A DNA stretch of 64,000 bases from Akkermansiaceae bacterium (GTDB taxonomy: Bacteria; Verrucomicrobiota; Verrucomicrobiia; Verrucomicrobiales; Akkermansiaceae), in NCBI GenBank assembly GCA_030725745.1, contig JANRFH010000019.1, forward strand, positions 5,779-69,778. The letters are read 5' to 3'. The notes under the pieces are model-generated. The model worked only from the letters and a program-made list of their open reading frames with translations. It was not told where the DNA came from and did no database searches. Positions 1 through 64,000 of the stretch are shown piece after piece. Each line of letters starts with the position of its first letter. The stretch's first letter is position 1. Made by a program: the position numbers and the translations under genes.

Positions 1-89
1 GGGATCTGGCCGAGGAAAAGCCCGGCGTTCTGCGCCTGGAGGAGGATGAAATCGTTGAAGCGAGGATCGGCTTCGGGTGTTGGAGGCAT
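1..89 (-). CDS. DUF1844 domain protein, N-terminal part (runs off the left edge)
   Basis: Only the first 29 or so codons are present, reading leftwards off the window. The peptide starts MPPTPEADPRFNDFILLQAQ and continues NAGLFLGQIP. The pattern F-x2-F-hydrophobic-x-QAQNAGLFLGQIP matches what I know of the small DUF1844 proteins common in PVC and other bacteria, whose function is unknown. A purine run (GGGGAAGTGG) lies upstream of the ATG. The call rests on a short stretch, so the family assignment is tentative; the rest of the gene lies outside the window. Confidence 0.5.
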   Translation of the reverse strand, partial: MPPTPEADPRFNDFILLQAQNAGLFLGQI

Positions 90-202
90 GGGCTGAGTTT
101 CCACTTCCCCGCGAGGAGGTCAAACATGGAAGAACGGGTGGGTGTGCTTCTAATAGATCGCCTCAGAGCTGACGCATTCGTTGCTAGTCATCGCACTGCA
201 AT

Positions 203-475
203 CTATTTGAGTTTCGCCATGAAGGCATCTGGGTTCGCCTTGAATGCGTTCTCGCATGCCTTGCAACAGATCTTCAGTTCCCGCCCTTGATAGTATCGGG
301 TGATCGTGCCTCCTTTGGACTCTAGGCCTTCGTCTGTGATAAGACAAGATTCGAGTGGTTATGGCTTGAAATTGGCAGACGCTGGCTGATCACTCAGTCC
401 CGGTAAATCTGCTGAACAGGACGTGAATGCGAGGATGAGCGCGAGTGTAGCCAAGGCAGCGGGTTTTAGGTTCAT
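203..475 (-). pseudogene. Metal-site (YHS/TRASH-like) lipoprotein broken by one in-frame TAA
   Basis: The frame opens at an ATG (475) with a lipoprotein signal (MNLKPAALATLALILAFTSC, lipobox ending at Cys20). It reads 38 codons, meets TAA at 361-359, and then continues in the same frame for 51 more codons to TAG at 205-203. The second part reads PLESCLITDEGLESKGG, then ICCKACENAFKANPDAF. It aligns without gaps to the intact lipoprotein at 43363-43668 ([31 protein letters not shown]). The stop sits exactly where the intact protein has Tyr45, so one base change (TAT or TAC to TAA) explains it. The paired cysteines suggest a periplasmic Cu/Ag-binding role in the intact ancestor. A sequencing error cannot be excluded. 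Confidence 0.72.
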
Positions 476-590
476 GGCACCAAAGGACAGACCTTATGTT
501 TAAAATGACAGACAAAATTTCAGGATCTCTTGCAGCCAAAACGATTGGCAGAGCAAGAAGTGCTAGCCCAAGCCTCCTTGGCGATGATGC

Positions 591-620
591 TTGACGGGCT
601 TTACCGGGGATTCCTACGCT
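591..620 (+). promoter_or_regulatory. Possible sigma70-type promoter for accB-accC-thiE
   Basis: TTGACG (591-596) is followed after 18 bases by TACGCT (615-620), about 46 bases upstream of the accB start. The -35 box is close to consensus and the -10 keeps the TAxxxT pattern. It is the best-placed candidate in the 476-666 spacer, which otherwise shows nothing recognisable. Not verified; verrucomicrobial promoter consensus is poorly known. Confidence 0.35.
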
Positions 621-666
621 ATTGCAAGTGACGAAATCATGGTGATTCCGTTTACTCACAGAAAAT

Positions 667-1164
667 TTGAAGAACAAGAAACTCGTGGACCTGCAAGAAA
701 TCCGGCGCATTGTTGAATTGATGAACGAGCATGGGCTCACCCATTTCGATCTCTCGAAAAAGGACTTTCATCTGAAACTGAAGAAGGGTCCGGACATGGA
801 CGAAATCAGCGATCTGCTAGCCAGTCTGCCTAGTGGTGGTGGAGGTGGAGGATATGCCGCTCCGGCTCCGGCACCTATCGCAGCACCTCAGGCATCCGCC
901 CCGGCTGCTGAGGCACCCGTAGCAGCCGAGGGAGCTGAAATCACTTCGCCAATGGTCGGCACATTTTATCGCAAGCCTGCACCAGACTCTCCGAATTTCG
1001 TCGAAGTCGGGACAGCCGTTTCCGAAGGTCAGACGCTTTGCATCATCGAGGCGATGAAAGTGATGAACGAGATCAAGGCGGAACGCTCTGGAACGATCTG
1101 CGCTCTGGTTGCCGAGGATGGAAATCCGGTTCAATACGGCGACGTGCTTTTCCGCATCAAGTAA
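667..1164 (+). CDS. accB: Biotin carboxyl carrier protein of acetyl-CoA carboxylase
   Basis: This is the 165-residue carrier subunit of cytoplasmic acetyl-CoA carboxylase, which moves carboxybiotin between AccC and AccA/AccD in the first step of fatty-acid synthesis. The N-terminal helix region ([20 protein letters not shown]) is typical of AccB. A Gly/Ala/Pro-rich linker follows (about residues 55-85), then the biotinyl fold with the EAMKVMNE motif; Lys131 is the expected biotinylation site. The start is TTG at 667, giving the standard length and N-terminus. accC follows after 18 bases, so the two are probably cotranscribed; accA lies far away at 50618-51571 and accD is not in the window. 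Confidence 0.96.
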
Positions 1165-1182
1165 CCTAGGCAAACCCGAAAA

Positions 1183-2535
1183 ATGTTTAAGAAAGTCCTG
1201 GTCGCAAACCGAGGGGAGATCGCTCTCCGCATCATCCGTGCATGTCGTGAGCTCGGCGTGCAATCCGTCGCCGTGTATTCGGAGGCGGATATTGACTCCA
1301 TGCACGTGCAGCTTGCCGATGAGGCGGTATGCATTGGGCCGGGGCCGAGCAAGGACAGCTATCTGAAGCCAGATCGCATCATTGCAGCGGCTGAAATCAC
1401 CGGAGCTGATGCGATTCATCCGGGTTACGGGTTCCTTTCTGAAAATGCTCGTTTCGCAGACATCTGTGAGTCATCCGGCATCGTATTTATCGGGCCGTCT
1501 GCAGAGGTGATCCGCACGATGGGCGACAAGGCGACAGCGCGTGCGACAGCAGTGGCGAACGGCGTTCCGATCACCCCCGGCTCCGATCTGATGGCCGACG
1601 CTGATGAAGCATACACGAAAGCGATGGAGATCGGCCTGCCTGTTATGATCAAGGCGACCGCAGGTGGCGGTGGGCGCGGGATGAGGCCGTGCTTTAAGGA
1701 AGAGGAGTTCAAATCACTTTTCCAAGCAGCCTCCAACGAGGCGGTGGCATGTTTCGGAAACGGCGACTGTTATCTTGAGAAATTGGTGCTCAATCCGCAT
1801 CACATCGAGTTCCAGATCATCGCGGATTCTCACGGACATTTCATTCACCTCGGCGAGCGCGATTGCTCGATGCAGCGGAGGAACCAAAAAATCATCGAGG
1901 AATGCCCTTCGCCGCTCATTTCAGAGGAGATGCGCCAGCGCATGGGCGAGGCATCCGTGGCGCTAATTAAGGCGATCGATTACCGCAATGCCGGAACGAT
2001 CGAGTATCTCGTGGATGAGGCGGGCGAGAATTTCTACTTCATGGAAATGAACACCCGCATCCAGGTGGAGCATCCCGTGACCGAAGAGGTGATGGGCTGC
2101 GAGCTGATCAAGGAGCAGATCCGTGTGGCTGCTGGCGAGACGCTTTCGAACCATGTGCTTGATGCAAATCCACGCGGCCACTCCATCGAGTGCCGCATCA
2201 ATGCGGAGGATCCCTACAACAAGTTCATGCCGAGCCCCGGCACGATCTCGCTCTGGTATGCACCGGGCGGCAAAGGTGTTCGTGTCGATACTCACGTTTA
2301 TTCCGGCTATTCCGTGCCACCTTACTACGATTCGATGATCGCCAAGCTCATCGTCACCGGCGCGACTCGTGAGATCGCGATTGCTCGCATGAAGCGTGCG
2401 CTAGGCGAATTCATGATCAAAGGCATCAAGACGACGATCCCCTTCCAGCAGGAAATCCTGGATCATCCGGACTTCGCTGCGGGGAAATACGACATCGGCT
2501 GGGTGGCGCGTTTCCTTGAAGAAAAAGGCCTGTGA
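1183..2535 (+). CDS. accC: Biotin carboxylase subunit of acetyl-CoA carboxylase
   Basis: The 450-residue ATP-grasp enzyme carboxylates the biotin on AccB using ATP and bicarbonate. Seen directly: the N-terminal [20 protein letters not shown] signature, the ATP-binding glycine loop GGGGRGMR at residues 161-168, the metal/ATP segment [15 protein letters not shown], and the C-terminal RMKRALGEF region. The length matches the family (about 450). It sits directly behind accB and its TGA overlaps the GTG start of thiE, which indicates translational coupling with a thiamine gene and is an unusual pairing. Confidence 0.97.
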
Positions 2536-3185
2536 CCCTAGCTGAACGCAGAAACAGGCTCGCTCACGCCCGTCTTTATGGGATCGTGGATTTCGGCTAC
2601 GTCGCGGAAAGCGATGTCGCTAGAGTGACGGCGGCTTTGCTCGATGGCGGGGCGGATGTGATCCAGCTGCGTGCGAAGGGAATTGCGCTTGAAGTCATCC
2701 GCAAGGCCGGTGAAATCATTCAACCGTTTTGTAAGGCTGCGAAGATTCCTTTCATACTGAACGACTATCCGGAAATGGCTGTGGAGCTTGGCGCAGACGG
2801 TGTTCACATCGGCCAAGACGACGGAGCCATCATCAAAGTAAGGAAACTCGTGGGTGAGGAAATGCTCATCGGGCGCTCCACCCACTCATTTCCCCAAGCA
2901 AAACAAGCGCTCGCGGACGGGGCGGATTACATCGGCTTCGGCCCCTTGTATCCGACGCCAACCAAAGAGGGGCGCCCGGCCATCGGCTTGGAAGAAGTTT
3001 CACGCATGGAGGAAGAAGTGGGTGTGTATTTGCCGGCGTTTTGCATCGGCGGGATCAAGCCGTCAAATCTCGCGGAAGTCATCGCTTCAGGAGCGCGGCG
3101 TTGCGTGATCGTATCGCATCTGCTGCGCGCTCCGGACATTTCCGCGGAGACAAGAACGGCGAAATCCGCCATACCGGCACCGTGA
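2532..3185 (+). CDS. thiE: Thiamine-phosphate synthase
   Basis: This 217-residue TIM-barrel enzyme joins HMP-pyrophosphate and the thiazole phosphate to make thiamine monophosphate. Diagnostic motifs are visible: VIQLRAKG near residue 45, the diphosphate/Mg segment [27 protein letters not shown], and [16 protein letters not shown] followed by the phosphate-binding IGGIKPSN. It starts at a GTG that overlaps the accC stop (GTGA), and its own stop overlaps the GTG of the next small gene. No thiamine riboswitch is visible, and none would be expected inside the overlap, so expression presumably follows the acc genes. The C-terminus ([14 protein letters not shown]) looks non-conserved. Confidence 0.93.
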
Positions 3186-3367
3186 TCGCACTCGAACAAG
3201 GCCAGCTCTGGAAACAGGGCGAGAAATATTTCCGAATCGTCATCTGGGAGCGCCTTGCGATCCAATACAAGGAGACCGATAGCCCGGATGCTGAGGAGGG
3301 GACGATCCATGATGTCTCCAAAAAGGAATTCTGCCGTTTGATCAAAGGCGCCGAGCTTGTGGTTTGA
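3182..3367 (+). CDS. Small conserved-looking protein coupled to thiE, function unknown
   Basis: A 61-residue frame starts at the GTG that overlaps the thiE stop (GTGA), repeating the accC/thiE arrangement. The sequence begins [20 protein letters not shown] and carries on with a pattern typical of a small beta-barrel or SH3-like fold (alternating hydrophobics, acidic loop DSPDAEEGT, C-terminal KKEFCRLIKGAELVV). The family is not recognised. The overlap and protein-like composition support it being real. The same frame is also open upstream inside thiE, but that part is out of frame with ThiE and reads like noise. Confidence 0.6.
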   Translation: MIALEQGQLWKQGEKYFRIVIWERLAIQYKETDSPDAEEGTIHDVSKKEFCRLIKGAELVV

Positions 3368-3414
3368 GTAATTCCGTTGCTTGCGTCCGCAGAATTGACC
3401 GGGTAGAAACGGGC

Positions 3415-4302
3415 ATGGAATGGAAAGGCAGAAAGGGCAGCAGTAACGTCGAGGATGCACGAGGCCGCAGTGGCGGAGGCTCGCTTGGTGGCGGGCGTGG
3501 AGGTATGGGAATGAGCCTTCTTACCATCATCGGGAGGAAATTCGGCATCAAGGGCATTCTCATCGCGATCGTTGCTGGAGTGGTGCTTTGGAAGCTCGGC
3601 ATCGTCGATCCGAGCATGTTCCTGGGAGGTAGCCCGACTAGCAGTGCGCCTGCTAAGATCAGTCCCGAAGAAGAGGAACGTTATTTATTTGTGGGAGTAG
3701 TTCTTAAAGACACCGAGGATGTTTGGGACAAGGAATTTGCGCGGATTGGTAGGACGTATGAGAAGCCTATCTTGCAGGTATATCGTGGATCCACTTCTAC
3801 TGCTTGCGGGCCAGGCAAAGCGGAGTCGGGGCCATTTTATTGTCCGGGCGACAGGAAGATCTACATTGACCTGAGTTTCTATGATGAACTCGCGAAGACC
3901 TTCGAGGCACCCGGAGATTTCGCGCAAGCCTACGTGGTGGCGCACGAAGTAGGACATCATATACAGAAGCTCCTCGGAACTTCGGACAAGGTGAATGCGA
4001 GGCGCGGGCAGCCGGATTTCAATGAATACTCCGTCAGGCTGGAGCTGCAGGCGGATTTTTACTCCGGCGTCTGGGCGCACCACAACAGCAGGTATCTTGA
4101 GCAAGGCGACATCCAGGAAGCCATGCGAGCCGCGAACGCCATTGGTGATGATGCAATTCAGAAGAAGATGCAAGGTCGGGTGGTTCCCCATTCCTTCACC
4201 CACGGCACCTCGGAGCAACGCATGCGCTGGTTCAACAAAGGTCTGCAAAGCGGGAAAATTGAGGACGGTGATACCTTTTCAATGCCCTACAGCCAGCTTT
4301 AG
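3415..4302 (+). CDS. YpfJ/KPN_02809-type neutral zinc metallopeptidase, membrane anchored
   Basis: The protein starts MEWKGRKGSSNVEDARG, the conserved opening of the YpfJ family, so the ATG at 3415 is chosen although the frame is open to 3364. It has a Gly-rich stretch (residues 19-33), one transmembrane helix (about 46-64), then a periplasmic domain with the zinc motif HEVGH at 177-181 and the downstream ELQADFYSGVW segment carrying the likely third ligand Glu. Cys131/Cys143 may form a disulphide. Length (295) is normal for the family. Family members are predicted zinc proteases of uncertain substrate. It follows the thiE operon closely and may be its last gene. Confidence 0.88.
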   Translation: MEWKGRKGSSNVEDARGRSGGGSLGGGRGGMGMSLLTIIGRKFGIKGILIAIVAGVVLWKLGIVDPSMFLGGSPTSSAPAKISPEEEERYLFVGVVLKDTEDVWDKEFARIGRTYEKPILQVYRGSTSTACGPGKAESGPFYCPGDRKIYIDLSFYDELAKTFEAPGDFAQAYVVAHEVGHHIQKLLGTSDKVNARRGQPDFNEYSVRLELQADFYSGVWAHHNSRYLEQGDIQEAMRAANAIGDDAIQKKMQGRVVPHSFTHGTSEQRMRWFNKGLQSGKIEDGDTFSMPYSQL

Positions 4303-4343
4303 AATTTAGAATATTGAGGTTTTGGCTCGACCTGATGAGTCTT

Positions 4344-4497
4344 GGGGAGGATCTTTTCATAGTGAAAAAATCTATTTCTAGCCTCTGTCCTTTCCGCTTC
4401 GGTTGTTCTTCCGCTTTACGCTGAGGAGGATTCCTACGTTCTCGCTATTGCCGGTGAGCCGATTCCAGCAGGAACGACAGCGGAGTATAATTCCAAG
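4344..4497 (+). other. Out-of-frame leader: ribosome site, GTG start and signal peptide interrupted at an A6 run
   Basis: A strong GGGGAGG (4344-4350) precedes GTG at 4362-4364, followed directly by six A residues (4365-4370). Reading past the run in the frame of the downstream protein gives NLFLASVLSASVVLPLYA, a clear signal peptide, then EEDSYVLAIAGEPIPAG joining the coding frame at 4498. From the GTG itself the frame is wrong by one base: loss of one A, or gain of two, would restore a normal secreted protein. There is no ATG, GTG or TTG in the correct frame between the leader and 4498. Confidence 0.65.
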
Positions 4498-5238
4498 ATG
4501 TCCATGCCTGATGGTCTGGTGAAAATCAACCTGCAAGGTCAAGTGATGGAAGGCACCACCGAAATGGAGACTGTGGAGAAGCGCCGTGTGGAATCATTGG
4601 AGAACGGCAGCTACCGCTACCTTGTGATCGACGAGGTGGAAAAACAGACCATGACGTTGATGGGGCAAGCGCAGCCAATGCCACCAAAGGTTAATCCTCT
4701 CGTAGGAATTCCGGTTATCGTTACGAAGGGTGCTGATGGTGTTTGGGTGGCAAATCTTGAGGAAGGCGAGGTAACTCCGGAAACAGTCACTAAACTGGAT
4801 GATATTGCTGATGGCCTGAACGATGACGAAGATGCGAAATTGTATGGCACTGAACCGCGCAAGGTCGGTGACGAATGGGAAGTGGAAAGCGCAGACCTTA
4901 TGGGTGTCGAGAATGGTAAAGGCGTTTTTAAACTGAAGTTCGAAAGCATCGAAGAGCATGAGGGTGTGCGCTGCGCGAAGATCACTGGGAATTTTGAGAT
5001 CAAAGGCACAGAGGGTGAGGACGAGGGCGAAGAAGGCGCGGATGAAATGACAATCACCCTTACTGGGGATTATTTGGCGTATCGCTCCCTCGAAGGGCGT
5101 TATGACGTAAGCAAAAAGATGGATGGCTCAATGAGTGTGAAAGGTGACATGGAGCCTCAGCCAGGAATGACGATGCAAATGGACATGACTGGAAAAATTA
5201 AAGCCGATGGCACAGTCCGACTCATCGAAGGCGAATGA
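4498..5238 (+). CDS. Secreted beta-rich protein of unknown family (start disrupted upstream)
   Basis: The open frame from the ATG at 4498 gives 246 residues, but the protein clearly extends upstream through a signal peptide that is one base out of frame (4362-4497). If the frame were restored the product would be about 290 residues and exported. The body has alternating hydrophobic strands, acidic stretches (EGEDEGEEGADE near residue 171) and repeated Met/Gln patches near the C-terminus (GMTMQMDMTGKI). I do not recognise a family. The neighbouring gene downstream is also a secreted protein of unknown function. A functional protein from 4498 alone would stay in the cytoplasm, which seems unlikely. 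Confidence 0.6.
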   Translation: MSMPDGLVKINLQGQVMEGTTEMETVEKRRVESLENGSYRYLVIDEVEKQTMTLMGQAQPMPPKVNPLVGIPVIVTKGADGVWVANLEEGEVTPETVTKLDDIADGLNDDEDAKLYGTEPRKVGDEWEVESADLMGVENGKGVFKLKFESIEEHEGVRCAKITGNFEIKGTEGEDEGEEGADEMTITLTGDYLAYRSLEGRYDVSKKMDGSMSVKGDMEPQPGMTMQMDMTGKIKADGTVRLIEGE

Positions 5239-5262
5239 GCGTAGGACTGGATACAAATTACC

Positions 5263-5736
5263 ATGATCAAACCCCTCCTTTTCCTGATCTCAAGCTGGAG
5301 CGTCTGCATTGGTGCGGAGCCGTTTTCCGTGAGCGGGCTGAAAGAGGGTGAATCGCTTGAAATCCACTACGAATCACGCGGCTGCTTCCATAACAGCACC
5401 ACTGATTTAGTGATTTCCAAAGGCATGGTGAGATTTTTCGACATCCAGATGGAGTGGAATGAGGAGAAGAAGGAATTCGTCGAGATCGCAAGGAATCCCG
5501 CAGGCCAGATGGCTCTTGAAAAGGCGGATGCCACCGGTCTCGACAAGCTCCTAAAATTTTACGCAGGGGAGCCGGACGGAGGTTGCACCACGGTGGACGA
5601 GATCACGGTAAGGCTCATCGTTGACGGCGAGGTGAAGCGCGAGGCCGACTATACGGATGGCTCTTGCTCCGCCAGCGAGGTGGAAGGTGTCATCATCATC
5701 CACACCCTTCAGCAGAAGCTCGTAAAGCAGAGTTGA
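5263..5736 (+). CDS. Small secreted protein, function unknown
   Basis: The 157-residue product starts with a signal peptide (MIKPLLFLISSWSVCIGA, then EPFSVSG). The mature part contains four cysteines spread as GCFHN, GGCTTV and GSCSAS, possibly two disulphides, and an acidic/beta-strand pattern. It follows the preceding secreted-protein gene by 24 bases and may share its transcript. No family is recognised. It converges with the minus-strand gene ending at 5744. Confidence 0.7.
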   Translation: MIKPLLFLISSWSVCIGAEPFSVSGLKEGESLEIHYESRGCFHNSTTDLVISKGMVRFFDIQMEWNEEKKEFVEIARNPAGQMALEKADATGLDKLLKFYAGEPDGGCTTVDEITVRLIVDGEVKREADYTDGSCSASEVEGVIIIHTLQQKLVKQS

Positions 5737-5743
5737 AACCCGC

Positions 5744-6250
5744 TCAAACGTTCAGGCTTCCCTCCACTCCCGGATCAATGTCAGATCCGGTAACGGCTCT
5801 TGTCAGCATTTTTGCCGTTGTGACGATCTTACCGTCCTCTGTATCCCAATAGTGAGCGAGCGCTGGCTGGACGCAGATCAATGAGATATTCGGATCTTCC
5901 TTCCCACCCTCGAACCATGAACCGACCATCTCGTCCCAGAGACGGTCGATTTTATCCTTGTCGGTGGAGATCGAGGCGTTTCCGAAAACGGTCATAAACT
6001 CCATATCCGGGGAGTTTGCGAAAATGAGCTGCACGCGGGGATCTTCCCGGACATGGGCGTTGTGAGTGCTGTCCTTTGAGCTGAAGAACCACAGGTTCCC
6101 CTCGTAATCGGCTTCTTGGACGCGCATCGGGATCACATGGAAGGGTGCTTGTTCTAGTTTCGTGGCAAACATGCAGGTTCGCGAGCCTTTGACGATTTCT
6201 TGGAGCTTGGAGACGGCTTCTTCGGCAATGAGATTTTGGATTTCTGACAT
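5744..6250 (-). CDS. Pyridoxamine 5'-phosphate oxidase-related flavin-binding protein (general stress protein 26 type)
   Basis: The 168-residue sequence fits the split-barrel flavin fold of the Pyrid_ox_like/GSP26 group: [50 protein letters not shown], and the late [28 protein letters not shown] typical of this group. Such proteins bind FMN, FAD or F420 and are linked to stress; the exact reaction is unknown. It is encoded divergently from gcvP, with about 100 bases between the two starts. Confidence 0.85.
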
Positions 6251-6354
6251 ATCTCATCTTCCTGCTAAAGTTGCCTTGGGTCAATGGAAGTTGTCAAAAA
6301 GGCTCATGTGGGGTTGCAGACTGCGTGGAAATGGAGCATGTATTTCCACGCACC

Positions 6355-9177
6355 ATGGCCTCTACTTCCTCCTTCCTCCCTCGCCACATCGGCCCCACCT
6401 CCACCGAACAACAAGACATGCTGGGGAGGGTCGGGCACGGCACCTTGGATGAGCTGATTTCCGAGGCGGTTCCGGGTGGCATCCGCATGTCGGGCGAGCT
6501 CGATCTGCCGCAGGCGCTTTCGGAAAATGAAGCTCTCGCGTGGCTGCGGGCGTGGATGGAGAAAAACGTCGTGGTTAAGAGTTTCATCGGTCAGGGCTAC
6601 TACGGGACTCTCACTCCGGCAGTTATTTTGCGGAATATCCTAGAAAATCCCGGCTGGTACACCGCTTACACGCCCTATCAGGCGGAGATCGCACAGGGGC
6701 GCCTAGAGGCTTTGCTGAATTTCCAAACGATGGTAACGGATCTCTCTGGGCTGGATGTGGCGAATGCCTCATTGCTCGACGAGGGCACTGCGGCTGCCGA
6801 GGCAGTGACGCTTGCGCTCTCAGGGAAACCGAAAGGCACGGCGATCTTCGTTTCCGACCGCTGCCACCCGCAGACCATTGATGTGGTGAAGACACGCTCC
6901 GAGCCGCTTGGACTTGAGGTGCTCGTCGGGGATTGGGAGAGCTTCGATCCTGCTGCTGCGGAAGGGCTTTTTGCCGTGATTGTGCAGTATCCAGACACGC
7001 GTGGACGGATCAATGATTTCGAAGGATTTTTCGCGAAATGCAAAGAGGCAGGCGCGGTAACGATTTGTGCTGCGGATCTCATGGCTCTCACTTTGCTGAA
7101 ATCGCCGGGCGAGTTCGGCGCGGACATCTGCGTGGGTTCTAGCCAACGCTTCGGGGTGCCGCTTGGTTTCGGCGGGCCGCATGCGGGGTTCATGGCTTGC
7201 AAGGATGAGTTGAAACGCAAGATGCCCGGCAGGCTGATCGGGGTCTCCATCGATGCGCAAGGCAAGCCTGCTTACCGGCTTTCCCTGCAAACACGCGAGC
7301 AGCACATCCGCCGCGACAAGGCGACCTCGAACATCTGCACCGCGCAGGTGCTCCTCGCCGTGATGGCCTCCATGTATGCGGTCTATCACGGCCCGGAGGG
7401 GCTGAAAGGGATTGCTGGCAACATCCACTCACAAACACGCCGCCTGAAAGCTGCACTAGAAGTTGGAGGCTACGAGATTGAGACCGGTGCGTTTTTTGAC
7501 ACCTTCATCGTGAAAACGGAAAAGGCCGCTAGCCTCGCCGCCGCCGCCCCGGAACATGGCTTCAACCTCCGCTTTATCGACGAATCACACCTTGGGATCT
7601 CCTTGGATGAAACCGTCGCCAATGCAGACCTATGGTCGATGTGCAGGCTCTTCGATGTTGCTTCCCCGGAGGATGCACCTTTCGGAAATGAGTGGGACGT
7701 CATGCTGGATCGCTCTTCGCATTTCCTCACCGCACCAGCCTTCAATTCTTATCACTCCGAGACGGAAATGCTGCGCTACATCAAGCGCTTGGAGAGCAAA
7801 GACCTCGCGCTCAATGAATCGATGATCGCCCTCGGTTCCTGCACGATGAAGCTTAATGCGACTTCGGAAATGCTGCCACTGAGCTGGCCGGAAGTTTCCT
7901 CGATCCATCCCTTCGCCCCTACCTCGCAGACGAAAGGCTATATCGAAATGCTCACCCAGCTGGAAAACTGGCTGGCGGAGATCACCGGATTCGCCGCCGT
8001 TTCCCTCCAGCCAAACGCTGGCTCCCAAGGCGAGTATGCAGGCCTGCTTGCCATTCGCCGCTACCACGAATCACGCGGCGAAGGCGGGCGAAATATCTGC
8101 CTGATCCCTGTTTCCGCCCACGGCACCAACCCTGCCTCTGCCGTCATGTGCGGGATGAAAGTCGTCGGCGTGAAATGCGATGTCAGCGGGAATATCGACA
8201 TGGCGGATCTCATTTCTCTAGTGGAAACGCACCGTGAGAGCCTCTCCGCGCTGATGGTTACCTATCCATCCACTCACGGAGTGTTCGAGGAAACCATCCG
8301 CGAGATCACCGCCATCATTCACGATGCCGGCGGTCAAGTTTACATGGACGGCGCGAACATGAACGCCCAGGTCGGCCTCACCTCTCCCGGCCTTATCGGC
8401 GCGGATGTCTGCCACCTCAACCTCCACAAAACCTTCTGCATCCCCCACGGTGGCGGTGGCCCCGGAGTCGGCCCCATCGGCGTTGCTCCGCAGCTTGTCC
8501 CTTTCTTGCCTGGGCATTTCGCGATGGAGGAAAAATCACATGCGGTCTGCTCCGCGCCTTATGGCAGCGCATCGATCAATGTCATTTCATGGATGTATAT
8601 CGCCATGATGGGTGCCGTCGGCCTCAGGGTCGCCACGGAAATCGCCATCCTCAACGCGAACTACATCGCCAAGCGCTTGGAAGCATATTTCCCAATCCTC
8701 TACACCGGCAAAACCGGTCTCGTGGCTCACGAATGCATCATCGACTGCCGCCCGCTCTCTGCGGAGTCCGGCATCACCGTCGAAGATATCGCCAAGCGCC
8801 TCATGGACTACGGCTACCACGCGCCGACCATGTCTTGGCCCGTCACAGGCACCCTGATGATCGAACCCACCGAATCCGAATCCAAAGCCGAGATCGACCG
8901 ATTCTGCGATGCCATGGTTTCCATCCACGGTGAGATCAAGGAAGTCATCGATGGGAAAATGGATGCAAAAGACAACCCGCTCAAAAATGCCCCACACACC
9001 AGCGGCGTGCTCTGCGCCAACGAGTGGACGCACCCCTACACCCGCGAGCAAGCCGCCTTCCCGCTGCCCTACCTCCGCACTCACAAGTTTTGGCCAGCCG
9101 TCTCTCGCATCGATAATGTTCATGGCGATAGAAACCTCGTCTGCACCTGTGATTCGGTGGAGGCGTATGCTCAGTAA
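6355..9177 (+). CDS. gcvP: Glycine dehydrogenase (decarboxylating), full-length P protein
   Basis: This is the PLP-dependent P protein of the glycine cleavage system, which decarboxylates glycine and passes aminomethyl to GcvH. With the ATG at 6355 it is 940 residues, a normal length for the single-chain form with both GcvP halves. The N-terminus carries the conserved FLPRHIGP; the C-terminal half has the PLP site HLNLHKTF with Lys692 (codon 8428-8430), followed by the glycine-rich loop [14 protein letters not shown]. Earlier in-frame starts exist (6271, 6331) but precede the conserved beginning. gcvT and gcvH are not nearby, and no glycine riboswitch is recognisable in the short upstream spacer. 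Confidence 0.95.
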
Positions 9178-9205
9178 TTATACTGCAAGCAGCATCCTAC
9201 ATTAG

Positions 9206-10075
9206 ATGAACGAGACAACACGGGTTACACGAGAACGCCGCTGGCCGGGTTTGCTGCTGAGCTTTTTCGTTCCCGGTTTCGGGCTTTTCCGTGCCGGTCT
9301 GCCACACAAGGGGGGGGCATGGTTTGTTGGAGTATTGCTCCTGAATCTGATTCTGGCGCTCAGCATCGCCCTTAGTGTGGTTCCAATCTGGCTGGTCGCA
9401 GTTGTTTTGATTGTTTCGGTTGTCGCCCCGATTTGGATGCTTTGCGACGGCTTCCGGTCGGGGAGGATGACATGGCGGCTGTGGGTCTTATTCGTTGGCC
9501 TGTTTGCTTTTCTCATGATGATTCAGCCGTCGATTCTCTCCGTGGTCAGATCATTCAATATCTCCACTGGAGCCATGCAACCCACGCTGCGTGGTGCTGA
9601 TTCTCCTACAGGCGCTGACTATATCGCCGTTGATCTTCTGAGTTACCGAATGAGCTCTCCGCAAAGAGGAGATATCATCGTTTTCTCAACATCCGGCATC
9701 ACCGGATTGACTCGATTCATGGGCGGACAGGGCGACACAACGTTTGTGAAGAGGCTTGTGGGAATGCCGGGCGAGAAAATCCGTATCTCCGAGGGAAAAG
9801 TATTCGTAGATGGAAGGCCGCTTGGCGATGCGGATGGCATCCCGCCCTTTGCCTATCAGAATCCGCGCACAGGTTCCTTGCCGGCTGTCCTCGTGGAGGG
9901 CGAAGATTTTGTGGTGGGTTCTGACGAATATTTCGTCCTCGGAGACAATACCTCGAACAGCCTCGACAGCCGCTTTTGGGGTTGCGTTCCGAAATCTTCA
10001 GTCTTGGGAAAAGTGACCATGATCTACTACCCATTTAGTAGGGCAGGTAGGATCTATAATTTATCAGTTCAATAG
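9206..10075 (+). CDS. Signal peptidase I (S26) family protein with the catalytic Ser replaced by Ala
   Basis: Membrane segments occupy about residues 15-110. The S26 boxes follow: box B reads FNISTGAMQPTL (118-129), box C KRGDIIVF-like (PQRGDIIVF), box D FVKRLVGMPGE with the general-base Lys182, and box E GDNTSNSLDSRFWG. Aligned with the usual F-x-I-P-S-G-S-M-x-P-T-L, the nucleophile position is Ala123 (codon GCC) instead of Ser, while the Lys is kept. The N-terminal multi-helix extension is longer than in classical LepB. It may be inactive, use Ser120/Thr121, or belong to a divergent PVC subfamily. A separate active signal peptidase would be expected elsewhere. Gene converges with the aminotransferase gene at 10087. 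Confidence 0.82.
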   Translation: MNETTRVTRERRWPGLLLSFFVPGFGLFRAGLPHKGGAWFVGVLLLNLILALSIALSVVPIWLVAVVLIVSVVAPIWMLCDGFRSGRMTWRLWVLFVGLFAFLMMIQPSILSVVRSFNISTGAMQPTLRGADSPTGADYIAVDLLSYRMSSPQRGDIIVFSTSGITGLTRFMGGQGDTTFVKRLVGMPGEKIRISEGKVFVDGRPLGDADGIPPFAYQNPRTGSLPAVLVEGEDFVVGSDEYFVLGDNTSNSLDSRFWGCVPKSSVLGKVTMIYYPFSRAGRIYNLSVQ

Positions 10076-10086
10076 ACCTGGCTACG

Positions 10087-11268
10087 CTATATGCCGCCTT
10101 TTCTGATATCTGATTCACTTAACAAATCGATCATATCATCGAGTGCCTCGAAAGGCATGTCGGGATACCATGGCAAAAAGACCGCATGCTCCCAACGGGA
10201 GCACGCTGATACAGCTTTTCTTGCATCATCTATGGCAGGAACAACTGTCATCCTTGCCTGGCATGTTGCGTCGAACCCCGCAGCGCAGAGGCGCTCACAG
10301 ACAGCGATAGGGTCGCGGACGAAAATGGGGTAAACCCAATAGGAATGGAAGGCGCCTCTCTTGATTCCGATTTTCGTATCCAGAAGTCTTCCCATCCTCA
10401 TGCGCCTGTCGATGCGTGTGAAATCGTAATTCTGCCACCTTCGTTCCATGAGTCGCAGCAACGGAGTGGAAGGTTGACGCCGCAATTGCTTCAGCAGCTC
10501 CGCTGATGAAAACCCGCGTGCCGCCGAGTTTGACATGGAATCGAAATCCCCCCCGAATCGTTCCACACAGCAGCGCGTGAACTCGGCCATGAAATTTCCA
10601 GAAAGCAACTTGAGCACGGAAAAACGAGCGATCCGTAGAGCGAAGGATTTCCGGGATTGTATGGAGTCGCTTTCCAACAATCCCGCCATGCGCTCGCGCA
10701 GCTCAGGCGATTTGATACGGGCAACCGCCCCGCCAAGCGCGGAGGCCGTTTTGATGGGGCCGAAGCTGAACAATGCCGCATCACTCTCCGGGTGCCCTGA
10801 GTCGCCAGGGCGGAGAAAACTCTGCGCACAGTCTTCGACCACGAGCAGATCGTGATCTTTTGCGACTTTATGAACCTCATCCAAAGGAGCGCTCCCTCCG
10901 AATAGATGGGCGATCACGATCATTCGCGTCTGCGGAGAGATTGCCCGTTTGAGTGAATCAGAAATGATGTTTCCCGCCTCATCCGTATCCACAGGCACGG
11001 GGACAAGTTCATGCAGTTTTACGATCCGCACCATGTCCGGCACGGTCAGCGCAGACAGCAGCACCTCTGAGCCGGGCGGTAGCTGAAGGGCTCGGAGCAT
11101 CAGATCGAAGGCAGACCTCACGGAAAGCGTGATGAGAAAATCGTCCCCTCTACTCCACGAATCCTTTGCCCGTTTCTCCGCAATCGACCTCTTAATCGGC
11201 ATTACGCAAAAGCCGAATCCAGAGGCAATATCACGCCAGCCGATATCAAGGCGCATCCGTATCCACAT
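10087..11268 (-). CDS. DegT/DnrJ/EryC1-type PLP aminotransferase family protein
   Basis: The 393-residue sequence has the fold-type I layout of sugar aminotransferases: SVRSAFDLMLRALQLPPGSEVLLSALTVPDMV at the N-terminus, PVDTDEAGN, the Asp segment LLVVEDCAQSF (Asp146 for the pyridine nitrogen), and SFGPIKTASALGG with Lys173 as the probable Schiff-base residue. Family members typically make amino sugars or act as regulators. No sugar-nucleotide genes are nearby, so the substrate is unknown. It starts 5 bases after the stop of the START-like membrane protein gene, suggesting cotranscription. Confidence 0.82.
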   Translation of the reverse strand: MWIRMRLDIGWRDIASGFGFCVMPIKRSIAEKRAKDSWSRGDDFLITLSVRSAFDLMLRALQLPPGSEVLLSALTVPDMVRIVKLHELVPVPVDTDEAGNIISDSLKRAISPQTRMIVIAHLFGGSAPLDEVHKVAKDHDLLVVEDCAQSFLRPGDSGHPESDAALFSFGPIKTASALGGAVARIKSPELRERMAGLLESDSIQSRKSFALRIARFSVLKLLSGNFMAEFTRCCVERFGGDFDSMSNSAARGFSSAELLKQLRRQPSTPLLRLMERRWQNYDFTRIDRRMRMGRLLDTKIGIKRGAFHSYWVYPIFVRDPIAVCERLCAAGFDATCQARMTVVPAIDDARKAVSACSRWEHAVFLPWYPDMPFEALDDMIDLLSESDIRKGGI

Positions 11269-11273
11269 GATGG

Positions 11274-12218
11274 TTAGTCTTCTTTTTCCGAGTGCCGCTT
11301 GATGTGATTCAGCACGCGGAGGTGGATTTTATGGATGATCGCATCCGAAACGAAGCCCCAATAGAACTCGGGTGAAATGCTGTGCGAATACCATGTCGTG
11401 CCCTCCAGCAGAACCTTATTGCCGCGCTCAATTAGGCGGAACTGACCTTTCTTGGAAACCATGTGACCGTGCAGATGTGGTGCGTGCATGTCCTCGTAGA
11501 GAGAAAGCTCCTTCATCGGCGGCGGATTCTCCGTCACGTCAAAGGCGAGGTGCTTTGGCTTATTCCACACAGTGATCGGCTCCACGAAGCTCCCAGTAGA
11601 AAACGTGCAATAGCGAATCGCTCCCACGCCCTCCCCCTCGATGGTCGCCTCTATCGGATAGGCAATTCCAAGCCGGAAGATTCCCTCCGGGGCTTCCGTG
11701 ATCTCCGGAAAGGCGATGACCATTTTCCAAACTTCTTCGATCTCCGCATCGATCAGGACGGAGGTGGTGACTTCACGGATCACTGGCTCGGGTGCAGTGG
11801 CGTCCTCGAAGGCGACGAGAAAGGGAAAGGCTAAAAGTAACAGGGACGCCGTCGTGTTTCCGCCCGCGCCGCCGATTGACGAAGCAACAAGCCGCCCCAA
11901 AAACGTTCCCAAGAGCGCGAGAGCGAAAGCGAGTGGCAAGGCCATCAATAGGCAAATGACCCCATCCAGCGCGAACAACATGATCAGCCCTCCGAGCGCC
12001 AGAATGCTACCGCAGGAAATGCTATAGGCACTGTTGAACGACATCTGCCGCTTAAAGCACCATGAGAAGGCAGACAGGAAGCTCACCAAAATGGGCAGCC
12101 CGAGGAAAAGGCTCCATCCATATTGTTCGAACACACTCACCGAAAGCGCCGCACCTCCCAGACCGAGAACCGCCGGGAGTAGGATGGCGGTCGCCTTGTG
12201 GTTGAGTATAGGCTGCAT
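11274..12218 (-). CDS. Membrane protein with C-terminal SRPBCC (START/polyketide-cyclase-like) domain
   Basis: The first half holds about five hydrophobic helices (between residues 8 and 140). The second half (about 146-305) resembles the SRPBCC helix-grip fold: VTTSVLIDAEIEEVWKMVIAFPEI, then a beta-rich core with IRYCTFSTGSFVEPITVWNKP and a terminal long helix (SPEFYWGFVSDAIIHKIHLRVLNHIKRH). This fold binds lipids or hydrophobic ligands; the ligand here is unknown. It lies just upstream of the aminotransferase gene and just downstream of a zinc-ribbon protein gene on the same strand. Confidence 0.75.
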   Translation of the reverse strand: MQPILNHKATAILLPAVLGLGGAALSVSVFEQYGWSLFLGLPILVSFLSAFSWCFKRQMSFNSAYSISCGSILALGGLIMLFALDGVICLLMALPLAFALALLGTFLGRLVASSIGGAGGNTTASLLLLAFPFLVAFEDATAPEPVIREVTTSVLIDAEIEEVWKMVIAFPEITEAPEGIFRLGIAYPIEATIEGEGVGAIRYCTFSTGSFVEPITVWNKPKHLAFDVTENPPPMKELSLYEDMHAPHLHGHMVSKKGQFRLIERGNKVLLEGTTWYSHSISPEFYWGFVSDAIIHKIHLRVLNHIKRHSEKED

Positions 12219-12233
12219 CGGTTTCCTTATCCT

Positions 12234-12467
12234 TTAGGTGAGCAGTGAGTAGGAAATTACTCCGAGCGAAATGGTGCCGATCGCGGAAATCAGCAAGAGC
12301 ATCGCACAACCTCCGGATTGCTGGGATCCTTTCGCCTGCTGCCATGCGGCGTTCTCCTTGAGATCGCTCCGGCAGTGGGGACAGATGTTCGCTTCTTTAG
12401 AAATCGGCTCGCGGCACTCGGGGCAATTTGCCGTGCCGCCCGGGCGGTGTGTGTATTTAAAAGCCAT
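12234..12467 (-). CDS. Zinc-ribbon membrane protein
   Basis: A 77-residue protein with a four-cysteine zinc ribbon (CPECREPI at about 15-22 and CPHCRSDL at about 29-36), then a linker and one transmembrane helix (CAMLLLISAIGTISLGVISYSLL). Such small ribbon-plus-helix proteins are common and mostly uncharacterised. It lies 15 bases upstream of the START-like protein gene on the same strand. Confidence 0.8.
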   Translation of the reverse strand: MAFKYTHRPGGTANCPECREPISKEANICPHCRSDLKENAAWQQAKGSQQSGGCAMLLLISAIGTISLGVISYSLLT

Positions 12468-12530
12468 GCTTTGATTAGGGACTTGGTGGAGTTTCTTTTT
12501 CTTTTTGAAGACCTTTAAGTGTCTTGAAAT

Positions 12531-12587
12531 CTAAGGACGGATGGAACAGATCAGCAGGACAAGGGTGATGAAAATGACACGTTTCAT
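12531..12587 (-). CDS. Possible 18-residue hydrophobic peptide coupled to the DUF4870 gene
   Basis: The ATG at 12587 overlaps the stop of the DUF4870 gene in an ATGA arrangement. It encodes MKRVIFITLVLLICSIRP, basic at the start and then strongly hydrophobic, ending at TAG (12533-12531). It could be a small membrane peptide or the remains of a lipoprotein signal. Support is only the overlap and composition; nothing is known to me about it. Confidence 0.3.
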   Translation of the reverse strand: MKRVIFITLVLLICSIRP

Positions 12588-12958
12588 TTCACCAACCTCA
12601 TGGTGAGGGGGTATTGGTAGGGCACTGGATCAGAAGCTTTCACGGCGGCGATGATGGAGAAGACGATGCCGACGATGCCAACGACGGGAATGAGAGGGAT
12701 GCCGACACAGGTGATACCGCAGACGAGGGAGTAGATGACGATGGAGATGTGGAAGTTGAGTGCTTCGCGGGAGTGGTAGGCGATTTGCTCCGACTCGTCT
12801 TTTTTCACGAGGTAGATGATGAGCGGGACAACGATGCCGATGCCTAGTAGTAGGGAAAGGTGTGAAAAAAGAATCCAGAGGTGGTCGTCATTGGAGGCTT
12901 CCGGAGGAGGCGTTGGCGGAGGTGCTTGGGGAAGCATGGGTGGTTGGGAAGTTTCCAT
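12584..12958 (-). CDS. DUF4870 (Tic20-like) membrane protein
   Basis: A 124-residue protein with a Pro-rich cytoplasmic N-terminus (about 5-22) and three hydrophobic helices. The stretch WILFSHLSLLLGIGIVVPLIIYLVKKDESEQIAYHSREALNFHISI is the DUF4870 signature, including the charged E/S-x-AyHsreALNFhi loop. The function is not established. It lies 3 bases downstream of the Fic gene on the same strand. Confidence 0.88.
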   Translation of the reverse strand: METSQPPMLPQAPPPTPPPEASNDDHLWILFSHLSLLLGIGIVVPLIIYLVKKDESEQIAYHSREALNFHISIVIYSLVCGITCVGIPLIPVVGIVGIVFSIIAAVKASDPVPYQYPLTMRLVK

Positions 12959-12961
12959 ATG

Positions 12962-14281
12962 TCAGATGCTCTTTTCTCGAATGGCTTGTTCCATTCCCAA
13001 TGAGGCATGAAACACCATTTTCTTTCCACGCTTTGACTGATCCAGAAGGCCTTGTGCGGCGAGATCGAGCAGGTCAGTCCTTGCTGTGTTGTATGCGATT
13101 CCGTGGCTTTGGAGATGCCCTTCGATGGTGTATGTGGTGCCGGGGTGGCGTAAGGCATGCCCGACGAGTGCTTGCTGACGGTGGTTAAGGTGCCTCATTT
13201 CCCGGAGGATGACTTGGCTTTCCCTGGTCTCATCGGTTTTCCTCGCGATGTAGGCGTGAAGGGTCTCGATGGCCTTACGGATGACATCTGATTGGTGGAG
13301 AAGAAAGTAAGTTAGGTCGTTCTCATCGGTCTCGGTGTGTAGGAACGCGGTATAGTATTTCGCAGGGGCACGCTTGAGGACATCGGAGATGGAGATGAAT
13401 TCGAATAGCCAGTAATCGGAATGCAACATGTTCCAATAGAAGAGGGCACGAGCGGTTCGTCCGTTGCCGTCGAGGAACGGGTGATCGTAGGCTAGCCAAA
13501 AGTGCAGAATGATAGCGCGGAGTGCAGGATGAATGAAAGGTTCCGGTGATGTGTCGTTGGCGAAGTTGCACATTTCTTGGAGGCGGGAGGGGAGTTCCCC
13601 AGCAGGCGGTGGCATGTGCATGATCTCTCCGGATTCGTCTTCGATGGTCACCAGTTCGTCTTCGCGCCTGAGGCGACCTGTAGCATCGGGTTTGTCGAGG
13701 GTGCCGTCCGTGATCATGCGGTGGATCTCAAATACAAGTTCCGGGGTAAGGGGGCGTTCCCTAACCTCACGGATGCGACGCATGGTGCGGTAGTTGTTGA
13801 GGATCATGGTCTCGCTCTTGTCCTGTGGCTTTCGGCCGGAACGGAGCATGTCCTTGGCGACTTCGCGGTTTGTCACGGCTCCTTCGAGCTGGCTGGAGGT
13901 GATGGCCTCGTCCATGAGCGAGCGGATCAGGTATTGGTCTCGGGTGTCCGGATTGGTGACTGGCTCGGGCATGCCGATACGACCGCCGGCACCAAGATCG
14001 ATTTTGTGGAGTTGAGCGGCGATCTTATCGGGCACGCAGAAACCAAAGTTTTCACCATGTCTGTCCTTTAAGGGAATGTTTTTAATCTGGGCGCTACGTT
14101 CATATTTTAGCGCCATCCACCATTGCTCCCTAGTCAATCCGCTGGGTGGGGAGCGGTGTTTCAACTCATCCCAGTGCCGGTAGTCATCGGGAACGCGAGT
14201 CAGCATAGCTTTGACCTGACTATCTTGGCTCAACCTTGAAACCAATTCTGGGAATGTGGGTGCCTTTTCGGGAATCTTCAT
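12962..14281 (-). CDS. Fic-family AMP-transferase with built-in inhibitory motif
   Basis: The 439-residue protein has the Fic core HPFLDGNGR at 267-275 followed by TAR (His267 catalytic), which transfers AMP from ATP onto a Ser/Thr/Tyr of a target. An inhibitory-helix motif of the S/T-x3-E-G type is present at 129-134 (SSQLEG), as in class II Fic proteins where the Glu blocks ATP binding until relieved. The middle contains the flap region (RLRREDELVTIEDESGEIMHMPPP). The C-terminal 80 residues (RHPGTTYTIEGHLQSHGIAYNTARTDLLDLAAQGLL) look like a winged helix, so it may bind its own promoter. The upstream spacer is rich in inverted repeats. Confidence 0.9.
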   Translation of the reverse strand: MKIPEKAPTFPELVSRLSQDSQVKAMLTRVPDDYRHWDELKHRSPPSGLTREQWWMALKYERSAQIKNIPLKDRHGENFGFCVPDKIAAQLHKIDLGAGGRIGMPEPVTNPDTRDQYLIRSLMDEAITSSQLEGAVTNREVAKDMLRSGRKPQDKSETMILNNYRTMRRIREVRERPLTPELVFEIHRMITDGTLDKPDATGRLRREDELVTIEDESGEIMHMPPPAGELPSRLQEMCNFANDTSPEPFIHPALRAIILHFWLAYDHPFLDGNGRTARALFYWNMLHSDYWLFEFISISDVLKRAPAKYYTAFLHTETDENDLTYFLLHQSDVIRKAIETLHAYIARKTDETRESQVILREMRHLNHRQQALVGHALRHPGTTYTIEGHLQSHGIAYNTARTDLLDLAAQGLLDQSKRGKKMVFHASLGMEQAIREKSI

Positions 14282-14285
14282 CGCA

Positions 14286-14370
14286 ACTACTAATAAATCT
14301 CAAATTAGTAGTAAGTTTACTGGCGGCGGCAAGCTTATTCTCAATTTGAGAGAAATTGAGAGTTATTAGT
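14286..14370 (-). promoter_or_regulatory. Inverted-repeat cluster upstream of the Fic gene (possible operators)
   Basis: Just upstream of the Fic start codon are ACTACTAAT (14286-14294) and ATTAGTAGT (14304-14312), a perfect 9-base inverted repeat with a 9-base spacer. Further up are CTCAATTT (14340-14347) and AAATTGAG (14353-14360), another perfect pair with 5 bases between. TTGAGAGTTATTAGT (14356-14370) nearly inverts the ACTAATAAATCTCAA at 14288-14302. The winged-helix tail of the Fic protein makes autoregulation plausible; this is inference. Confidence 0.5.
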
Positions 14371-14378
14371 AATTGGGG

Positions 14379-15749
14379 TTATTGGGAAGCTTCGAGGGCG
14401 TTTTGGAGAGCTTCGCGGTAGGTGCGTAGGGTCTCGGTGGAGTTGAGGGCGAGGGCGGAGTCGATGGATTTCAAGGCATCTGCGTAACGGGATTGGGAGA
14501 CTTGGATGCGACAGAGGGCGATGTGGGCTTCGTAGGCGACGGAGGGATCGGCGGCGGCGCGCTCTAGGAGGAGGGCGGCGGCATCGGGGCGGGCGGTGTC
14601 TGCCAGATGCTGGGCGAGGGCGAGGATGGCTTGGCCGTCGGTGGGGTCTTCTTGGGTGAGGGCGGTGAGTTGCTTTTCGCCTTCGGCGGGATTTTCGCTG
14701 GAGGCGATGAGGTAGCTGGCGGTGGCGAGGCGGAGGGGGCGGGTGGGATTTTCCTGTTTGGCTTTTCCCAAGAGGTCTTTGACGAGTGGCCAATCGGCGA
14801 GGGAGGAGACGGTGGTGATGAGGCGGAGGATGGCGGCTTCGGTGGGTGGGTTTTGCTCTGAGAAAAAGGCTGAGGCGATGACGGGTTCGGCGGCGGGTTT
14901 GCGATCGGCGCGGAGGTGAAGCTCGGCGAGGAGGAGGGTGGGATCTGGGGGGAGGTTGCCGAGGCGGTGGGGGAGTTCTAGGGCTTTTGCGGCGAGGTCG
15001 GGCTGGCCGAGGTCGAGGCGGAGATTGGCGAGGAGGACTGCGTAAGATGCCTCGGTGGGGCGGCTGCGGACGACTTCGTCGAGGAGGGCGGCGGCTTCGT
15101 CTTTGGCGTCGAGTACCTGGAGGCACTGGGCGATTCCTGCTTTCCATTCTGCTACATTTGGCTCTGTGACTTGGGCGAGGCGGTAGGACTGGAGTGCGCT
15201 GGCGTATTCTTCGCGAGTGAGGCGGCAGAAGCCGAGCATGCCGTAGGTGCTGCCATCGGAATCGCCGAGGCGGACGGCTTCGGTGAGGTGTTCCAGGGCT
15301 TTCTCCAACTCATCGCTGCGGATGTGGGCGAGGGCGAGGTTCTTGTGCGCGCGCCGGAAGGAGGGGAAGTCTTTGAGAGCGGCTTGGTAAGCTTCTGCGG
15401 CTTGTTCGATTTCTCCGGTCTCGAAGTAGAGGTTGCCGAGGTTGAAGGTGAGGGCGGGGGATTTTGCGGTGAGGGGGCTGGACTTGAGCTTGGCGAGGGC
15501 GGAGTCACGTTTGCCGGTAGCCATGAGAGTCTGGACTTCGACGAGGAGGCCGCGTTGTTCGGTGGTGAGGGTGGGCTCGATGCGTGCTTCGATGCGGTAG
15601 GAGCCATTGAAGGAATTCAAGAAGGCGGGGTCATTCCAGTAGGAGGTAGAAAGGGGGAGGGGCTCGGCGGAGAATGCTAGGGAGTTGGAAAATAAGAGAA
15701 CCGCGAATGGCCGCGAATGGCCGCGAATGAAATTTAATAAATAACACAT
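14379..15749 (-). CDS. Secreted TPR protein of the TtpC-type TonB operon
   Basis: A 456-residue exported protein with at least eight tetratricopeptide-like units (for example ALTFNLGNLYFETGEIEQAAEAYQAALKDFPS and AHKNLALAHIRSDELEKALEHLTEAV). The signal peptide runs to about SFA/FSA (…LAFSA then EPLPL). Part of it (FIRGHSRPFAV) is encoded by three tandem CCGCGAATGG repeats at 15701-15729. In Vibrio-type TonB2 clusters a TPR protein gene likewise follows tonB, so this is probably a periplasmic partner of the TonB complex. It is the last gene of the operon. Confidence 0.85.
   Translation of the reverse strand: MCYLLNFIRGHSRPFAVLLFSNSLAFSAEPLPLSTSYWNDPAFLNSFNGSYRIEARIEPTLTTEQRGLLVEVQTLMATGKRDSALAKLKSSPLTAKSPALTFNLGNLYFETGEIEQAAEAYQAALKDFPSFRRAHKNLALAHIRSDELEKALEHLTEAVRLGDSDGSTYGMLGFCRLTREEYASALQSYRLAQVTEPNVAEWKAGIAQCLQVLDAKDEAAALLDEVVRSRPTEASYAVLLANLRLDLGQPDLAAKALELPHRLGNLPPDPTLLLAELHLRADRKPAAEPVIASAFFSEQNPPTEAAILRLITTVSSLADWPLVKDLLGKAKQENPTRPLRLATASYLIASSENPAEGEKQLTALTQEDPTDGQAILALAQHLADTARPDAAALLLERAAADPSVAYEAHIALCRIQVSQSRYADALKSIDSALALNSTETLRTYREALQNALEASQ
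15701..15729. repeat. Three tandem CCGCGAATGG units inside the TPR signal-peptide coding region
   Basis: CCGCGAATGG occurs at 15701-15710 and 15711-15720, with a third copy ending GA at 15721-15730. The unit belongs to the dispersed CGCGAAT family also seen at 43690-43791 and 52661-52692. Here it lies within the first codons of the TPR gene, so the repeat encodes part of the exported protein's leader. Confidence 0.75.
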
Positions 15750-15773
15750 AACAAATAACTTCTAACGGTTTAC

Positions 15774-16481
15774 CTACTTTTGAATGACGATAGGCCAACG
15801 CATGATGGCTTTGACGGCTTTGCCGTTTTTCGTAGGTGGGGTGAATCTGGCGCTAGATGCGACGCTTCGTGCTGCGGGGATGAGCTCCGGATGGGTGGAT
15901 GAGACGATGTGGCGGATGCTGACGGAGCCGGATGTGGAGAGCTCGACTTCTAGGACGACGGTGCCGCTTTTGATGCCTTGGCGGGCGAGGGCGGAGGGGA
16001 AGCTGGCGGAGCCGTGCCGTAGGAGCCGTGGGGTGCCATCGAGTTCGCTGGCGCTGTAGTGGGATTTTTCAACAGGGGTTGTGCGGTAGTTTTCCTCGTT
16101 TTTGAAAAACTGTTCTCCAGTGTTCCGCAGCTTTTTTGAGGGTTGCTTTGGTGGGCTTGGCAGAGGGGCTGGCGGGAGGTCGCTGAAGAAATTTTCCACT
16201 GGAGCAGTGATGTCCATGGGCACCTGTGCCTGCGGAATAGGAATGCGTGTGGGATCTTGCAGGAAGCTGATGGTGGTAAGTGCAGGAGGTGGAGGAGGCG
16301 TATCTGGCAGAGGCTCATCATTCGGCGGAGGTGGCGGAGGAGGAGCGATGGTGACGGTCTCGATCTCGCGGACTTCCAGATCTGGGACGTTGCTTTCCAC
16401 TGTGATCAGGCGCGCGACTGCAAGGACAGCCAAGAGAATGGCTGAGGCTGCGATGCCGGTGATGGTGGATTTAAAATTCAA
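15774..16481 (-). CDS. tonB: TonB energy transducer
   Basis: The 235-residue protein has one N-terminal transmembrane helix (about 9-27), a long Pro-rich periplasmic spacer (two runs of PPPPPPP-type at 47-70), and a TonB C-terminal domain (about 150-235) with FPSALARQGIKSGTVVLEVELSTSGSV and ARFTPPTKNGKAVKAIMRWPIVI. It should couple the proton motive force sensed by ExbB/ExbD to outer-membrane receptors. Only one tonB is present here and no TonB-dependent receptor gene is nearby. Confidence 0.92.
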   Translation of the reverse strand: MNFKSTITGIAASAILLAVLAVARLITVESNVPDLEVREIETVTIAPPPPPPPNDEPLPDTPPPPPALTTISFLQDPTRIPIPQAQVPMDITAPVENFFSDLPPAPLPSPPKQPSKKLRNTGEQFFKNEENYRTTPVEKSHYSASELDGTPRLLRHGSASFPSALARQGIKSGTVVLEVELSTSGSVSIRHIVSSTHPELIPAARSVASSARFTPPTKNGKAVKAIMRWPIVIQK

Positions 16482-16522
16482 AACTTAACTTTCTAGGAAT
16501 AGCTGGGGTTGTGGGGGAATAT

Positions 16523-16639
16523 TTCAACGCAGAGTCGCTGAGGGCGCAGAGGAAGACTTGGGTTGATTAGATTGGATTATAAAAATTGTGGAGGATAGGC
16601 TCTGCGCTGTCTCTGCGCACTCAGCGACTCTGCGTTGAA
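16523..16639. repeat. MITE-like element with 29-base inverted ends (CGCAGAG family) between exbD and tonB
   Basis: The left arm starts TTCAACGCAGAGTCGCTGAG and ends GGCGCAGAG (16523-16551). The right arm (16611-16639), read on the opposite strand, is the same but for one base (TGCGCAGAG). About 59 bases lie between the arms, including a further CTCTGCGC. A third, partly degenerate arm lies at 17137-17165. There is no coding capacity. The element fills the 210-base tonB/exbD spacer. Confidence 0.8.
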
Positions 16640-16691
16640 AATGGAGTGTGGCAGGAGCCATTCTTGGAAGTTGAGAGTTGAAGGTTGAGAG

Positions 16692-17096
16692 TTACTTTTC
16701 GGTTGCTAGGGAGACGGAGGTGGCTCCGGCTAGTTTTGCGGAATCGATGACGGAGACGGTGGATTGAGTGGGTGTGGAGGCATCGGCGCGGATGATGACG
16801 GGGGTATCTGGAGTTTCACCGATGAGTGCGGCGACGACGGGGCGGACTCCATCCATTCCGATTTCTCGTCCTCCCTGCCAGACGCGGCCTTCGGAGGTGA
16901 TGGCGATAAGGATGGACTGGCGGTCGAGGTCGTCGGAACTGGCGGCGCGGGGTTTTGAGATTTCGATGCCGGTTTCGTTGACGAAGACGGTGGTGACGAT
17001 GAAGAAGATAAGTAGCAGGAATACGACATCGATGAGGGGAGAGATGTCGATGCCTACGGAGGTTTCCGGTGAGGTGGTGTGGCGGAAGCGTTTCAT
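16692..17096 (-). CDS. exbD: ExbD biopolymer transport protein
   Basis: From the ATG at 17096 the protein has 134 residues, the normal ExbD size; an ATG at 17141 would add a non-conserved leader overlapping a repeat. It has a short cytoplasmic N-terminus, one transmembrane helix with the proton-carrying Asp (VGIDISPLIDVVFLLLIFFIVTTVF), and a periplasmic domain ending in the typical IRADAxT…V…DxAKxAGATSVSLAT pattern. It partners with the ExbB encoded just upstream and TonB just downstream. Confidence 0.93.
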   Translation of the reverse strand: MKRFRHTTSPETSVGIDISPLIDVVFLLLIFFIVTTVFVNETGIEISKPRAASSDDLDRQSILIAITSEGRVWQGGREIGMDGVRPVVAALIGETPDTPVIIRADASTPTQSTVSVIDSAKLAGATSVSLATEK

Positions 17097-17102
17097 GGTA
17101 AA

Positions 17103-17165
17103 TGCTGAAAAGCTGAGATGCTGAAATCGAAAAGGGTTCAACGCAGAGTCGCGGAGGTCGCAGAG
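17103..17165. repeat. GCTGA tandem repeat plus single CGCAGAG arm in the exbB/exbD spacer
   Basis: AAGCTGAGATGCTGAAAT at 17110-17127 matches AAGCTGAGAAGCTGAAAT at 53392-53409 in 17 of 18 positions; both lie just upstream of minus-strand genes. It is followed by a CGCAGAG-family arm (17137-17165) starting TTCAACGCAGAGTCGCGGAG. Both pieces are non-coding if exbD starts at 17096. Confidence 0.65.
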
Positions 17166-17198
17166 TGGGCGCAGAGCTAAGGTTGGGAAAATTGAGGT

Positions 17199-17708
17199 TT
17201 AGAGTTTACGACTTAAAGTTTCGTGGAGTTTTTGTTGCATGGCGAGGTGGGTGGTCTCGGCGCGGCGTTTTAGGAGGGCTAGGAGGAAGGCTGCGGGGAT
17301 GGCGATGACTAGGCCTGCTTGTGTGGTGACGAGGGCGCGGGAGATGCCGGTGGAGATGGTGTCGATGGGGGCGCTGTTTCCGGCGGCCATGCCAGAGAAG
17401 GTGATGAGCATTCCGGCTACGGTGCCGAGGAGTCCAAGGAGAGGGGCGGAGGAGATGAGGATGGTGAGGAAGGGGAGGCGACGCTCGACCCATGCCATTT
17501 CATCGAGTTCGTAGGCGGCGTAAGAGCTTTGGGTTTCGCGGGGCGATTGGCCTGAGATGGGGAGTTCGCTGTTATTTACGGCTTTACTAGTAGCAGAAAG
17601 GTGACGCCAGACGCTGAAGAGCGTGGCGTAGATGGCGATGGCCAGGGCGAGGAGGGCATACAGGGTGATGCCGCCTTCGTTTAGCGTGAGTTGGATGGCG
17701 TGGAGCAA
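17199..17708 (-). CDS. exbB: ExbB/TolQ-type proton channel protein (short)
   Basis: A 169-residue MotA/TolQ/ExbB protein. The first helix is near residues 12-34, and the paired channel helices follow at about 77-103 (RRLPFLTILISSAPLLGLLGTVAGMLITFSGMA) and 116-150 (ISRALVTTQAGLVIAIPAAFLLALL). The best start is TTG at 17708, two bases from a TTTAAAC-family repeat. The last residues (LSRKL) are encoded by a second AT-rich repeat. It is the second ExbB of the operon; TtpC at 17914 is the longer one. Confidence 0.9.
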   Translation of the reverse strand: MLHAIQLTLNEGGITLYALLALAIAIYATLFSVWRHLSATSKAVNNSELPISGQSPRETQSSYAAYELDEMAWVERRLPFLTILISSAPLLGLLGTVAGMLITFSGMAAGNSAPIDTISTGISRALVTTQAGLVIAIPAAFLLALLKRRAETTHLAMQQKLHETLSRKL

Positions 17709-17710
17709 AA

Positions 17711-17742
17711 CTTTAAGCTTTAAATTTTAAACCTCAATGAAG
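17711..17742. repeat. TTTAAA/CTTCAATGAAG-type repeat abutting the exbB start
   Basis: On the minus strand the element reads CTTCATTGAGG, then TTTAAAATTTAAAGCTTAAAG, ending two bases before the TTG start. Similar copies sit 6 bases before the starts at 27314 (27321-27354) and 5 before 61601 (61607-61640). Reverse-oriented relatives lie around 17189-17219 and 17885-17912 at gene ends. The repeated placement against start codons is the notable point. Confidence 0.65.
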
Positions 17743-17835
17743 AGGAGGTGGTTTAGGCGGGTTTTGTGTGGGGCTGCGGCGGAGGGGAATGGGTGACGGG
17801 GGTGTTTGCTTGCCCGGTTTGGTTGTGGGTGATTA

Positions 17836-17879
17836 CCCAGGGCGTTGCCCTGGGCTGGTATGGGACGCCCCGTTGGGGC
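17836..17879. repeat. Double hairpin with GTT loops in the ttpC/exbB spacer
   Basis: CCCAGGGC-GTT-GCCCTGGG (17836-17854) is a perfect 8-base stem with a 3-base loop. Thirteen bases later GCCCC-GTT-GGGGC (17867-17879) makes a second stem with the same loop. No T-run follows on either strand, so it is more like a dispersed REP-type element than a terminator, though it could stabilise or attenuate the operon mRNA. Confidence 0.75.
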
Positions 17880-17913
17880 TTAAGATTGAGGTTTAGAATT
17901 TAAGATTTAGGAT

Positions 17914-19266
17914 TTAGTGCTTTGTCCTCAGTCCGTTGACGAAGGAGAGGCCGAGGCGCTCGGTGGTTTGGGTGATGCCTTGGGCGCGGCGGGAGAGGAA
18001 GGCGTGAAGGACTAGGGCGGGGATGGCTACTACTAGTCCGAAGAGGGTGGTGATGAGGGCTTCGGAGATGCCGCCAGCGAGGGGTTTGGGGTCGCCGGAG
18101 CCGAAGAGTGTGATGAGATTGAAGGTGGAGATCATGCCGGAGACGGTGCCGAGGAGGCCGAGGAGTGGGGCGGTGGCGGCCGTGATGGCGATGACGGGAA
18201 GGAGGGTTCCTGCCTTTGCTTGGACGGACATGAGTTGTTCGTAGAGGGTTTCTTCGATGAGGTCGGCGGAGTTTTCTGAGACTGCGACGAGCTTTGCCAT
18301 GACTGGGGCGGCAGGGTGTGCCGGGCCTTTGGCGAGTTGGGTGGCTTTTTCTCTGTCGCCGGTGCGGATGGCGGCGAGGATGGCGTTGACCCACATTTCG
18401 GTGGGCTCGCGGAATTTCGCGAATTGGGAGAGCTTGATAATGCCGAAGGTGAGAGAGAGGAGGGCGAGGAAGATGATTGGCCAGATCCAGAGGCCGCCTT
18501 TGCGGATGAGGTCGAGTGGGCTGCCGCTGAGTTCGTCCATGGCGCGCGCGTTGCCGCCGGTGATATCCAGTGGGAGGGTAGCTTGTTTACCGGAGAGGAG
18601 GGTGGCTATGCCATTGGTGTCGCTGGAGGTGAAATGGGGTGTGCCGCCGGTTTTCGAGAGGGTGACGTCGCCGCCTGTGGATTTGTCTTCGGTGAGGAAA
18701 TAGGAAGCGGGGCCGAGGGCGGCGAAGGTGCCGGGGAGGATGTTGCCATCGGGATCGGCTGCGGTGCCGGGGCTGCTGGAGCCTCCGAGGAGTAATTCTA
18801 GGCGGTCGAGTGATGCGTCGAGTATGCTGAGCCGTGTGGAGAGGGCGAGAGAAGGATCGGCTGGCGAGGTGGCTAGGATTTCTGGTTCGATCTCGAGCTG
18901 TGGTGAGCCGGGGATGGCGAGGGTTGAGGTTTTGAGGGCGTGGTCTTTGAGCAGGCTCGTGGTGTAGGAGGCGTCTTCGGAGCGGGTGGAGAGGTCGGCC
19001 TTGAGTTGGCGGGTTTCTTCGGCGCGGTCTTTGACGGACTGGCGGGCGATGCGGACGAGGCGGCGTTTTTCGAGGAGTTCGGTTTCGATTTTCTGTAAAT
19101 CTGCGGAGATAGCGGGTTTCTCGGCGGCGATGGCTTCGCGGGTTTTTTCTAAAGTGGAAACGGTGGCAGCGAGATCGGCCTGAGCTTTTTTGAGTGCTTC
19201 GGGCACGGAAGTTTCGGCACCGGCGAGGAGAGCGGTGAGTAGGAAGATGAAGGGGAGGCGGTGCAT
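17914..19266 (-). CDS. TtpC-like ExbB with N-terminal periplasmic coiled-coil domain
   Basis: The 450-residue protein starts with a signal peptide (MHRLPFIFLLTALLAGAE), then a coiled-coil region (about 20-100, ALKKAQADLAATVSTLEKTREAIAAEK and following) and a beta-rich domain. The MotA/TolQ/ExbB channel follows (about 258-445, IWPIIFLALLSLTFGII and LLPVIAITAATAPLLGLLGTVSGMISTFNLITLFGSGDPKPLAGGISEALITTLFGLVVAIPALVLHAFLSRR). This is the architecture of Vibrio TtpC, the extra component of TonB2 systems. It follows the DUF3450 gene after 6 bases. Confidence 0.88.
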   Translation of the reverse strand: MHRLPFIFLLTALLAGAETSVPEALKKAQADLAATVSTLEKTREAIAAEKPAISADLQKIETELLEKRRLVRIARQSVKDRAEETRQLKADLSTRSEDASYTTSLLKDHALKTSTLAIPGSPQLEIEPEILATSPADPSLALSTRLSILDASLDRLELLLGGSSSPGTAADPDGNILPGTFAALGPASYFLTEDKSTGGDVTLSKTGGTPHFTSSDTNGIATLLSGKQATLPLDITGGNARAMDELSGSPLDLIRKGGLWIWPIIFLALLSLTFGIIKLSQFAKFREPTEMWVNAILAAIRTGDREKATQLAKGPAHPAAPVMAKLVAVSENSADLIEETLYEQLMSVQAKAGTLLPVIAITAATAPLLGLLGTVSGMISTFNLITLFGSGDPKPLAGGISEALITTLFGLVVAIPALVLHAFLSRRAQGITQTTERLGLSFVNGLRTKH

Positions 19267-19272
19267 GGGTGC

Positions 19273-20004
19273 TCAATCGATTTTCATGGGAAGATCGACC
19301 ATGGAGGGTGTGCTCTTTTTTTCCAAGATGGCGAAGGCTTTGGTAACGGGAGAGTGAAGGTCGGGTTGGGATTCCCACTGCCAGCCTGTTGCTGTGGGTG
19401 TGCCGATGCCTGCGGTATTGTTTTTCCCGGCGTAGAAGGCGCGGGCGAGGCCGAGGTAGAGGACTTCGACTTCGTGGTTGTCGATGATCTCAGTGCTGCG
19501 AGTGAAGCGGCGATTGAATTGCTCGGTCTTGGAGACGAGAGAGAGGATGGAGCGGAGGGCTTCGCGTGGTTCGTCGGCGGGTTTCCATGCTTTGAGCGCG
19601 GAGATTTCTGGCTCGGCTTCGGTGATGAGGGGGGCGGGGAAACGCTCGGCGAGTGAAAGGGTGCGTGGGACATTGCGGGCGACGGCTTCGGAGGCGAGGC
19701 GGCGAGATTCTTTGAGGTCAGCGATTTCCTTTTTCAGGGAGTCGGTGGAATCTGCGTGGTCGGGGGCGGATTGGCCGGATTTTTTTAGTTCTTCGTCGAG
19801 GAGGCTAAGTTCCTTGCGGTGGAGATCGAGAAGGGCGGCCATTTCTTCCTTCTGTGTTTCCCAGTCGAGGCGCTCTTTGGATTCGAGGGTCTGGACATCG
19901 ACGATTTTGGAGATCGTTTCCCGGAGGATGTCGATGGATGGATCATTTTCCTCACCGTGCAGAGTGAACGGGAGAAAGACGGCGGCTATGATAAGGCGTT
20001 GCAT
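19273..20004 (-). CDS. DUF3450 periplasmic coiled-coil protein of the TonB operon
   Basis: From the ATG at 20004 the product is 243 residues with a signal peptide (MQRLIIAAVFLPFTLHG). A coiled coil covers about 25-105 (LDLHRKELSLLDEELKKSG, DSLKKEIADLKESRRLA) and the conserved DUF3450 C-terminal half contains DEPREALRSILSLVSKTEQFNRRFTRSTE and VEVLYLGLARAFYAGKNN…GWQWE. DUF3450 genes precede ttpC in Vibrio and Shewanella TonB2-like clusters. The longer frame to 20076 only adds a non-conserved leader. Confidence 0.88.
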   Translation of the reverse strand: MQRLIIAAVFLPFTLHGEENDPSIDILRETISKIVDVQTLESKERLDWETQKEEMAALLDLHRKELSLLDEELKKSGQSAPDHADSTDSLKKEIADLKESRRLASEAVARNVPRTLSLAERFPAPLITEAEPEISALKAWKPADEPREALRSILSLVSKTEQFNRRFTRSTEIIDNHEVEVLYLGLARAFYAGKNNTAGIGTPTATGWQWESQPDLHSPVTKAFAILEKKSTPSMVDLPMKID

Positions 20005-20075
20005 GTTCCGGCGGGTGGCGGAAGCGTGGAGAAGATTGGTGGAAAAAACCAACGAAAAGCCTTGGTGAGTTTGCA

Positions 20076-20447
20076 TCAGAGCATTTCCACACGGCTGGTG
20101 ATGTCGTTGTAGCGTGCGAGGGGCGAAATATGGGCGGGGATCGTATTGAAAACGAGGAAGACAACGGTGCGTCCGGAGAGGTGGATGGTGCCGATTTCGA
20201 TGCGTGTCCGGGTGATGGACGAGAGCTCGCGGAACATATCGTAGATGTCATCGAGATCCGGTGGATTGACGCCGATGACTGTGCCATCGGGAGCGACGCC
20301 GCAGAGGACGAGGCCGCCGTTTGACCAGCGCATTTCGCAGAACAGTTTGGCCATGCGAAAGTGGTTTGGCACTGTGGATTCGAAGACCGCACTGTGCTCG
20401 TAGGCAGCCATCAATGAGGCGAGTGTGGAGCTGTCATTGATGGTCAT
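20076..20447 (-). CDS. AlbA_2 (Schlafen-type) domain-like small protein
   Basis: The 123-residue sequence resembles the core of AlbA_2 domains: a helix-rich start (MAAYEHSAVFESTVPNHFRMAKLFCEMRWS), the glycine strand NGGLVLCGVAPDGTVIGVNPPDLDDIYDMF, and a strand GRTVVFLVFNTIP. AlbA_2 domains bind nucleic acid and are usually linked to larger partners; here the domain stands alone. It is 71 bases upstream of the DUF3450 start on the same strand, an unexpected neighbour for a TonB system. Family call is by pattern only. Confidence 0.55.
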   Translation of the reverse strand: MTINDSSTLASLMAAYEHSAVFESTVPNHFRMAKLFCEMRWSNGGLVLCGVAPDGTVIGVNPPDLDDIYDMFRELSSITRTRIEIGTIHLSGRTVVFLVFNTIPAHISPLARYNDITSRVEML

Positions 20448-20481
20448 AGGGTTAGTGATTTCTTACATTTCAACAAATTCC

Positions 20482-20973
20482 TCAGGGGTCCGGCAATGGC
20501 AAAGGGTGGGTGTGAGGGGGGGCGTCTGGGTGGGTGGAGAGTGTGCGGTAGTAATCCGCCATGATGCATGCCTGTTGCTCGATGTTGTAGGCTGAGAAGG
20601 GTTTTCCGGGGGTGACTTTGTAGTCATAGCCGCCGAGTGCGCCGTGGAGGAAGAACATGATGACCTTATCTAGGATGAGGTTCGCGCCGTTTTGGTGTTG
20701 GTAAACGTGGGTGAGTTCGTGGACGAAATGGGCGCGGATATCGAGGGAGGCCGTGGAAAAATCCGAGGCATAGGATGATTTGGCGAGGTGTCCTTGTGGG
20801 TGGAGCCAGATGTTTCCGTTCGGTGCCATGGTGACGTTGCGGGGTTGGAAGAAAACGGCTTTTTCGCGGATGACGCGAACGCGCGAGGAGTCGATGGCAT
20901 CCCTGAACATCAGACGGGCGATTTCTTTTTCGCCATCGGCGAGAGGATGGGATCTCCAGTCTGAGGGTGGCAT
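20482..20973 (-). CDS. Small metallopeptidase-like protein with HELTH motif
   Basis: The 163-residue protein has HELTH at 85-89 followed by VYQHQNG, and a later Glu in YNIEQQACIMADYY (Glu132) that could be the third zinc ligand, as in gluzincin-like proteins. A hydrophobic stretch (VIMFFLHGAL) lies between. The pattern resembles DUF4157/Vgr-related metallopeptidase-like proteins. No signal peptide is visible, so it may be cytoplasmic. It lies 40 bases behind the giant CotH gene in operon direction, on the same strand. Confidence 0.65.
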   Translation of the reverse strand: MPPSDWRSHPLADGEKEIARLMFRDAIDSSRVRVIREKAVFFQPRNVTMAPNGNIWLHPQGHLAKSSYASDFSTASLDIRAHFVHELTHVYQHQNGANLILDKVIMFFLHGALGGYDYKVTPGKPFSAYNIEQQACIMADYYRTLSTHPDAPPHTHPLPLPDP

Positions 20974-21013
20974 GGCAGATCAGGAGCGGCTGGAAAACTT
21001 GCCTTTTAGGAAG

Positions 21014-24000
21014 TCAATTTTGCGGGACGCTTCCGATGCGGAAGAATCCTTTGCTTCCTTTGGGCAAATACACTCTGCGGAATTGGGAATTTGAGGTGTT
21101 GTAGAGGGGGCTGCCGGGCATGATAGTCCATGAGCCTGCGGAAAGGTCTGGGGAGTGTTCGAGGATGAGGTTTCCGGTGGGGCGATCGAGGGGGATTTGC
21201 CAGTCGATGACAGAGTAGTCTCCACTGAAGTTGACGCTATAAGGGGGGGAGGTGTTTGCGACGGCTGGATTAGTACCGAGGGCGTATTCGAGGCGGTTGG
21301 AGAGCTGGTCTCCATCGGGATCGGCGGATTCGCCTTGGTCTCCTGGGGAGAGTGTGCTGGATGCGATCCATGTGGCGAAGTCTGTGCCGTTTGTGGTGCT
21401 GCCGGGGGTGGCCTGGGCGGAGAACCAGTTGGCAAAGTCGTTTCCGTAATCCGATTCCACGATGCGGGCGAGGGCAAGGCCAGTGCCGGAGGTGTTGGCA
21501 GGCCATGGTGCGCTGATTTCGTAGTTCACGCGGTCAACTCTGGCGTATTGGAGGACGTTGAGGGAATCGAGGACGGCTGGTCGGGAGAGCTGGAGGCTTT
21601 CGCCTTCGTTGGAGATTTTTCCTGAAGTCCATTCGAAGATTTGGGTGCCGGAGGGGACGGTGAAATCGGCGTTAAAGGCAGCGAGGCTCTGGGTGAGGAT
21701 GATGCGCTCGCCGGCTGCAATTGTGACGGGGGAGCCGGAGGGGAATTCGAATTCGATGCCGTCTGTGATGCGCCATGCGGCGAGGCGGGTGGAATCGTAG
21801 AGGGTGACGGGTTGGCTGGAGATGTTGAGGAGTTCCATGTATTCCGCGCTGCTGCTTCCGGAGGGGAAGAACATGATTTCAGAAATGACGATGGGGCCTA
21901 CGAGCGGAGAGCTGTTGGTGGTGCCGGGTGTGGGAGAGGATAGGGGGATGAAATTGTAGGAGTCGCTACTGGGTTTGTAGTAGATTCCTAGGCTGACTCC
22001 GCTTAAGGAAGCTCCGAAGGATTCGCTGTAACTGTAGTCTGTGAGCTCGTCATTGACGGCGGAGCTGAGGTAGGCGGTTTCCCCGTCATCACTGAAGGCG
22101 AAGGGGACGATGCGGCCGGGATCGGTGCTGGTGGTGCCGAAATGTAGGTCTTCGTAAAATGCGAGGTGCTGGCCGGGCTGGAGGATGGTGTTTTCCGGGA
22201 TGCGGTATTTCTGGAGGTCGCTGGCGCTATCGCTGAGGAACCATCCGCTGATATCGACAGCGGCGGAGGAACGGTTGTAGAGCTCGATCCAGTCCGGCTG
22301 GGTGGAGCCGGAGTTTGCTAGGACTTCTTGGATGACAACGGAGTTGTTCAAGGAGTAGGGGTAATCCAGTGGGCTGTAGGTGTAGAGTGCGCCGATGTCC
22401 GCGCGGGTGTTGTCTGGATCTAGGGCATGTGCGGGATCGCCGGTGTTGATGGCGGGGGAGCTGGATTGGAGTTCGAAATTCAGGAGGAATGCGTCGATGA
22501 ATTGTGGATCGGCGAGGATGTTTGCCGTGCCGGAGAGGGCGGTGGTGTCTGAGAGCGAGTAGTCGATGGTGCCGGTGGAGAGGGAGTCGATCTGGAGGGG
22601 TGTGGTGCTGCTTTTGGAAATGATGGTGTTGGTGATGGTGGCCGAGCCGCCGCCGCCGCCGAAGTTTTTCTCGTAGATGTCGATGCCGATGTCGTTTTTC
22701 ACGAAGGTGTTCTGATCGAGATCGGCGTGGGAGTTTTCATCTTTGATGCCGATGCCGAGGGTGCAACCGACGATGAGGTTTTTCCGGGCAAGAATGGTGG
22801 AGCCTTGGCCGACGGAGATTCCTTTGTCGGAATTGTAGTAAATAAGGTTTTCCTCGATGAGGAGGTTTTGGCATTGCTCGCCGACGTCGATACCGTCGCT
22901 GTTGGAGCCTTGGAAGCGGTAGATGCGGTTGTTCGCGATGATGCCGTTGGTGACGCTATCGTAATCGATCGCATCGGTATCTGGGACGTTGTTTCCGAGG
23001 AAAACGCAGTTGCGTGTTTCTGCGTAGCCGCCTTTCACGTTGATGCAGTCTCCGGTGTATGGGGTGTAGAGTGTGCTGTTGAGGAGGGTGGTGGAGCCGC
23101 CGCGAGCGAAGATCGGGAGTCCGCATTCGGTGATGGTGAGGTGGTCGAGGACGAGGGTGGAGTTCAGCGCGGAGATGGCGGCGATGTAGCGGGTGGGCTC
23201 GTAGCCTTTGCTGGCCTGGCTGATGACGAGATGGGAAAGTGTGGAGGTGACGCTGGATTCCTCGAAGCTGATGCCGCCCCATTGTGCGCCATTTCTGCCG
23301 GCGATGACTGCGGGGGAGATGTCCGAACCTGATACGTTGAGTGCGCCCTGGACGCGGATGTTTTTTCCTTTGGGGACGAGAAGCTGGCTGCCGGCACCGA
23401 GGGATAGGGAGAAGCCAGCGGGGATGATGAGGTCTCCGGTGAATGTGGCGGTGGCTCCTGCCGGGATGCTGATATTGGCCGTGAGCGGGCTGGAGATGAG
23501 GGTTTCCGAGCTGGCTACGAAGTGTGCGGTGAGCGTTGTGGCGGTGGCGAGATTCAGATCAAGAGTCGCGCCGCCGGTTGAGCCAGTCCATCCGGTGAAG
23601 GTGTAGCCTGGGAGTGCTTCAGCTGTTAGGTCGAAAGCGATGTTTGGGAAAACTGCGATGACATTCGGTGTCACGGGCACTCCGTTGAGGTAGAAAATAC
23701 CTGCTGCTGCATTGTCGGTGGCGAGGGTGAGATTGATGGGATCCGGGAGGGAGAGTTGTGTTTTGAGTTCCGTGATCAGGGTTGCTTCGCGTTGGGTGGC
23801 GAAGTCTTTGATCTCCTGGATCTGGGCGTTGCGGGTTGAATTGCTAAAGCCTCCTTGCGCGCTCCATCTGGAAATATGACGGGTGATTTCCGATGTGAGC
23901 TGGGTGTCCATTTCACTGATGATGCCTATGATACGAGCCGGGGCGAAGGTGGATGCGCGGTGTGCCATGATGCGCTGTGCGAGGCGGTTTTTGAAATCGA

Positions 24001-26245
24001 GATTTGTGATGAGGCGGCTGAGCACCGGATCCTCGGCGATGAGTTCGTCTAGCTCGCCGGAGCTGCTGATGTTTGCTGTATCAAGGCCGCGATCGATGTC
24101 AGGGACGAACCAGCTCCATTTCGCACCGGCTTTGCGCTCGCGCCAGAATTCGCGGTTGTGGCGCCAGCTGGTGTTGATGACGTAGGTTTCCACGGCGATG
24201 AAATCGATGAAGTTATCGATGTCGATGCGGGACTCGACGGTTGACCATATCGCGGGGTCGGTGAGGTCGTTGTTGTCGAGAAACGAGAGGAGATCGATGA
24301 AGTCATCGGTATTGCCCTCGAAGGCGCCGAGGGTGGTGGTTGATGATGTGTGGTGGGCGTAGCCGAGGTAATCGAGTTTGTCCGGAGTGACGTGATGTTT
24401 TTCCGCGAACCAGGTGTTGTCGCTGCGGGAGCGGAGATTGTGTATGCCCCAGTAGGTGCCATTGATATAGACCACGGTGGGCTGGTAATGGGAGGCGTCG
24501 AGTGCGACTTGGCTGCCGATAATGCCCGGGAGCATGGCATCGCGGAGCATGCAGTTGTCCCAGTCATCGCCACCGTTGCGGAGGGTGATGGACTCGAAAT
24601 GGGCGAGGCCAGTGCCAGGGAAAATATCGTAGGCTACGGGATCGTCGCCGTATTTTCCGCGGGTGTAGAAGTTGAGCGCCTTCTGTGCGTTGACCCAGTT
24701 GTTTTCCCCGCCGATGCGGACTCCTCCGTTGACACTGAAGGCGAGGGTGCCGTCGGGTTTGTAGTATTCGAGAGAAGCAGGGGCGTCCTTGCCTTTGTAA
24801 ACATTCACGATGCCGCTTGAGGTGGGTTCGTGGGTGTTTGTGTAGATGCCGATGCGGTTTCCGAAAAGGGTGTTGTTATCCGCAGCGAGGGAGACGACGG
24901 GAAGGGTGCTTACCGTTTCCGAAATGAAGTAGGAGTGTGTGGCTACGACCCCGGGGACTTTCCCGGTCTCGAAGGCGCGGGCGCGGACGGGTGTGTTTGC
25001 AGTTACGGAAAAGGGAGCGGTGTAGAGTGTGGAGTCTGCACGGGGGACGGTGCCGTCGAGAGTGTAGCGGATTTCCCCGGCAGTGGTGGAGAGGGAAACG
25101 GTTTGCGCGGCGGGGTAGAATCCGCCAGCGGGGGAGATCGTTACTTTGGGGCTTTCGAAACGGAGGTCGGGAATGGTCGCGCCAGTGTTCGCGGTGGCGG
25201 GTGTGGGTTTTACGAGCGATGCCCAGGTGGTGGGATCTGCCGGATTGCGGCCATAGGAAACATCGTCAAGTTGCTCTCCGAAGGTTACGGAATCGAGCAT
25301 GGTCGAGGAGGTGAGAGACCGTGCGGAGAGCCCAAGATCAAGGGAGAGGTCAGAGCTATTGGCGGCGGATTGGTGGACTTCCACTGCGATCACATTTGTT
25401 CCCGCAATGAGATCCGACGCGGAGAGGGTGTGTTGGGTGAAGGTGGTCTCGGCGGATCCACCCACGGTCGAGCTGGCGAGTGTCTGTGAGGTGATGTCGG
25501 TGGTGGGGAGATTTTTCCGGAGAACTTCAATTCCGTTGAGGTAAACGATGGCACCGTCATCGACGATGAGATCCATGGTGAGTGCGATAAATAAAGTCGG
25601 GTCTGTCACATTGAAGGTGTGACGGAAGTAGGTGGTTATGTGTTTGTTTGTGCTGCTAGTTCCGTAGGAAACGGTGGTTGTTTCGCCATCGTTGCCGTAG
25701 CCAAGGCGTGAGGGGCCGGACGCCCAGGCGCTGTCATCGAATGTCCGCGCGCGCCACTGTGTGCTTTGGTCGGAGCCGTCGTCCAAGTATTTCCAGACTG
25801 CTCCTGTGGCTTGGATGATGGGTGAGGTTGTGACCCCTTCGGCTTTGGTTAGTACCACGGATTCGCCGGTTGAGGAGATGTTGAAACTCGAGTGATAGCC
25901 CTCCGTGGTGAAATCATCCCATGGCCAGTAGCCGCGCGGATGGACTTCGCCGGGAGCCGCATCGTAGCCGTCTGCCCAGATGATGAGGTAGCCGCCGGGC
26001 GCGATGCTGGTGCCTGCTGGAATCAGCCATTTGAAGGGTTCGGCAGGATCATCGCTGAGGAAATGGTCATCAAGGCTCGCAGAGGTGGCGCCTGTGTTGT
26101 GCAGCTCGATCCAATCGGGATAGTCCTCGAAATCCACGATATCGGGATGAACTGTGGTGTTTTTCGCCATGATTTCATTGATCTGAACCTGCCCGGCGAG
26201 AGGTGAGATCAGAATCAGTGGCAGGAAGCGGGATAGAATATTCAT
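21014..26245 (-). CDS. Giant secreted CotH / lamin-tail / beta-helix protein (1743 residues)
   Basis: From the ATG at 26245 there is a signal peptide (MNILSRFLPLILISPLAGQ). Domains in order: a lamin-tail domain (QINEIMA…DYPDWIELHNTG), a jelly-roll segment (DGAIVYLNGIEVLRKNLP), a chitobiase-type repeat (IRYTLDGTVPRADSTLYTAP), and a CotH kinase-like domain (about 440-820, with RNGGDDWDNCMLRDAM and FVPDIDRGLD). Next come a GYTFTGWTG bacterial repeat, a right-handed beta-helix rich in Asn and Gly (about 940-1250), two more lamin-tail domains, and a C-terminal module with DPDGDQLSNRLEYALGTNP. CotH domains phosphorylate proteins in spore coats; here a cell-surface or particle-associated role is inferred. 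No PEP-CTERM or Por sorting tail is visible. Confidence 0.88.
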   Translation of the reverse strand: MNILSRFLPLILISPLAGQVQINEIMAKNTTVHPDIVDFEDYPDWIELHNTGATSASLDDHFLSDDPAEPFKWLIPAGTSIAPGGYLIIWADGYDAAPGEVHPRGYWPWDDFTTEGYHSSFNISSTGESVVLTKAEGVTTSPIIQATGAVWKYLDDGSDQSTQWRARTFDDSAWASGPSRLGYGNDGETTTVSYGTSSTNKHITTYFRHTFNVTDPTLFIALTMDLIVDDGAIVYLNGIEVLRKNLPTTDITSQTLASSTVGGSAETTFTQHTLSASDLIAGTNVIAVEVHQSAANSSDLSLDLGLSARSLTSSTMLDSVTFGEQLDDVSYGRNPADPTTWASLVKPTPATANTGATIPDLRFESPKVTISPAGGFYPAAQTVSLSTTAGEIRYTLDGTVPRADSTLYTAPFSVTANTPVRARAFETGKVPGVVATHSYFISETVSTLPVVSLAADNNTLFGNRIGIYTNTHEPTSSGIVNVYKGKDAPASLEYYKPDGTLAFSVNGGVRIGGENNWVNAQKALNFYTRGKYGDDPVAYDIFPGTGLAHFESITLRNGGDDWDNCMLRDAMLPGIIGSQVALDASHYQPTVVYINGTYWGIHNLRSRSDNTWFAEKHHVTPDKLDYLGYAHHTSSTTTLGAFEGNTDDFIDLLSFLDNNDLTDPAIWSTVESRIDIDNFIDFIAVETYVINTSWRHNREFWRERKAGAKWSWFVPDIDRGLDTANISSSGELDELIAEDPVLSRLITNLDFKNRLAQRIMAHRASTFAPARIIGIISEMDTQLTSEITRHISRWSAQGGFSNSTRNAQIQEIKDFATQREATLITELKTQLSLPDPINLTLATDNAAAGIFYLNGVPVTPNVIAVFPNIAFDLTAEALPGYTFTGWTGSTGGATLDLNLATATTLTAHFVASSETLISSPLTANISIPAGATATFTGDLIIPAGFSLSLGAGSQLLVPKGKNIRVQGALNVSGSDISPAVIAGRNGAQWGGISFEESSVTSTLSHLVISQASKGYEPTRYIAAISALNSTLVLDHLTITECGLPIFARGGSTTLLNSTLYTPYTGDCINVKGGYAETRNCVFLGNNVPDTDAIDYDSVTNGIIANNRIYRFQGSNSDGIDVGEQCQNLLIEENLIYYNSDKGISVGQGSTILARKNLIVGCTLGIGIKDENSHADLDQNTFVKNDIGIDIYEKNFGGGGGSATITNTIISKSSTTPLQIDSLSTGTIDYSLSDTTALSGTANILADPQFIDAFLLNFELQSSSPAINTGDPAHALDPDNTRADIGALYTYSPLDYPYSLNNSVVIQEVLANSGSTQPDWIELYNRSSAAVDISGWFLSDSASDLQKYRIPENTILQPGQHLAFYEDLHFGTTSTDPGRIVPFAFSDDGETAYLSSAVNDELTDYSYSESFGASLSGVSLGIYYKPSSDSYNFIPLSSPTPGTTNSSPLVGPIVISEIMFFPSGSSSAEYMELLNISSQPVTLYDSTRLAAWRITDGIEFEFPSGSPVTIAAGERIILTQSLAAFNADFTVPSGTQIFEWTSGKISNEGESLQLSRPAVLDSLNVLQYARVDRVNYEISAPWPANTSGTGLALARIVESDYGNDFANWFSAQATPGSTTNGTDFATWIASSTLSPGDQGESADPDGDQLSNRLEYALGTNPAVANTSPPYSVNFSGDYSVIDWQIPLDRPTGNLILEHSPDLSAGSWTIMPGSPLYNTSNSQFRRVYLPKGSKGFFRIGSVPQN

Positions 26246-26387
26246 AGAGGAGCTCCAGATGAATTCTGGGAATTCTAAAAATTTAGATTCGCCTAAGGTA
26301 TTGATTTTCAATGCCAACGCTATGAAATTTTCCGAGATTGCCACTCCCTCTAACGAGCAATCCGCTTGGGCTATTTGTAGCTTGAAT

Positions 26388-27314
26388 TCAGCTTCTTTCC
26401 GGAAACTTCGCTTTCCATACGCCGAGTGCTTCTCGAATCTCGGAGGCTTCGCGGGTGGGGCTTAGTTCCCAGATGAGGGGACAGTTTTTGGGAAAAAACG
26501 GGAGGATGGAATCGTAATCGAGGGTGCCGGTGAAGGGGGTGCGGTGGTCGCGGGCTGGCCATTGCACATCGTGGACGTGGCCGCCGATGAGGTGCGGGGA
26601 GATGGTTTCGAGCCATTCCATGTGGTCGAGGACTCCGAGGTTGTGCTTGAGTTGGACGTGGCCGAAATCGTGCCAATAGCCGATCCAGGGGTTGTCTTTG
26701 AAATGTTCCTGGAGTTTCACCATCTCGCGCTCGTTGGGCATGTCCTCGAAGCGTGAGCGGGATTCGACGGCGAGTTTGACGCCGTATTCCTCGGCCTTGG
26801 GGGCGAGTTCTTCGAGGGCTTCGATGGCGCGCTGGTAGTAGAGGGGGGCGAGTTTTTCACGCTTCTTGATGAAGGCGATTTTCTTCTTCACGAAGGCAGG
26901 ATCACGCTGCTCTCCAGTGGCTACGAGTTTGGTGAGAGGTTTGGTAAACTTGGCGGTGTTCATGGGTGCGGAGCCCATGTGGAGGACGAGGTATTGCGCC
27001 TTGAACTCGGCGGCAAGCTCCAAGGTTTTGAGCGTCATCTCCATGGCGCGTGTGCGATCGAAGGGGCGGTGCGAGGTGTATTCGTAGGCGTCCGGCGCAT
27101 CGATCATGACCTCCACGGGGGAGGGGAAATAATTATGCACGCCGGAGCAGGTGAACATGCCGGCGGCGTAGGCTTTGCGGATGCCGGGGAGCTTGGCGAT
27201 GGTCATGCCATGCGAGAGTTCGATGTTCTGGAAACCCAGCTCCACGATCTCGGTGATCATTTCCTCGCCGCAGGTGTGGCGGCTGTTATTCCAGCAGGAC
27301 GAGAAAGCAAGCAT
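26388..27314 (-). CDS. Sugar phosphate isomerase/epimerase (xylose isomerase-like TIM barrel)
   Basis: A 308-residue TIM-barrel of the AP-endonuclease-2/xylose-isomerase group. Visible are the start FSSCWNNSRHTCGEEMITEIVELGFQNIELSHG, the metal-site strands VLHMGSAP, LAVESRSRFE, IGYWHDFGHVQ and GGHVHDV, and the closing FFPKNCPLIWELSPTREASEI. These enzymes isomerise or epimerise sugars or sugar acids with a divalent metal; the substrate is not known. A TTTAAAC-family repeat ends 6 bases upstream of its ATG. Confidence 0.85.
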   Translation of the reverse strand: MLAFSSCWNNSRHTCGEEMITEIVELGFQNIELSHGMTIAKLPGIRKAYAAGMFTCSGVHNYFPSPVEVMIDAPDAYEYTSHRPFDRTRAMEMTLKTLELAAEFKAQYLVLHMGSAPMNTAKFTKPLTKLVATGEQRDPAFVKKKIAFIKKREKLAPLYYQRAIEALEELAPKAEEYGVKLAVESRSRFEDMPNEREMVKLQEHFKDNPWIGYWHDFGHVQLKHNLGVLDHMEWLETISPHLIGGHVHDVQWPARDHRTPFTGTLDYDSILPFFPKNCPLIWELSPTREASEIREALGVWKAKFPERS

Positions 27315-27320
27315 GTCCCA

Positions 27321-27354
27321 AACCTTAAGTTTTAAACTTTAAACTTCAATGAAG
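27321..27354. repeat. TTTAAA/CTTCAATGAAG-type repeat upstream of the epimerase gene
   Basis: On the minus strand it reads CTTCATTGAAGTTTAAAG, then TTTAAAACTTAAGGTT, six bases before the ATG at 27314. It shares CTTCATTGAAG-TTTAAAGTTTAAAA with the copy before hisF (61607-61640). The CTTCATTGAAG end is itself nearly palindromic. Confidence 0.65.
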
Positions 27355-27375
27355 ACTGGGGCTGGAGTGTCTTTT

Positions 27376-29094
27376 TTAATGAGTGGCCTCTCCCGCATCG
27401 TTGGGGAGGCGGATGCGCTCGACCATATCCTGGACTTCCTGTGGTGGTGCGGGAGTGAGGTAGGAGACGATGAAGGCTACTGAGAAATTGATGAGCATTC
27501 CGACGAAGCCGATGCCTTCCGGGGAGATGCCGAGGAGATGTTGATCTGGCGTTCCTTTGCCAATGAAGGGAATGTTGAACTGGAAATAGACGATGTAGAG
27601 TAATGTAAAGGTGATCCCACAGATCATGCCTGCAATACCTCCCTGTTTATTGATGCGTTTTGAGAAAATACCCATAAGTAGGGTGGGAAAGAAGGAGGAG
27701 GCGGCGAGGCCGAAGGCGAAAGCGACAGTTTTGGCGACAAAGGCAGAAGGCGGATTTATGCCGAACCATGAGGCGACGACGAGGGCACCGAAGGAGGCGA
27801 TGCGAGCCCATTTGATTTCCTCTTTGTCGGTGAGATCGGGATTGATGATTTTTTTCATCAAGTCGTGTGAGATTGCCGTGGAGAGCACGAGTAAGAGCCC
27901 GGCGGCGGTGGAGAGTGCAGCGGCGATGCATCCGGCCATGAGGAGGGCGATGACCCACTTCGGCGTGCCGCCCATGTAGGGGTTGGCCATGACCATCATG
28001 TCTGCTCCATAGGTGAGCTCGTTCTCATTACCTTCCGCGATTTTGTCGGGTCCCCAGTGTTGGATTTTATCGTCCCCGTTTTTGTCCTCCCATGCCATTT
28101 GTCCGGTTTTTTCGAAATCCTTCATCCACGCAGGAGCTTCGGCATACGGTGTGTTGTGGAGGCTTTCGATGAGATTCACTCGTGCGAATGAGCCGACGGT
28201 GGGCGCGGTGAGGTAGATGAGGGCGATGAAACTGAGCGTCCAGTAGGCGGATTTTCGGACAGCTTTGACGTCTTTTACGGTGAAGAAGCGGACGATGACA
28301 TGGGGTAGACCTGCGGTGCCACACATGAGGGCGGCGGTGATGCAGAACATGTCGATGGTGCTTAGGGAGCCGTCTGTGTATTTGGCGAAGCCTAGCTGGG
28401 CGTTGATGTTGTTAATTTTTTCGAGGAAGGGGACGCTCTCGCCACCGGCGGTGTAGTTGCCGATGAAGCCCAGCTGCGGAATGACGTTTCCCGTGAGGGT
28501 GAGTGCGATGAATATGGCTGGCAGGGTGTAGGCGAAGGCCATCACGATATATTGTGCGACCTGAGTGTAGGTGATGCCTTTCATGCCACCGAGGCCGGCG
28601 TAGAAGAAGACGATGGCTGAGCCAATGAGGACGCCTTCGGTGAGTGAGATGCCGAATAGCTGAGAGAAGACGATTCCGACTCCATTCATTTGGCCCATGA
28701 TGTAGGTCATGCAGATGAAAATGGCACAGACGACGGCGACGAGGCGGGCGGTTTGCGAATAGTAGCGATCACCGACAAAATCTGGCACGGTTGCTTTTCC
28801 GAATTTCCGTAGAAACGGCACCATGAGGACGGTGAGGAGGACAAAGCCGCCCGTCCAACCCATTAGGAAGCGGGAGCCATCGTAGCCGGAAACGGCGAGT
28901 GAGCCAGCCATGGAAATGAAGGTCGCGGCAGACATCCAGTCGGCGGCGGTGGCCATGCCGTTGGTGATGGGGGAGACTCCTCCACCGGCGGTGTAGTATT
29001 CCTTGGTGGAGCCAGCGCGGGATCTGATGGCGATGATGATATAGGCGGCGAAGGAGAGGCCGATAAAGAGGAAGTTCCAGGCGTTTTGGGACAT
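27376..29094 (-). CDS. Sodium:solute symporter, large subunit (VC_2705/ActP type)
   Basis: The 572-residue polytopic membrane protein belongs to the SSS family in the acetate-permease-like branch. Seen: the opening [33 protein letters not shown], the sodium-site region [44 protein letters not shown], and [25 protein letters not shown]. A large extracytoplasmic loop lies around residues 305-360. The substrate is probably a small carboxylate such as acetate, by family only. It is paired with the DUF4212 small subunit encoded 46 bases upstream. Confidence 0.92.
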
Positions 29095-29140
29095 GTTTTT
29101 TTACTTCTGAGAAGGTGGAAAGGTTCGGGAACTTGGCGGA

Positions 29141-29407
29141 TTAGTTTTCGACCTCTTTGTCGAGTTTTCCCATGATTCTCGCGTAGGCGATGAGGAGGAG
29201 AACAAAGACGATGATAGAGCCTTGTTGAGCCATCCAGAAGCCGAAGGGAGCACTGCCAATTTTCGGGAAATTCTCATCCAGCCATGTGCGGAAGAGGATG
29301 CCGCAGCCAAAAGAAGCTAGAAACCAGATTGAGAGGAGAATGAGAACCCACCTAATGTTGTGCGACCAATAATCTCGTTTCTCTTGTTCGGTGGGTAACT
29401 TGCTCAT
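29141..29407 (-). CDS. DUF4212 small subunit of the sodium/substrate symporter
   Basis: An 88-residue protein with two transmembrane helices (about 20-42 and 54-76). The start EKRDYWSHNIRWVLILLSIWFLASFGCGILF and the middle PFGFWMAQQGSIIVFVLLLIAYARIM are characteristic of the DUF4212 family, which always precedes VC_2705-type symporters. It is needed, by family knowledge, for the large subunit at 27376-29094. Confidence 0.93.
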   Translation of the reverse strand: MSKLPTEQEKRDYWSHNIRWVLILLSIWFLASFGCGILFRTWLDENFPKIGSAPFGFWMAQQGSIIVFVLLLIAYARIMGKLDKEVEN

Positions 29408-29491
29408 CAGATAGTTTCTTGGGTTTCCAAATGGTTTAAGCGTCCACTCTTGCCGAGGGAAGATTTTTTCTCTGGCGGTATTAAGTCGCGA

Positions 29492-30238
29492 TTAGGATTC
29501 TACGGTCGGCTCGCTTCCTGAGTGACCGGGTAGAGGGGGTATCCCCAAGGGTCTGGTTACCTCTGGATTAACCTCGATTGCTTCTCCACCCCGCTCAATA
29601 AACAGATCGTAGTGCTGAAATAAGAGGTTCATCAGAGCGACTTGGAACCACGCGAATACCACAAAAGCTCCGACAAAGAGAGCGAGATAGCCGAGCAGAA
29701 TAAACGGTAAAGATATCAGCAGTAGAAGTAGATAGTATCCAAGCAGGCTCATACCCACTTTTCGGATGAAGCTGATGACGAAGCTCTTCGAGAAACCTGC
29801 TTTGAAATCCATCATCAGCCCAGACCGCAACATGATGGGATACATCAGCAAAGTGAACAGAAAGATCGAAGCAGTGTAGAGAATCATCCCGCCAATCATG
29901 AGGCCAATAGCAATCGCCTGATGGTCTTCAAAAAGTATCGGCCCCAGGAAAACTGGAATCATGAACAGCATTGCAATCGGAACGAATACGAAAGAAGCAA
30001 CGAACGTGCAAACGATAGGCCAAAGTCCTATTTTCAGATATTCACCGAAAAAATTGAAGTCGAAATCCTCGATGGGCTTGCCTTCTCTCTCTCTTGCAAA
30101 ACGTCGAAACAGATAGCCGAACGCAACCATCGGCCCCACCAAGGGGATCAGCATGGAGAGCGAGATCCCTAGGATCGTTATCCACTTCTTTTCCGTGCGA
30201 AATACTTCTCGGCAGGCCGATCCTATGCCAATCTTCAT
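29492..30238 (-). CDS. DUF4013 membrane protein
   Basis: A 248-residue protein with about six hydrophobic helices. The N-terminus IGSACREVFRTEKKWITILGISLSMLIPLVGPMVAFGYLFRRFARE and the FNFFGEYLKIGLWPIV segment fit DUF4013, a family of unknown function. The C-terminal 35 residues are hydrophilic. The spacer to the symporter genes contains no obvious terminator. Confidence 0.75.
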   Translation of the reverse strand: MKIGIGSACREVFRTEKKWITILGISLSMLIPLVGPMVAFGYLFRRFAREREGKPIEDFDFNFFGEYLKIGLWPIVCTFVASFVFVPIAMLFMIPVFLGPILFEDHQAIAIGLMIGGMILYTASIFLFTLLMYPIMLRSGLMMDFKAGFSKSFVISFIRKVGMSLLGYYLLLLLISLPFILLGYLALFVGAFVVFAWFQVALMNLLFQHYDLFIERGGEAIEVNPEVTRPLGIPPLPGHSGSEPTVES

Positions 30239-30421
30239 ACTGGGAAGACTATAGGGATTGGCCGTTGCCTGCTAGTCATTTACGTGGTGCGCGCCTTCCA
30301 CAGGCTGCCGACTGATTTGAAACATAATTTCCTCGTTCAAGCTTCGTTTGGCGTCTGTTCGGTGGGTAGTTTGCCCGTCGGCTGGCTTGCACCAGCCTAA
30401 TTTGGCAGTCATGTTTTTGAA

Positions 30422-30838
30422 ATGAACATGGAAAATCGTAATGCAAAGCCCCCCTCTGCCATCGTCTTTTGGGTCATCTGGTTTGCGATATTAAACGGAT
30501 TGTTCATTATCCTATTTTTCGCAGCGGGTGGTATTCCTGAAGGAAAGAACCAGGGAGAAGCCCCCTTGGCGTTCGTTGCGGTGGCCGGACTACTCATCCT
30601 GATCGCCATGTCCATCCGCTTCTTTGTCATTCCGAAGTTGGATTCGTATGAGAAACTCCTTCCGGCGATGATCGTAGGGCTGGCGCTTGCCGAGTCGGTC
30701 GGAATCATCGGGATGTTCGTGATCGGGAAGGAATTTCCAGAAACCCAGCTCGCCTTGTTCGTCGTGTCGGTTTCCGCTGTGGTGACTTTTGCTCCGTTTT
30801 ACGTAAGTGGATTGGCCGAAAGGAAGAAGATGCGCTGA
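30422..30838 (+). CDS. Four-helix membrane protein, function unknown
   Basis: A 138-residue protein with four transmembrane segments (about 13-35, 48-66, 79-98, 104-128) and short loops. The start MNMENRNAKPPSAIVFWVIW has two nearby ATGs. It lies 50 bases upstream of proS on the same strand. No family is recognised; PFYVSGLAERKK ends the chain. The spacer before it contains GGCTGG-CTTGCA-CCAGCC (around 30380), a possible terminator stem without a T-run. Confidence 0.7.
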   Translation: MNMENRNAKPPSAIVFWVIWFAILNGLFIILFFAAGGIPEGKNQGEAPLAFVAVAGLLILIAMSIRFFVIPKLDSYEKLLPAMIVGLALAESVGIIGMFVIGKEFPETQLALFVVSVSAVVTFAPFYVSGLAERKKMR

Positions 30839-30888
30839 CATCCCGGCTTGCAAACGGGAGGCCGGTGGCACCACCCTTGCTGCACACC

Positions 30889-32424
30889 ATGTCCGCCGCA
30901 AAGACCGCCATCACCCCGACACGCCACGAGGATTTCCCCGAATGGTATCAGCAAGTCATCAAGGCCGCAGACCTTGCGGAAAATTCCGAGACGCGCGGCT
31001 GCATGGTGATCAAGCCGTGGGGCTACGGCATCTGGGAGCTGATCCAGAAGCAGCTCGACGTCCGTTTCAAGGAGACCGGGCATCAAAACGCCTATTTCCC
31101 CCTACTGATTCCGCTCTCCTATCTGGAGAAAGAGGCGGAGCATGCTGAGGGCTTCGCGACCGAGTGCGCGGTGGTCACGCACCATCGCCTAGAGGCTGTG
31201 AAAGATCCAGTGACGGGGAAAACGAAGATGATACCTTCCGGTGAGCTGGCTGAGCCGTATGTGATTCGCCCGACTTCCGAGACGATCATCGGCGCTGCCT
31301 TCGCGCGCTGGGTGCAGAGCTACCGCGATCTCCCGTTGCTCATTAACCAATGGGCAAACGTGATGCGCTGGGAGATGAGGCCGCGCCTGTTCCTGAGAAC
31401 GGCGGAATTTCTTTGGCAGGAAGGCCACACCGCACACGAGAACAAAGAGGAAGCAATCGTTGAGACGGAAATGATCCACCGCCTGTATGAGGCTTTTGCC
31501 CGCGATCACCTCGCGATCCCTGTCGTCCCCGGTGAGAAAACCGAGAACGAGCGTTTCCCCGGTGCTGACATGACACTCACGATCGAAGCGATGGTGCAGG
31601 ACAAAAAAGCCATTCAGGCAGGCACTTCACATTACCTCGGCCAGAATTTCTCAAAGGCGCAGAACATTTCTTTCACAAGTCGCGAGGGCGAGAAGGAATT
31701 TGCCCACACGACTTCATGGGGCGTTTCTACACGCCTGATCGGCACGCTCATCATGGCTCACTCTGATGACGATGGGCTAGTGCTTCCTCCACGTGTTGCT
31801 ACTCAGCAGGTCGTCATCATTCCCGTCACGCCGAAGGATGACTCGAAGGAGGCTGTGCTCGCTGCGTGCGATGCATTGGCCGAGAAGCTCAGGAAAAAGA
31901 CCAGCTATCATGGCGATGCGATCCGCGTCCATGTGGACAAGCGCGACGTGAGCGGCAAAAAGTGGGAATGGGTGAAAAAAGGTGCGCCGATCCGCGTTGA
32001 GATCGGCCCGCGCGATATCGAGTCTCGCAAGGTCTGCGTGCAGCGCCGTGACCGCGGGGCAAACGAGAAGGACTTCATGGACAAGGAGGAGTTTCTCCAG
32101 ACCGTGCCGAATCTGCTGCAGGACATCCATGACACCCTGCTGGCCAGAGCGCAGGAATTCCGCGATGCGAATATCACCGCCTGCACTTCACTGGAGGAGT
32201 TTCACTCCCATTGGGCTAACGACAATCCCGGCTGGCTGGCGACTCCATGGGCAGGCAGCCCGGAGGAGGAAGACGAGCTTTCCAAAAAACATAAGATCAC
32301 GATCCGCTGTATGCCGATCAAAGACGCGGGCCTTCCTAAAGACCTCTTGTCCGCTGCTACTGGAGCTTGTTTCCTGACCGGAAAACAAAGTAGCCCCGTC
32401 GCCATATGGGGACGGAGCTACTAA
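30889..32424 (+). CDS. proS: Prolyl-tRNA synthetase, archaeal/eukaryotic type
   Basis: The 511-residue class II enzyme charges tRNA(Pro) with proline. The motif 1-3 segments are visible: GCMVIKPWGYGIWELIQKQLD, RPTSETIIGAAFARWVQSYRDLPLLINQWANVMRWEMRPRLFLRTAEFLWQEGHTAH, and TTSWGVSTRLIGTLIMAHSDDDGLVLPP. No large editing insertion is present, and the chain ends in the Tyr typical of the archaeal-type subgroup (AIWGRSY). The ATG at 30889 fits the conserved beginning better than the GTG at 30865. This type is common in Verrucomicrobiota. Confidence 0.95.
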   Translation: MSAAKTAITPTRHEDFPEWYQQVIKAADLAENSETRGCMVIKPWGYGIWELIQKQLDVRFKETGHQNAYFPLLIPLSYLEKEAEHAEGFATECAVVTHHRLEAVKDPVTGKTKMIPSGELAEPYVIRPTSETIIGAAFARWVQSYRDLPLLINQWANVMRWEMRPRLFLRTAEFLWQEGHTAHENKEEAIVETEMIHRLYEAFARDHLAIPVVPGEKTENERFPGADMTLTIEAMVQDKKAIQAGTSHYLGQNFSKAQNISFTSREGEKEFAHTTSWGVSTRLIGTLIMAHSDDDGLVLPPRVATQQVVIIPVTPKDDSKEAVLAACDALAEKLRKKTSYHGDAIRVHVDKRDVSGKKWEWVKKGAPIRVEIGPRDIESRKVCVQRRDRGANEKDFMDKEEFLQTVPNLLQDIHDTLLARAQEFRDANITACTSLEEFHSHWANDNPGWLATPWAGSPEEEDELSKKHKITIRCMPIKDAGLPKDLLSAATGACFLTGKQSSPVAIWGRSY

Positions 32425-32462
32425 ACAAAACACCTCTGACAGGAGGATGGGAAATCTGGTTT

Positions 32463-32912
32463 TTACCAATCCGCGTAGGTCTGCGGGATGTGGTTTTGCG
32501 TATCGGAAAGCGAACAGGTCATGTAGAGATTGCCGACGAGAGGGAAGGTGTCCGGGAAGGGCGTGCTGTATGTGCCGTTAGAAGGGCATAGCTCGTCTCC
32601 GGTGGCATTATCGTACTGACCCTGCTTGATGTAGCCTTTTTCTAATAGGTGCTGGGCGATGAACTGAGTGCCGCCGGAAGCGTAAGGGAGAGTGCCAGGA
32701 TTGAATCCGTAGAGGTTCTGATAGGAACGGGTAGCCATTTGCATTGCCCTGATCTTAAGGATGCAGCCGGCACGATCTGTTCCTTGTTTCCATCCGCGTG
32801 CACCTATGAAAAGGACGACGATGAGCGAGAGCAGGACTAATATTACGACGGTGAGCTCGATCAGTGTTAGACCGCATTTGCTCATCGCCCTTGGGGAGGG
32901 CTGTATTTTCAT
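32463..32912 (-). CDS. Type II secretion/type IV pilin-like pseudopilin
   Basis: A prepilin-type leader is present (…MSKCG before LTLIELTVVILVLLSLIVVLF, with Glu at +5 of the cleavage site), giving a mature protein of about 135 residues. The body has few conserved features beyond GCILKIRAMQMATRSYQNLYG and three further cysteines. The start may be ATG 32912 or ATG 32885 (shorter leader). The mRNA start lies in a C-rich tract, and no other pilus or secretion gene is nearby, so its partner machine is elsewhere. Confidence 0.8.
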   Translation of the reverse strand: MKIQPSPRAMSKCGLTLIELTVVILVLLSLIVVLFIGARGWKQGTDRAGCILKIRAMQMATRSYQNLYGFNPGTLPYASGGTQFIAQHLLEKGYIKQGQYDNATGDELCPSNGTYSTPFPDTFPLVGNLYMTCSLSDTQNHIPQTYADW

Positions 32913-32983
32913 GGGGGGTGGGGGTGGGGGGAGTTCCGTTACCAGAACGAAATCAAGATAACAAAATAACTGATTCTTGCCAT

Positions 32984-33001
32984 TACGTGATCACGTATAA
33001 T
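32984..33001 (+). promoter_or_regulatory. Perfect 14-base palindrome overlapping a consensus -10 box
   Basis: TACGTGATCACGTA (32984-32997) is fully self-complementary, and TATAAT follows immediately at 32996-33001, overlapping its right half. This arrangement suits a repressor operator at a promoter for the hydrolase gene at 33142. No good -35 box is spaced 16-18 bases upstream, so the promoter is tentative. A 42-codon GTG frame at 33003-33131 follows but is too close to the -10 to be convincing. Confidence 0.45.
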
Positions 33002-33141
33002 CGTGAAAAGATGGAAATCTTTGGATACAGATGGTCATGGTGATGAATTTACCTATTGGTGCAGACTAGATCAAAGCCCCGTAGAAAATAGGTCTGGCTG
33101 GATAACTCGACAAATTTCGAAAGTGGGTTAACGGTAAACAT

Positions 33142-34062
33142 ATGAAATGGTTGGTACAAGGAATCACGTTCACCATGCTGAGCGTGGTATGCGCCCAGAC
33201 ACCGGACGGAGTGGCGGAGCTGAAAACCGAAGATCTCCGCCGATTGCTGGAGGATAAGGATGGCGATGCAGCTACCTTGGCGAAGAGTTTGCTAGGCACT
33301 CAGGATACGAACCGACTCTTCTATTTCCCCACCCACGATATCCCCGCGACCCCGAAGGACTGGGGCTTCGCCTACGATGAAGTGGATTTCAAATCAGGTG
33401 ATGGCACCAAGCTTCACGGCTGGTTTCTGAAAGCCCGCGGAGACAGGCCAAAGGGAACTGTCGTTTTCTCCCATGGAAATGCTGGGTCGATCGGACACCA
33501 TCTCGGCTTCGTCATGTGGTTGGCCGAGGCCGGCTACCAGGTATTCATCTATGACTACCGAGGCTTTGGAGAATCCGATGGGGCAGTGAACCGAGAAGGG
33601 ATGGTGCAAGACGTAAGCGCAGCCTTCGAGTATGTAGTGAAACGCCCGGATGTAGATAAGGAGAAAATCGTTTCCTACGGCCACAGCCTCGGCGGCGCGA
33701 AGTCGGTCACTGCTCTTGCGCGTAAAAAACTGGAGGGACTTCGCGCCATCATTATCGATGGAACTTTTTCTTCGTATCAAGCGATGGCGCGCGTCGTCGG
33801 AGGTGATCTGGGTGCAAGCCTGATCACAGACGAGCTTTCACCCCGCGAATCCATGAAGCAAATCACTCAAACTCCGCTCTTGGTGATTCACGGCGATAAA
33901 GATCAGGTAGTCCCACTTGCGCAGGGCAAGGAACTCTTCGAGCTAGCTAACGAACCGAAGACCATGTTTGAGGTGAAAGGTGGCACCCACGGTGACTCCC
34001 TCGCACGAGACGGCGGAGCCTACCGCAAGCGCATGCTCCTGTGGCTAGACGAGGTGATGTGA
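33142..34062 (+). CDS. Exported alpha/beta hydrolase (serine esterase type)
   Basis: The 306-residue protein has a short hydrophobic leader (MKWLVQGITFTMLSVVCA). The alpha/beta fold shows the oxyanion loop SHGNAGSIGHH (110-120), the nucleophile elbow GHSLG with Ser182, the acid HGDKDQVVP and the final His in GGTHGDS. It resembles the ABHD13/17 or YfhR-type serine hydrolases; the substrate is unknown. The start follows a 230-base spacer with the palindrome at 32984. Confidence 0.88.
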   Translation: MKWLVQGITFTMLSVVCAQTPDGVAELKTEDLRRLLEDKDGDAATLAKSLLGTQDTNRLFYFPTHDIPATPKDWGFAYDEVDFKSGDGTKLHGWFLKARGDRPKGTVVFSHGNAGSIGHHLGFVMWLAEAGYQVFIYDYRGFGESDGAVNREGMVQDVSAAFEYVVKRPDVDKEKIVSYGHSLGGAKSVTALARKKLEGLRAIIIDGTFSSYQAMARVVGGDLGASLITDELSPRESMKQITQTPLLVIHGDKDQVVPLAQGKELFELANEPKTMFEVKGGTHGDSLARDGGAYRKRMLLWLDEVM

Positions 34063-34078
34063 GTAATATTTTAAGGTG

Positions 34079-34204
34079 TTACGCATCCATGGGCATCTGC
34101 GCATAAAGTTTTTCAGCAGAGGACAGGCGGCTCATCTTGAAGTCGTCAAAAACACCGTACCTCAGTAGCTTGCAAAGCCGCGCTCTATAGAGAAACTCAA
34201 TGAC
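34079..34204 (-). pseudogene. Possible C-terminal remnant of an unknown gene
   Basis: In the spacer between two plus-strand genes, the minus strand reads a protein-like tail without a start codon of its own: DRKVIEFLYRARLCKLLRYG, then VFDDFKMSRLSSAEKLYAQM, PMDA and stop (TAA at 34081-34079). The composition is that of a helical protein end, unlike random sequence. Upstream the frame runs into the gene at 34216 with only a weak TTG start. I do not recognise the family; chance cannot be excluded. Confidence 0.35.
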
Positions 34205-34215
34205 CTTTCTATCCC

Positions 34216-34539
34216 ATGACCACCCAAGAGATCCAAGAATACATCGACGCAGCAATCAGCGCGAATTTCTCAGGCTACATCACGGAGACGGGGGAGATGA
34301 TGACGAGTGAGGGAGGGGACGGAAGGTTTCTGGGGAAAGTGGTGGCGACGATGTATGTCGGTCTGCCCGGGGGGAAGGATATCTTCCTAGCGATCGGGGA
34401 GACGGCGAAGCAATCGCAGATTATCAAGCTTGGGGATTCGGAGTGCCTGAAGCCGAGCACTACGGAACTGGATCTGTTGCTACTCAAGGAGCTTGGGATT
34501 GGCAGCGATGAAGCGGATGCGGGTAGTGAGGAGAAGTGA
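34216..34539 (+). CDS. Small acidic protein, function unknown
   Basis: A 107-residue cytoplasmic-looking protein that starts MTTQEIQEYIDAAISANFSG. It has Gly-rich strands (GGDGRFLGKVVATMYVGLPGGKDIFLAIGETAK) and an acidic tail. Base composition and frame support coding. No domain is recognised. It converges with the tesA-like gene. Confidence 0.6.
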   Translation: MTTQEIQEYIDAAISANFSGYITETGEMMTSEGGDGRFLGKVVATMYVGLPGGKDIFLAIGETAKQSQIIKLGDSECLKPSTTELDLLLLKELGIGSDEADAGSEEK

Positions 34540-34551
34540 ATTTTCCCGTGT

Positions 34552-35226
34552 CTAAAAGCGAGCCTCCTCGAGTTGTTCAGAGATTGCTGGCTCTAGGATT
34601 TCCCAAATATTTTCTGCGACCTTTTCCTGACCTTCGAGCGTGGGATGGATGCCGTCGGGTTGGTTTAAGTTTTCCACTCCACCTACGCCTTTTAGGAGGT
34701 AGGGAATGAGTGTAGCTTTGGCTTCCGATGCGGCTTCCGAGAATATTGCTTTGAAGCGCGTGGTGAAGGTGGAACCCATGTTTTCTGGCATTTGCATGCC
34801 GGCGATGAAGATTTTGATCTCGGAGTTCTTAGCGCGGGCTTTCTCGATGATACCGAGGAGGTTTTTCTTGGTTTCCTGAGGGGAAATGCCACGTAAGCCA
34901 TCGTTTCCACCGAGGGCGATGATGAGAATATCGGCTCCTTTTCCCATGGCCCATGCGACGCGGCGCAGGCCTCCGGCGGTGGTGTCTCCACTGACCCCGG
35001 CGTTGGCAACGGTGTAAGGCAGGTCGGCGGTGTCGATTTTTTCCTGAAGGAGGGCGGGATATGCTTCGCTTGGATCGAGGCCGTAGCCAGCGGTGATGCT
35101 ATCGCCAAGGATGACGATGCGTTTCTTTGTATCATTTGCATCCGGGCTTTCTTGGGCGAATAGTGATGCGCTTCCAAGCAGGAGTAACCCTACGATCAAA
35201 TTTTTCACGAATGTCTTCCGCATCAT
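34552..35226 (-). CDS. tesA: Arylesterase / GDSL-type lipase of the TesA group, exported
   Basis: A 224-residue SGNH hydrolase with a signal peptide (MMRKTFVKNLIVGLLLLGSASLFA). Blocks seen: GDSITAGYGLDPSEAYP with Ser43, the Gly of block II (AGVSGDTTAGGLRR), GGNDGLRG (Asn in block III) and DGIHPTLEGQ with Asp191/His194. TesA acts as a periplasmic thioesterase/lysophospholipase/arylesterase. Its first codons overlap head-to-head with the start of the ABC ATPase gene (35211), the same divergent pairing known for E. coli tesA and ybbA. Confidence 0.92.
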   Translation of the reverse strand: MMRKTFVKNLIVGLLLLGSASLFAQESPDANDTKKRIVILGDSITAGYGLDPSEAYPALLQEKIDTADLPYTVANAGVSGDTTAGGLRRVAWAMGKGADILIIALGGNDGLRGISPQETKKNLLGIIEKARAKNSEIKIFIAGMQMPENMGSTFTTRFKAIFSEAASEAKATLIPYLLKGVGGVENLNQPDGIHPTLEGQEKVAENIWEILEPAISEQLEEARF

Positions 35227-35951
35227 CAGCTAGTTTAGAATCCGCACCGGTAACTGTCAAACGACCCATTCTCAAGGTGTCCGGTTTACGCAAAACCCAT
35301 CAGACGACGAGCGGTGATCTGACGGTGCTTAAAGATGTGAGTCTTAGTCTTGAGGCAGGCGATACGTTGGCGATTGTGGGGCCGTCGGGGAGTGGAAAAA
35401 CGACTTTGTTGGGGCTTTGTGCGGGGCTGGATGATGCGAGTGCTGGATCGGTGGAACTGGATGGGATGGCGCTGGAGGGGCTGGATCAGGATGCGCGGGC
35501 GGCTTTGCGGAATCGGTTGGTGGGTTTTGTGTTTCAGAGTTTCCAGCTGATCCCTACTCTGACGGCGATTGAAAATGTTTTGGTGCCGCTAGAGCTGCGG
35601 GGGGAGTCGGGCAAGGGAATCAGGAAGGAGGCGGAGAGGCTGCTGGCGGAAGTGGGGCTGGGCGAGAGGTTGGATCATTATCCGCTTCAGCTTTCCGGTG
35701 GGGAGCAGCAGCGGGTGGCGCTGGCTAGGGCTTTCATCCATCGGCCGAAAATTCTTTTCGCAGATGAGCCAACGGGGAATCTGGATGCGGGGACGAGTGA
35801 GCCTATTGTAGAAATGCTTTTCCGGCTAAATCGCGATGCGGGCACGGCACTGGTGCTGGTGACGCATGATCCTGGGCTGGCCGCGAAGGCTAGGCGGGTT
35901 GTGACGATGAGCGGTGGCATGGTGGTATCAGAGGAGGAAAACGATGTCTGA
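35211..35951 (+). CDS. ABC transporter ATPase, YbbA/LolD type
   Basis: From ATG 35211 the protein has 246 residues, with Walker A GPSGSGKTT (57-65), signature LSGGEQQRVALARA, Walker B ILFADEPTGNLD and the His loop THDP. It belongs to the MacB/LolD/YbbA branch that pairs with FtsX-like permeases. Its stop overlaps the permease start (35944). The first 16 bases overlap the divergent tesA start; no later start codon keeps the conserved N-terminus. Confidence 0.9.
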   Translation: MSSASSASLESAPVTVKRPILKVSGLRKTHQTTSGDLTVLKDVSLSLEAGDTLAIVGPSGSGKTTLLGLCAGLDDASAGSVELDGMALEGLDQDARAALRNRLVGFVFQSFQLIPTLTAIENVLVPLELRGESGKGIRKEAERLLAEVGLGERLDHYPLQLSGGEQQRVALARAFIHRPKILFADEPTGNLDAGTSEPIVEMLFRLNRDAGTALVLVTHDPGLAAKARRVVTMSGGMVVSEEENDV

Positions 35952-38493
35952 TTTTCGCAGACTGCCGCGCAGTTTGTGGACGGCTATATTTCATTCTTGG
36001 GTATGGCGTATGGCGTGGCGGGATAGCCGTTCGCAGCGGGTTCGGTTGGTGGTGTTTTCGTTGGCGATTGTCTCAGGTATCGCGGCGCTGACGGCGATTC
36101 ATTCGTTAAAAGCGAGTGTGGAAAGGGGAATTGCCTCTGAGGCAAAGGCGCTGCTTGGGGCTGATCTACGGGTTTCCTCGCGTAAGGAAATCAATCGAGA
36201 TGAGGTCTACAGGCTTTCGCAAATGGCGAGCCGTTCGAGTCGGGAGACGAGCTTCCCTTCTATGATGAGTTTCCTACCGGAGAAGGGTGCGAGGCTGATG
36301 CAGGTGCGGGGGATTCAGGGAGAGTATCCTTTTTATGGCAAGGTGGAGACGCGGCCTGAGGGTGCTTGGGAGGAGCTTCAGGAGCAGGGTGGAGTGCTGT
36401 TAGAGCCGGCGATACTGGATCAATTTTCCGTGAAGGTGGGTGATGAGGTGGAGCTGGGCGGGGTGAGGTTGAAAATTATCGGAGTGGTGGATAAGCCTGC
36501 GCCTCGGGGGAATCGTTTTAGTGGATTTGCGCCAGAGGCTTATGTGCGTTTAGCGGATATTGAGCGCAGTGGATTGCTGGGAAAAAACAGCATGGCTGGG
36601 TATCAAGTTTATCTGGATGTACCAGGTGAGCGGGATGGGGATGATCTCAAAGATTTGGTCAAAGAGGAGTTTTCTGATGCGCCGTGGCGGCTAGAGACTC
36701 CCGAGGATAGGCAGGAAAATCTGGGAGATGCCCTGGATAATTTTCAGAAATTCCTAGGGCTAATCGCTCTGGCATCGCTGGCGCTAGGAGCGATAGGTGT
36801 GGCGGGCGCGGTGCATGCGCATGTGACGCGCCGCATTCCAACGATTGCGATCCTGCGCTGCCTTGGCTGTCCGGGGCATCTGGCGTTTGGCATATATTTC
36901 GCACAGGCGGCGGCGCTTGGATTGTTTGGAGCGTTGCTGGGGGCGGGGGTGGGTATCGCGATGCAGATGGGCTTGCTGATGGCAATTCGCGGCGAGCTTC
37001 CTATATCGGTGAGTCCCTCGCCGGAGTGGGCCATTGTCATGCGGACTACGATTACTGGATTTCTAGTATGTTGTGGATTCGCATTGCTGCCGTTGATGAG
37101 GATTCGGGAAATTTCTCCGGCGGTGACTTTGCGCAATGGTGGGAGTTTGAAAGGCGGGATGCTGCGTGCGGTGCCGGTTTATGCGCTGCTCATGGGGCTT
37201 TTGATGATAGTGGCACATGCGAACGATCCGAACTGGGTGCGTGCGCTGGCGATGGTTGGTGGGCTTGGTATTGCATTTCTGTCTCTGGTGGGTGTGGCGC
37301 GTGGATTGATGGCGGTGACGCGTAGGGTGCTGGGGAGGAGTTGGCCTTACTTGTTGCGTCAGGGTGTTTCCAATCTGCATAGGCCGGGAAATCAGACGTT
37401 GTTGTTTTTACTTTCGCTGGGACTGGGAACTTTCCTAATGGTGACGATTCTTTTGGCAGGGAAACTTCTCAACAACAGGCTGGATATCCAAGGTGCGGAT
37501 GAGAGCCCAAACCTTTATCTGATCGACGTGCAGCCGGATCAAGTTGTGGGTGTGAAAGAGGTTTTGGAAGCGAGTGATCTCCCGGTATTGGAAAGCACGC
37601 CTATGGTGACGATGCGTGTAAAATCGATACGCGGTGTGCCAGTGGGTGAGGCAAAAGGCGTGCCGAAGTGGGTGGCGAGGCGTGAGTTCCGCTCGACATA
37701 TCGGGATCAACTAAATTTCACCGAGGAGCTAGTGGCTGGCGAGCTGGCAACTGAGATAGCAGATCCGGCGGATGTGGTGCCGCTTTCTCTGGAAGAAGAA
37801 ATCGCAAAAGACATGGGTGTGGGGATCGGTGATGAGATAGTGTTAGATGTGCAGGGGATCGACTTCCGGACAAAGGTGACGAGCCTGCGGCGTGTGGATT
37901 GGAGTCGGTTTAATCTGAACTTTTTCATGGTCTTTCCGCCAGGTGTGCTGGAGGACGCACCGGGCTTCCATGTAGTGACTACTCGGACGCCCACACCGGC
38001 GGCTTCGGGTGATTTGCAGAGAGGGCTTGCTGCGAAATTTGCAAATGTTACGGCGATCGATTTGACGCAGATCTTGGAAACTGTCCGGGATATTCTAGGG
38101 AAAATTTCTACGGTAGTGACTGTCCTCGCCGGATTTACGGTTCTGGCGGGATTGCCGATTTTCATTGGGACTTTGCTGAACGGGCGTGATGTCCGGTTGA
38201 AGGAAAGTGTATTACTTCGCACGTTGGGAGCCTCCGCGAAGCAGGTACGTATGATCTTGGTGGTCGAGTATGCAGCGTTGGGGATTCTTTCCGCGCTGAG
38301 TGGAGTGATCCTAGCCGTGGCGGCAAATGCTGCGCTGGCGGTGTTTATTTTCAAGGCCTCGCCATGGCCTGATGTAGGGCTACTGTTGTCGGCTTTGGGA
38401 TCGGTTGCAAGTATTGCCGTAATCGGTGGCCTCGCCTTGAGCCGGGGAGTATGCAATCACCCTCCGCTAGAAATCCTGCGAGGTGGTGGGTGA
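35944..38493 (+). CDS. FtsX-like ABC permease, YbbP type
   Basis: The 849-residue protein has an N-terminal transmembrane helix (about 28-50), a large periplasmic domain, then FtsX-family helices near 265-370 (IALASLALGAIGVAGAVHAHVTRRIPTIAILRCLG) and again at about 710-830 (VVTVLAGFTVLAGLPIFIGTLLNGRDVRLKESVLLRTLGAS). Two FtsX repeats with four extra central helices is the YbbP layout. With the ATPase it probably forms an exporter or lipid extractor next to the TesA esterase, as in E. coli; the substrate is unknown. Confidence 0.9.
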   Translation: MSDFRRLPRSLWTAIFHSWVWRMAWRDSRSQRVRLVVFSLAIVSGIAALTAIHSLKASVERGIASEAKALLGADLRVSSRKEINRDEVYRLSQMASRSSRETSFPSMMSFLPEKGARLMQVRGIQGEYPFYGKVETRPEGAWEELQEQGGVLLEPAILDQFSVKVGDEVELGGVRLKIIGVVDKPAPRGNRFSGFAPEAYVRLADIERSGLLGKNSMAGYQVYLDVPGERDGDDLKDLVKEEFSDAPWRLETPEDRQENLGDALDNFQKFLGLIALASLALGAIGVAGAVHAHVTRRIPTIAILRCLGCPGHLAFGIYFAQAAALGLFGALLGAGVGIAMQMGLLMAIRGELPISVSPSPEWAIVMRTTITGFLVCCGFALLPLMRIREISPAVTLRNGGSLKGGMLRAVPVYALLMGLLMIVAHANDPNWVRALAMVGGLGIAFLSLVGVARGLMAVTRRVLGRSWPYLLRQGVSNLHRPGNQTLLFLLSLGLGTFLMVTILLAGKLLNNRLDIQGADESPNLYLIDVQPDQVVGVKEVLEASDLPVLESTPMVTMRVKSIRGVPVGEAKGVPKWVARREFRSTYRDQLNFTEELVAGELATEIADPADVVPLSLEEEIAKDMGVGIGDEIVLDVQGIDFRTKVTSLRRVDWSRFNLNFFMVFPPGVLEDAPGFHVVTTRTPTPAASGDLQRGLAAKFANVTAIDLTQILETVRDILGKISTVVTVLAGFTVLAGLPIFIGTLLNGRDVRLKESVLLRTLGASAKQVRMILVVEYAALGILSALSGVILAVAANAALAVFIFKASPWPDVGLLLSALGSVASIAVIGGLALSRGVCNHPPLEILRGGG

Positions 38494-38506
38494 GCTATTT
38501 AGGCGT

Positions 38507-38572
38507 AACGCGGATCTTCAGTCCGCCCCGGAGCAAAGAGCTAAGAAATGTGGTGGACTGAGGATCTGCGTT
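38507..38572. repeat. 18-base stem inverted repeat between convergent genes (GGACTGAAGATCCGCG family)
   Basis: AACGCGGATCTTCAGTCC (38507-38524) pairs with GGACTGAGGATCTGCGTT (38555-38572); the only two mismatches are G-U compatible, so the RNA stem would be continuous over 18 pairs with a 30-base loop. It lies between the 3' ends of the permease gene and the cytochrome gene and could end transcription from both sides. A half-copy is at 61686-61705. Confidence 0.75.
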
Positions 38573-38587
38573 CCATTGGAGATTTCC

Positions 38588-40882
38588 TTATTCTAATTCA
38601 GGAGCTGTGTAGAGACGACCGCTGCGATCTTTGGTCGCTTCATGAACGGTTGTGACATCTTTTTCTGTGACGATACCGGCTGTATTTGTCCAGTTTCCGC
38701 GGATGTAGGTCATGATGTCGGCGATGTCTTTGTCCTTGATCGTGGGGTTCATGGACAGTCCCGGCATGGCGGCTGCGGGATTGTATTTGATACCGTTGAC
38801 GGTGATGGGGCCTTGTAGTCCGTGTAAGAGAATCTTTGCGAGGCGATCGGGATCTCCCGTGACCCACTCGGATTCGTCGAGAGGCGGGCCAAGGTTTGGC
38901 ATTCCTTCACCTTCTTCGCCATGACAGCCGATGCAACCGGCGGCGCCGGTGTAGAGTGTTTTGCCACGTTGGAAAGATGCGAGGTGTTCACCTTTGAGGC
39001 GTTGCTCTGGGGTGAGGGACTTTTTGCTTTTAGCGACGTTGTAGAGATACTTATCGAGGTTGGTGCCGGTTTTTGGGAATGTGGTTATTCCCTGAGAAAG
39101 TAGGCCTGTGGCAATAGCTTCTGCGGCGAATGGGGTTTTGCGATTGAATTGGATGAGGCGAGCTGAGTCGGGTTTCGTCTGGGCTAAGTATCGTAAAACG
39201 TAAGGTTCCAGTGCTTCTCCTTTCTGGGAATTTTCCACTAATGCAATGACTAAGGGGTCGTCTTGCTTGAGTGCTATTGCTGCGGAGAGGGCTTGGACTC
39301 TCAAAGCTTCAGAAACTCCCAAGTTGAAAATGGCGATGAAGTCTTCGCTAGTTAGTTTTTCCAGGCCCGCGAGTGTCCAGAGGGCGTGGATGCGGGTGAG
39401 CTCATTGGGATGCTTGATGAGGGCGGATCTGAGAGGGGCGATGCTCTCGGGGTCGTTTTTTTCCACCAAGAGGCGCTGGGCTGTGTCTCGCCACCAGCCG
39501 TTGGGGTGGGCGAGGGTTTCGATGAGTTCTGTGATGGTTGCTTCTTCGAGCTTGGGCTGTGGGCTTAGGGGCTTGTCCTTGTGGCGGATACGGTAGATGC
39601 GGCCTAGCCCGGAGGATTCGTTTTGTAGGTTTCTGGATTCGTATTGCTCGCGGAGGTAGGAGGTGATGAAGGTCTTGTGCTGGATGATGCCGTGGTAGTA
39701 ATCGACGAGATAAAGGGAGCCATCTGGCGCTGTGTGGATATTGACTGGGCGAAAGCGCTCATCGGTAGAGGCTAGGAACTCGGTGTTTGGGAAGACGTGC
39801 TCACCGGTGAGTTCTAATCCATTTTCACTAACTCGCGTAGATTTGACTAGGCCGACAACAGATTCGGTGGTGAAGGCGACATCGCTCCATGATGCTGGGA
39901 ACTGGTCTCCGCGATAGAAGTCGATTCCGGCAGAGGCGGTGGTATTGACGAGTTTGAATGTTTTGGGGTCGATAAAATCCTCGTTGTAGCCGTTGGCGAT
40001 AGAGATGTATCCGCGGTTTACTCCGGGTGTGACACGGATAGGGAAGACGGCATTGGAGCCGAGCATATCCGAAGTGTCGTTGGGGATTTTAGATAGGGGA
40101 AAGGACTCGATGGTTTCGGGGAGGAGTCGTTCGCCGCGAAGGATGATGGAGTTACTGTTGTGATAAAGGTGGCCAGTGTTGTCCATGGTGATGCCCCATT
40201 GGCCGCGGAACTGGGTGGAATCTTTGAGGAGTTTCCCGTCTTGCCAGCGATATCGGAATTTGTCCTTCGCGCAGTAGAGCCAGTTGTTGAGATGGGGAAA
40301 TAGGCCGTTTGGCTTGTGCTCGACGTTTCCTGTGGGTGAGAAATTTTCGTCAACGACTACGGGCTCGGCGTTTCGCTCTGCGCCGTTTCGTCCGCAGAAA
40401 TATAGCTTGGTTTGATCTGCAAAGAGGATGCCGTCTTCAACGAGAGCGATGGCACGCGGAAGGAGGATATTATCGAGAAAAACGGTGCGTTTATCTACCT
40501 GCCCATCTCCATCGGTATCTTCGAGCACGGCGATGCGACCTTGGGGTAGGTCTTCATCCTTGGCATCGAGGTCGAGCATGTAGCCGATCATTTCCACAAC
40601 CCAAATACGGCCATTTGCGTCGAACCTGAGTGCGACAGGCTTCTCAACTAGAGGCTCGTATGCTACTGGCTCGATGATGAAGCCTTCTGCGATGGTGAAG
40701 CTCTTGAGTGCGTCTTCGACAGAAAGGACGGGTGAGGGCGGGATGAGATTCTCCGGGACTACCGGGCTCATGTCATTATGCCCTTTACGGTTACCTTCTT
40801 GGGCGAGGAGTGGCGCGGCTAGGAGTAGTGTTAGTGAAAGGGTTTTCAAGATGCATGATGTTACGCAAGAAAAGGACATCAT
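38588..40882 (-). CDS. PVC-type heme-binding membrane-bound dehydrogenase (six-bladed domain, HEAT, cytochrome c)
   Basis: The 764-residue exported protein has a signal peptide (…TLSLTLLLAAPLLAQ), an N-terminal beta-propeller-like dehydrogenase domain (about 50-440, FDANGRIWVVEMIGYMLDLD and TAPDGSLYLVDYYHGIIQHK), a HEAT-like helical region (about 450-590), and a C-terminal cytochrome c with CIGCH at 650-654 and a Met-containing loop (AMPGLSM) likely to hold the axial ligand. This fusion is a hallmark of Planctomycetes and Verrucomicrobia and is thought to oxidise sugars or alcohols. It stands alone here. Confidence 0.92.
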   Translation of the reverse strand: MMSFSCVTSCILKTLSLTLLLAAPLLAQEGNRKGHNDMSPVVPENLIPPSPVLSVEDALKSFTIAEGFIIEPVAYEPLVEKPVALRFDANGRIWVVEMIGYMLDLDAKDEDLPQGRIAVLEDTDGDGQVDKRTVFLDNILLPRAIALVEDGILFADQTKLYFCGRNGAERNAEPVVVDENFSPTGNVEHKPNGLFPHLNNWLYCAKDKFRYRWQDGKLLKDSTQFRGQWGITMDNTGHLYHNSNSIILRGERLLPETIESFPLSKIPNDTSDMLGSNAVFPIRVTPGVNRGYISIANGYNEDFIDPKTFKLVNTTASAGIDFYRGDQFPASWSDVAFTTESVVGLVKSTRVSENGLELTGEHVFPNTEFLASTDERFRPVNIHTAPDGSLYLVDYYHGIIQHKTFITSYLREQYESRNLQNESSGLGRIYRIRHKDKPLSPQPKLEEATITELIETLAHPNGWWRDTAQRLLVEKNDPESIAPLRSALIKHPNELTRIHALWTLAGLEKLTSEDFIAIFNLGVSEALRVQALSAAIALKQDDPLVIALVENSQKGEALEPYVLRYLAQTKPDSARLIQFNRKTPFAAEAIATGLLSQGITTFPKTGTNLDKYLYNVAKSKKSLTPEQRLKGEHLASFQRGKTLYTGAAGCIGCHGEEGEGMPNLGPPLDESEWVTGDPDRLAKILLHGLQGPITVNGIKYNPAAAMPGLSMNPTIKDKDIADIMTYIRGNWTNTAGIVTEKDVTTVHEATKDRSGRLYTAPELE

Positions 40883-40993
40883 CTATCGATTTTTCATGAA
40901 ATGCAGACAGGGCGATCATGATGAGGTTTTCTGCGAGTGAGAAGAAGCTGAGTGGCTTCTTGGGCTGCTGAAAACCGGGCACGATCGGCATTC

Positions 40994-43282
40994 TTAGAGA
41001 GTCTTGCGAAGTCTTAGGGCATTCAGGATGACGGAGAGGGAGCTGAAGCTCATGGCGGCTCCGGCGATCATGGGGCTGAGGAGGGTGCCGGTGAGGGGGT
41101 AGAGGATGCCGGCGGCGATGGGGATGCCAAGGGCGTTGTAGGCGAAGGCGAAGAAGAGGTTCTGGCGAATGTTTTTCATGACCACGCGGCTGAGGGCGAT
41201 GGCTTTGGCGATGCCGTCGAGGTTGCCTTTCACGAGGGTGATGGCGGCGCTTTCGATGGCGACATCGGTGCCGGTGCCCATGGCGATGCCGACCTGGGCC
41301 TCGGCGAGGGCGGGGGCGTCGTTGATGCCGTCTCCGGCCATGGCGACGACTTCGCCTCTGGCTTTGAGGTCGCGGACGAGCTGGATTTTGTCGGCGGGGC
41401 TAAGGCCTGCGTGGATTTCATCGATGCCGAGTTTTTTGCCAACGGCTTCGGCGGTGTGGATGTTGTCGCCGGTGGCCATGATGATGCGGATGCCCTGATC
41501 GTGGAGGATTTGGATGGCGGCGGCGCTGGATTCCTTGATGGGATCCGAGATGGCGAGGATGGCCTCGGCCTGCTTGTCTCTGGCGATCCAGACGATAGTT
41601 TTCGCTTCGCCCTGGAGGCGGGTGGCTTCGGTTTCGAGATCTTCGGGAAAGTTGATGCCGGAGTTTCCGAGGAAAGATTTTTTGCCGACTCGGATTTTTT
41701 TTCCAGAGATGGTTCCGCTGACTCCGCCGCCGGTGGTGGATTGGAAATCGGTGCTTTCGGGGATTTTTAGGCCTTGGTCTTTCGCTGCGTTGACGATGGC
41801 GCGGGCGAGGGGGTGCTCGGAGCTATCTTCGAGGGCGGCGGCATCGGCGAGGAGTTTGTTGATGTCTGCTCCTTCGATGGCGAGCTGGTCGGTGATGGCG
41901 GGTTTGCCAGCGGTGAGGGTGCCGGTTTTGTCGGTGATGAGGACGGTGACTTTTTCCGCGGTCTCGATGGCTTCGGCGTTTTTGATGAGGATGCCTTTTT
42001 CCGCAGCTTGGCCGACTCCGACCATGATGGACATGGGGGTGGCGAGGCCGAGGGCGCAGGGGCAGGCGATGATGAGAACGGCGACGGCGTTGACCATGGC
42101 GAAGGCCATCGCGGGATCGGGGCCCCAGATCGCCCAGATGATGAAGGTGATGACGGATGCGGCGAGGACGATGGGGACGAAGAAGGAAGCAATGGTGTCG
42201 GCCATTTTCTGGATGGGCGCGCGGCTGCGTTGTGCTTCGGAGACCATGGTGACGATCTGGGAAAGTAGGGTTTCGCTGCCGATCTTTTCGGCTTTCATGA
42301 CGAAGGAGCCGGTCTGGTTGACGGTCGCACCGATGACGCTGTCGCCGGTTTGTTTGGTGACGGGCACGGGCTCGCCGGTGATCATGGATTCATCGATGTT
42401 GCTGCTGCCTTCGGTGATGCTGCCGTCGATGGGGATTTTTCCGCCTGGGCGGACGCGGATGAGGTCGCCTTTTTGGATGTGCTCGATGGGGATTTCCTCT
42501 TCTACACCATCGGTGAGGCGGTGGGCGGTTTTTGCGGCGAGACCGAGCAGGGATTGGATCGCTTGGCCGGTGCGGCTGCGGGCGCGGGCTTCTAACAATT
42601 GGCCGAGCAGGACGAGCACGGTGATGACGGCGGCGGCCTCGAAGTAGAGGCCGACCTCGCCATGCATGCGGAAGGACGCCGGGAAAACCTGGGGCATCAG
42701 GACTGCGACCGCGCTGTAGAGCCATGCTGCGCCGACACCGATCATGATGAGGGTGAACATGTTCAGGCTGCGGGCGGTGATCGAGCGCCAGCCCTTCACG
42801 AAGAAGATACCTCCTGCCCAGAAGACGACGGGAGTAGCGAGCGCGAACTCAATCCATTTCGAGGTGGAGCGGGGGATGGAGTCGTGGATATTTAGGCCTG
42901 GGATCATACCGCCCATGGCGAGAAGTAGGACGGGTAGGGTCAGGGCTGCGGCGATCCAGAATTTCCGGGTCAGGGAACGGATTTCGGAGCGAGCGTGTTC
43001 GTCTCCATCGACCGGGGTCATCGGCTCCAGGGGCATGCCGCATTTCGGGCAATCGCCGGGTGCGTCTTCGATGACCTCCGGATGCATGGGGCAGGTGTAG
43101 AGGGCTTGACCGGGTATAGCGGGGACTTGCTCCAGCGCCATACCGCACTTGGGGCAGTCGCTGGGTTTGTCGGAGATGACCTCGGGATCCATCGGGCACG
43201 TCCACTGGCCGGGGCGGGCTTTGGTCGCAGCTGGATCGATCTTGTGATCGTGATGCTTGCAGCAGTCGTGGTCGTGGTTCAT
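40994..43282 (-). CDS. copA: Copper/silver-translocating P-type ATPase with two heavy-metal-binding ribbons
   Basis: The 762-residue P1B ATPase starts with a His/Cys-rich tail ([14 protein letters not shown]) and two HMBD ribbons (WTCPMDPEV…CPKCGM at 27-50; YTCPMHPEV…CPKCGM at 62-86). The membrane CPC motif is in [24 protein letters not shown] holds the phosphorylated Asp; SSEHPLA is the HP motif, and [14 protein letters not shown] closes the ATP domain. The CPC type exports Cu(I)/Ag(I) from the cytoplasm. It is the last gene of the Cus/Cop operon. Confidence 0.94.
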
Positions 43283-43362
43283 GTGGATATGGAAGGTCGG
43301 AGCAAAGGGATGGAATACCGTGGGAATTAGTCCGGCAGTATTCCAAACGTCGTGGAAATGAG

Positions 43363-43668
43363 TTACTGTTTTTCGGCTGTCTTGATCATGCCGATGTATT
43401 TGTCCGGATCTTTGTTGAAATCCTTGATGCAGGATTTGCAGCAGAGTTTCACGGTGGTGCCTTCGTGTTCGATGACGTAGGGATCGCCCATTTCGCCGAG
43501 TTTTTCGCCGGAGACGGGGCAGGTGGTGAGGGGGTAGCTGTCGTCACTCGCGACAGGGGAGAGGTTTTCTCCAGGGACTTCGGCTGATGATTCGGGGGAT
43601 GGCTTTTCGCAAGAGCTGAAGAGGGCTGCTGCGGCGAGGAGTGCGATGGTGGTGTGTTTTGTTTTCAT
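43363..43668 (-). CDS. Metal-site (YHS/TRASH-like) lipoprotein of the Cu/Ag operon
   Basis: A 101-residue lipoprotein (lipobox ending LFSSC20) with two cysteine pairs placed as TTC50-PVSGEKLG and LCCKSC (75-80), followed by [15 protein letters not shown]. The pattern is a variant TRASH/YHS metal-binding module. It lies between the CusA and CopA genes, so it probably hands or buffers Cu/Ag in the periplasm. The broken gene at 203-475 is a close relative. Confidence 0.82.
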
Positions 43669-43689
43669 GGTTGTTTTGGTTGGAGAGTT

Positions 43690-43791
43690 TTAACCGCGAA
43701 TGAACGCGAATTTTCGCTAATGAAGATTTTGGTTATGGGTGGAATTTATTGGATTGGATTCGTGGAAATTGGCGTCAATTCGCGGTTGGAA
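43690..43791. repeat. CGCGAAT-family element with inverted ends; overlaps the CusA 3' end
   Basis: The left end reads TTAACCGCGAATGAACGCGA then ATTTTCGCTAAT (43690-43721). The right end, on the other strand, reads AACCGCGAATTGACGCCAAT (about 43771-43790). The right arm encodes the last residues of CusA (NRELTPISTNPIQ, stop). So this roughly 100-base inverted element has replaced or extended the CusA tail. Confidence 0.7.
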
Positions 43792-46700
43792 TCTTCTGCT
43801 TCGTCGAGTCGGAGGGATTGGCGTAGGGTTCCTTTTTTAAATTCTCGTTCACGCAGCCAGAGGAAGATGACAGGGGTGACGATGAGGATGTGGAGGAGGC
43901 TGGAGACCATGCCGCCGATGACGGGGGTGGCAAGGGGTTGCATGACTTCGGCGCCTTGGCGGTGGCTCCACATGATGGGCAGGAGGCTGGCGATGATGGT
44001 GCCGACGGTCATGACTTTCGGGCGGAGGCGGAGGCGGGCGCCGTCCTTGACTGCTTGGATGAGATCTGCGCGGGTGAAGTCCTTGCCTTTCTCTAATAGG
44101 CGTTCTTTGACCATTTCTTCTAGGTAAACGACCATGACCACACCGGTCTGGACGGCAGTGCCGAAGAGGGCGATGTAGCCGACCCATACCGCTCCGTTGA
44201 AGTTGTAGCCGAGGATTTTCTGCAAGATGACCCCACCGCTGAGGGCGAAGGGGACGGCGAGCATGACGTGGGCGGCTTCAAGCGCGCTATGATAGACGAT
44301 GAAAAGGAGGACGAAGATGACGAGGAGGACTAGGGGAAATACTAGTTTCATGGTATCTACGAAGCGCTTCTGGTTTTCGAATTCTCCGGTGAGCTTATAG
44401 GTCATGCCTTCCATGTCGATGGTGGCGAGCTTTTCCTCGACTTCCTGGACGAAGCCGCCGAGGTCGCGGTCTCGGACGTTTGCTTGGACGAAGGAGCGGA
44501 GCATGCCGTTTTCCGAAGCAATTTCGTTGGCACCGATATCGCGTGTGATTTTAGCGACCATGCCGAGGGGGATGTAGGAGGGTTTTGCGGAGCTGTCGCC
44601 GCCTGTGGCGGGTGAGGAAGCTGCTCCGCCGCCCATGCCTCCCATGCCGCCGCCTGCGGATGGGGCGGAGGATTCGGCCATGCCGGGTTTTGTTGCGACG
44701 AGGATACGGCTGAGTTTTTCGATGTCATCGCGCTCGCTTTGCTGGAGGCGGATCTGGATGGGGAAGCGCTCGCGGCCTTCGATGGTGGTGCTGACGTTTT
44801 TTCCGCCAATGGATATTTCCACGGCATCGAGTACATCTTTGGCGCTGAGGCCGTAGCGAGCCATGGCTTTTCTATCGACCTCGATATTGAGGTAGGGCTT
44901 GCCTTGGACGCGGGATGGGGAGACGCCATCGGCACCGGGGATGGAGTTGATGAGCTTCTCGATCTCGAAGGCTTTGCGCTGGATTTTGTCGAGGTCGTCG
45001 CCGTAGATTTTCACTCCGACTTGTGCGCGGATGCCGGTGTAGAGCATGAGGATGCGGTTTTCGATGGGCTGGAGGAAGGCGGGGACGTAGCCGGGAACTT
45101 CCTTCATTTTCTCTGTGAGCTCAGCGCGGAGTTTTTCCATGGTCATGCCTTCGCGCCATGCGGGGTTGCGTTTTACGCGGAAGCGACCGTTTGGGATGTA
45201 TTCCGGTTTGAGCATGATGGTGGTTTCCAACATTTCGGTTGGGGCTGGATCGGTGGCGGTTTCGAAGCGGCCTAGCTTGCCGGCGACGACTTCGATTTCC
45301 GGGATTTCTGCCATGACCTTGTCCTGCCATGACATTACGCGCTGGATCTCGGTGAGGCCGGTTTTTGGCATGAGGACGGGCATGTGGAGGAGGCCGCCTT
45401 CGTTGAGGGGTGGCATGAATTCCTTACCGAATCCGGTGAAGAGGTTGGCTGCTGTGGGAAAGCCTGCGTCGGCGATCTTGTTCACGGTGGCGCGTGGTAG
45501 GCCGAAGGCGAGGAGAAGAGAGAAGCCGAGGATGAGGAAGGCGAGGGTGATGATGGTTTTTCTGAAATTGAGAGCCCAGTTGAGGGCGGGATCGTAGATT
45601 TTCAGGAGGAATTTCATCACGTAGTTCCTGTCTTCTGAATGGAAGGGGCCGCGGACGAGGAGGGAGCAAAGGACGGGGACGAGGGTTACTGCGAATATCG
45701 TACTTCCGATCATGGCGAAGGTCTTGGTAAAGGCCAGCGGGTGGAAGAGTTTTCCCTCTTGTCCGGTGAGTGCGAAGACCGGGACAAAGGCGAGCACGAT
45801 GATGGACATGGAAAAGAAAATGGGGCGGCCAACTTGCTTGCAGGCAACGAGGCAGACGTCCCACGTTTCCTTGGGATTGAGTTTGTCACCTTTCTTATCC
45901 TCTGCGGCTTCGCAATGTCGGAGGACGTTTTCGGTGACGACGATGGCGGCATCGACAAGCACTCCGATGGCGATGGCGATGCCGGTAAGGGACATGATGT
46001 TGCTGGTGATGCCGAAGTGCTTCATCATCAGGAAGGAGACGAGGATGGAGATGGGCAGTGGCAGGGTGACGATGAGGATGCTGCGGAAATGCCAGAGGAA
46101 GATGATGTGAGCGAGGGTGACGAGTATCATTTCCTCGACGAGGGCGTGCTTGAGAGTGCCGATGGTGCTGTCGATGAGCTCGGAGCGGTCGTAGAAGGGT
46201 TTTATCGTGATGCCGGGTGGCAGGCTGGATTGGATTTTTGCGATCTTCTCTTTGACGCGTTCGATAACGGCTTTGGCGTTTTCCCCGGTGCGCATGACGA
46301 CGGTGCCGCCGACAGTTTCATTGCCATCGATATCGAGTGCGCCGCGCCGGAAGTCGCCGCCGATACGGACTTCTGCGATGTCTTTGAGGAAGACGGGTGT
46401 GCCGTTCATTTCCTTCACGGTGACTAGCTCCAGATCCTCGGTGCTGGTGACGAGGCCGATGCCGCGGAGGACGAATTCGGCTCCGTTTTCCTCGATGACT
46501 TTTCCGCCGACGTTGAGGTTGGCATTCTGGACGGCGGTCATGACCTCCATGGTGGTGACGCCGGAGTGGCGCATTTTCGTGGAGGAGAGCTCGATCTGAT
46601 ATTGCTTCACGAAGCCGCCGATGCTGGCGACTTCTGCGACGCCTTTGACGGCGGCGAGCTGGTAGCGGATGTTCCAATCCTGGACGGAGCGGAGCTTGGC

Positions 46701-47174
46701 GAGGTCGTAGCCGCCGTCGGGAGATTTTTCGGGATCGACGTGGAGGTAATACTGATAGACCCAGCCGAGGCCGGTGGCATCGGGGCCGAGCTGTGGAGTG
46801 ACGCCCTCGGGCATTTGATTCTGGAGGAAATTTAAGCGCTCAAGGACGCGTGTGCGGGCAAAGTAGTTGTCCACGCCTTCCTCGAAAATGATCGTGCTCA
46901 GCGAGAAGCCGAACATGGAGGTGGCGCGGACTTCTTTGACACCGGTGACTCCCTGGAGGCCGGAGGTGAGTGGGTAAGTGACTTGGTCTTCTACCTCTTG
47001 GGGGCTGCGGCCTGGCCAATCGGCGAGAACGAGGACTTGGTTTTCCGTGAGATCCGGGATGGCATCGACTGGGGTCTGGTAGACGGCGCGGATGCCCAGC
47101 GCGACGATGAGGAGCGTGGCGCAGAGGACTAGGAACCGGTTTTTCAGACTCCATTCGATAATTTTTTCGATCAT
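43746..47174 (-). CDS. cusA: CusA-type RND copper/silver efflux pump
   Basis: The 1142-residue HME-RND transporter begins MIEKIIEWSLKNRFLVLCATLLIVALGIRAVYQTPVDAIPDLTENQV, standard for CusA/CzcA. The proton-relay Asp lies in GVLVDAAIVVTENVLRH; the RND blocks PGxxPQEVEDQVTYPLTS and HMPVLMPKTGLTEIQRV follow. A Gly/Met-rich insertion (GGGMGGMGGGAASS) near residue 860 is unusual. Its ATG overlaps the CusB stop. The final ~13 residues come from a dispersed repeat (43690-43791). Confidence 0.95.
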   Translation of the reverse strand: MIEKIIEWSLKNRFLVLCATLLIVALGIRAVYQTPVDAIPDLTENQVLVLADWPGRSPQEVEDQVTYPLTSGLQGVTGVKEVRATSMFGFSLSTIIFEEGVDNYFARTRVLERLNFLQNQMPEGVTPQLGPDATGLGWVYQYYLHVDPEKSPDGGYDLAKLRSVQDWNIRYQLAAVKGVAEVASIGGFVKQYQIELSSTKMRHSGVTTMEVMTAVQNANLNVGGKVIEENGAEFVLRGIGLVTSTEDLELVTVKEMNGTPVFLKDIAEVRIGGDFRRGALDIDGNETVGGTVVMRTGENAKAVIERVKEKIAKIQSSLPPGITIKPFYDRSELIDSTIGTLKHALVEEMILVTLAHIIFLWHFRSILIVTLPLPISILVSFLMMKHFGITSNIMSLTGIAIAIGVLVDAAIVVTENVLRHCEAAEDKKGDKLNPKETWDVCLVACKQVGRPIFFSMSIIVLAFVPVFALTGQEGKLFHPLAFTKTFAMIGSTIFAVTLVPVLCSLLVRGPFHSEDRNYVMKFLLKIYDPALNWALNFRKTIITLAFLILGFSLLLAFGLPRATVNKIADAGFPTAANLFTGFGKEFMPPLNEGGLLHMPVLMPKTGLTEIQRVMSWQDKVMAEIPEIEVVAGKLGRFETATDPAPTEMLETTIMLKPEYIPNGRFRVKRNPAWREGMTMEKLRAELTEKMKEVPGYVPAFLQPIENRILMLYTGIRAQVGVKIYGDDLDKIQRKAFEIEKLINSIPGADGVSPSRVQGKPYLNIEVDRKAMARYGLSAKDVLDAVEISIGGKNVSTTIEGRERFPIQIRLQQSERDDIEKLSRILVATKPGMAESSAPSAGGGMGGMGGGAASSPATGGDSSAKPSYIPLGMVAKITRDIGANEIASENGMLRSFVQANVRDRDLGGFVQEVEEKLATIDMEGMTYKLTGEFENQKRFVDTMKLVFPLVLLVIFVLLFIVYHSALEAAHVMLAVPFALSGGVILQKILGYNFNGAVWVGYIALFGTAVQTGVVMVVYLEEMVKERLLEKGKDFTRADLIQAVKDGARLRLRPKVMTVGTIIASLLPIMWSHRQGAEVMQPLATPVIGGMVSSLLHILIVTPVIFLWLREREFKKGTLRQSLRLDEAEDSNRELTPISTNPIQ

Positions 47175-48847
47175 GGTTTGATCTCCTTTCCGCAGCGGAG
47201 CATGGAGTCGCCGAAATATGGGTTAGCAATTTGGCGGTCTCCAGTTTGTAGCCAGCGGCCTTTTTTGTCGGCGCCTTCAATGGCTTGGTTGACCATGGGG
47301 CATTCGAAGATTTTTATGGCGGGTAAGTCGGGGGAGCTTCTCAGAGTTTCCAGGATTTTTTGGGCGGCCATGGAGAATTTCAGATAGGCGGCGCGTGCTG
47401 TGGTGAGGTCTTCGAAACCGTGGAAGTGGCGTGATGAGTCGAGCGCGTCGAGGTCTTCCTTGGGCAGTGAAGAGAGAGCTTCGATGAGTGATCCGGCTTT
47501 CATCATGGCTGGCTCGGAGGCTTTATTGAAAGCTGCGAGATCATCGTCTGCGAGGGTGGCGGACATGGCGTCTGCGGTGGTTAGGAAATCGCTGATGGCT
47601 GCCGTTTGCTCAGGGGTGAGGTTGACGGTGGGGGATTCGTTTTTCTCAACTTTAACGGGTGAGCTGGAGTAGGAGCTGTTCATCTCTGCCTGGCCGTCGA
47701 TGAGGAGGGTGCCTGTGGTGACGACTTTTTCGCCTGCGGAAACTCCGGAGAGGATTTCGAGATATTGATCGCCGCGACGGCCGAGTTTCACTGGGACTTG
47801 CTGGTAGGCGCCCTCTCCGCGATCGACGTAAACGACGGCTTGCGGGCTGGTCTGGATCACGGCGGAGCGTGGGACGGTGAGGACGGGCGGGTTGTCGATT
47901 CTCAGGATGCCTTCCGCATAGACTTTATGGAGGAGCTCGCGGCGACCGTTGATTTCTGGGTTGGGGAGTTCCACACGTATCTGGGTGGTGCGGGTGGTTT
48001 CGTTGAAATTCGGGTCGATGAAGGTGACTATACCGGGGAAGGTTTTTCCGGGCTGGGATGGGAGGGTGACGTCGATTTTCTGGCCGACTTTGATCAGAGG
48101 GAGATCTGGCTCGTAGGCATCGAAGAGAAACCACATGGTGCTGAAGTCGCCGAGCTGGAGCATGGTCTGGCCTTCCTTGACGTATTGACCTTCATAGACC
48201 TCACGGGAGACGACGGTGCCGGTGAGCGGGGCGAGGATCATGGAGTGGAGGTCTTCGTCGGATTTTTTTTCGACTTCGAGGATCTGTTGATCGGTGAGAC
48301 CCATTTGCTTGAGGCGGAGGGCTGCGGCTTGTTTGAGGTTTCCGGAGAGGCGGCGGTATTCGCGTTCGGCCTGGAGGAGTGATGGGCTGTAGATCTGGAT
48401 GAGTGGCTCGCCCTCGACGACGGGTGCGCCCATGTAGTTGGCGAAGAGCTTGTCGATGCGGGCATCGACATAGGCGCTGACCATGCGGTGGGTGGTAGCG
48501 TTGTCATCGATGGTTCCTGCGACGCTGAGTGTCTGGCCGAGATCGCGCATGGCTACTTCTTGGGTGGCGACGTTTGTGACGCGAATCTGAGTTTCGCTGA
48601 GGGCGATGATGTCCTCGCCGCCGGATTCATCGAAGCCTTTGTCTCCGGGGTAAACGGGTGTGAGCTCCATGCCGCAGATGGTGCAGCGGCCGGGTCTATC
48701 GCTTTTGATCCACGGGTGCATGGCGCTCTGGTAGAAGAGTGGTTCTTTTTCTCCGGAGGAAGCTGGTGCTGAATTTTCCCGCAGGAAAAACCATGAGCCA
48801 CCAGCTACGATGAGTGCCGTAATTAGGATGGTGAGGAATGTTTTCAT
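47171..48847 (-). CDS. cusB: CusB-type periplasmic adaptor fused to a C-terminal DUF3347 domain
   Basis: The 558-residue protein has an N-terminal anchor, a heavy-metal-binding ribbon (YQSAMHPWIKSDRPGRCTICGMELTPVYPG, about 39-69), then HlyD/RND adaptor domains (IDKLFANYMGAPVVEGEPLIQIYSPSLLQAEREY and the barrel DVTLPSQPGKTFPGIVTFIDP). From about residue 400 to the end is a DUF3347-like copper-binding domain (ECPMVNQAIEGADKKGRWLQ, NPYFGDSMLRCG). It bridges CusA to the TolC channel. The built-in DUF3347 would normally be a separate protein. Confidence 0.92.
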   Translation of the reverse strand: MKTFLTILITALIVAGGSWFFLRENSAPASSGEKEPLFYQSAMHPWIKSDRPGRCTICGMELTPVYPGDKGFDESGGEDIIALSETQIRVTNVATQEVAMRDLGQTLSVAGTIDDNATTHRMVSAYVDARIDKLFANYMGAPVVEGEPLIQIYSPSLLQAEREYRRLSGNLKQAAALRLKQMGLTDQQILEVEKKSDEDLHSMILAPLTGTVVSREVYEGQYVKEGQTMLQLGDFSTMWFLFDAYEPDLPLIKVGQKIDVTLPSQPGKTFPGIVTFIDPNFNETTRTTQIRVELPNPEINGRRELLHKVYAEGILRIDNPPVLTVPRSAVIQTSPQAVVYVDRGEGAYQQVPVKLGRRGDQYLEILSGVSAGEKVVTTGTLLIDGQAEMNSSYSSSPVKVEKNESPTVNLTPEQTAAISDFLTTADAMSATLADDDLAAFNKASEPAMMKAGSLIEALSSLPKEDLDALDSSRHFHGFEDLTTARAAYLKFSMAAQKILETLRSSPDLPAIKIFECPMVNQAIEGADKKGRWLQTGDRQIANPYFGDSMLRCGKEIKP

Positions 48848-48851
48848 GAGA

Positions 48852-50102
48852 CTATTTGGAAGGGACGAGGAGGTTTAGTTTTTCGATGGCGGCGAGCTGC
48901 ATGGCGATGAAGCGGCGCTGCTCGAGATCGACGGAGAAGAGGAGGCGACGGGACTCCAAGAGATCGGTGAGGGGTGCTTTGGAGTTGATCCATGAGGCTT
49001 GGATGGAATCGTTTGCCTCAATGGCTTTGGTGCGGATTTCACCGGCGTAGGCTCGCGACTGGGAGGCGGCGTTGGCGGCTTCGGTAGCGGCTTGGATGAC
49101 TTGGTCGGCGATCTCCCGGCGGGTTGTTTCGACATCTCCAATGGCGGCTTCGGTGCGTGATTTTGCGGCGTCTATTTTGGCATCGTAGGAGTCTTTATTG
49201 AACCATGGGATGGACATAGAGAGGCCTAGGGTAGTGCCGCGATAGCCGTCTGAGCTACCGGAGTAGGCTCGTGTTTCCACGCCGACACCGAAGGATGGGA
49301 GGCGCTCACGATCGGCGATGCGGATATCGGCATGGGTGGCGTTGGCTATTTCCTTCATGGCGAGCATGCGGGGATTGGTGAAAGGGATGCGGGCGACTTC
49401 TGAGGCGGCGATGGGGACGGCGGGGGCGCTCTTCGGGAGGCGGAGGGTTTGCCATTCGCGATCTAGGGTGCGCCCCATGACGAGATTGAGGCGCTGCGAG
49501 AGTCCTTCGCGGTTGCGGATGGCGGCGGCGAGTGTTTCCTCAGATTTGACGAGTTCTGTGGAAATACGGATGGAGTCGATGCCGGTGGATGAGGGGGCGA
49601 GCGCCATTTGTGAGGCGTTGATTTCCATTTCGCGGAGCCATGCGAGTTCGCCCTGGAGGAGTTTTATGACTTCATCTGATAGGGCTAGCTCGATAGCGAG
49701 CATGGCGGCTTCTGTGCCGGAGCCGATGGATGCGGCGCGGATTTTTTCCTGTTCCATGCGTTCCATGGCTTCGGATTTTTCGCGTTGGGCTTGATAAAGG
49801 CCGGGCTTGGGTAGGGGGATGGAAAGGCTGGCCATGACGTCGCCTTCCTCGCGGCGCATCTGTGGACGGCGGGCGGCCATGAAGCCGATGCCGACGGTGG
49901 GATCGTCCCAAAGGCGGAGGGCGCGAGTGTCTTGAATCGCTGCTTCTGCGAGGTTTTCAGCAGAGGTGACGGCTGGGTGAGCGTGGGCGGTCTCGGAGCG
50001 GATGGAATGGAGGAAAGTGTTGTCGAGAAGCTTTGTTTGCTGTGCGTGGAGGAGTGCTCCGGGCAGCAGGGTGCCGATGAGTATTGTTTTGAAAAATGAC
50101 AT
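48852..50102 (-). CDS. TolC-family outer-membrane channel (CusC-like)
   Basis: A 416-residue protein with a signal peptide (MSFFKTILIGTLLPGALLHA). It shows the long helical pairs of the OEP family: SAENLAEAAIQDTRALRLWDDPTVGIGF, the strand turn ASLSIPLPKPGLYQAQREKSEAMERMEQEKIRAAS and LGLSMSIPWFNKDSYDAKIDAAKSRTEAAIGDVE. It forms the outer-membrane part of the Cus pump; it lies 4 bases upstream of cusB. Confidence 0.9.
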   Translation of the reverse strand: MSFFKTILIGTLLPGALLHAQQTKLLDNTFLHSIRSETAHAHPAVTSAENLAEAAIQDTRALRLWDDPTVGIGFMAARRPQMRREEGDVMASLSIPLPKPGLYQAQREKSEAMERMEQEKIRAASIGSGTEAAMLAIELALSDEVIKLLQGELAWLREMEINASQMALAPSSTGIDSIRISTELVKSEETLAAAIRNREGLSQRLNLVMGRTLDREWQTLRLPKSAPAVPIAASEVARIPFTNPRMLAMKEIANATHADIRIADRERLPSFGVGVETRAYSGSSDGYRGTTLGLSMSIPWFNKDSYDAKIDAAKSRTEAAIGDVETTRREIADQVIQAATEAANAASQSRAYAGEIRTKAIEANDSIQASWINSKAPLTDLLESRRLLFSVDLEQRRFIAMQLAAIEKLNLLVPSK

Positions 50103-50199
50103 AGTTCTGTTCTGTTAGAAATTGGATGAGCCGGAGCGTGCGTGCGCTCAGGTTTTGCCGTAACAGCCGAAAGCGGGGCTGTAGCAGTCCAAGGATCTA

Positions 50200-50577
50200 T
50201 CAGATCAGATATGTGCAATTGATTGCCAAGCGGTTCCCTACAGTGGGAATTGGCAATCGACCGGGCGGCCATTTCGCGAGGAAATCGGCGGCTTCAGAAA
50301 GTTTCGGGAGAGGGATTTCGGTGGAAATCGGCTCAGGTGTGATCAGGGAGAAAGTAAGATCGACGGTGAAAAGATGCTTTTCTGGTGAGGTTTTTTCCTT
50401 TGCCTGAGAGCAGGTGCAGGATTTGTCTTCCTTCTTTTTGGATGGGTCGGTCTTGCCCGAGCAACAGGAATTCGAAGTCTGTGAAGTGCTGTCCGAGTGG
50501 GCTTTGAAAGCACAGCAGCAGGCTGGGTTGGCAATAACCAACGCCATCATGATGGCTATGAACTTTCTGAAGATCAC
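50200..50577 (-). CDS. Small exported Cys-rich protein heading the Cu/Ag operon
   Basis: A 125-residue protein with a signal-like start (MIFRKFIAIMMALVIANPA) and clustered cysteines: CCC at 20-22, CC at 38-39, CTC at 54-56, embedded in a Lys/Ser/Thr-rich stretch. The C-terminal half is beta-like and Cys-poor except one. Cysteine clusters of this kind suit Cu(I)/Ag(I) binding. It is the first gene upstream of the TolC-CusB-CusA-lipoprotein-CopA run and may be the sensor or buffer; inferred from position. Confidence 0.65.
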   Translation of the reverse strand: MIFRKFIAIMMALVIANPACCCAFKAHSDSTSQTSNSCCSGKTDPSKKKEDKSCTCSQAKEKTSPEKHLFTVDLTFSLITPEPISTEIPLPKLSEAADFLAKWPPGRLPIPTVGNRLAINCTYLI

Positions 50578-50617
50578 TTGTTTAAGATACGAAAGACTGC
50601 GGAATATTCCAGAAAAT

Positions 50618-51571
50618 TCAGGCTTCGTTCCACTCGCCGAACTTGCGGAACTTGTCGTAGCGCTCGTTGAGGAGTTGCTCGGTGGGGAGGGAGCAGAGGT
50701 GGTCGAGGTGTTTTGAGATGACCTCTTTGAAGGAAAGTGCGGTTGCGTGGTGGTCGTGGTGGGCGCCGCCGGTTGGCTCGGGGACGACGTCGTCGATGAG
50801 CTGTAGTTTGAGGAGATCCGGGGCGACGAGCTTCATGGCTTCGGCAGCTTCCGGGGCGTGTTTGCGGTGCTTCCAGAGGATGGCGGCGCAGCCTTCCGGG
50901 GAGATGACGGAGTAGTAGGCATTCTCCATCATGATGACGCGGTCTGCGACACCGATGCCGAGGGCACCACCGGAGCCTCCCTCGCCGATGACGACGGCGA
51001 TGACGGGAGTTTTCAGGAGCATCATTTCGCGGAGGTTGAAGGCGATGGCCTCGGCGATGTTGCGCTCTTCCGCACCGATGCCGGGGAAGGCGCCGGGGGT
51101 ATCGATGAGGGCGATGACGGGCATGGAGAATTTCTCCGCGAGCTTCATGAGGCGGAGGGACTTGCGATAGCCCTCGGGGTGTGCAGAGCCGAAGTTGCGC
51201 TTGAGGTTTTCCTTGGTGTCGCGGCCTTTCTGGTGGCCGAGGACGACGCATTTCCTGTTACCTAGCATGGCGAAGCCGCCGGGCATGGAGGCATCATCGC
51301 CTATGTGGCGATCTCCGTGGAGCTCTGAGAAATCGGAAAAAGCCAGCGAGACGTAATCGAGCATGAAGGGGCGCTGGGTGTGGCGGGCGATCTGGACGCG
51401 CTGCCATGGGGTGAGGTTTTGATAGATATCCGAGCGCGTTTCAGCGAGCTTGCGCTCCATGATAGCAATTTCGTCAGAGAGGTCGACATCTTGAGCTGCT
51501 GCCTTGGCGCGAAGTTTCTCGATTTCCTTTTCGAGTTCGGCGGCGGGTTTTTCGAATTCCAGAAGTTGCAT
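50618..51571 (-). CDS. accA: Acetyl-CoA carboxylase carboxyltransferase, alpha subunit
   Basis: The 317-residue enzyme subunit transfers CO2 from carboxybiotin to acetyl-CoA. It shows LEFEKPAAELEKEIEKLR at the N-terminus, TPWQRVQIARHTQRPFMLDYV, the CoA/biotin-site glycines in IGEGGSGGALGIGVADRVIMMENAYYSVISPEGCAAILWK and the conserved tail. The length is standard. accB/accC are at 667-2535; accD is not in the window. Confidence 0.96.
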   Translation of the reverse strand: MQLLEFEKPAAELEKEIEKLRAKAAAQDVDLSDEIAIMERKLAETRSDIYQNLTPWQRVQIARHTQRPFMLDYVSLAFSDFSELHGDRHIGDDASMPGGFAMLGNRKCVVLGHQKGRDTKENLKRNFGSAHPEGYRKSLRLMKLAEKFSMPVIALIDTPGAFPGIGAEERNIAEAIAFNLREMMLLKTPVIAVVIGEGGSGGALGIGVADRVIMMENAYYSVISPEGCAAILWKHRKHAPEAAEAMKLVAPDLLKLQLIDDVVPEPTGGAHHDHHATALSFKEVISKHLDHLCSLPTEQLLNERYDKFRKFGEWNEA

Positions 51572-51670
51572 GGGTGGGAAATTTCAAATTTCAAATTCCG
51601 ACTTTCAAGAAAGCGTAGGAATTTGAGTAACTTTAATGGGAATGAGCGGGTAAGGGAATGGCGAAAACCG

Positions 51671-52567
51671 TTATTTTTTTCGGATCCGGATTTCGACGGG
51701 ATTGCCTGATCGTGTGAGGAGGAAAAGTTCTTCGACGTCGGGTTCGCGCAGAAAAATACCGATTGGGGCGGTTTCGTCGTTCTCGTCGTAGGGGTAGATG
51801 CTGACGGAAGGGCTTTTGATTTGGATGGATTTGCGCGTGGAGCGGTAATTCCGGGCAGTGGGGGCGATGGTGCTGCCATTAATTTCCGCGCGGCGGGAGG
51901 AGATGGTGGTTTTTCCTGCCTGTAGGTTCACCCCATCCTTGTTTACGATGGGATATTCGCAGACGAATTTCGCCTCGTTCCAGACGGAAACGGAATTGCG
52001 CTCGGGTTCGATTAGGATGCGGTAGTTGAGCGGCATGAGTTGGAGTTCATCACCGGGCTGGAGACTTTTTAGCTCCATCATGCCATTGAGGTGCATTATC
52101 ATGTCCAGCGAGGTCTGGTTGCGCCCGGCGATGGCGAAGTAGGAGTCTCCGCTCTTCACGGTGTAGTTGGTTTTTCCTTCGGGGAAATCGCTGGAAAGGA
52201 TCTCGTCGAGGTTCATTTCCCCTACGATGCGCCGGGCGGTAGGGGCGGAAGGTGAGGAGGGGAAGACATTGACGATGCTCATGAGCTTCGCGCGGCCTTC
52301 AGCGATCTTGCCGAGTGCGATGTCTTCGTGAGCTTTGTTAAAGGCGCGGACGCCGGGCTCGAAATCAGGCATTTCCGCGGCATCGAGGACTTTTGCGAAG
52401 TCTTCTTCTCTGGGCACGCGGAGGACGGTACCAGCTTCGGGAATGATTTTCTCGAAAATGCCACCTAGGGGCTTTACCACGATATGGTAGGCGAGCATGC
52501 CGGTAAAAGTCACCACGCCCGTTACTACGAGGGCTGCGATGAGTTTGATGATGATCCCGAGTCTCAT
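51671..52567 (-). CDS. LysM-domain membrane protein with degenerate L,D-transpeptidase-like tail
   Basis: A 298-residue protein with one N-terminal transmembrane helix (about 7-30), a helical linker, and a LysM domain (134-179, YTVKSGDSYFAIAGRNQTSLDMIMHLN…LQPGDELQLMP). The last ~115 residues resemble L,D-transpeptidase strands (SVSVWNEAKFVCEYPIV, PIGIFLREPDVEELFLLTR) but lack the HGT…S-G-C catalytic motif. A peptidoglycan-binding anchor without transpeptidase activity is inferred. It lies 99 bases upstream of accA on the same strand. Confidence 0.75.
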   Translation of the reverse strand: MRLGIIIKLIAALVVTGVVTFTGMLAYHIVVKPLGGIFEKIIPEAGTVLRVPREEDFAKVLDAAEMPDFEPGVRAFNKAHEDIALGKIAEGRAKLMSIVNVFPSSPSAPTARRIVGEMNLDEILSSDFPEGKTNYTVKSGDSYFAIAGRNQTSLDMIMHLNGMMELKSLQPGDELQLMPLNYRILIEPERNSVSVWNEAKFVCEYPIVNKDGVNLQAGKTTISSRRAEINGSTIAPTARNYRSTRKSIQIKSPSVSIYPYDENDETAPIGIFLREPDVEELFLLTRSGNPVEIRIRKK

Positions 52568-52660
52568 GTGTTAGGCACTTGTGGCTTAACTGAACGCGAA
52601 CGGACGGCGATTGGAAGGGGAAAATGGATTCATCCGAGATGAAATCAGTTGAGGTATGAT

Positions 52661-52692
52661 TTTAACCGCGAATTGACGCGAATGCTCGCGAA
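52661..52692. repeat. CGCGAAT-family repeat, intergenic
   Basis: TTTAACCGCGAATTGACGCG followed by AATGCTCGCGAAT (52661-52693). It shares AACCGCGAATTGACGC with the arm at 43771-43790 and AACCGCGAAT with 43691-43700. It lies in the 261-base spacer upstream of the LysM gene. The rest of that spacer holds nothing recognisable; a partial AACGCGAACGGACGGCGA occurs around 52593-52610. Confidence 0.7.
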
Positions 52693-52828
52693 TCTGGGGT
52701 TGTGTGGAATTTTTTGTAGGTGATTGCCCGCATTTGAAACTTTTTCTGAAGCGGCATGCACCGGATTTGCGCGCATTGGCGGTTCAATCTTTAGGGATTT
52801 TACGAGTGTCCTGCCTCACGCAGTAGAA

Positions 52829-53365
52829 TCAGATGAGGCCTTTGCGTTTGAAATCGAAGGCGTTGATCTGATGGGAGCGGAGGATCATCTCGAAGGAGAA
52901 TTTGAGGATGGATACCTCCCACGTGTCGTCGACTCCCTCGATGATAGCTCGGGAGGGATTCCCTGTGCGGCGTATGTCCTCTAGGACTCGCTCGCGCACG
53001 GATTCGATGGAGTCGTGGATGAGTTCTTCGTTCACGGCACCGCGCTTGAAGCGGAAGCCGTATTGGAGGAAGGCGAGATCCTGTCCCTGTTGCTTGAGCT
53101 TATCGACCATGGCGTCGAAGCGTGCGCGAGCGGATTCATCGAAGCCTTCGAGCTCAATGTCCCGGTATGGCTCTGGGCGAAGGATGCGTGGCTTCATGGC
53201 CTCGACCTTGCCGGTACGGATGCGAACTTTCCCGACCTGATCCATGGGCTCGCTGAGGAGTTGAAATTCAAAGCGCGTTTCGCCAAAGGTCTGGATGCGG
53301 TGATCCGGTTCGTGGAGGACACGTGTGGTCTCCATGGCGTATTGGATGTCGTCTTGGCTGGGCAC
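52829..53365 (-). CDS. Conserved-looking protein of unknown function
   Basis: The 178-residue product (GTG at 53365; ATG 53335 is an alternative) has no signal or membrane helix. It starts with beta segments (FGETRFEFQLLSEPMDQVGKVRIRTGKVEAMKPRILRPEP) and ends in helices (LIHDSIESVRERVLEDIRRTGNPSRAIIEGVDDTWEVSILKFSFEMILRSH). Composition and codon pattern are those of a real gene. Verrucomicrobial relatives are likely, but I cannot name a family. A GCTGA-type repeat lies just upstream. Confidence 0.65.
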   Translation of the reverse strand: MPSQDDIQYAMETTRVLHEPDHRIQTFGETRFEFQLLSEPMDQVGKVRIRTGKVEAMKPRILRPEPYRDIELEGFDESARARFDAMVDKLKQQGQDLAFLQYGFRFKRGAVNEELIHDSIESVRERVLEDIRRTGNPSRAIIEGVDDTWEVSILKFSFEMILRSHQINAFDFKRKGLI

Positions 53366-53375
53366 TGGGAAGTAA

Positions 53376-53409
53376 AAGCTGAGATTCTAAAAAGCTGAGA
53401 AGCTGAAAT
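53376..53409. repeat. GCTGA tandem repeat upstream of 53365 gene
   Basis: AAGCTGAGATTCTAAAAAGC then TGAGAAGCTGAAAT (53376-53409). Its right half matches 17110-17127 in 17 of 18 bases, and both copies lie within 30 bases upstream of a minus-strand start. Function unknown. Confidence 0.55.
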
Positions 53410-53480
53410 GGGTGGGATTATGAAACGCGGGGAAGTTGAAATTGGATGCGCGAGTATCTACCGGAAGCAGAAAGAATGCA

Positions 53481-53520
53481 AAGAAAAGGGCGGGAACCTC
53501 TCGGTGCCCGCCCTTTCTTG
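53481..53520 (-). terminator. Rho-independent terminator of acpP
   Basis: Read on the minus strand just past the acpP stop: GGGCGGG, a 12-base loop, CCCGCCC, then TTTTCTTT. Coordinates of the arms are 53507-53513 and 53488-53494. A classical GC stem with U-tract. Confidence 0.85.
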
Positions 53521-53542
53521 AAAAGATTCGCTGTGCAGCGGA

Positions 53543-53785
53543 TCAGCCTTTTTTGCCTTCGATGAAGGTGACGACGTCTTTGACGGCTTGAAGCTTCTCG
53601 GCTTCGTCGTCGGGCACTTCTACGTCGAATTCTTCTTCAAGAGCCATGACGAGCTCGACGGTGTCGAGGGAGTCTGCGCCGAGATCTTCAACGAATTTAG
53701 CTTCGGAGGTCACTTGATCGGCACTTACGCCGAGTTGATCCACGATGATTTCCTTTACGCGTTCTGCAATCGATTTGTCTGACAT
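53543..53785 (-). CDS. acpP: Acyl carrier protein
   Basis: An 80-residue acidic helical protein that carries the growing acyl chain in fatty-acid synthesis. The 4'-phosphopantetheine site is Ser39 in [23 protein letters not shown]. Length and charge are typical. It ends at a strong terminator. The 5' spacer to 53893 shows no clear promoter box. Confidence 0.97.
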
Positions 53786-53892
53786 GAATTGTGTTGTTAT
53801 GAGTTGGTGTAGAAAAGCGTTAGCGGTTTAGGGCGTATCTTGGCAACCATGAAAAGGTCTTAAGGACGGAAAATGCCGTAGATCGTTCAAAA

Positions 53893-54708
53893 TCAGACGT
53901 TTTCGTTGGATTCTGTGGTTTTTTCTTCGTCCTCGCCCGTTGTGTATTCGATGAGTTCACCGGAGAAATTATCGCGAATTTTGCGCATGAGGCGTTCGGC
54001 GGGTTCGTCTTTTTCCTTTTTGAAACCGCCGTAGGTGAGGCCGTCGATGCGGACGCGTCCACTCCCGGAGGGGCTGGCGTGGTCGATGAGCGCGATACCT
54101 TTTGTGTCCCATTTCCGCAGATCGAGGGTGGTCATTTCCATGTAAGGAATGCGCTTGCCGTGGACGGTGAGGGCTTGGTCATCTGCCTTGAGTGAGCGCC
54201 CGAGGGTACGGATGAGGAAGAAGAGGGTGATGAGAAAAAGGGAGAGGCAGATCCAGAAGACGATGATCTGCGCACGGATTTTCCCGGCATCGAAGGCTTT
54301 TTCGGCGGGCTTCACGTTCATGCCATTTTCCCCGGAGTATTCTTGCCAGAGAAGGTGAGACTGGAGGGGCTTCATTTTCTCGAAATCCGTCAGAATTGCT
54401 GGCCAAGGCATGGGTAGCTCGGTGTCTGCGGGCAACAGCGAGGCTTCGGGCAGCTTCACTGTTTGTTTTTCGGCGAATTCCTGCCATTCGGAGGCTGATA
54501 GTGTGCCTTCCTTGTTTTTTTCGGAGAAAATCTGTCCCGCTTGGCTGAAAGTCGCGTGGACGTAGTATTCTAGGTTTTTCTTTCGGTAGCCGGTGGTGCC
54601 ATCGATGTAGAAAAGCACGGAAAACAAGCCGAACATGGCGAGCATGGCGGCGGCGCGGAGGGTGAACCAAGGGGTTGCTTTGCAGACGATCTGCTCCGGA
54701 GAAGTCAT
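53893..54708 (-). CDS. Two-helix membrane protein of unknown function
   Basis: From ATG 54708 the product is 271 residues with two transmembrane helices (about 17-37 and 145-170) enclosing an extracytoplasmic segment of about 110 residues, then a cytoplasmic tail (LTVHGKRIPYMEMTTLDLRKWDTKGIALIDHAS…GRVRIDGLTYGGFKKEKDEPAERLMRKI) that resembles a PH-like domain. The longer frame to 54798 overlaps the esterase gene and looks spurious. No family is recognised. Confidence 0.65.
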   Translation of the reverse strand: MTSPEQIVCKATPWFTLRAAAMLAMFGLFSVLFYIDGTTGYRKKNLEYYVHATFSQAGQIFSEKNKEGTLSASEWQEFAEKQTVKLPEASLLPADTELPMPWPAILTDFEKMKPLQSHLLWQEYSGENGMNVKPAEKAFDAGKIRAQIIVFWICLSLFLITLFFLIRTLGRSLKADDQALTVHGKRIPYMEMTTLDLRKWDTKGIALIDHASPSGSGRVRIDGLTYGGFKKEKDEPAERLMRKIRDNFSGELIEYTTGEDEEKTTESNENV

Positions 54709-54767
54709 GAGTTTGTGAAAAGGAAACAGGGGATGGTGGGATTTTGCAAGCCGCTTCGGGCTGGTGG

Positions 54768-55664
54768 TCAGGAGCCGGGGTAGCGCTCGGCAAGCCACTC
54801 CTCTAGCAGATCAGGCCAGCCGGCGAGTGCTCCTTTGCCTTCGAGGCCGTAGCCGTGTCCGCCTTTTTCGAACATGTGGAGGGTGACGGGGACTTTGTGT
54901 TCCTTACACGCGGCGGCGAAAAACAGGCTGTTGCGGCAATTGACGCTATCGTCCGAGGTAGTGAGGAGGAAGGTGGGCGGGGTGTCTTTGGTGACGGCTT
55001 TTTCTGTGGAGAGTTTTTCTAGGAGTTCCGGCGGGGCATTTTTTCCGGTGAGGTTGTTGCGTGAGCCGCCATGGGCGATTTTCGAGTCCATATTGATCAC
55101 CGGGTAGCAGAGAATGGCGAAATCGGGTCTGGCTGAGACGCTGTCGATCTCGTCGGTAGTTTCCGCATCAAGTTTGTCTGAGAAACGTGTGGCGCAGAGG
55201 CTGGCGAGGTGGCCACCTGCGGAGGAGCCCATGACACCGATGCAATCCGGCTTGATGCCGAGTTCGTCTGCGCGGTGCCGGAGGGTGCGGATGGCGCGGC
55301 GTGCGTCGAGGAAGGGGACGGGGTATTGGTAGCCGAGCCCGGCTCCGACGCGGTATTTCACGACAATGGCGGTGAATCCGCGCTCATTGAGCCATTTCGC
55401 GTAGGCGTGCCCCTCGTGCTCCATGGCAAGGACGCTGTAGCCGCCACCGGGGAAGATGACGACGGCAGCTCCGTTAGATTTTTCAGCTGCAGGTGTGTGC
55501 AGCCAATATTGTGGGACTTCGATGTATCCCTTGTGGCCGCGATCTGTGGTGATTTCGGTTCCGGCAGGTGGGCGTGGTGCACCGGGGGCATCTCCCGTCC
55601 AGAGATTTTGCCAATCTGCGTGGAGGTGTGTGGTCACGGCCAGAAGGATGAGGATGAATTTCAT
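54768..55664 (-). CDS. Exported acetyl-esterase / alpha-beta hydrolase (BD-FAE type)
   Basis: The 298-residue protein has a short signal (MKFILILLAVTTHLHA). It shows the oxyanion glycines FPGGGYSVLAMEHEGHAYAKWL (71-92), the nucleophile elbow GSSAG with Ser148, the acid in TTSDDSVN and a final His in GGHGYGLEG. The pattern matches the BD-FAE/acetyl-xylan-esterase-like group, which removes acyl decorations from plant or algal polysaccharides. The ThuA-domain gene lies 21 bases upstream on the same strand. Confidence 0.87.
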   Translation of the reverse strand: MKFILILLAVTTHLHADWQNLWTGDAPGAPRPPAGTEITTDRGHKGYIEVPQYWLHTPAAEKSNGAAVVIFPGGGYSVLAMEHEGHAYAKWLNERGFTAIVVKYRVGAGLGYQYPVPFLDARRAIRTLRHRADELGIKPDCIGVMGSSAGGHLASLCATRFSDKLDAETTDEIDSVSARPDFAILCYPVINMDSKIAHGGSRNNLTGKNAPPELLEKLSTEKAVTKDTPPTFLLTTSDDSVNCRNSLFFAAACKEHKVPVTLHMFEKGGHGYGLEGKGALAGWPDLLEEWLAERYPGS

Positions 55665-55685
55665 GAAATTGATGTGGGGAAAACC

Positions 55686-56651
55686 TCACTTCTTCAATTC
55701 GAAGCTGCGGCTGGCCGATTTTTCGGCGGATGGGAAATCTTCTGGGATTTCTTGGGTTACGTTTCCTGTGGCTGCCCATTCTGATCCGCGCAAGAGGGTG
55801 ACCATGAAGCCGACGCTCTCGAAGGCTTCGGTATCGTGACCCAACGTGGTGTGGAAAACTCTGCCTTTTCCGTAATCAATGACCATGAGCATGGGTTCGT
55901 TGCGGCCAGCTTTTTTGAGGGCGCCAGTATCGGCAGCTGTGGCGAGGATGGTCATGTTTTCACCGGGGCCGCGGAGATGGGAGTAACACTCGTCTTTGGT
56001 GTGCATCCAGAAGTCAGGGAGGTCTTTCGTGATAGGGTGCGATTGATCTCGCATGGTGATGAGGAATTCGTTTTGCGGGCCGTGGGCACCGCATTTTCCG
56101 GATGATTCATCGCGGATGACCTTCCCATCCGCATCGTAATAGATGTAGGGGCCGGCGTCGTCTTTCCTGCCTCCCCAGCCGCCCAATCCAATCATTTTGT
56201 TGAATTCTTCCCAGTTGCCCCAGCTGTTGTTTGCGGCGTGGACGACGACAAGTCCGCCGCCATCCTTCATGTATTTCTCGAAGTTGCTGCGGGTTTCTTC
56301 TGGCCAGTCGGCAGCTCCGTTTCCGAAGTTACTGAGGACGATATCGTATTTTGAGAAATCGGGGGAGAAATCCGGATCTGGAGTGGGTTTCTTGGTTCCT
56401 TCGGTTTCGCCTGCCTTGGCGTGTGGGAGCCAGTCTTCTTCGCGTTCGAAATTTGTGATGAACCGGGTGCGTGCGACCTCGACCTCGAATAGCCCGGAGT
56501 CTTCCAGGTATTGTTTCATCATGATCGTCGACTTCGGCCAGACGGCATGGTTGTTCTGGCCGTCGACGATGAGTGCTTTGAGTTTCTCAGCAGCTGAAAG
56601 TGGAGCCGCGATGATGAGGGAGACTGCGAGGGCTTTAATTAGAAGGTTCAT
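55686..56651 (-). CDS. ThuA-domain (trehalose-utilisation-like) exported protein
   Basis: A 321-residue protein with a signal peptide (MNLLIKALAVSLIIAAPLSA). The class I glutamine-amidotransferase-like ThuA fold is visible: LKALIVDGQNNHAVWPKSTIMMKQYLEDSG, YDIVLSNFGNGAADWP, GGGLVVVHAANNSW, HPITKDLPDFWMHTKDECY and VIDYGKGRVFHTTLGHD. These proteins are expanded in PVC bacteria and linked to sugar use; the reaction is not established. Grouped with the esterase gene behind it. Confidence 0.9.
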   Translation of the reverse strand: MNLLIKALAVSLIIAAPLSAAEKLKALIVDGQNNHAVWPKSTIMMKQYLEDSGLFEVEVARTRFITNFEREEDWLPHAKAGETEGTKKPTPDPDFSPDFSKYDIVLSNFGNGAADWPEETRSNFEKYMKDGGGLVVVHAANNSWGNWEEFNKMIGLGGWGGRKDDAGPYIYYDADGKVIRDESSGKCGAHGPQNEFLITMRDQSHPITKDLPDFWMHTKDECYSHLRGPGENMTILATAADTGALKKAGRNEPMLMVIDYGKGRVFHTTLGHDTEAFESVGFMVTLLRGSEWAATGNVTQEIPEDFPSAEKSASRSFELKK

Positions 56652-56728
56652 TACCCTGTAGCCTACGGGGCGGGAGGCGGTATTCGATCAAAAAATTCTA
56701 GTAGCTGCGGCGCCCTGTCACGCCGCAG

Positions 56729-58717
56729 CTACCGCAGGCCGCGCAGGAGGAATTCTGCGTTGGTCTTGGTGGGCTTGAGGTTGTTGAGGAGAGTGACGAG
56801 GGCGTCGCCGATGGGGAGGGCGGCGAGTTGTTTGCGGACTTCGATGACTTTGAGGAATTCTGCTGGGTGGTAGAGGCGGTCGTCGTTTCGTGTGCCGGAC
56901 TCGGGGATGTGGATAGCGGGGTAGACGCGGCGCTCGGCGAGCTCGCGGTCGAGGCGGACTTCCATGTTGCCGGTGCCTTTGAACTCCTCGAAGACGACAT
57001 CGTCTAGGCGGGATTCCGTTTCGATGAGCGCTGTGGCTAGGATGGTGAGGGAGCCGCCGTTTTCGATGTTGCGGGCGGTGCCGAAGAATTTCCGGGACTT
57101 TGCGAGAGCTGCGGGAGAAACGCCGCCGGAGCCGATGGGGCCGCCTTGCATGGCGGAGTTGTGGCCGCGGGCGAGTCGTGTGAGGGAATCGAGGAGGAGG
57201 ACGACGTGTTTACCTTGTTCGACCATGCGCTGGGCGCGGGCGATCACGAGATCTGCGACCTGGGCGTGGCGCTTTGGAGTTTCATCGAAGGTGGAGGCGA
57301 AGACAGGTGCTTCGACAGTTTCCTCGAAATCGGTGACTTCTTCCGGGCGCTCGTCGAGAAGGAGGATGACGAGTTCGATTTCAGGGTTGTTCGCCTTGAT
57401 GGATTTCGCGATTTGCTTGAGGAGGATGGTTTTGCCGCCGCGTGGTGGTGCAACGATGAGGCCGCGCTGGCCTTTTCCGAGAGGGGCGATGAGGTCGATC
57501 ACGCGGACGCCGAGGAATTCTGTGCCTTCGCCTTCGAGGTGGACGCGGGAGTCCGGGAACATCGGGGTGAGTTTCTCAAACTCGACCGGCTCCTGCCAAT
57601 CTTCGGCAGGTTTGCCCTCGATCTCGAGGATGGCCTCGGTGGTGAGGTATTTGTCGCGTTGGACAGGCTTGCGGACTTTGACTTTGAGGAGTTGGCCGTT
57701 GCGAAGATTTGCGTCGTTGAGGACGGGGCCGCCGATGTGGATATCATCCTGGGAGGGGCGGAATGAGCGTTGTGCATCGCGGATCATGGCGAAGTGCTCT
57801 TTTCCGAATTCGATGACGCCCACGCAGGTGACGTCGGTGCCGTTGGCGACGTAGAAGCAGATGATTTCGTAAACGAGCTGTGCCTTGGTGATGCCACCTT
57901 GGATGCGGGCGGGGAGTTCTGCGGCGATCTTTTGCAGCTCGGAGAGGGGCTTGAGGCGGAAGGCGTTGAGATCGATGTGTTCCGGGACGGGAAACGGCTC
58001 GGGTTCCTTCTTTTCAGGGCGTGAGGTTTCCTGCTCGGGAGCTTCGGCGACGGCGGTGTTGGCCGAGGTTTCTTCCGTGGTTTCCGGTGTTTCGGTATCT
58101 TTTTTATCTGGCATGGAGAGTGGTGGGAAAATTTGGCAGAAGCGGTGAACTTGGGCTTCTAGCGCTTCGTGGTGGCCTTCGTTCCAGAAGACGATGTCGG
58201 CGAGTTTCGCCTTTTCTTCTAGGGGTAGTTGGGCGTCGAGGACAGAGGCGATGAGTTCTTCGTCCCAGCCGTCGCGTTCCCTGAGTCTTGCGATCTGGGT
58301 GGCGCGTGTGGTGGAGACGGTGATAGACCGCTCGTGCCCGAAATCGAAGCCGTTTTCGAAAAGCAGCGGGACATCTGCAAGGAAGCACCGCGCCCCTTCT
58401 TTAGCCGCTTTTTCCTTCAGAGCAAGACATTCCTCCCGCACACGAGGGTGGAGGACGCCTTCGAGTTGCTTGCGTTTTTCGGGATTCCCGAAGACTTCGG
58501 CGCGGAGTTTCTCGCGGATGAGGGTTCCTGTTTCTGGATCGGTGATGTGCTCGCCGAAGAGGTTTTTGAGTTCGGAAACGACCCTGGCGTCTTCGAGGAG
58601 TAATTTCACGGAGGCATCGCAATCAAAGATGACGATGTCCGGGACGAACTCTTGGAAGAGACGAACGGCGGTGGATTTTCCCGTGGCGATACCGCCGGTG
58701 AGTGCTAAAACGAGCAT
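56729..58717 (-). CDS. In-frame fusion of dephospho-CoA kinase (CoaE) and transcription termination factor Rho
   Basis: One 662-codon frame carries both proteins. Residues 1-200 are CoaE: P-loop GGIATGKST (8-16), DCDASVK, HPRVREE, DVPLLFENGFD, and the C-terminal helix. Residues about 202-245 are an acidic, Pro-rich linker. From about 250 to 662 is Rho: the N-terminal helix DLNAFRLKPLSELQKIAAEL, the RNA-binding cold-shock-like domain, Walker A APPRGGKT (423-430), DERPEEVTDF (455-464), RAQRMVEQGKHVVLLLDSLTRLARGHN, and the C-terminal tail. An internal ATG (codon 202, position 58114) could start a separate Rho of 461 residues, but it has no visible ribosome site. Confidence 0.93.
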   Translation of the reverse strand: MLVLALTGGIATGKSTAVRLFQEFVPDIVIFDCDASVKLLLEDARVVSELKNLFGEHITDPETGTLIREKLRAEVFGNPEKRKQLEGVLHPRVREECLALKEKAAKEGARCFLADVPLLFENGFDFGHERSITVSTTRATQIARLRERDGWDEELIASVLDAQLPLEEKAKLADIVFWNEGHHEALEAQVHRFCQIFPPLSMPDKKDTETPETTEETSANTAVAEAPEQETSRPEKKEPEPFPVPEHIDLNAFRLKPLSELQKIAAELPARIQGGITKAQLVYEIICFYVANGTDVTCVGVIEFGKEHFAMIRDAQRSFRPSQDDIHIGGPVLNDANLRNGQLLKVKVRKPVQRDKYLTTEAILEIEGKPAEDWQEPVEFEKLTPMFPDSRVHLEGEGTEFLGVRVIDLIAPLGKGQRGLIVAPPRGGKTILLKQIAKSIKANNPEIELVILLLDERPEEVTDFEETVEAPVFASTFDETPKRHAQVADLVIARAQRMVEQGKHVVLLLDSLTRLARGHNSAMQGGPIGSGGVSPAALAKSRKFFGTARNIENGGSLTILATALIETESRLDDVVFEEFKGTGNMEVRLDRELAERRVYPAIHIPESGTRNDDRLYHPAEFLKVIEVRKQLAALPIGDALVTLLNNLKPTKTNAEFLLRGLR

Positions 58718-58883
58718 GGATTTAGCCTAAACGCCAAATGCAGGACTTTGAAACCGAAATGAGCAGGGTTGTTTGAAGTATGCCTCATCCGCAAAAATAG
58801 GGATGGGAGAACCTGTCAATAGCGATAGGTTAAGCGATTACAAGATACGGCATCATTCCCGTGTTTGAAACCAAAACCCCACT

Positions 58884-59726
58884 ATGAAATCCCCAAGTTT
58901 TCCTTTAGCGCGCTTTGCTGCCTTGTTTCTCTTCATTGGAGCTCCCATGGCGAATGCCGAATTGCCCTCGCTCTCAACAGCACCATGGGTTGGTTTCTTC
59001 GCCGGGCTCGATTCTAAGACGTACCGTCTGGGCATTTCAGCAAGGGGAGAAATCAATCTGAATCCTTGGCACAAGAAAGGGGCGGTACATGCCTACCACT
59101 TCATTCCTGTGACTTGGGGCATTGAGCGAACTCTGCCAGACGGTCGCACCCGTGTATTCGAAGTCCTGCCTGACAGTCTCGAATCTGATGATCAGGCAAA
59201 CTCCGAACTCGAAACCACGATCATACGCGGAGAAACAACAGGTGGCGCGAAGGTCGAGCTTACGGTTACCGAGGACGATGGTGTCATGCATTTCAAAACC
59301 AGGTTGCTCGATCCAGGGCAGTTGCCAGCGGATTCGATCCGACCGGTGATTTGCACATTGGTGCAAAACTATTATGGAACCACGAAGGCTCGCATGTCCT
59401 CAAAGCCCGATGAATTCCTAGAGCTACTCGAAGATAACAAAGATAGCCTTAAGCTGACCCAAGTGGATGGGAAGACTAAGAAATTTGATTTCATCGAGCC
59501 TGTGACGGCTGCTTCCGATGAAGTCACAGGTGCCGGTGTTACTGAGGCTGAGGTGGATGTGAGGTTCATTGATCACACTTATATTTTCGCAGCTACAGGC
59601 GCTTCTGCGCTGACACTGGAGAACAAGGAGGGCGAGCCCTTCCACGCTGGCTTCAAGATGGTCTGGCGTGCAGATGAGGCGAAAGATGCCAAACACGAGG
59701 CGACTTTGGCCATTTCCGTGAAATGA
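58884..59726 (+). CDS. Secreted protein of unknown function
   Basis: A 280-residue protein with a signal peptide (MKSPSFPLARFAALFLFIGAPMANA). The mature part is beta-rich (KTYRLGISARGEINLNPWHKKG, KVELTVTEDDGVMHFKTRLLDPGQLPADSIRPVICTLVQNYYG). No cysteine pair or domain motif is recognised. The upstream 165-base spacer shows no recognisable element. Confidence 0.7.
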   Translation: MKSPSFPLARFAALFLFIGAPMANAELPSLSTAPWVGFFAGLDSKTYRLGISARGEINLNPWHKKGAVHAYHFIPVTWGIERTLPDGRTRVFEVLPDSLESDDQANSELETTIIRGETTGGAKVELTVTEDDGVMHFKTRLLDPGQLPADSIRPVICTLVQNYYGTTKARMSSKPDEFLELLEDNKDSLKLTQVDGKTKKFDFIEPVTAASDEVTGAGVTEAEVDVRFIDHTYIFAATGASALTLENKEGEPFHAGFKMVWRADEAKDAKHEATLAISVK

Positions 59727-59769
59727 TCTCGAGTCCAGCGTGCACGTTGGAAATTGTAGAAATGAGATC

Positions 59770-59803
59770 GCCGCTTTGCCTGCCATATAGGGGCAAAAGC
59801 GGC
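59770..59803. terminator. Stem-loop between convergent genes (possible terminator)
   Basis: GCCGCTTTGCC (59770-59780) pairs with GGCAAAAGCGGC (59792-59803) with one bulge and an 11-base loop. It lies between convergent 3' ends (59726 plus strand, 59823 minus strand) but has no clear T-run on either side, so it may only be a 3' stem. Confidence 0.45.
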
Positions 59804-59822
59804 AGGTTGTGGTCGCAGGATT

Positions 59823-60254
59823 CTACTTCTTCAGTTCATCCCTCCATTCAGGTCTCGGGTTGGCGCCGATGGGAAGGGGGATTTGTGGTGGCTGCGGATG
59901 TGGGTTCGGTTTGTCGTCCGGGTTACGGAGTTTCGAGAGAACTACCATGTTGAGAAAGTGCATGCCGCCAAGTACGAGGAGGACGGTGCCGATCTTCGTG
60001 CTGAGCGCCTCGAAGATGCCGGTGCTGCCTTGCACGAGGTTATCGAGTTTTAGGTAAAGGGTGACGAAGCCGAGATTGACGAGATAGAAGCCGACCACGA
60101 GCAGGTGATTGACGCTGTCTGCGAGTTCTTCGTTATCCTTGAAACAACTGACCAAGAAGATCCGGCCGTTTTTGTGGAGAGTGCGCGCTACCCAGATGGT
60201 GATCGGGACGGCGATGGCGAGGTAGATGGCGTAGGTGATGACTGTGTCGTTCAT
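59823..60254 (-). CDS. Three-helix membrane protein, function unknown
   Basis: From ATG 60254, preceded by AAGGAAAA, the product has 143 residues: helices at about 7-25, 50-68 and 86-105, then a Pro-rich tail (PNPHPQPPQIPLPIGANPRP). The frame is open further upstream, but that leader matches the dispersed repeat at 60373-60408 and is not convincing. No family recognised. Confidence 0.7.
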   Translation of the reverse strand: MNDTVITYAIYLAIAVPITIWVARTLHKNGRIFLVSCFKDNEELADSVNHLLVVGFYLVNLGFVTLYLKLDNLVQGSTGIFEALSTKIGTVLLVLGGMHFLNMVVLSKLRNPDDKPNPHPQPPQIPLPIGANPRPEWRDELKK

Positions 60255-60372
60255 AGTTGTTTTTCCTTTCGAAGAAGAAGATACTTTCAGAAAGTATTGA
60301 AAACAAGGAAAATCGGTGAGGTGAGTGGGAACTGTGGTTTTGGGGAGGAGGTTAAGGGAGAAGCGAGGTCTT

Positions 60373-60645
60373 TGAGCCCTGGAGGGGCATCCCGAACGTA
60401 GCTCCGGGTGCAGCACAGCGGAACCCGGAGAAAAATATCCAATAGAAAATAGCGGTGAGCAGGAATCTCCGCTCCTAACGCACACTGTCGATGCCGCAAT
60501 CCTGCCATGTCGTTATCGGGCAGCGGCGGAATGCAATCGGTGGCAATGTCTATCCCTTGCCCGCTGTATTCTTTGGCGAATAAATCCGGGGGTTCCGTTT
60601 TACTTCACGCCCCGGCTACGTTCGGGTTGTCCCTGCCGGGACTCA
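60373..60645. repeat. MITE-like element with ~35-base imperfect inverted ends (CTACGTTCGGG family)
   Basis: The left end (60373-60408), read on the minus strand, gives CCCGGAGCTACGTTCGGG then ATGCCCCTCCAGGGCTCA. The right end (60611-60645, plus strand) gives CCCGGCTACGTTCGGG then TTGTCCCTGCCGGGACTCA. The arms match in most positions, including the core CTACGTTCGGG. A perfect CTCCGGGT/ACCCGGAG stem (60402-60409, 60423-60430) lies at the inner edge of the left arm. There is no coding capacity. Confidence 0.7.
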
Positions 60646-60809
60646 GGAAGTGAAGATGATTTGAGCTTCTCCCTGGCTTGATCGGCATTGGGGGGGGCGT
60701 GAGCGGCGGATGAGTTCGATTCTTTGTAAGAAGGCTCTGACTGAAAGCTCAACGAAGCGTGGTTCGCTGAGCAGGTCGTGATTTCGGATACCCAAGGGGC
60801 ACACCGATT

Positions 60810-60825
60810 GCGATTTCGAAATCGC
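60810..60825. repeat. Perfect 16-base palindrome next to the hisF stop
   Basis: GCGATTTCGAAATCGC (60810-60825), fully self-complementary, six bases beyond the hisF stop codon. It could fold as a 3' hairpin but no T-run follows on the minus strand. It also resembles a dispersed repeat core; no second copy was found in the window. Confidence 0.6.
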
Positions 60826-60830
60826 GGCTC

Positions 60831-61601
60831 CTATCGCTTGAAGCTGGGGCGGACGGGGACGCCGTGTTTGGCGAAGTGGTCTTTGGCTTCTCCGACGGTG
60901 TGCATGCCGAAGTGGAAGATGGAGGCGGCGAGGACGGCGTCGGCTTTGCCCTTTTCCAATACCTCAACCATGTGATCGAGGTTCCCTGCTCCGCCGGAGG
61001 CGATGACGGGGATGCCGATGGCGGAGGAAATGGCGGCGGTGAGTTCGCAATCGTAACCGGCTTGAGTGCCGTCTGAGTCCATGGAGGTGAGGAGGATTTC
61101 GCCTGCGCCGCGGCGCCAGACTTCTTTTGCCCACTCGACGGCATCGAGATTTACGGGGGTGCGGCCGCCGTGGGTGTAGACGCCCCATTTTCCTGGAGCT
61201 TCACGTTTCGCATCGATGGCGACGACAATGCACTGGCTGCCAAAGGCTTTGGCTCCTTCATCGACGAGGCCGGGATTGGTGACGGCGGAGGTGTTGATGC
61301 CGACCTTGTCTGCGCCGGCTTGGAGCATGGTGTGCATGTTGTCCACGGAGCGGATGCCGCCGCCGACGGTGAGAGGGATGAAGCATTTTTCCGCAGTGCG
61401 GCGGACAACGTCGACCATGGTGTCGCGGGCGTCGGAGGAGGCGGTGATGTCGAGGAAAACGAGTTCGTCGGCTTCCTGCTCGTTGTAGGCGATGGCACAT
61501 TCGACGGGGTCTCCGGCGTCGATAAGATCGACGAAGTTGACGCCTTTGACGACGCGGCCGTTGGTGACGTCGAGGCAGGGGATGATTCGTTTGGCGAGCA
61601 C
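60831..61601 (-). CDS. hisF: Imidazole glycerol phosphate synthase cyclase subunit
   Basis: The 256-residue TIM-barrel makes imidazole glycerol phosphate and AICAR in histidine synthesis with ammonia supplied by HisH. The catalytic Asp residues are Asp11 ([15 protein letters not shown]) and Asp130 ([11 protein letters not shown]); phosphate loops VGGGIRSVD and [10 protein letters not shown] are also seen. Start is GTG at 61601. No other his gene is nearby. A TTTAAAC-family repeat ends 5 bases before the start. Confidence 0.96.
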
Positions 61602-61606
61602 GCTGA

Positions 61607-61640
61607 AACTTCAAATTTTAAACTTTAAACTTCAATGAAG
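61607..61640. repeat. TTTAAA/CTTCAATGAAG-type repeat upstream of hisF
   Basis: On the minus strand: CTTCATTGAAGTTTAAAG then TTTAAAATTTGAAGTT, five bases before the GTG. The first 25 bases are identical to the copy at 27321-27354 apart from the 3' few bases. Confidence 0.65.
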
Positions 61641-61685
61641 AAAGGGAGGGGCGGGATGAAAGATGAAGGCGGGGCGCTAGGAGGC

Positions 61686-61705
61686 GGACTAAAGATCCGC
61701 GGTCC
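61686..61705. repeat. Half-copy of the GGACTGAAGATCCGCG repeat
   Basis: GGACTAAAGATCCGCGGTCC (61686-61705) followed by ATT; it matches the right arm at 38555-38572 in most positions (GGACTGAGGATCTGCGTTCC ATT). Only one arm is present here. Confidence 0.5.
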
Positions 61706-61716
61706 ATTACCCAACG

Positions 61717-61751
61717 AAAAAACGGCGACCCGAGGTGGGACGCCGTTTTTT
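61717..61751 (-). terminator. Rho-independent terminator of rpmE
   Basis: AAAAAACGGCG (61717-61727) and CGCCGTTTTTT (61741-61751) form a perfect 11-base stem with a 13-base loop and a U-run on either strand, 33 bases beyond the rpmE stop. Confidence 0.85.
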
Positions 61752-61783
61752 GAGAGGAACGGAAAGTTGTTTCCGTTCGGGGC

Positions 61784-62062
61784 TTAGCCTTCGGTGTTTG
61801 CCTTTGGCTTGCCTACGCGGCGGACTGCGCCGAAACGCTTTTGGAACTTGTCGATGCGTCCTTCGGTATCGACGAACTGTGCAAGCCCGGTGAAGAAGGG
61901 GTGGGAATCGGAAGTGATGCCGGAGGAGATCACGGAGTATTCAACACCATCGATGGTCTCCTTTTTCTCGGAGGACTTGGTGGATTTCGTGACGAAGCGG
62001 GCACCGGTCGTCATGTCTACGAAGATGACCGGATTGTATTGTGGATGGAGATCCTTTTTCAT
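61784..62062 (-). CDS. rpmE: 50S ribosomal protein L31, type B
   Basis: A 92-residue protein starting MKKDLHPQYNPVIFVDMTTGARFVTKSTKSS, with DGVEYSVISSGITSDSHPFFTG and GRIDKFQKRFG: the zinc-independent (type B) L31 lacking the four-cysteine site. The start at 62062 is set by the conserved MKKDLHP; an upstream ATG at 62134 is ignored. Followed by a strong terminator. Confidence 0.95.
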   Translation of the reverse strand: MKKDLHPQYNPVIFVDMTTGARFVTKSTKSSEKKETIDGVEYSVISSGITSDSHPFFTGLAQFVDTEGRIDKFQKRFGAVRRVGKPKANTEG

Positions 62063-62142
62063 GGGAGTGTTTGTGGTTGCCACACGTGCCAACGCGCGGG
62101 GCGGGGAAAATGCCGGAATTCGCCGGGGTGTCAAGGAAGTTG

Positions 62143-63018
62143 TTATATCGAGGGAGGCTCTTCAGGTGGTGGGGCTTCGGACATTTGGCGGAGACTTTCG
62201 AGGTATTTGTTTTTTGGGGCGGGTTTGGCTGGGCGGAGTGGCTCTTGCATCATGTGGGTGACACGGGTGGTGCTTTCGCTGATGAGTTCTTGGATGAGAT
62301 CGGCTTCGGGGAGGTTTTTCCAGTATCTCTTGGGCATTTCGGTGGTCATGGCTTTGACCTTGAGGCGGGCGGGATTGAAGATGCTGCGGTAGTAGGTGCG
62401 CCAGATGGCTTCGAGGGCGTCGGGGTCTTCTACGGGGTTTTCGGGGATGCCTTCGGAGAAGCGGAGGGTTTTTCCGTCCCAGTGGGCGCAGCCTTTGGGT
62501 GTGAAGATGCTCCAGTCCATGTTGGCGAAGCGTTTGCGGAAAAAGGGCGTAGCGGCCTCGACGATGTGGTGATCTGGCTCGAACCAAGCGGCGTAGCGTT
62601 CGCGGGAGGTTTCCGGGTCTGTATCGACGAGTTTGAACCGGACGAAGGCGTGCATTTTGTGGATTTCGCGGCGGACGCTTTTTGCGAGGAGGTGGGCTTT
62701 GGCGATGTCGGGGTCGCTGGAGATGCTGCAGAGGTGGCGTTCGCGGCCGATGACGATGCGCCAGAGGATGCGGTAGAGTAGTGCCCAACGTTGCTCGATT
62801 TGGTGGCAGGCGACGCTTTTTGCGAGTTGGGGAAATTCCTTGGGGACGGAGAAAGTGGAGTATTCGGCGGTGTCGCTGCGGAGGGTGGAGGTGTGGAAGA
62901 GGTTTTGCGGGTCGGGTTTTTCCCAGATGATTTCTTCCGGGGCGGCGGCGGCTGTGATGAGTTTTTTGGCGGCTTGGCGCCAGGTTTGGAAATTTTTCCC
63001 GGGATCGATGCTTTGCAT
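62143..63018 (-). CDS. TIGR03915-family (DUF4130) DNA-metabolism protein
   Basis: The 291-residue protein shows the DUF4130 core: WRIVIGRERHLCSISSDPDIAKAHLLAKSVRREIHKMHAFVRFKLVD, RYAAWFEPDHHIVEAATPFFRKRFANMDWSIFTPKGCAHWDGKTLRF and IWRTYYRSIFNPARLKVKAMTTEMPKRYWKNLPEADLIQELI. These proteins accompany a radical-SAM partner and are thought to act in DNA repair or modification. Here the partner is encoded immediately upstream with a 2-base gap. The tail is Pro-rich. Confidence 0.9.
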   Translation of the reverse strand: MQSIDPGKNFQTWRQAAKKLITAAAAPEEIIWEKPDPQNLFHTSTLRSDTAEYSTFSVPKEFPQLAKSVACHQIEQRWALLYRILWRIVIGRERHLCSISSDPDIAKAHLLAKSVRREIHKMHAFVRFKLVDTDPETSRERYAAWFEPDHHIVEAATPFFRKRFANMDWSIFTPKGCAHWDGKTLRFSEGIPENPVEDPDALEAIWRTYYRSIFNPARLKVKAMTTEMPKRYWKNLPEADLIQELISESTTRVTHMMQEPLRPAKPAPKNKYLESLRQMSEAPPPEEPPSI

Positions 63019-63020
63019 GG

Positions 63021-64000
63021 TCAGGTGAAGAGTTCGAGTTGCTGGGGCTTTGGGGCGAATTTGGCGCGGAGTCGGTCGGAGTCGAGGAGCAGGGTGGAGG
63101 GGTTGTGGTCGGCGGTGATGAGGAAGGGCATGACTTTTGAGAGGGAGACGCGGAGGCGGGAGAGATCGGCGAGGCGAATTTTGGTATGACGGCGGATCTG
63201 GATGATGCGGGCGACGTTTCGCACGCCGAGGCCGGGGACGCGGAGGAGGGTTTCTTTCGGGGCGGTCTGGAGATTTACCGGGAAGTCGTGGCGGTTGCGG
63301 AGTGCCCAGGCGAGTTTGGGGTCGAGCTCGAGATCGAGGAATGGCTGTTCTGGTGAGAGGATTTCCTGGGTTTTAAATCCGTAGAAGCGCATGAGCCAAT
63401 CGGCCTGGTAGAGGCGGTGCTCGCGGATGAGGGGTGGGGCTTTGAGCGGGAGGATGGAGGATGGCTCGGGGATGGGGCTGAAGGCGGAGTAGTAGACGCG
63501 CTTGAGCTTGTAGGAGTTGTAAAGTTCATCGGAGCCGGCGAGGAAGTCGGCATCTGTGGATTCGTCTGCTCCGACGATGACTTGGGTGCTCTGGCCGGTG
63601 GCGTGGCGGAGTTTGCGGTTGCCGTCTTTTTTCTGAGCACGTGCGTCATCAAGGCGCTGGCGGATGCGACCCATGGCGATTTTGGTGCGCGCCATGTTTT
63701 TCTCGGGGGCGAGGAGGTCGAGGCTCTTTTGGGTGGGGAGCTCCATGTTGATGCTGATGCGGTCGGCATAGCGTGCGGCCTCTTCGATGAGCTCGGGGGA
63801 GGCTTCGGGGATGGTTTTTAAATGGATGTAGCCGCGGAAGTCGTGGGTTTCCCGGAGGGTTTTGGCGACAGCGATGACCTGCTCCATGGTGTAGTCCGCA
63901 TTGCGGATGATGCCGGAGCTGAGGAAGAGGCCTTCGATGTAGTTGCGCTTGTAGAAGTCGAGGGTGAGCTTGACGACTTCGTCGGCGGTGAAGAAGGCGC
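63021..64000 (-). CDS. Putative DNA modification/repair radical-SAM protein, C-terminal part (TIGR03916)
   Basis: The gene runs off the right edge; the visible 325 codons lack the start and the CxxxCxxC cluster motif, which should lie beyond. The sequence upstream of the internal ATG at 63887 continues in frame (AFFTADEVVKLTLDFYKRNYIEGLFLSSGI and onwards). Features seen: GYIHLKTIPEASPELIEEAARYADRISINMELPT, TQVIVGADESTDADFL, and a C-terminal helix-hairpin-helix (RVPGLGVRNVARIIQIRRHTKIRLADLSRLRVSLSKVMPFL). It forms a two-gene unit with the DUF4130 protein. Confidence 0.9.
   Translation of the reverse strand, partial: AFFTADEVVKLTLDFYKRNYIEGLFLSSGIIRNADYTMEQVIAVAKTLRETHDFRGYIHLKTIPEASPELIEEAARYADRISINMELPTQKSLDLLAPEKNMARTKIAMGRIRQRLDDARAQKKDGNRKLRHATGQSTQVIVGADESTDADFLAGSDELYNSYKLKRVYYSAFSPIPEPSSILPLKAPPLIREHRLYQADWLMRFYGFKTQEILSPEQPFLDLELDPKLAWALRNRHDFPVNLQTAPKETLLRVPGLGVRNVARIIQIRRHTKIRLADLSRLRVSLSKVMPFLITADHNPSTLLLDSDRLRAKFAPKPQQLELFT

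Follow-up and report, generated by a model that had tools for sequence, protein, structure and literature searches.

A dispersed heptad element at start and stop codons in a TonB2-type operon of an Akkermansiaceae bacterium

We analysed a 64,000-nucleotide stretch of an Akkermansiaceae contig (the window). It contains a six-gene minus-strand operon whose order by Pfam, DUF3450-TtpC-ExbB-ExbD-TonB-TPR, is that of an ordinary TonB2/TtpC-type operon of the iron-uptake kind; DUF3450-TtpC-ExbB-ExbD-TonB followed by a sixth gene is also present in relatives. The middle genes stand in this order in the Vibrio vulnificus TonB2 operon as well, and the order claimed here by an earlier reading of the letters alone (the sequence-only reading) was borne out by Pfam for all six genes. 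They are, in the direction of transcription:

19273-20076, minus strand: DUF3450 gene (ttpB-like), first of the operon (PF11932, E = 3e-17), with an uncertain start, at 20004 (the gene caller's choice) or 20076
17914-19266, minus strand: ttpC-like gene, with a C-terminal MotA/TolQ/ExbB domain (PF01618, E = 2e-27, residues 323-436)
17199-17708, minus strand: exbB (PF01618, E = 3e-24), with a TTG start compared with relatives
16692-17096, minus strand: exbD (PF02472, E = 5e-28)
15774-16481, minus strand: tonB (PF03544, E = 8e-10), with a TTG start
14379-15749, minus strand: TPR gene, last of the operon, ttpD-like by position (TPR_16, E = 4e-19)

The TonB2 operon of V. vulnificus also comprises six genes (PMC6957404): it opens with a DUF3450 gene, ttpB2, followed immediately by ttpC2, and closes with an extra gene, ttpD2, downstream of tonB2. 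As far as the available passages of that paper go, the operon here shares the six genes, the ttpB2-like first gene and the extra last gene, and differs in being verrucomicrobial and in having repeats in its spacers. The TPR gene is ttpD-like by position only, and a resemblance of ttpD2 to it is absent from those passages.

Each of the four spacers between ttpC and the TPR gene contains repeats, as the sequence-only reading had claimed. From the ttpC end they are:

17885-17916, minus strand: left heptad arm (TAAATCCTAAATCTTAAATTCTAAACCTCAAT), starting at the stop codon of ttpC and predicted to base-pair with the right arm in the RNA fold
17836-17880, minus strand: double GTT-loop hairpin of the ttpC-exbB spacer (17836-17854 and 17867-17880), read from the sequence, both hairpins in the minimum-energy fold
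17706-17751, minus strand: right heptad arm (CCTCTTCATTGAGG plus TTTAAAG-type units), ending in the exbB TTG start codon
17188-17221, minus strand: left heptad arm over the exbB end and stop codon, the stop 23 nt inside the arm
17137-17177, minus strand: CGCAGAG element of the exbB-exbD spacer, from a repeat search
17100-17129, minus strand: GCTGA tandem in units of 7-8 nt, immediately upstream of the exbD start, read from the sequence
16665-16691, minus strand: heptad units (CTCTCAACCTTCAACTCTCAA) directly 3' of the exbD stop, from the downstream lag-7 list
16522-16640, minus strand: CGCAGAG inverted pair (copies 16522-16551 and 16611-16640), 30-nt arms 97% complementary, fold z = -9.3
16470-16495, minus strand: heptad-like units leading into the tonB TTG start, from the junction comparison with relatives
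15750-15773, minus strand: GTTAGAA/GTTATTT heptads that fill the 24-nt tonB-TPR spacer and end at the start codon
15702-15728, minus strand: CGCGAAT units within the opening codons of the TPR gene, read from the sequence

Some repeats also code for protein ends, again as claimed: the ExbB stop lies within a TTTAAAC arm. The CGCGAAT units had been assigned to a spacer; the units are present but lie inside the start of the TPR gene. Tight gene overlap elsewhere in the window, a further claim, was not confirmed: our own gene caller puts an overlap at only 1 of the 37 other co-directional junctions, with a median gap of 77 nt.

The TTTAAAC element, which the sequence-only reading described within the operon spacers, is a genome-wide repeat positioned precisely at start and stop codons. 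The element is about 38 nt long and consists of a CTCTTCC-like head followed by 3-4 units of 7 nt of the TTTAAAG type. The TTTAAAC arm pattern has 116 near copies genome-wide versus 5 for the reversed pattern; with the head included, there are 74 matches versus 0. Among 239 genomes of the order, spanning 48 genera, four match the headed element, and all four belong to this genus; we use "lineage" below for same-genus genomes with many copies. About 30 genomic matches first taken for the GTT hairpin were shown to be the right heptad arm. Two other right arms lie in the window:

27320-27355, minus strand: 5 nt before the start of gene 26388-27314
61606-61641, minus strand: upstream of a histidine biosynthesis gene (60831-61601), 4 nt from its GTG start

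The genes downstream of the element are unrelated and mostly housekeeping, with no evident common function among the 30 of 40 scanned. A literature search, with most subscription papers outside its reach, listed no description of such an element in Verrucomicrobia among its results. Periodicity at lag 7 was found in 59/406 upstream and 41/409 downstream 40-mers versus 0/350 coding ones; in the non-coding sets the other lags gave 3-13. In the window by itself, an unselected stretch, few tracts were counted: 4 at lag 7 versus 2 at lags 6 and 9.

We scored placement against gene starts set by our own two-class codon-based caller, which is unvalidated and disregarded the arms in choosing starts; low-score genes shorter than 200 nt are left out of placement and junction counts. 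The 3' end of the element fell within -25 to +8 of the facing gene in 52 of 65 cases (null 18.7, SD 3.3, maximum 29 of 2000), compared with just 6 for the 5' end. Exact abutment was seen in 32 of the 45 spacers with room, versus 8.2. Within 455 kb there were 66 arms (reversed control 12), 4 of them inside genes; the 20 sample stretches were picked as arm-holding, so densities are inflated and the placement tests unaffected. Start-type arms ended -1 to +6 nt from a start codon in 31 of 44 cases, and stop-type arms, in reverse orientation, -23 to +1 nt from a stop in 19 of 22. A third of the copies (22/66) are reverse-oriented at stop codons, often paired with a forward copy, and stop codons lie within arms at offsets such as -1, -2, -9 and -23. 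Reverse copies also occur at convergent gene ends (4/19). In other genomes, 13 of 24 examined copies lay within -25 to +8 nt of a start.

The sequence-only reading held that the repeats would be incidental if the same spacers were repeat-free and equally spaced in relatives; we found them to be neither. In five same-genus genomes (G004, G015, G022, G008 and G017), one or two of the three junctions between ttpC and tonB carry long spacers and others are tight. G005 is tight at all three, with a heptad spacer only before the TPR gene, and a spacer similar to the GTTAGAA-type tonB-TPR spacer occurs in G005, G022 and G008. L049 and G033 have -4 to 7 nt at all three junctions. Between ttpC and exbB, this genome and three relatives have a spacer of 128-205 nt and a TTG start. 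With exbB starts in relatives placed by homology, the start is TTG in 4/4 genomes with the spacer and ATG in 5/5 without it. Four of the latter are ATGA overlaps (G005, G022, G008 and L049, three relatives and one assembly named Luteolibacter), the kind of junction for which the available passages of PMC10666635 describe termination-reinitiation; in this genome, by contrast, 205 nt stand in place of the overlap. TonB also starts with TTG in G005 and G015, despite spacers of 3 and 11 nt.

We compared leaders at 66 orthologous starts of 16 genes. The lag-7 score was 9.82 versus 7.51 in simulations (SD 0.21, maximum 8.15 of 400), a comparison taken without hand choice on pairs that are not independent and preferred over a run on 25 eye-chosen leader pairs. 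A score of 10 was reached by 44 of the 66 starts at lag 7, versus 4 at lag 6 and 5 at lag 8. The 7-nt period in orthologous leaders is kept better than independent substitution predicts. Gene names here (lipA, rsmB, nuoJ, nuoK) were assigned from Pfam family and sequence inspection. The leader of the rsmB-like gene recurs in G005, G017, G015 and G047, is weak in G004 and has no clear period in G008; the gene upstream of it here is on another contig or about 400 kb off in G004, G047 and G005. The lipA-like leader is identical at 35, 36 and 37 of 38 positions in G022, G005 and G008 (four-fold sites, 64-73%) and at only 24-26 of 38 in G004, G047 and G017. Unrelated heptads occurred at 5/22 orthologs of heptad genes versus 4/23 at other genes, so their recurrence at the same genes is unsupported; several of the "non-heptad" controls were TonB-operon starts with sub-threshold heptads.

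The closest precedent, as far as the available passages of PMC4679880 go, is the TAACTGA heptamer direct repeat of Beggiatoaceae, some Cyanobacteria and Bacteroidetes (MacGregor 2015). Both are 7-nt direct repeats, mostly forward and ending a few nt from a start codon; both have stop codons in three frames and in some cases overlap the upstream gene end. Few recognisable ribosome-binding sites, no functional pattern downstream, 7-nt indels between relatives and scattered presence are likewise common to the two. The element here differs in phylum and, by inspection, in its unit, of TTTAAAG/TTTAAAA type with a fixed CTCTTCC head; the sequence TAACTGA is absent from the copies listed. Reverse copies at stop codons are 22/66 here, whereas 12/170 TAACTGA sets point toward a stop codon. 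Two features are absent from those passages: a reverse copy at a stop is frequently paired with a forward copy at the following start, and orthologs can differ in unit sequence yet share the period. The ATGA overlaps of relatives at an occupied junction are a further difference.

Taken together, the copy number, placement, restricted spread, ortholog retention, ATGA overlaps of relatives and kept 7-nt period are the observations from which we infer a leader role. The element is possibly an unusual translation-start signal, and we put at even the chance that it is a dispersed translation-initiation leader, also supplying stop codons, at gene boundaries in this lineage. An effect on translation is plausible given the heptads before start codons, their retention at orthologs and the absent Shine-Dalgarno signal: Shine-Dalgarno 4-mers were at background in the sampled starts (40/361 starts versus 40/361 at a control position; 4 versus 4 of 40 for arm starts). 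Predicted accessibility was alike at arm starts without a left arm and at other starts (0.49 versus 0.51, p = 0.68), and a translation leader makes no sense for the reverse copies at convergent ends.

As a leader, the heptads would form the last ~38 nt before the gene, and the repeated 7-mers could offer several sites to an OB-fold RNA-binding protein, with ribosomal protein S1 or a cold-shock protein as candidate reader. As 7 is not divisible by 3, TTTAAA units place a TAA in each of the three frames, and a copy therefore also closes the upstream reading frame. An element landing in an ATGA overlap would provide a separate start for the downstream gene (at exbB a TTG, from ...GTTT+TG), and strict stop-start coupling would be broken. 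In the operon, translation of ExbB, ExbD, TonB and the TPR protein would then begin independently, not in lockstep. A reverse copy at the upstream stop might pair with the forward copy in a hairpin that brings stop and start together, and the downstream gene could thereby depend on upstream translation again. Selection for such a hairpin is unsupported: arms paired no better within their own junction than when swapped (p = 0.10), and locus-specific pairing was set aside as not significant. We think it unlikely that the full scheme holds, namely Shine-Dalgarno-free initiation relying on the 7-nt repetition itself, a periodic RNA-binding protein reading interchangeable heptads beside start codons, and a spread of the element that repeatedly uncoupled overlapping genes. 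If the element is a leader, this would be a Shine-Dalgarno-free lineage with an identifiable, testable start device, and the orthologous overlaps in relatives would be ready comparisons of coupled and uncoupled subunit genes.

A serious rival, to which we assign a substantial minority of the probability, is a selfish short mobile repeat (MITE or REP-like) that inserts widely and has no host function. Its copies would survive at gene boundaries because they do least harm there, bring stop codons and end in sequence able to leave a start codon. Dispersed copies in one lineage and at least nine close opposite-orientation pairs among the copies listed, all with 3' ends outward, fit this, as do orthologous junctions with and without the element (in G004, for example, gaps of 3 and 6 nt correspond to 20-39 and 27-111 nt, respectively, in others). 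Of MITE features, terminal inverted repeats would fit the 11 of 15 co-directional left arms that have a right arm in the same junction, but many copies are single, and a flanking TGA at L164 resembles a target duplication; no such duplication is general among the paired copies listed. Mobility accounts less well for copies kept at the same starts in several relatives and for exact abutment in roomy spacers, and viral contigs held no exact match. REP/RAYT repeats, of GTAG and CGTC families, are likewise dispersed and intergenic, and the verrucomicrobium O. terrae is rich in them, according to the available passages of PMC3733652. By inspection, however, the arm is no palindrome and lacks the GTAG and CGTC tags; it abuts start codons. 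Y1_Tnp was the transposase family searched, and a Y1 transposase was rejected as mobiliser, since none of 10 such loci had a copy in its flanks of up to 1.5 kb; at two of them a match with 4 mismatches lies within the gene. Were the repeat mobile, it would land unusually precisely on stop and start codons and rewrite them. Either as leader or as mobile repeat, it extends the sparsely studied heptamer repeats to Verrucomicrobiota.

Replication slippage is improbable as the source: 7-nt tandem duplications would have been gained in the lineage's intergenic DNA and homogenised by further slippage, the period being a property of the polymerase and the placement mirroring where indels are tolerated. 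Several unrelated heptad sequences exist, and some orthologous gaps differ by 7 (nuoJ-nuoK, 38 and 31; a CACTGAT spacer, 59 and 66); a heptanucleotide excess and a slippage proposal are published (Mrazek 2007, as given in the introduction of PMC4679880). The TTTAAAG element, however, has a fixed CTCTTCC head and about three units and therefore spread as a whole; its strict orientation and confinement to few genomes also argue against slippage.

The sequence-only reading proposed that the repeats tune subunit levels. With a translation effect plausible, tuning of the TonB operon by the element is possible, but the element is general and precedes unrelated genes. That the repeats are specific devices setting the subunit ratios of this operon is very unlikely, and operon-specific tuning by the element is rejected, the element being genome-wide and the occupied junctions differing between relatives. 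On the other side stand the repeats in 4/4 spacers, the folding of two spacers, predicted to be stronger than chance (z = -4.0 and -9.3), and the excess of heptads in the operon (lag-7 threshold passed by 3/5 of its junctions versus 3/37 elsewhere in the window; Fisher p = 0.015, post hoc). Internal promoters, terminators or RNA-processing sites are the least credible explanation: AT-rich blocks and hairpins do lie between genes of one operon, but with its end at the start codon the element leaves hardly any space for a promoter followed by a leader, and Rfam gave no hit in the window at the gathering score.

The pieces of CGCAGAG and GTT-hairpin type are probably other intergenic repeats sitting in the same spacers as the heptad element. 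In the 455-kb sample, CGCAGAG has 23 copies with 3 mismatches allowed, 14 inside genes (reversed control 12), too near background for a placement test, and we therefore make no CGCAGAG claim outside the window. The first GTT hairpin has one further copy in that sample, at L152:5700. CGCGAAT has 9 copies in 455 kb, one flagged inside a gene (reversed control 1), and a leader resembling the GCTGA tandem precedes window gene 52829-53365.

The TonB operon of the window and the spacer between its ttpC and exbB genes are organized as follows.

14379-20076, minus strand: six-gene TonB operon, with Pfam matches to DUF3450, MotA_ExbB, MotA_ExbB, ExbD, TonB_C and TPR
ttpC-exbB spacer, operon orientation: ttpC stop, left arm (TAAATCTTAAATTCTAAACCTCAAT), double GTT-loop hairpin, unrelated stretch, right arm (CCTCTTCATTGAGGTTTAAAATTTAAAGCTTAAAGTT), TTG start of exbB

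The first MotA_ExbB match is the C-terminal part of a 450-aa, ttpC-like protein. The sequence-only reading had carried the operon to 20973; its six genes end at 20076, and the remainder holds two extra genes without a Pfam match (E 0.001). The operon itself is ordinary. Its middle genes stand in the same order as in the Vibrio vulnificus TonB2 operon. It also fits that six-gene operon at both ends, with DUF3450 first and an extra gene after tonB last; in the Vibrio operon, a DUF3450 gene precedes ttpC2 and ttpD2 follows tonB2 (PMC6957404). A second, distant TtpC-ExbB-ExbD-TonB-TPR operon lies in the same 3.42-Mb genome (L066, G000:C23:15716-17050; TtpC ∼29% identical), and the search found no DUF3450 match there. 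In a comparison of TtpC, the closest named relative found was a metagenome assembly of Luteolibacter sp. (L049, 62% identity), so the organism is a verrucomicrobium, probably close to Luteolibacter.

Every repeat that the sequence-only reading had named in the operon was found there, and the observation stands with two corrections. The reading had also set these spacers against tight gene overlaps elsewhere in the window, where the other operon genes are in fact not generally overlapping, and the main repeat is a genome-wide boundary element. The left and right arms of the ttpC-exbB spacer are two copies, inverted relative to each other, of this ∼38-nt heptad element, which consists of a CTCTTCC-like head and three to four 7-nt units of the TTTAAAG type. 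The arm pattern TTGARGTTTAAARTTTAAARYTTAAARTTT matched 116 places in the source genome at up to 3 mismatches (5 for the reversed pattern), and the pattern with a CTTCM head matched 74 (reversed, 0). Among 59 relatives, G022, G017, G015, G005, G008, G047 and G004 hold 78, 58, 52, 40, 33, 20 and 5 copies; every other relative has none or one, apart from G053, where the 28 matches (reversed control, 27) are an unrelated repeat of that genome (L128, L136). The longer, headed pattern matched in 4 of 239 sampled genomes of the order, all within the same genus: among the matches listed, 74 fall in the source genome, 41 in G267 and 1 each in G004 and G207.

We scored placement in 455 kb of the source genome, comprising the window and 20 stretches chosen for holding arms; a two-class codon model gave 445 gene calls (87% coding). 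With up to 4 mismatches allowed, this sample contains 66 arms (12 for the reversed pattern), of which 44 face a gene start, 22 face a gene stop and 4 lie inside genes. Arms ended -1 to +6 nt from the start codon in 31 cases and -23 to +1 nt from the stop codon in 19. The 3′ end fell within -25 to +8 nt of the faced gene for 52 of the 65 arms with two flanking genes, versus 18.7 expected (SD 3.3, maximum 29) from 2000 draws of uniform position in the same spaces and random orientation; in spaces of at least 80 nt, the count was 32 of 45 versus 8.2 (SD 2.6, maximum 17). Only 6 of 65 arms had their 5′ end in that range. If TAA recurs at 7-nt steps, and hence in every reading frame, stop codons should often fall inside the arm; they do so, at offsets -1, -2, -9 and -23. 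Copies in other genomes ended within -25 to +8 nt of a start in 13 of 24 examined cases; of the remaining 11, four sit 9–18 nt ahead of a start and three belong to genomes that lack the element (G001, G007, G037). The faced gene was orthologous to one of 40 arm-led source-genome genes in 4 of the 24. Genes in the window and the arm-holding stretches (L145-L164) divide into a C-ending and a G-ending codon class, and the window has a GC skew of up to 0.38; strand asymmetry is thus strong.

The 7-nt period extends to other units, among them GTTGAAA, CTGAAAA, CACTGAT, GTTCAAC and TTTCAGC, several of which come behind the same (A)GTCTTCC/CTCTTCC head. At a threshold of at least 10 of 14 matches in a 40-mer, 59 of the 406 sequences upstream of starts pass at lag 7 (3, 3, 13, 6 and 3 at lags 5, 6, 8, 9 and 10), as do 41 of the 409 downstream of stops (4, 9, 12, 6 and 4) and none of 350 coding 40-mers. 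A gene-free tract count gave 54 at lag 7 in the arm-chosen stretches (0–12 at other lags) and 4 in the unselected window (0–2). The excess was absent in stretches of G004, G009, G018 and other families (0 or 1 tract each); one 20-kb stretch of G017 held one tract, as did one of G022.

At orthologous genes, nuoJ-nuoK spacers measure 39, 38, 38, 31, 38, 26 and 20 nt; G004 has just 3 nt there, and at another junction 6 nt where other genomes have 27–111 nt. An rsmB-like gene has its leader in G005, G017, G015 and G047 as well; in G004 the leader is weak and in G008 it is unclear. The gene's source-genome upstream neighbour is located elsewhere in G004, G047, G005 and G008. An arm-led radical-SAM protein was taken for LipA; its leader is identical at 35, 36 and 37 of 38 positions in G022, G005 and G008 (four-fold sites, 64–73%), with lower identity in G004, G047 and G017 (24–26 of 38). 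For 16 genes with 66 orthologous starts in all, the lag-7 score was 9.82, versus 7.51 (SD 0.21, maximum 8.15) in 400 simulations in which heptads diverged to equal identity by independent substitution; 44 starts reached threshold at lag 7, 4 at lag 6 and 5 at lag 8. Thus, units within one leader change together, as from TTTAAAG to TTTGAAA at L153:9722, and both selection for the period and slippage explain this. The idea that unrelated heptads recur at the same genes was not supported (5/22 versus 4/23).

Of 19 left arms in the 455 kb, 15 lie at co-directional junctions, and 11 of these share their junction with a right arm. Because these stretches were selected for arms, the genome-wide list was read too (part of the 116 places): among the matches listed, at least nine arm pairs lie 50–86 nt apart start to start, every 3′ end outward. 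The predicted fold of the 205-nt ttpC-exbB spacer (minimum -53.7 kcal/mol, z -4.0) shuts the entire spacer, with stop and start both near the foot of one stem; that of the exbD-tonB spacer reaches z -9.3, chiefly via a CGCAGAG inverted pair. Starts with a left arm upstream had lower predicted accessibility than arm starts without one (0.41, n = 10, versus 0.49, n = 30; p = 0.02). Arm duplex energy was not significantly better within junctions than after swapping (-23.3 versus -20.8; p = 0.10, n = 11, two without TTTAAAG arms), which gives a selected hairpin no significant support.

A Pfam scan that covered 30 of the 40 arm-led genes gave a match for 26 (E 1e-8). Their families are unrelated and mostly housekeeping, including RuvB, FUR, RsmB/F, NuoK-type, SRP54, GatB, phosphofructokinase, ClpX and anthranilate synthase I. 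Shine-Dalgarno 4-mers are at background (40/361 starts at both the expected and the control place; 4/40 at both for arm starts), and arm leaders are 76% AT versus 50%. In a published study, termination-reinitiation was almost wholly lost at distances of ∼20 nt (PMC10666635), so the 205-nt spacer should force separate initiation of exbB. These results suggest that the heptad element acts as a translation-initiation leader. Its candidate reader is perhaps an S1- or Csp-like protein, as MacGregor named for TAACTGA repeats (PMC4679880). Room is left for a selfish repeat: 4 of the 19 left arms sit at convergent gene ends, predicted accessibility does not differ between arm starts without a left arm and other starts (0.49 versus 0.51, 80 sampled of 361; p = 0.68), and two weak matches lie within Y1-transposase genes. 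The latter, at 4 mismatches, occupy a similar place in two paralogous coding sequences (L043:2240-2269, L044:894-923), possibly by chance. The heptad boundary element adds a variety of its own to the published start-codon heptamer repeats.

In relatives, the ttpC-exbB spacer measures 128 nt in G004 (without a clear TTTAAAG arm), 131 in G015 and 138 in G017, and exbB starts with TTG in these and the source genome; it starts with ATG in G005, G022, G008 and L049, where the two genes overlap by ATGA, and in G033, where a 7-nt gap separates them. The exbB-exbD spacer is 102 nt in the source genome and 88 in G015; the remaining same-genus genomes range from -4 to 11, as do L049 and G033 (a second comparison put the G033 start at another position), and three more distant genomes from 16 to 140. 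Five genomes have an exbD-tonB spacer of 121–210 nt; it measures 3 nt in G005 and 11 nt (TAAACTTTAAATTTTTG) in G015. Since tonB starts with TTG in each of the seven genomes of the genus that were compared and with ATG in L049 and G033, the short TTG junctions of G005 and G015 may be remnants.

Other repeats occur as well. CGCGAAT units (window 15702-15728; nine copies in 455 kb) encode residues near the TPR protein start. A hairpin repeat, GGAGCGCGGGTTTTCAACCCGC (L154:13166, L150:2511, L163:11328), has 6 copies in 455 kb, none within genes (reversed control, 0). CAGC-type units of 7–8 nt (TTTCAGCTTCTCAGC), alike in kind to the GCTGA tandem that precedes exbD, adjoin gene ends upstream of window 52829-53365 and downstream of L158:10973-11176. 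Another repeat (ACCTGTGAGCATAGCGAACC...CATAGCCATCAGGCAA) lies within the heptad leaders of two different genes, in G005 (L205) and G008 (L210); heptads seem to attract other repeats.
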